DNA of 7,850 bases from Acidobacteriaceae bacterium (GTDB lineage: Bacteria; Acidobacteriota; Terriglobia; Terriglobales; SbA1). A program made the translations under genes and the position numbers. Where the stretch lies: NCBI GenBank assembly GCA_003156615.1, contig PMHI01000762.1:3831-11680 (forward strand), given 5' to 3'. Below the pieces are notes generated by a model that worked only from the letters and a program-made list of their open reading frames with translations, did not search any database and had not been told where the DNA came from. Positions within the stretch are counted from its first letter, which is position 1, and each line of letters begins with the position of its first letter. Shown here piece by piece: positions 1 through 7,850 of this stretch.

Positions 1-656
1 TTTTGCTTGTCCTGCTCGTACCACTGCGAAACCCGGGCATAGAGATCCCAGCAGTAGTAGTCGAAGCGGGGCCGGTGGGCGAGGGCTTCGATTTCATCGC
101 GGGACTTCTTCTCGATATGCGTGAAACCCACGACTACGTCGGCGACCTGCACGCCGGTGTTGTCGATGTAGTTCTGGACATCGACTTTGCGGTCCGCTTC
201 GCGCAGTAGGCGGACAAACGTATCGCCGAGAATCGCGTTGCGCAGGTGGCCGATGTGGGCCGCCTTGTTGGGATTGATGCTGGTGTGCTCGACCAGAATC
301 TTTCCCCGCCGATCAGGCACCTCCGGTTGCGATATTTTGGGTTTCGGCAACGCATCTCTGACCAGCGCAGCGGCGAACTCGGCGCGATCCACGTGCGCGT
401 TGATGTAGCCTGCTCCAGCGACTTCCAATCTCTCGAAACCCTCAATGGGACCGATTCCGGCAACAATCTCCTCTGCGATCTTGCGCGGCGCTTTGCGGAG
501 TTTCCTGGCTAACTCGAAGGCCAGCGGGAACGCATACTCGCCAAACTCGATTTTGGGCGGTTCCTCGACGGCGAAACCGTGGATCCCGATGTTATACGTG
601 CGGAGCACAAATGGGACTACCGCGGCAGCTAGGCGGTCGCGCAAATGACGATACAA
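1..656 (-). CDS. argS: Arginyl-tRNA synthetase, N-terminal part (runs off the left edge)
   Basis: Class I aminoacyl-tRNA synthetase that charges tRNA-Arg in the cytoplasm. About 218 residues are present; the rest of the catalytic domain and the anticodon-binding domain lie beyond base 1. Residues 1 to about 105 match the ArgS N-terminal additional domain, with PPKIEFGEYAFPLAFELA. The catalytic domain begins with ILVEHTSINPNKAAHIGHLR, whose HIGH signature is residues 134-137 (bases 246-257), followed by NYIDNTGVQVADVV, also typical of ArgS. There is no ATG codon anywhere in this frame. The nearest in-frame upstream stop is at 666-668, so the start is placed at TTG 656-654, giving MYRHLRDRL, preceded by an AGAGG-type ribosome site about 6 nt away. 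It is transcribed divergently from larC. Identity is very secure; the start codon is well supported but inferred. Confidence 0.95.
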   Translation of the reverse strand, partial: MYRHLRDRLAAAVVPFVLRTYNIGIHGFAVEEPPKIEFGEYAFPLAFELARKLRKAPRKIAEEIVAGIGPIEGFERLEVAGAGYINAHVDRAEFAAALVRDALPKPKISQPEVPDRRGKILVEHTSINPNKAAHIGHLRNAILGDTFVRLLREADRKVDVQNYIDNTGVQVADVVVGFTHIEKKSRDEIEALAHRPRFDYYCWDLYARVSQWYEQDKQ

Positions 657-688
657 GGTATCCCTCTAAACTGTGGAAGAGAGTAGTG

Positions 689-697
689 ATTTTAGCA
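689..697 (-). promoter_or_regulatory. Extended -10 promoter for argS
   Basis: On the minus strand, positions 697 down to 689 read TGC TAAAAT, an extended -10 element (TGn plus TAnnnT). No good -35 hexamer lies 16-18 nt upstream, which is tolerated in extended -10 promoters. The predicted transcript would start near 682, leaving a short leader of about 25 nt before the TTG start at 656. Predicted from sequence pattern only. Confidence 0.45.
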
Positions 698-718
698 GAG
701 TGCGTGGTGAACGCTGGT

Positions 719-747
719 TTGACGCAGGATGCACGGTTCCCTATGAT
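719..747 (+). promoter_or_regulatory. Sigma-70 promoter for larC and possibly the genes after it
   Basis: TTGACG at 719-724 is separated by exactly 17 nt from TATGAT at 742-747, one mismatch in each hexamer from the sigma-70 consensus. Transcription would begin near 754, about 105 nt before the larC ATG. The position also settles the larC start: the upstream in-frame ATG at 673 would lie outside the transcript. This promoter is back to back with the argS promoter, about 22 nt apart. Confidence 0.6.
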
Positions 748-748
748 G

Positions 749-839
749 GCAAATCAGCCGAATTTGCTCACCCGGAGAGGCGAAGCAATACAAATCCAAG
801 AGATCTTGATTGGGTTTTCTCCGTGTCTCGGCGCCTCCG
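749..839 (+). promoter_or_regulatory. Structured leader of larC (possible cis-regulatory RNA)
   Basis: Three hairpins can form between the predicted transcription start and the larC ATG. GCAAAT 749-754 pairs with ATTTGC 762-767. CGGAGAGGCG 773-782 pairs with CGCCTCCG 832-839 (8 pairs, 2-nt bulge), enclosing a small hairpin at 793-811 (7 pairs, one bulged C, AGAU loop). The first hairpin overlaps the expected start site and may be only partly transcribed. The closing stem ends 19 nt before the ATG. I could not match this to a known riboswitch class. The pairing is seen in the sequence; a regulatory role is inference. Confidence 0.3.
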
Positions 840-858
840 TGATGAATGGAATTCTTCT

Positions 859-2103
859 ATGCGCATAGCCTACCTTGAGTGCTTTTCCGGCATGAGCGGT
901 GATATGTTCCTCGGCGCGCTCGTGGATGCGGGAATTCCGCCGCAGGTGCTGGAAGAGACCGTGGCGGCGCTCGGGGTGGGAGCGCGGCTGGAGGTTTCAC
1001 GGGTGGTGCGCAGCGGGATTTCGGCGACCAAGGTCGATGTTTGGGTCGATGGGGAAAAGGATATGCCGCGCGAGCAGTACTGGGAGCGGCATCAGCACTC
1101 GCACGAGGATTCTCATGGCCGGGGGCTGACCGAGATTCGCGAGATCATTTCTGCGGCGGCGATTTCCGAGACTGCACAGAAGACCGCCATCGCCATCTTC
1201 GAGGCGCTGGGACGGGCTGAGGCGAAGATTCACCATACTTCCATCGAGCGCGTGCATTTCCACGAGGTGGGTGCCATAGACGCGATGGTGGATATCGTCT
1301 GCGCGGCCGTGGGGGCGGAAGCGCTCGGAGTGGATGAGATTATCTGTTCACCCTTGAACGTGGGCGGGGGGACGGTGAAGTGCGCGCACGGAACTTTTCC
1401 GGTGCCTGCTCCAGCAACGGTGGAGCTGTTGGCGGAAGCGCCTGTGTATTCTTCCGGCTTGCAGGCAGAGTTGCTTACGCCGACGGGCGCGGCCATCGTG
1501 AAGACACTGGCTTCACGCTTTGCAGCGTTTCCTGAGATGAAGATTGAGCGGTCCGGCTATGGCGCGGGATCGCGGGATTTTCCGGGGCAGCCCAATGTGG
1601 TGCGGCTGACGATTGGAGAGTCGGCTTCGAATACGCTGGCTACGAAGACCGCATTGGAAACGATTACGGTGCTGGAAGCGAATCTGGACGATCTGAATCC
1701 GCAGGTTTTTGGCTATGTGATGGACCGGTTGTTCGAAGAGGGCGCGCTCGATGCCTTTGGGATTGCGGGGCAGATGAAGAAGAACCGTCCAGGTATGGTG
1801 CTGACGGTCCTATGCCAACCTAAGGATGCGGACAAGCTGACGCGACTGATCTTCTCGGAGACGACCACGCTGGGCGTGAGGCGGCGCGATGAGAAGCGGC
1901 GAACTCTGGCGCGACGGTGGGAGAATGTGCCCACGCCGTGGGGCGAGGTGAGGATCAAGATCGCCAGCATGAATGGAACGGTCACGAATTACGCTCCCGA
2001 ATACGAAGACTGCCGGCGGATCGCGGCTGAGCATCATGTGCCGCTGAAACAAGTAATGCAGGAAGCCGCGCGACAGTACCTCGGGACCGACAAGAAGCAG
2101 TAA
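859..2103 (+). CDS. larC: Nickel-pincer cofactor nickel-insertion protein LarC
   Basis: LarC inserts nickel into the bis-thiocarboxylated pyridinium mononucleotide made by LarB and LarE, giving the nickel-pincer nucleotide of lactate racemase LarA and related enzymes. It is a CTP-dependent cyclometallase in the characterised homologue. The 414-residue product shows the family marks in order: ECFSGMSGDM (residues 7-16), a His-rich stretch HQHSHEDSH (78-86) suited to metal binding, RVHFHEVGAIDAMVDI (131-146), PVPAPAT (181-187), LLTPTGAA (205-212), YGAGSRDFPGQPN (234-246) and, in the C-terminal domain, LEANLDDLNPQ (272-282) and KKNRPGM (317-323). The frame extends up to ATG 673, but those extra 62 codons have no family resemblance and contain the promoter, so ATG 859 is chosen. 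The Lactobacillus gene needs a programmed frameshift; this one is a single uninterrupted frame. No larA, larB or larE is nearby. Confidence 0.93.
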   Translation: MRIAYLECFSGMSGDMFLGALVDAGIPPQVLEETVAALGVGARLEVSRVVRSGISATKVDVWVDGEKDMPREQYWERHQHSHEDSHGRGLTEIREIISAAAISETAQKTAIAIFEALGRAEAKIHHTSIERVHFHEVGAIDAMVDIVCAAVGAEALGVDEIICSPLNVGGGTVKCAHGTFPVPAPATVELLAEAPVYSSGLQAELLTPTGAAIVKTLASRFAAFPEMKIERSGYGAGSRDFPGQPNVVRLTIGESASNTLATKTALETITVLEANLDDLNPQVFGYVMDRLFEEGALDAFGIAGQMKKNRPGMVLTVLCQPKDADKLTRLIFSETTTLGVRRRDEKRRTLARRWENVPTPWGEVRIKIASMNGTVTNYAPEYEDCRRIAAEHHVPLKQVMQEAARQYLGTDKKQ

Positions 2104-2162
2104 CCACGGAGTACACAGAGCTTTACAGGGGAGGGCTCTGTGAGCTCTCGAGGCCCCGTGGT
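2103..2162 (+). repeat. Nested inverted repeat between larC and metG
   Basis: ACCACGG 2103-2109 is mirrored by CCGTGGT 2156-2162, and inside it CACAGAGC 2114-2121 is mirrored by GCTCTGTG 2135-2142 with a 13-nt loop. Both pairings are perfect. No T-run follows, so this is a poor intrinsic terminator, and larC and metG may be co-transcribed. The left arm (CGGAGTACACAGAG, 2107-2120) resembles the repeat units at 5703-5749, which suggests a dispersed intergenic repeat. Confidence 0.5.
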
Positions 2163-2173
2163 GGCGAAGACCT

Positions 2174-4210
2174 ATGAGCAGGAAGTTCTATATCACGACG
2201 CCAATTTACTACGTGAACGCGCACCCGCATATCGGGCACGCGTATACGACCATTGCGTGCGACACGGTGGCGCGGCGACAGCGCTTGCTGGGTGCGGACA
2301 CATTTTTCCTGACCGGCACGGATGAAAACGGCCAGAAAGTCGAGCGGGCGGCACAAGCTGCCGGAAAGACGCCGCAGCAGTTCGTCGATGAGATTTCGGG
2401 CGAGTTCCGGGCATTGTGGAAGCGCATGGGCATCTCGAACGACGACTTCATTCGCACCACCGAAGAGCGGCACAAGAAACGTGTGCAGGAACTGTTCCGG
2501 CGGATCCGCGACAATGGATTTATCTACAAGGGCACGTACTCGGGGCAGTATTGCTTTTCCGACGAGCTGTATGTTGACGGCGCGAAACCGGGCGACCCGT
2601 GCCCGATCTGCGGACATCCGACCGAGAGGGTTGAGGAAGAAAATTACTTCTTCAAGCTCTCGGCTTTTCAGGACAAGCTGCTGGAGTTGTACACCGATGC
2701 GGAATTCATCCGTCCGGAAACGCGGCGCAACGAAGTGATTTCGTTCGTGCGCTCGGGTCTGCGCGATCTTTCGATCAGCCGCTCGACCTTTACCTGGGGT
2801 ATCCCGGTTCCCGACGATCCCAAGCACGTGATTTACGTGTGGCTGGACGCGCTGGCCAACTACATTACCGCGATCGGGTTCGGATCGACCCATGCTGCGG
2901 CGCAGGAGGCGTTCGAGAAATATTGGCCGGTCGATGTGCACATGATCGGCAAAGAGATCGTTCGCTTCCACTGCGTGTACTGGCCGGCGTTTCTAATGGC
3001 GGCGGGGCTGCCGGTGCCGAAGGCAATCGTGGCGCACGGCTGGCTGCTATTTGAAGAGAACAAGATGTCGAAAACGCGCGGAAACATTGTGCACACCGAA
3101 ACGATTCTCGACGTGCTGGGCGCGGACGCGTTGCGGTATTTTCTGCTGCGGGAAGTCGTGTTCGGGCAGGATGGATCGTTTTCGTTCGATGCGCTGGTGC
3201 AGCGCTATAACTCCGACCTGGCGAATGGGCTGGGAAATCTAGCCAGCCGCACGCTGACCATGATCAAGCGCTATTTCAAAGGTGAGGTGCCGTACCCGTC
3301 GCACGGGGCGTCGAAAACCGCTGCGGACGAAGCCATCTCCGACGCGGCGCGGAAGGCGATCCGCGAATTTGGGACTCTATTTGATCAGTTCCAATTTTCG
3401 CGCGCCCTTGAAGCGGCGTGGGCACTCGTGGCGACGGTAGACAAGTACATTGTTGAAAATGAGCCTTGGGCGCTGGGCGAAAAACAGGATGAGGACAGCC
3501 GCTCGCGTTTGGCGACCGTTCTTTATACAGCGGCGGAAGCGCTGCGCATCGCGACGGCGTTGGCGCATCCGGTGATACCGGAGGCGACGGCAAAGATCTG
3601 GATGCAGATGGGGTTGGGAGACATTAAGAAGCTGGCTCTGAGCGAACTGGCTTGGGGACAGCTGCCTTTGGGCACGAAGCTGGGCGAGGTGCAACCCGTG
3701 TTTCCGCGCGCCGACAAGAGTGCGATTGAAAGGATGCAGAAAATGGAAGAGGAGCACAGGAGCACATCCGTGGCAGAGGCTCCGCGAGCATCTGCGGCTA
3801 CGTCGGCGCCGACGAGTGCACCGCAGGCGACTCCAGCGGTGGCGCCACCAGCGGCAGTTCCGGCCCCAGTTAGAGCGGCGGACGAAAAGATTTCGATTGA
3901 CGATTTCGCCAAGATCGAACTGCGGGTGGGGCTGGTGAAAGTGGCCGAGAGAGTGCCCAAGGCGGATAAGCTCCTGCGGCTGGAAATTGATATTGGAGGG
4001 GAAGTGCGGCAGGTGCTGGCCGGGATCGCCGAAGCGTATGCTCCGGAGACTTTGATTGGGCGGAAAGTGGTGGTGGTCGCCAATCTTGCGCCGCGTAAGT
4101 TGCGCGGGATGGAATCGAATGGAATGATTGTGGCGGCCTCACTGGAGGACGGAAAACCTGTGCTGGCGAGTTTTTTGGAGGATGTGCCGGTTGGGGCAAG
4201 GTTGAAGTAA
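2174..4210 (+). CDS. metG: Methionyl-tRNA synthetase with C-terminal tRNA-binding domain
   Basis: Class I synthetase that attaches methionine to initiator and elongator tRNA-Met. The 678-residue protein has the Rossmann catalytic domain with PHIGHAYT (HIGH at 19-22) and KMSKT at 297-301. Between them is the connective-peptide region, with C127, C143, C146 and H148. This looks like one zinc knuckle in which the second Cys of the usual first pair is replaced (YCFSDE). The helical anticodon-binding domain follows to about residue 525. An Ala/Pro-rich linker (about 534-568) leads to a Trbp111-type tRNA-binding OB fold (572-678), which dimerises the enzyme in characterised homologues. The start ATG 2174 gives the canonical MSRKFYITTPIYYVNAHPHI beginning; the ribosome site is weak. 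It lies 70 nt after larC and 103 nt before tatD. The annotation is secure. Confidence 0.98.
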   Translation: MSRKFYITTPIYYVNAHPHIGHAYTTIACDTVARRQRLLGADTFFLTGTDENGQKVERAAQAAGKTPQQFVDEISGEFRALWKRMGISNDDFIRTTEERHKKRVQELFRRIRDNGFIYKGTYSGQYCFSDELYVDGAKPGDPCPICGHPTERVEEENYFFKLSAFQDKLLELYTDAEFIRPETRRNEVISFVRSGLRDLSISRSTFTWGIPVPDDPKHVIYVWLDALANYITAIGFGSTHAAAQEAFEKYWPVDVHMIGKEIVRFHCVYWPAFLMAAGLPVPKAIVAHGWLLFEENKMSKTRGNIVHTETILDVLGADALRYFLLREVVFGQDGSFSFDALVQRYNSDLANGLGNLASRTLTMIKRYFKGEVPYPSHGASKTAADEAISDAARKAIREFGTLFDQFQFSRALEAAWALVATVDKYIVENEPWALGEKQDEDSRSRLATVLYTAAEALRIATALAHPVIPEATAKIWMQMGLGDIKKLALSELAWGQLPLGTKLGEVQPVFPRADKSAIERMQKMEEEHRSTSVAEAPRASAATSAPTSAPQATPAVAPPAAVPAPVRAADEKISIDDFAKIELRVGLVKVAERVPKADKLLRLEIDIGGEVRQVLAGIAEAYAPETLIGRKVVVVANLAPRKLRGMESNGMIVAASLEDGKPVLASFLEDVPVGARLK

Positions 4211-4256
4211 AACGACCGCCCATTCTCGGCCGCAAGAACGTCAAAGTCAAAAACCA

Positions 4257-4297
4257 GCCGAGATTTGCTCGGCGCGGACCGGCGAGGACGCCCGTCC
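4257..4297 (+). repeat. Two small palindromes in the metG-tatD gap
   Basis: GCCGAG 4257-4262 pairs with CTCGGC 4268-4273 around a 5-nt ATTTG loop. Shortly after, GGAC 4286-4289 pairs with GTCC 4294-4297 around GCCC. There is no U-tract after either hairpin, so terminator function is unlikely. The GC-rich second element looks like intergenic repeat debris. The rest of the 103-nt gap (4211-4313) shows no promoter I would defend. Confidence 0.35.
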
Positions 4298-4313
4298 CCC
4301 CACAACCATACCC

Positions 4314-5138
4314 ATGTTTATCGACTCTCACGCCCATCTCGACGGCCGGCAATTCGACTCCGACCGCGAGCAGGTAATTGCTCGGGCTCGCGAGGCCGGG
4401 GTGCAGGCCATCGTCGCCGTCGGCAACGGCGACGGGCCTGCGCATGTGGATTGCGGAATTCGCCTGGCGGAGAACTACGATTTCATTTATGCGACGCTCG
4501 GCATTCATCCCCATGAAGCCAGGCTGGCGGATGAAGCCGCGTACCAGAACATGGAACGGCTGGCGAGGCATCCTAAGGTCATCGCCTGGGGCGAGATCGG
4601 CTTGGATTATTATTACGATCACTCACCGCGCGACCTGCAAAGAGAAGTCTTCACGCGCCAGATGGAGTTGGCGGGGGCTGCCAAATTGCCGATTGTGATT
4701 CATTGCCGTCCGTCGGAAGAGAGCGACAACGCCTGGGAAGATTGCCTCACGCTGATGCGATCGCATTGGGCGGCGAAGGAATTGGGCGGAATTCTGCATT
4801 GCTTCACGGGAAACTGGCCGCAGGCAAGGAGTGCCCTCGATATGGGGTTCATGATTTCGTTCGCCGGCAACCTGACCTTTCCCAAAGCCCAGCAAATTCG
4901 CGACGCCGCGCTGGAGGTTCCCCTGGATCGCATGCTGATCGAGACCGACTCACCGTATCTGGCGCCGGTGCCTCATCGCGGCAAGCGCAACGAGCCTGCC
5001 TTCGTAAAGGAAACGGCGCGGAAGCTGGGCGCGCTGCGCGGGTTGACGGCGGAAGAAGTCGGCCAGCAAACGACGCGCAATTTCTACAATTTTTTCAAAT
5101 TGACTGAAACCGCTGAAAGCAAAGTTTTGGCAGGTTGA
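4314..5138 (+). CDS. tatD: TatD-family metal-dependent hydrolase / DNase
   Basis: TIM-barrel amidohydrolase of the TatD family. Characterised members are cytoplasmic metal-dependent 3'-5' exonucleases with roles in DNA repair or fragment degradation; the exact substrate here is unknown. The 274-residue length is normal. All expected metal ligands are visible: H6 and H8 in FIDSHAHLD, E94 in GEIGLDYYYD, H130 in PIVIHCR, H162 in LHCFTG and D212 in ETDSPYLAP. The C-terminal NEPAFVKETARKLGALRG also matches the family. The start at ATG 4314 puts the HxH motif at its standard N-terminal place; no clear Shine-Dalgarno precedes it. A tatD-type gene directly after metG is a common arrangement in several bacterial phyla. 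Family assignment is certain; the symbol denotes the family, not proven orthology to E. coli TatD. Confidence 0.93.
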   Translation: MFIDSHAHLDGRQFDSDREQVIARAREAGVQAIVAVGNGDGPAHVDCGIRLAENYDFIYATLGIHPHEARLADEAAYQNMERLARHPKVIAWGEIGLDYYYDHSPRDLQREVFTRQMELAGAAKLPIVIHCRPSEESDNAWEDCLTLMRSHWAAKELGGILHCFTGNWPQARSALDMGFMISFAGNLTFPKAQQIRDAALEVPLDRMLIETDSPYLAPVPHRGKRNEPAFVKETARKLGALRGLTAEEVGQQTTRNFYNFFKLTETAESKVLAG

Positions 5139-5209
5139 CCTCCTCTCGGAGCGGTTCTTCTGGTAACCTCAGAGTCAGATTCCATCATTTCAGAAAGAAT
5201 TGAAATCCG

Positions 5210-5704
5210 ATGCCCGATAATACCTTCGACATCGTGAGCAAGATTGACTTGCAAGAGGTGTCGAACGCCATCCAGCAGGCCTTGAAGGAAATCCACACGC
5301 GCTTCGACCTGAAGGATTCAAAGTCGAACATCGAACTGGAGAAAGACGCGATCGTGCTGCATTCGGCCGACGAATACAAGCTGAAGGCGGTGAACGATAT
5401 CCTCCAGCAAAAGCTGGTCAAGCGCGGGGTCTCGTTGAAGGGTTTGACCTACGGTACGGTGGAACCGGCGGCGGGAGGAACCGCCAAGCGCCGCATTACT
5501 ATGCAGCAGGGCATCGCCATCGAAAAGGCGCGGGAGATCGTGAAGCTGGTTAAGGATTCGAAGAAGAAAGCACAGGCTTCGATCCAGGGAGATCTGGTGC
5601 GGATCAGCAGCAAGGACCGCGACACGCTGCAGGAAGTCATTGCGATGCTGCGGCAGCATGATTTCGGAATCGACTTGCAGTTTACCAATTACCGGACGAA
5701 CTGA
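5210..5704 (+). CDS. yajQ: YajQ family nucleotide-binding protein
   Basis: Small soluble protein of 164 residues with two ferredoxin-like domains, the standard size for the YajQ (UPF0234) family. Homologues bind nucleotides or RNA, and one from Xanthomonas is a cyclic di-GMP effector acting with a transcription factor; the role here is not known. Family signatures are the N-terminal FDIVSKIDLQEVSNAIQQA (6-24) with EIHTRFDLKDSKS, and the second-domain QGIAIEKAREIVKLVKDSKK with QASIQGDLVRISSKDRDTLQ. The C-terminal DFGIDLQFTNYR is also typical. The start at ATG 5210 gives the conserved beginning; a purine-rich AGAAAG lies somewhat far upstream. It lies 71 nt after tatD and 61 nt before the polyprenyl synthase. 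Confidence 0.95.
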   Translation: MPDNTFDIVSKIDLQEVSNAIQQALKEIHTRFDLKDSKSNIELEKDAIVLHSADEYKLKAVNDILQQKLVKRGVSLKGLTYGTVEPAAGGTAKRRITMQQGIAIEKAREIVKLVKDSKKKAQASIQGDLVRISSKDRDTLQEVIAMLRQHDFGIDLQFTNYRTN

Positions 5705-5749
5705 GGACACAAAGCGGAGACACTGAGTACTGCCGCGGAGGACGCAAAG
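5703..5749 (+). repeat. Degenerate direct repeats between yajQ and the polyprenyl synthase gene
   Basis: GAGGACACAAAG 5703-5714 and GAGGACGCAAAG 5738-5749 are identical at 11 of 12 positions. A related unit, GCGGAGACACTGAG, lies between them at 5714-5727. The larC-metG gap has a similar unit (2105-2120, 12 of 16 positions shared with 5734-5749). The first copy overlaps the yajQ stop codon. Function unknown. Confidence 0.5.
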
Positions 5750-5765
5750 GGAAGGGGCCCCATCA

Positions 5766-6755
5766 TTGAGCGCACCGGCCATCATTAACGGGAAGGAAAT
5801 CTTCGACCTGCTGCGCGATGACCTCGCGGCGCTGGAGGGCGAGTTCGAGCAGGATACCGTTTCGAGCGTGCAAGCCATTACGGAGATTGGGGAGTATCTG
5901 CGGGCCGGCGGCGGCAAGCGCATCCGTCCGGCACTTCTTTTTCTTTCCTCCAAGCTGTTCCAATACGAAGGGCGCGGCGCGGTGCGACTGGGAGCGGTGG
6001 TTGAGATCATCCATACCGCCACGCTGGTGCACGACGACATTATCGACGAGGCAAGAACCCGCCGCGGCCGGCCCGCCGCTAATACCCAGTGGGGAAATTC
6101 GAGATGCGTGCTGGCGGGCGACTGGCTCTATATGCAGGCCTTCAAAATAGCGGTGCAGGAGCGGAACTTCCGCATTCTCGACACGCTGATTGAACTGACG
6201 CAGCAGATGGTTGAGGGCGAACTGCTGCAGATAGAAAAACTCGGTAGGCTGATTACTCTGGAGGAGCATTTCGATCTGATCTACCGCAAGACGGCTTGCC
6301 TGTTTTCGGTTTGCATGCGGCTGGGAGCGATTCTGGGGGGGGCGACGTCGGCGCAGGAAGAAGCTCTGGCCCAGTACGGGCACGACCTGGGCATGGCCTT
6401 TCAGATTGTTGACGACGTGCTCGACCTGACCGCATCCGAAGATGTTCTGGGTAAACCGGTGGCGAGCGACCTGCGCGAGGGCAAGGTCACCATGGCAGTG
6501 ATCCATGCCCTGGAGCGCTGCACGGCGGAGGAACGAGCCAAAATTGAAACCATCCTGCGCGACCGCGCCTTCAACGGCGTGACCCACGCACAGATCATGG
6601 AAATCCTGCAACGCTACGGGGCGCTGGAAGCGGCAAGCGCTCGCGCCGCACAGTATGCGGAGTCCGCGCGGAAGGCAATCTGCACCCTCCCCGATTCGGA
6701 GATCAAGCGAGCGCTGCTGTGGGCCCCGGAGTTTGTAGTGGCCAGGGAGAAGTAG
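5766..6755 (+). CDS. ispB: Long-chain trans-polyprenyl diphosphate synthase
   Basis: All-trans prenyltransferase that extends farnesyl or geranylgeranyl diphosphate with isopentenyl diphosphate, most likely making the side chain of the respiratory quinone. The 329-residue protein has GGGKRIRP (48-55), the first Asp-rich motif LVHDDIIDEA with DDIID at 90-94, RRGRPAAN (99-106) and the second Asp-rich motif DDVLD at 216-220, followed by VLGKPVASDLREGKVT. A small residue, Ala, sits five positions before the first Asp motif, which fits a long-chain product. The start is TTG 5766, preceded by GGGAAGGGG with 8 nt spacing; no in-frame ATG precedes the conserved region. Chain length, and whether the gene should be called ispB, hepT or hexPS-like, cannot be fixed from sequence. 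Confidence 0.9.
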   Translation: MSAPAIINGKEIFDLLRDDLAALEGEFEQDTVSSVQAITEIGEYLRAGGGKRIRPALLFLSSKLFQYEGRGAVRLGAVVEIIHTATLVHDDIIDEARTRRGRPAANTQWGNSRCVLAGDWLYMQAFKIAVQERNFRILDTLIELTQQMVEGELLQIEKLGRLITLEEHFDLIYRKTACLFSVCMRLGAILGGATSAQEEALAQYGHDLGMAFQIVDDVLDLTASEDVLGKPVASDLREGKVTMAVIHALERCTAEERAKIETILRDRAFNGVTHAQIMEILQRYGALEAASARAAQYAESARKAICTLPDSEIKRALLWAPEFVVAREK

Positions 6756-6805
6756 CAGGAACTTTCAATCGCTGACGGTTCTGAGAATTCCCGCGGAGCG
6801 CGCGA

Positions 6806-6829
6806 AAAGGGTCTATTTCTGAACCCTTT
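6806..6829 (+). terminator. Hairpin between the polyprenyl synthase and DedA genes, weak terminator candidate
   Basis: AAAGGGT 6806-6812 pairs perfectly with ACCCTTT 6823-6829 around a 10-nt loop. What follows (CCTGATTTTCC) is only partly T-rich, and the stem is only 3 GC pairs deep, so termination would be weak. It may instead be a leader hairpin of the DedA gene, whose ATG is 27 nt downstream. Confidence 0.3.
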
Positions 6830-6856
6830 CCTGATTTTCCTTATCCAACACTACCA

Positions 6857-7825
6857 ATGAATTTCTTTTTGCTGATGGCGCGCCACGGATATGTTTTGAC
6901 CTTCGGTCTGTTGCTGGCGGAGGCGATCGGGCTTCCCTTTCCGGCGGCGATCGCGCTGGTGGCGGCAGGAGCCACGGTGGCGGCGCACGGATTATGGGGT
7001 CCGTACGTCTTGCTGGCAGCGATCACCGCCTTGCTGTTAGGTGACACCGTGCAGTTCTGGCTGGGGCGATACATGGGCTGGGCACTGCTGGGATTCCTGT
7101 GCCGCGTATCGATCAATCCGGAGACCTGCATCCTGCGGTCGGCGGAGTCGTTTTACAAGCGCGGCAGAACCACTCTGGTAATTGCTAAGTTTATCCCCGG
7201 CGTGAACACCATGGCGGCGCCGCTGGCCGGTAGCATGAAGATGCGGTTCTGGCAGTTTCTGTACTTGGACTTCATCGGCTCCCTGGTGTATGCCGTCACC
7301 TATCTTTTGGTGGGATATCTTTCGCGCGATTTTCTGGCTTCCATCTTGCGTGGGTTTCGCGCGGCCGGGCTGGCGATGGAAGTAGTCGTGGTCGCCGCGC
7401 TGGTCGTGTATGCGATCTACCGCTTTGTGCAATATCGCAAACACAAGATGTATCGCGTGGTGCCGCGGATTCAGGTTCAGGAGTTAGCCGCGCGTTTGGC
7501 TTCTGAGGACGCAGGCAAGGTGCTGATCGTCGACGTCCGCAGCCACGGCTACTACGACTCAGGGTCAGCGCGGATCAAAAACTCGATCCGGATCGAACCC
7601 AACAATCTTGAGGAAGAGATCAAGAACCTTCCCAAGGACAAAGACATTTATCTTTACTGTACTTGAGCGCGCGAAGCAACCAGCGCCCGGGTGGCGCATC
7701 TGCTGCGGGAAAAAGGATTCAACACGTTCGTCATTGTCGGCGGATTGACTGCCTGGCGCAAAGCCGGCGAACCGCTAGAGTCGGTACCGCAGAACGATCT
7801 GGTGAAATTGCCGACGTTCAGTTAG
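6857..7825 (+). CDS. DedA membrane protein fused to a rhodanese domain, predicted selenoprotein (Sec270, TGA 7664-7666)
   Basis: Inner-membrane protein of 322 residues read through an in-frame TGA. Residues about 8-190 are a DedA (SNARE-associated/VTT) domain: EAIGLPFPAAIALVAAGA near residue 21, the KFIPGVNTMAAPLAGSM signature (111-127), and hydrophobic segments near 11-43, 47-66, 133-156 and 172-190. DedA proteins are implicated in transport of polyprenyl-phosphate or phospholipid. A cytoplasmic rhodanese domain follows (about 202-310): VLIVDVRSHGYYDSG, then IYLYCT, TGA, and AREATSARVAHLLREKGF, then VGGLTAWRKAGEPLE. The frame ends at TAG 7823-7825. Without the 52 residues after TGA the rhodanese fold and its anion-binding loop would be lost. 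In DedA-rhodanese relatives, as I recall them, this position is Cys (YC[ST]CP motif). A SECIS-like hairpin follows the TGA. Start ATG 6857 gives a normal DedA N-terminus; no strong ribosome site. The alternative is a Cys-to-stop mutation or sequencing error. Confidence 0.85.
7664..7666 (+). other. Predicted selenocysteine codon (TGA) in the rhodanese active-site loop
   Basis: Codon 270 of the DedA-rhodanese frame. Aligning the following T-S-A-R-V-A to the standard C-x4-R-S-A-x-A-A rhodanese loop places this codon at the catalytic Cys position. An ordinary Cys lies two residues earlier (C268), giving a C-T-U motif. The downstream frame has no other stop until 7823. Confidence 0.8.
7667..7706 (+). 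promoter_or_regulatory. Candidate bacterial SECIS element
   Basis: The hairpin lies directly after the TGA and inside the coding region, as bacterial SECIS elements do. The upper stem is GCGCC 7683-7687 paired with GGCGC 7693-7697, five GC pairs. The apical loop is CGGGU 7688-7692, with G at the second position. Below, C7681-A7682 pair with U7701-G7702 after a 3-nt bulge on the right side, and GCA 7676-7678 pairs with UGC 7704-7706. The loop begins 21 nt after the TGA, within the 16-37 nt spacing described for bacterial SECIS elements. SelB binding is inferred. Confidence 0.7.
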
Positions 7826-7844
7826 TCGTTGGTCGTTAGTCGTT
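7824..7844 (+). repeat. Tandem heptamer repeat at the end of the DedA-rhodanese gene
   Basis: Three perfect-length copies of RGTCGTT stand in tandem: AGTCGTT 7824-7830, GGTCGTT 7831-7837 and AGTCGTT 7838-7844. The first copy shares two bases with the TAG stop codon. The array may continue in variant form beyond the window. It looks like an intergenic simple repeat; function unknown. Confidence 0.6.
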
Positions 7845-7850
7845 TGCCGC

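Follow-up and report, generated by a model that had tools for sequence, protein, structure and literature searches.

The window analysed here, 7,850 nucleotides of DNA from an Acidobacteriaceae bacterium, carries argS, which is cut by the window edge, a larC-like nickel-insertion gene, metG, tatD, a DUF520 (yajQ-like) gene and a polyprenyl synthetase gene, and its last gene, on the plus strand like all of its parts described below, encodes a DedA-rhodanese fusion. Read from the ATG at 6857 to the TAG at 7825, this gene comprises 322 residues and the stop codon, and its frame holds a single internal stop, the TGA of codon 270 (7664-7666), behind which it runs on for 52 sense codons. The DedA/VTT membrane domain spans residues 28-155 (6938-7321; PF09335 at 54.9 bits against a gathering cut-off of 33.9) and the rhodanese domain residues 209-302 (7481-7762), where the Pfam model PF00581 matches above its gathering cut-off and the fold is that of a rhodanese. 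A preliminary description of this DNA had claimed that the codons past the TGA complete the rhodanese domain, and the PF00581 score does rise from 26.8 bits for the protein cut at the TGA to 49.2 bits for the read-through form. The TGA lies in the motif LYCTU, in which Cys268 (7658-7660), present in 181 of 181 aligned rows, is the invariant C-x-U partner of the predicted selenocysteine 270; two further invariant residues, G296 and W300, are encoded behind it. A SECIS-like hairpin with the arms GCGCC and GGCGC and the loop CGGGT (7683-7697) begins 16 nt after the TGA. Rfam found no match and ARAGORN no tRNA in the window. From the sequence evidence set out below we consider it very likely, with a probability of about 0.93, that the TGA is decoded as selenocysteine and that the product is one 322-residue protein of DedA and rhodanese domains with a Cys-Thr-Sec motif.

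Standard annotation deals with this gene differently. That gene callers would stop at the TGA had been predicted from the window, and the best 120 database matches to the whole protein bear this out, as 102 of them terminate with LYCT or VYCT, immediately ahead of the column in question. Close relatives are in this way cut to 269 residues, and such truncated proteins go by the name of VTT domain-containing protein at NCBI (for example P0012). Taken at face value, these entries speak for the TGA as a true stop, which would leave a DedA protein of 269 residues that carries half of a rhodanese, followed by a decaying remnant or brought about by a sequencing error.

The comparison with relatives makes this reading very improbable. 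A scan of GTDB genome contigs returned 39 loci in 37 genomes, titled Acidobacteriaceae, Acidobacteria, Terriglobia and Candidatus Sulfotelmatobacter. TGA occupies the column in 37 of the 38 loci that cover it; the remaining one (L034) reads NNG at an assembly gap, and the 39th (L039) falls short of the column. A further search in 299 genomes of the class to which the genome of the first locus (L001) belongs listed 150 matches, all of which were examined, and among these the column is TGA in 76, TGC in 56 and TGT in 18, with no other codon. The 45 listed matches with 42-89% identity to the window comprise 13 TGA and 32 Cys copies, the 105 with 32-40% identity 63 TGA and 42 Cys copies, so that both forms occur in near as well as in distant relatives. 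The expectation that the TGA column would be Cys in some relatives and TGA in others is thus borne out wherever a genomic locus has sequence at the column. The same TGA in many separate assemblies argues against a sequencing error. Against a decaying remnant stands that the aligned gene contains one in-frame stop and no more in each of the 113 TGA loci, the second stop counted for three class rows (G117, G183 and G095) being the gene end. Moreover, the codons behind the TGA are under purifying selection, with a median dN/dS of 0.069 over 49 codons in 43 comparisons with the window, and the same comparisons give a median of 0.050 beyond the hairpin versus 0.081 for the 60 codons preceding the TGA. 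A true stop would also forfeit the invariant G296 and W300. One stop per TGA locus, purifying selection and the same gene end on many contigs confirm that the read-through frame is real and more than chance.

Database proteins long enough to include the column are almost uniformly of the Cys type: among those of 300-345 residues that cover it, 206 of 207 have Cys and one has Arg (P0002). In a separate set of 120 database matches of any length, Cys was found in 116 (111 by motif and 5 by eye), Ser in two (P0153 and P0204), and Arg (P0002) and Gly (P0128) in one each. The Arg and Gly codons could each be a single base away from TGA (CGA and GGA, respectively), and the four residues other than Cys may represent sequencing errors or real losses.

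The TGA had further been said to fall at a functional Cys position. This holds in so far as the column is TGA or Cys in the genomic loci; that it is the catalytic position is less clear, since alignments with a solved rhodanese disagree on whether C268 or U270 takes the catalytic seat.

In a FastTree phylogeny of the window and 180 loci (181 rows), built with the motif and hairpin columns left out, the Sec/Cys label requires at least 15 changes, 10 of them forced by starred branches, compared with a mean of 57 for shuffled labels; the number of changes is a rough one, as the tool warns of long branches that meet. Two genomes (G324 and G112) each contain both a TGA copy and a Cys copy. The TGA column recurs, along with a hairpin that is almost unchanged, in a second group of more remote DedA-rhodanese fusions (L127-L231), which are 32-40% identical to the window. 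Within the scan set, one metagenome-assembled genome (palsa_199) holds two different copies of the gene (L005 and L010), each accompanied by the same gene block, and is perhaps a mixed bin.

The hairpin behind the TGA, described as SECIS-like from the window alone, proved to be a five-base-pair stem that is kept in the TGA copies only. Codons +7, +9 and +10 form the stem GCGCC/GGCGC around the 5-nt loop, and their silent sites are frozen in the 103 distinct TGA copies, where +7 is GCC in 99 of 99 Ala codons, +9 is GTG in 89 of 89 Val codons and +10 is GCG in 99 of 100 Ala codons. The same codons vary in the 73 distinct Cys copies (22/44, 18/40 and 36/73, respectively), and the loop codon +8 is variable in TGA and Cys copies alike. 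Counted from the outside in, the five pairs are formed in 104, 107, 107, 107 and 107 of 107 distinct TGA copies versus 44, 35, 61, 66 and 26 of the 73 Cys copies, the locus with the assembly gap (L034) and three duplicates (L067-L069) being omitted from both counts. Pairing is preserved through two-sided changes as well, from G-C to A-U in three TGA copies (L078-L080), which form one clade and so perhaps record one event, and from C-G to U-A in one TGA copy. RNAalifold predicts a consensus stem of four pairs for the TGA copies and none for the Cys copies. Folding energies are weakly lower than those of synonymous shuffles (mean z of -0.51 for TGA copies and -0.22 for Cys copies), with 13 of 107 TGA copies and 6 of 73 Cys copies among the most stable 5%. 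Judged by these substitution patterns, the hairpin is under selection in the TGA copies and has decayed in the Cys copies, and we regard it as a predicted SECIS element. In the proposed mechanism, SelB would bind this hairpin and insert selenocysteine, the TGA being decoded by a SelA/SelB/tRNA-Sec system.

But do the genomes in question possess such a system? The preliminary description had proposed to look for it in the source genome; the following counts refer to the genomes of the relatives and not to the window's own. Among the 37 genomes of the loci, SelA is above the cut-off in 34, SelB in 35 and SelD in 36, and 30 have tRNA-Sec matches of 64-72 bits; the tool's own count of 33 genomes above the tRNA-Sec cut-off includes weaker matches of roughly 47-50 bits, possibly to other tRNAs. 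ARAGORN called tRNA-SeC(tca), with the anticodon UCA, in all 20 of those fetched. Strong tRNA-Sec matches are absent from seven of the 37 genomes, which may be incomplete. The 14 control genomes exceeded the cut-off five times for tRNA-Sec, twice for SelB, once for SelA (E. coli) and twice for SelD, and with a stricter E-value for tRNA-Sec two of the 14 controls were left (Escherichia coli and Methanocaldococcus jannaschii).

In the wider class, selA was found in 221 of the 299 genomes (E up to 1e-20) and a tRNA-Sec match in 206 (E up to 1e-10). For the 142 genomes behind the 150 matches listed, selA or tRNA-Sec is present in 75 of the 76 genomes with a TGA copy, as compared to 29 of the 66 whose copies are all of the Cys type; the one TGA-copy genome of these 76 that has neither is G161. 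Counted per locus, machinery is present versus absent for 75 versus 1 TGA copies and for 32 versus 42 Cys copies, with a p of 9e-16 by Fisher's exact test that is inflated by kinship. An independent-pairs test of the link between TGA and machinery on the tree was not significant, the link being confounded by kinship.

Independent support for selenocysteine decoding in the relatives comes from SelD, which itself is a known selenoprotein. One in-frame TGA occurs in 31 of the 36 SelD matches, and in the fetched copies the KAAG-x-ASK motif has TGA at the variable position in 13 of 18 and Cys in four, the motif not being found in one. The TGA copies of selD have a hairpin of their own behind the TGA; KAAG-U-ASK encoded in this way is seen in L277-L289 and its Cys counterpart in L290-L293.

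These findings bear on the possibility that the TGA is read through in another manner, with either an opal-suppressor tRNA-Cys inserting Cys or leakage giving Trp. Non-canonical suppressor tRNAs have reportedly been found in Acidobacteria, and a strong tRNA-Sec was not seen in some of the genomes with a TGA copy. Nevertheless, we hold this reading to be improbable, because most relatives possess SelA, SelB, SelD and a tRNA-Sec with the anticodon UCA, because the hairpin is kept in the TGA copies only, and because SelD of the same genomes has TGA at its own Cys/Sec site. In addition, other genes still terminate in TGA, and since tatD and yajQ of the window both do so, TGA is still an ordinary stop in this DNA. 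A pseudogene, a sequencing error, a stop-codon reassignment and a suppressor tRNA were set aside on the conserved TGA, the selection behind it, the hairpin, the machinery and the TGA-ended genes. Taken together, the frame, a column confined to TGA or Cys in the genomic loci, a hairpin conserved in the TGA copies and the selenocysteine machinery of the relatives all point to the read-through selenoprotein that had been proposed from the window alone.

Selenoproteins of the rhodanese type are not new as such. According to the available parts of PMC13188914, the CxU rhodanese selenoprotein is an established kind (rhodanese form 3, NF041203), and this model, rhodanese_LYCAU with its LYC-x-U motif, is also the best NCBIfam match of the window protein. 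However, its 126 positions match the rhodanese part only (residues 195-308), whereas the window protein is fused to DedA, and the score of 88.7 bits stays below the cut-off of 115, as do those of four Cys relatives (77.7 to 91.5 bits), so that the window protein is not filed as a member. DedA-rhodanese fusions of the Cys type have been described too, in the accessible sections of PMC10127716 and, for PA1209 of Pseudomonas aeruginosa, of PMC12893004, and NCBI uses DedA family protein/thiosulfate sulfurtransferase GlpE as the name of the Cys relatives in the second group. They share both domains in the same order with the window protein, and in the fetched relatives Cys replaces Sec; they differ in having Cys at the Sec column and no UGA, PA1209 being set against the window protein by description. 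TsoB (NF045694, rhodanese/DsbD fusion-like) resembles the window protein as a rhodanese selenoprotein that is fused to another domain, yet by its description in the consulted part of PMC13188914 its UxxxxU motif contains two Sec and its partner is DsbD-like.

The terms DedA, SNARE, VTT, PF09335 and Acidobacteri do not occur in the main text, as far as it was available, of the May 2026 review of prokaryotic selenoproteomes (PMC13188914). Likewise, no Sec-type DedA-rhodanese fusion was found in the literature searched on selenocysteine or selenoproteins with DedA, rhodanese or Acidobacteria, including the accessible portions of PMC12013277, PMC9312934, PMC10127716, PMC11422209 and PMC12893004. 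For the acidobacterium Occallatibacter riparius, deep-Sep gave three known and no new selenoprotein genes, as stated in the available part of PMC12013277. The preliminary description had held that Sec rhodaneses were already predicted and that a DedA-rhodanese selenoprotein was not known to be described, and the literature searched agrees with it on both counts. With respect to the literature searched, the novelty is the DedA fusion of a Sec rhodanese, the CxU rhodanese selenoprotein itself being known. This architecture, absent from the list in the available text of PMC13188914, is represented by a TGA copy in no fewer than 76 of the 299 genomes sampled from one acidobacterial class.

What, then, might a DedA protein do with a selenocysteine? 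The UptA/COG0586 flippases have the DedA/VTT domain in common with the fusions, and by a rule laid out in the accessible sections of PMC10127716 undecaprenyl-phosphate flipping is tied to acidic and Arg residues of the reentrant helices. The fusions differ from these flippases in lacking the second acidic and the second basic residue and in having an extra Cys pair. With positions mapped by an alignment that did not include a reference flippase, the window protein has Ala31 in the first reentrant helix where the second acidic residue would be, a position that is D or E in 2 of 179 fusions versus 24 of 27 DedA-only paralogues. In the second reentrant helix, the place of the second Arg is taken by Asn117 here, and Arg occurs there in 0 of 181 fusions versus 25 of 27 DedA-only paralogues. 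Cys82 (7100-7102) and Cys91 (7127-7129), on the other hand, are invariant in 181 of 181 aligned fusions and present in 0 of the 27 DedA-only paralogues. The pair (7100-7129) accompanies the rhodanese fusion and the loss of the second acidic and basic flippase residues. The UptA models of NCBIfam score 41.8 and 33.5 bits, far from their cut-offs of 300 and 250. Structure searches found again only rhodaneses over residues 200-318 and barely probed the DedA part.

It is possible, if doubtful, that the protein is a selenoprotein whose DedA part is nonetheless an ordinary undecaprenyl-phosphate flippase, with the rhodanese as an independent sulfurtransferase that is merely anchored in the membrane. 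In favour of this, the gene sits behind the polyprenyl synthetase gene (5766-6755 in the window) in most of the close relatives (L001-L039), at a variable distance. However, the larC-metG-tatD-yajQ block in front of that gene is also conserved there, so that this neighbour says little, and we rejected it as a clue to flippase function. The two missing residues, the low UptA scores and the Cys82/Cys91 pair that goes with the fusion all speak against an ordinary flippase; on these sequence grounds the DedA core of the fusion is probably not an undecaprenyl-phosphate flippase and, as it lacks both residues tied to flipping, its cargo is probably something else.

A more speculative proposal is that the fusion is a membrane transporter operated by its own selenol, in which Cys268 and Sec270 would pass electrons or a sulfane sulfur or selenium atom to a Cys82/Cys91 disulfide of the DedA core and thereby gate or power the transport of a cargo other than undecaprenyl phosphate. 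By the positive-inside rule loop charge indicates the membrane side, and on this basis both the Cys82/Cys91 loop and the linker to the rhodanese would be cytoplasmic, so that Cys268 and Sec270, which could form a selenenyl-sulfide or a perselenide, could exchange with the Cys82/Cys91 pair in a hypothetical selenol/thiol relay. Given such an exchange, the rhodanese would serve as a head for redox chemistry or for sulfur/selenium transfer and in this way drive or gate transport by the altered DedA core, whatever its cargo, and Sec in place of Cys would make this head faster or more resistant to over-oxidation. We put this scheme forward tentatively. If it is true, a selenol-run transporter with its redox partner fused on would constitute a new class of DedA transporters, whose Sec and Cys versions have replaced one another repeatedly within a single class of Acidobacteriota. 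The Sec head, the Cys pair specific to the fusions and the lack of the flippase signature together suggest redox-coupled transport, which offers a handle on the open question of why DedA was fused to rhodanese, and the natural sets of Sec and Cys copies permit a comparison of what Sec adds.

Against the relay, the Cys pair is absent from one of five proteobacterial fusions (L299). The fusion of Cupriavidus metallidurans (L295), of which Ralstonia metallidurans is the older name, is of the Cys type and has all four cysteines; it belongs to the same species in which DedA has been linked to selenite in the published record, as far as that record was available.
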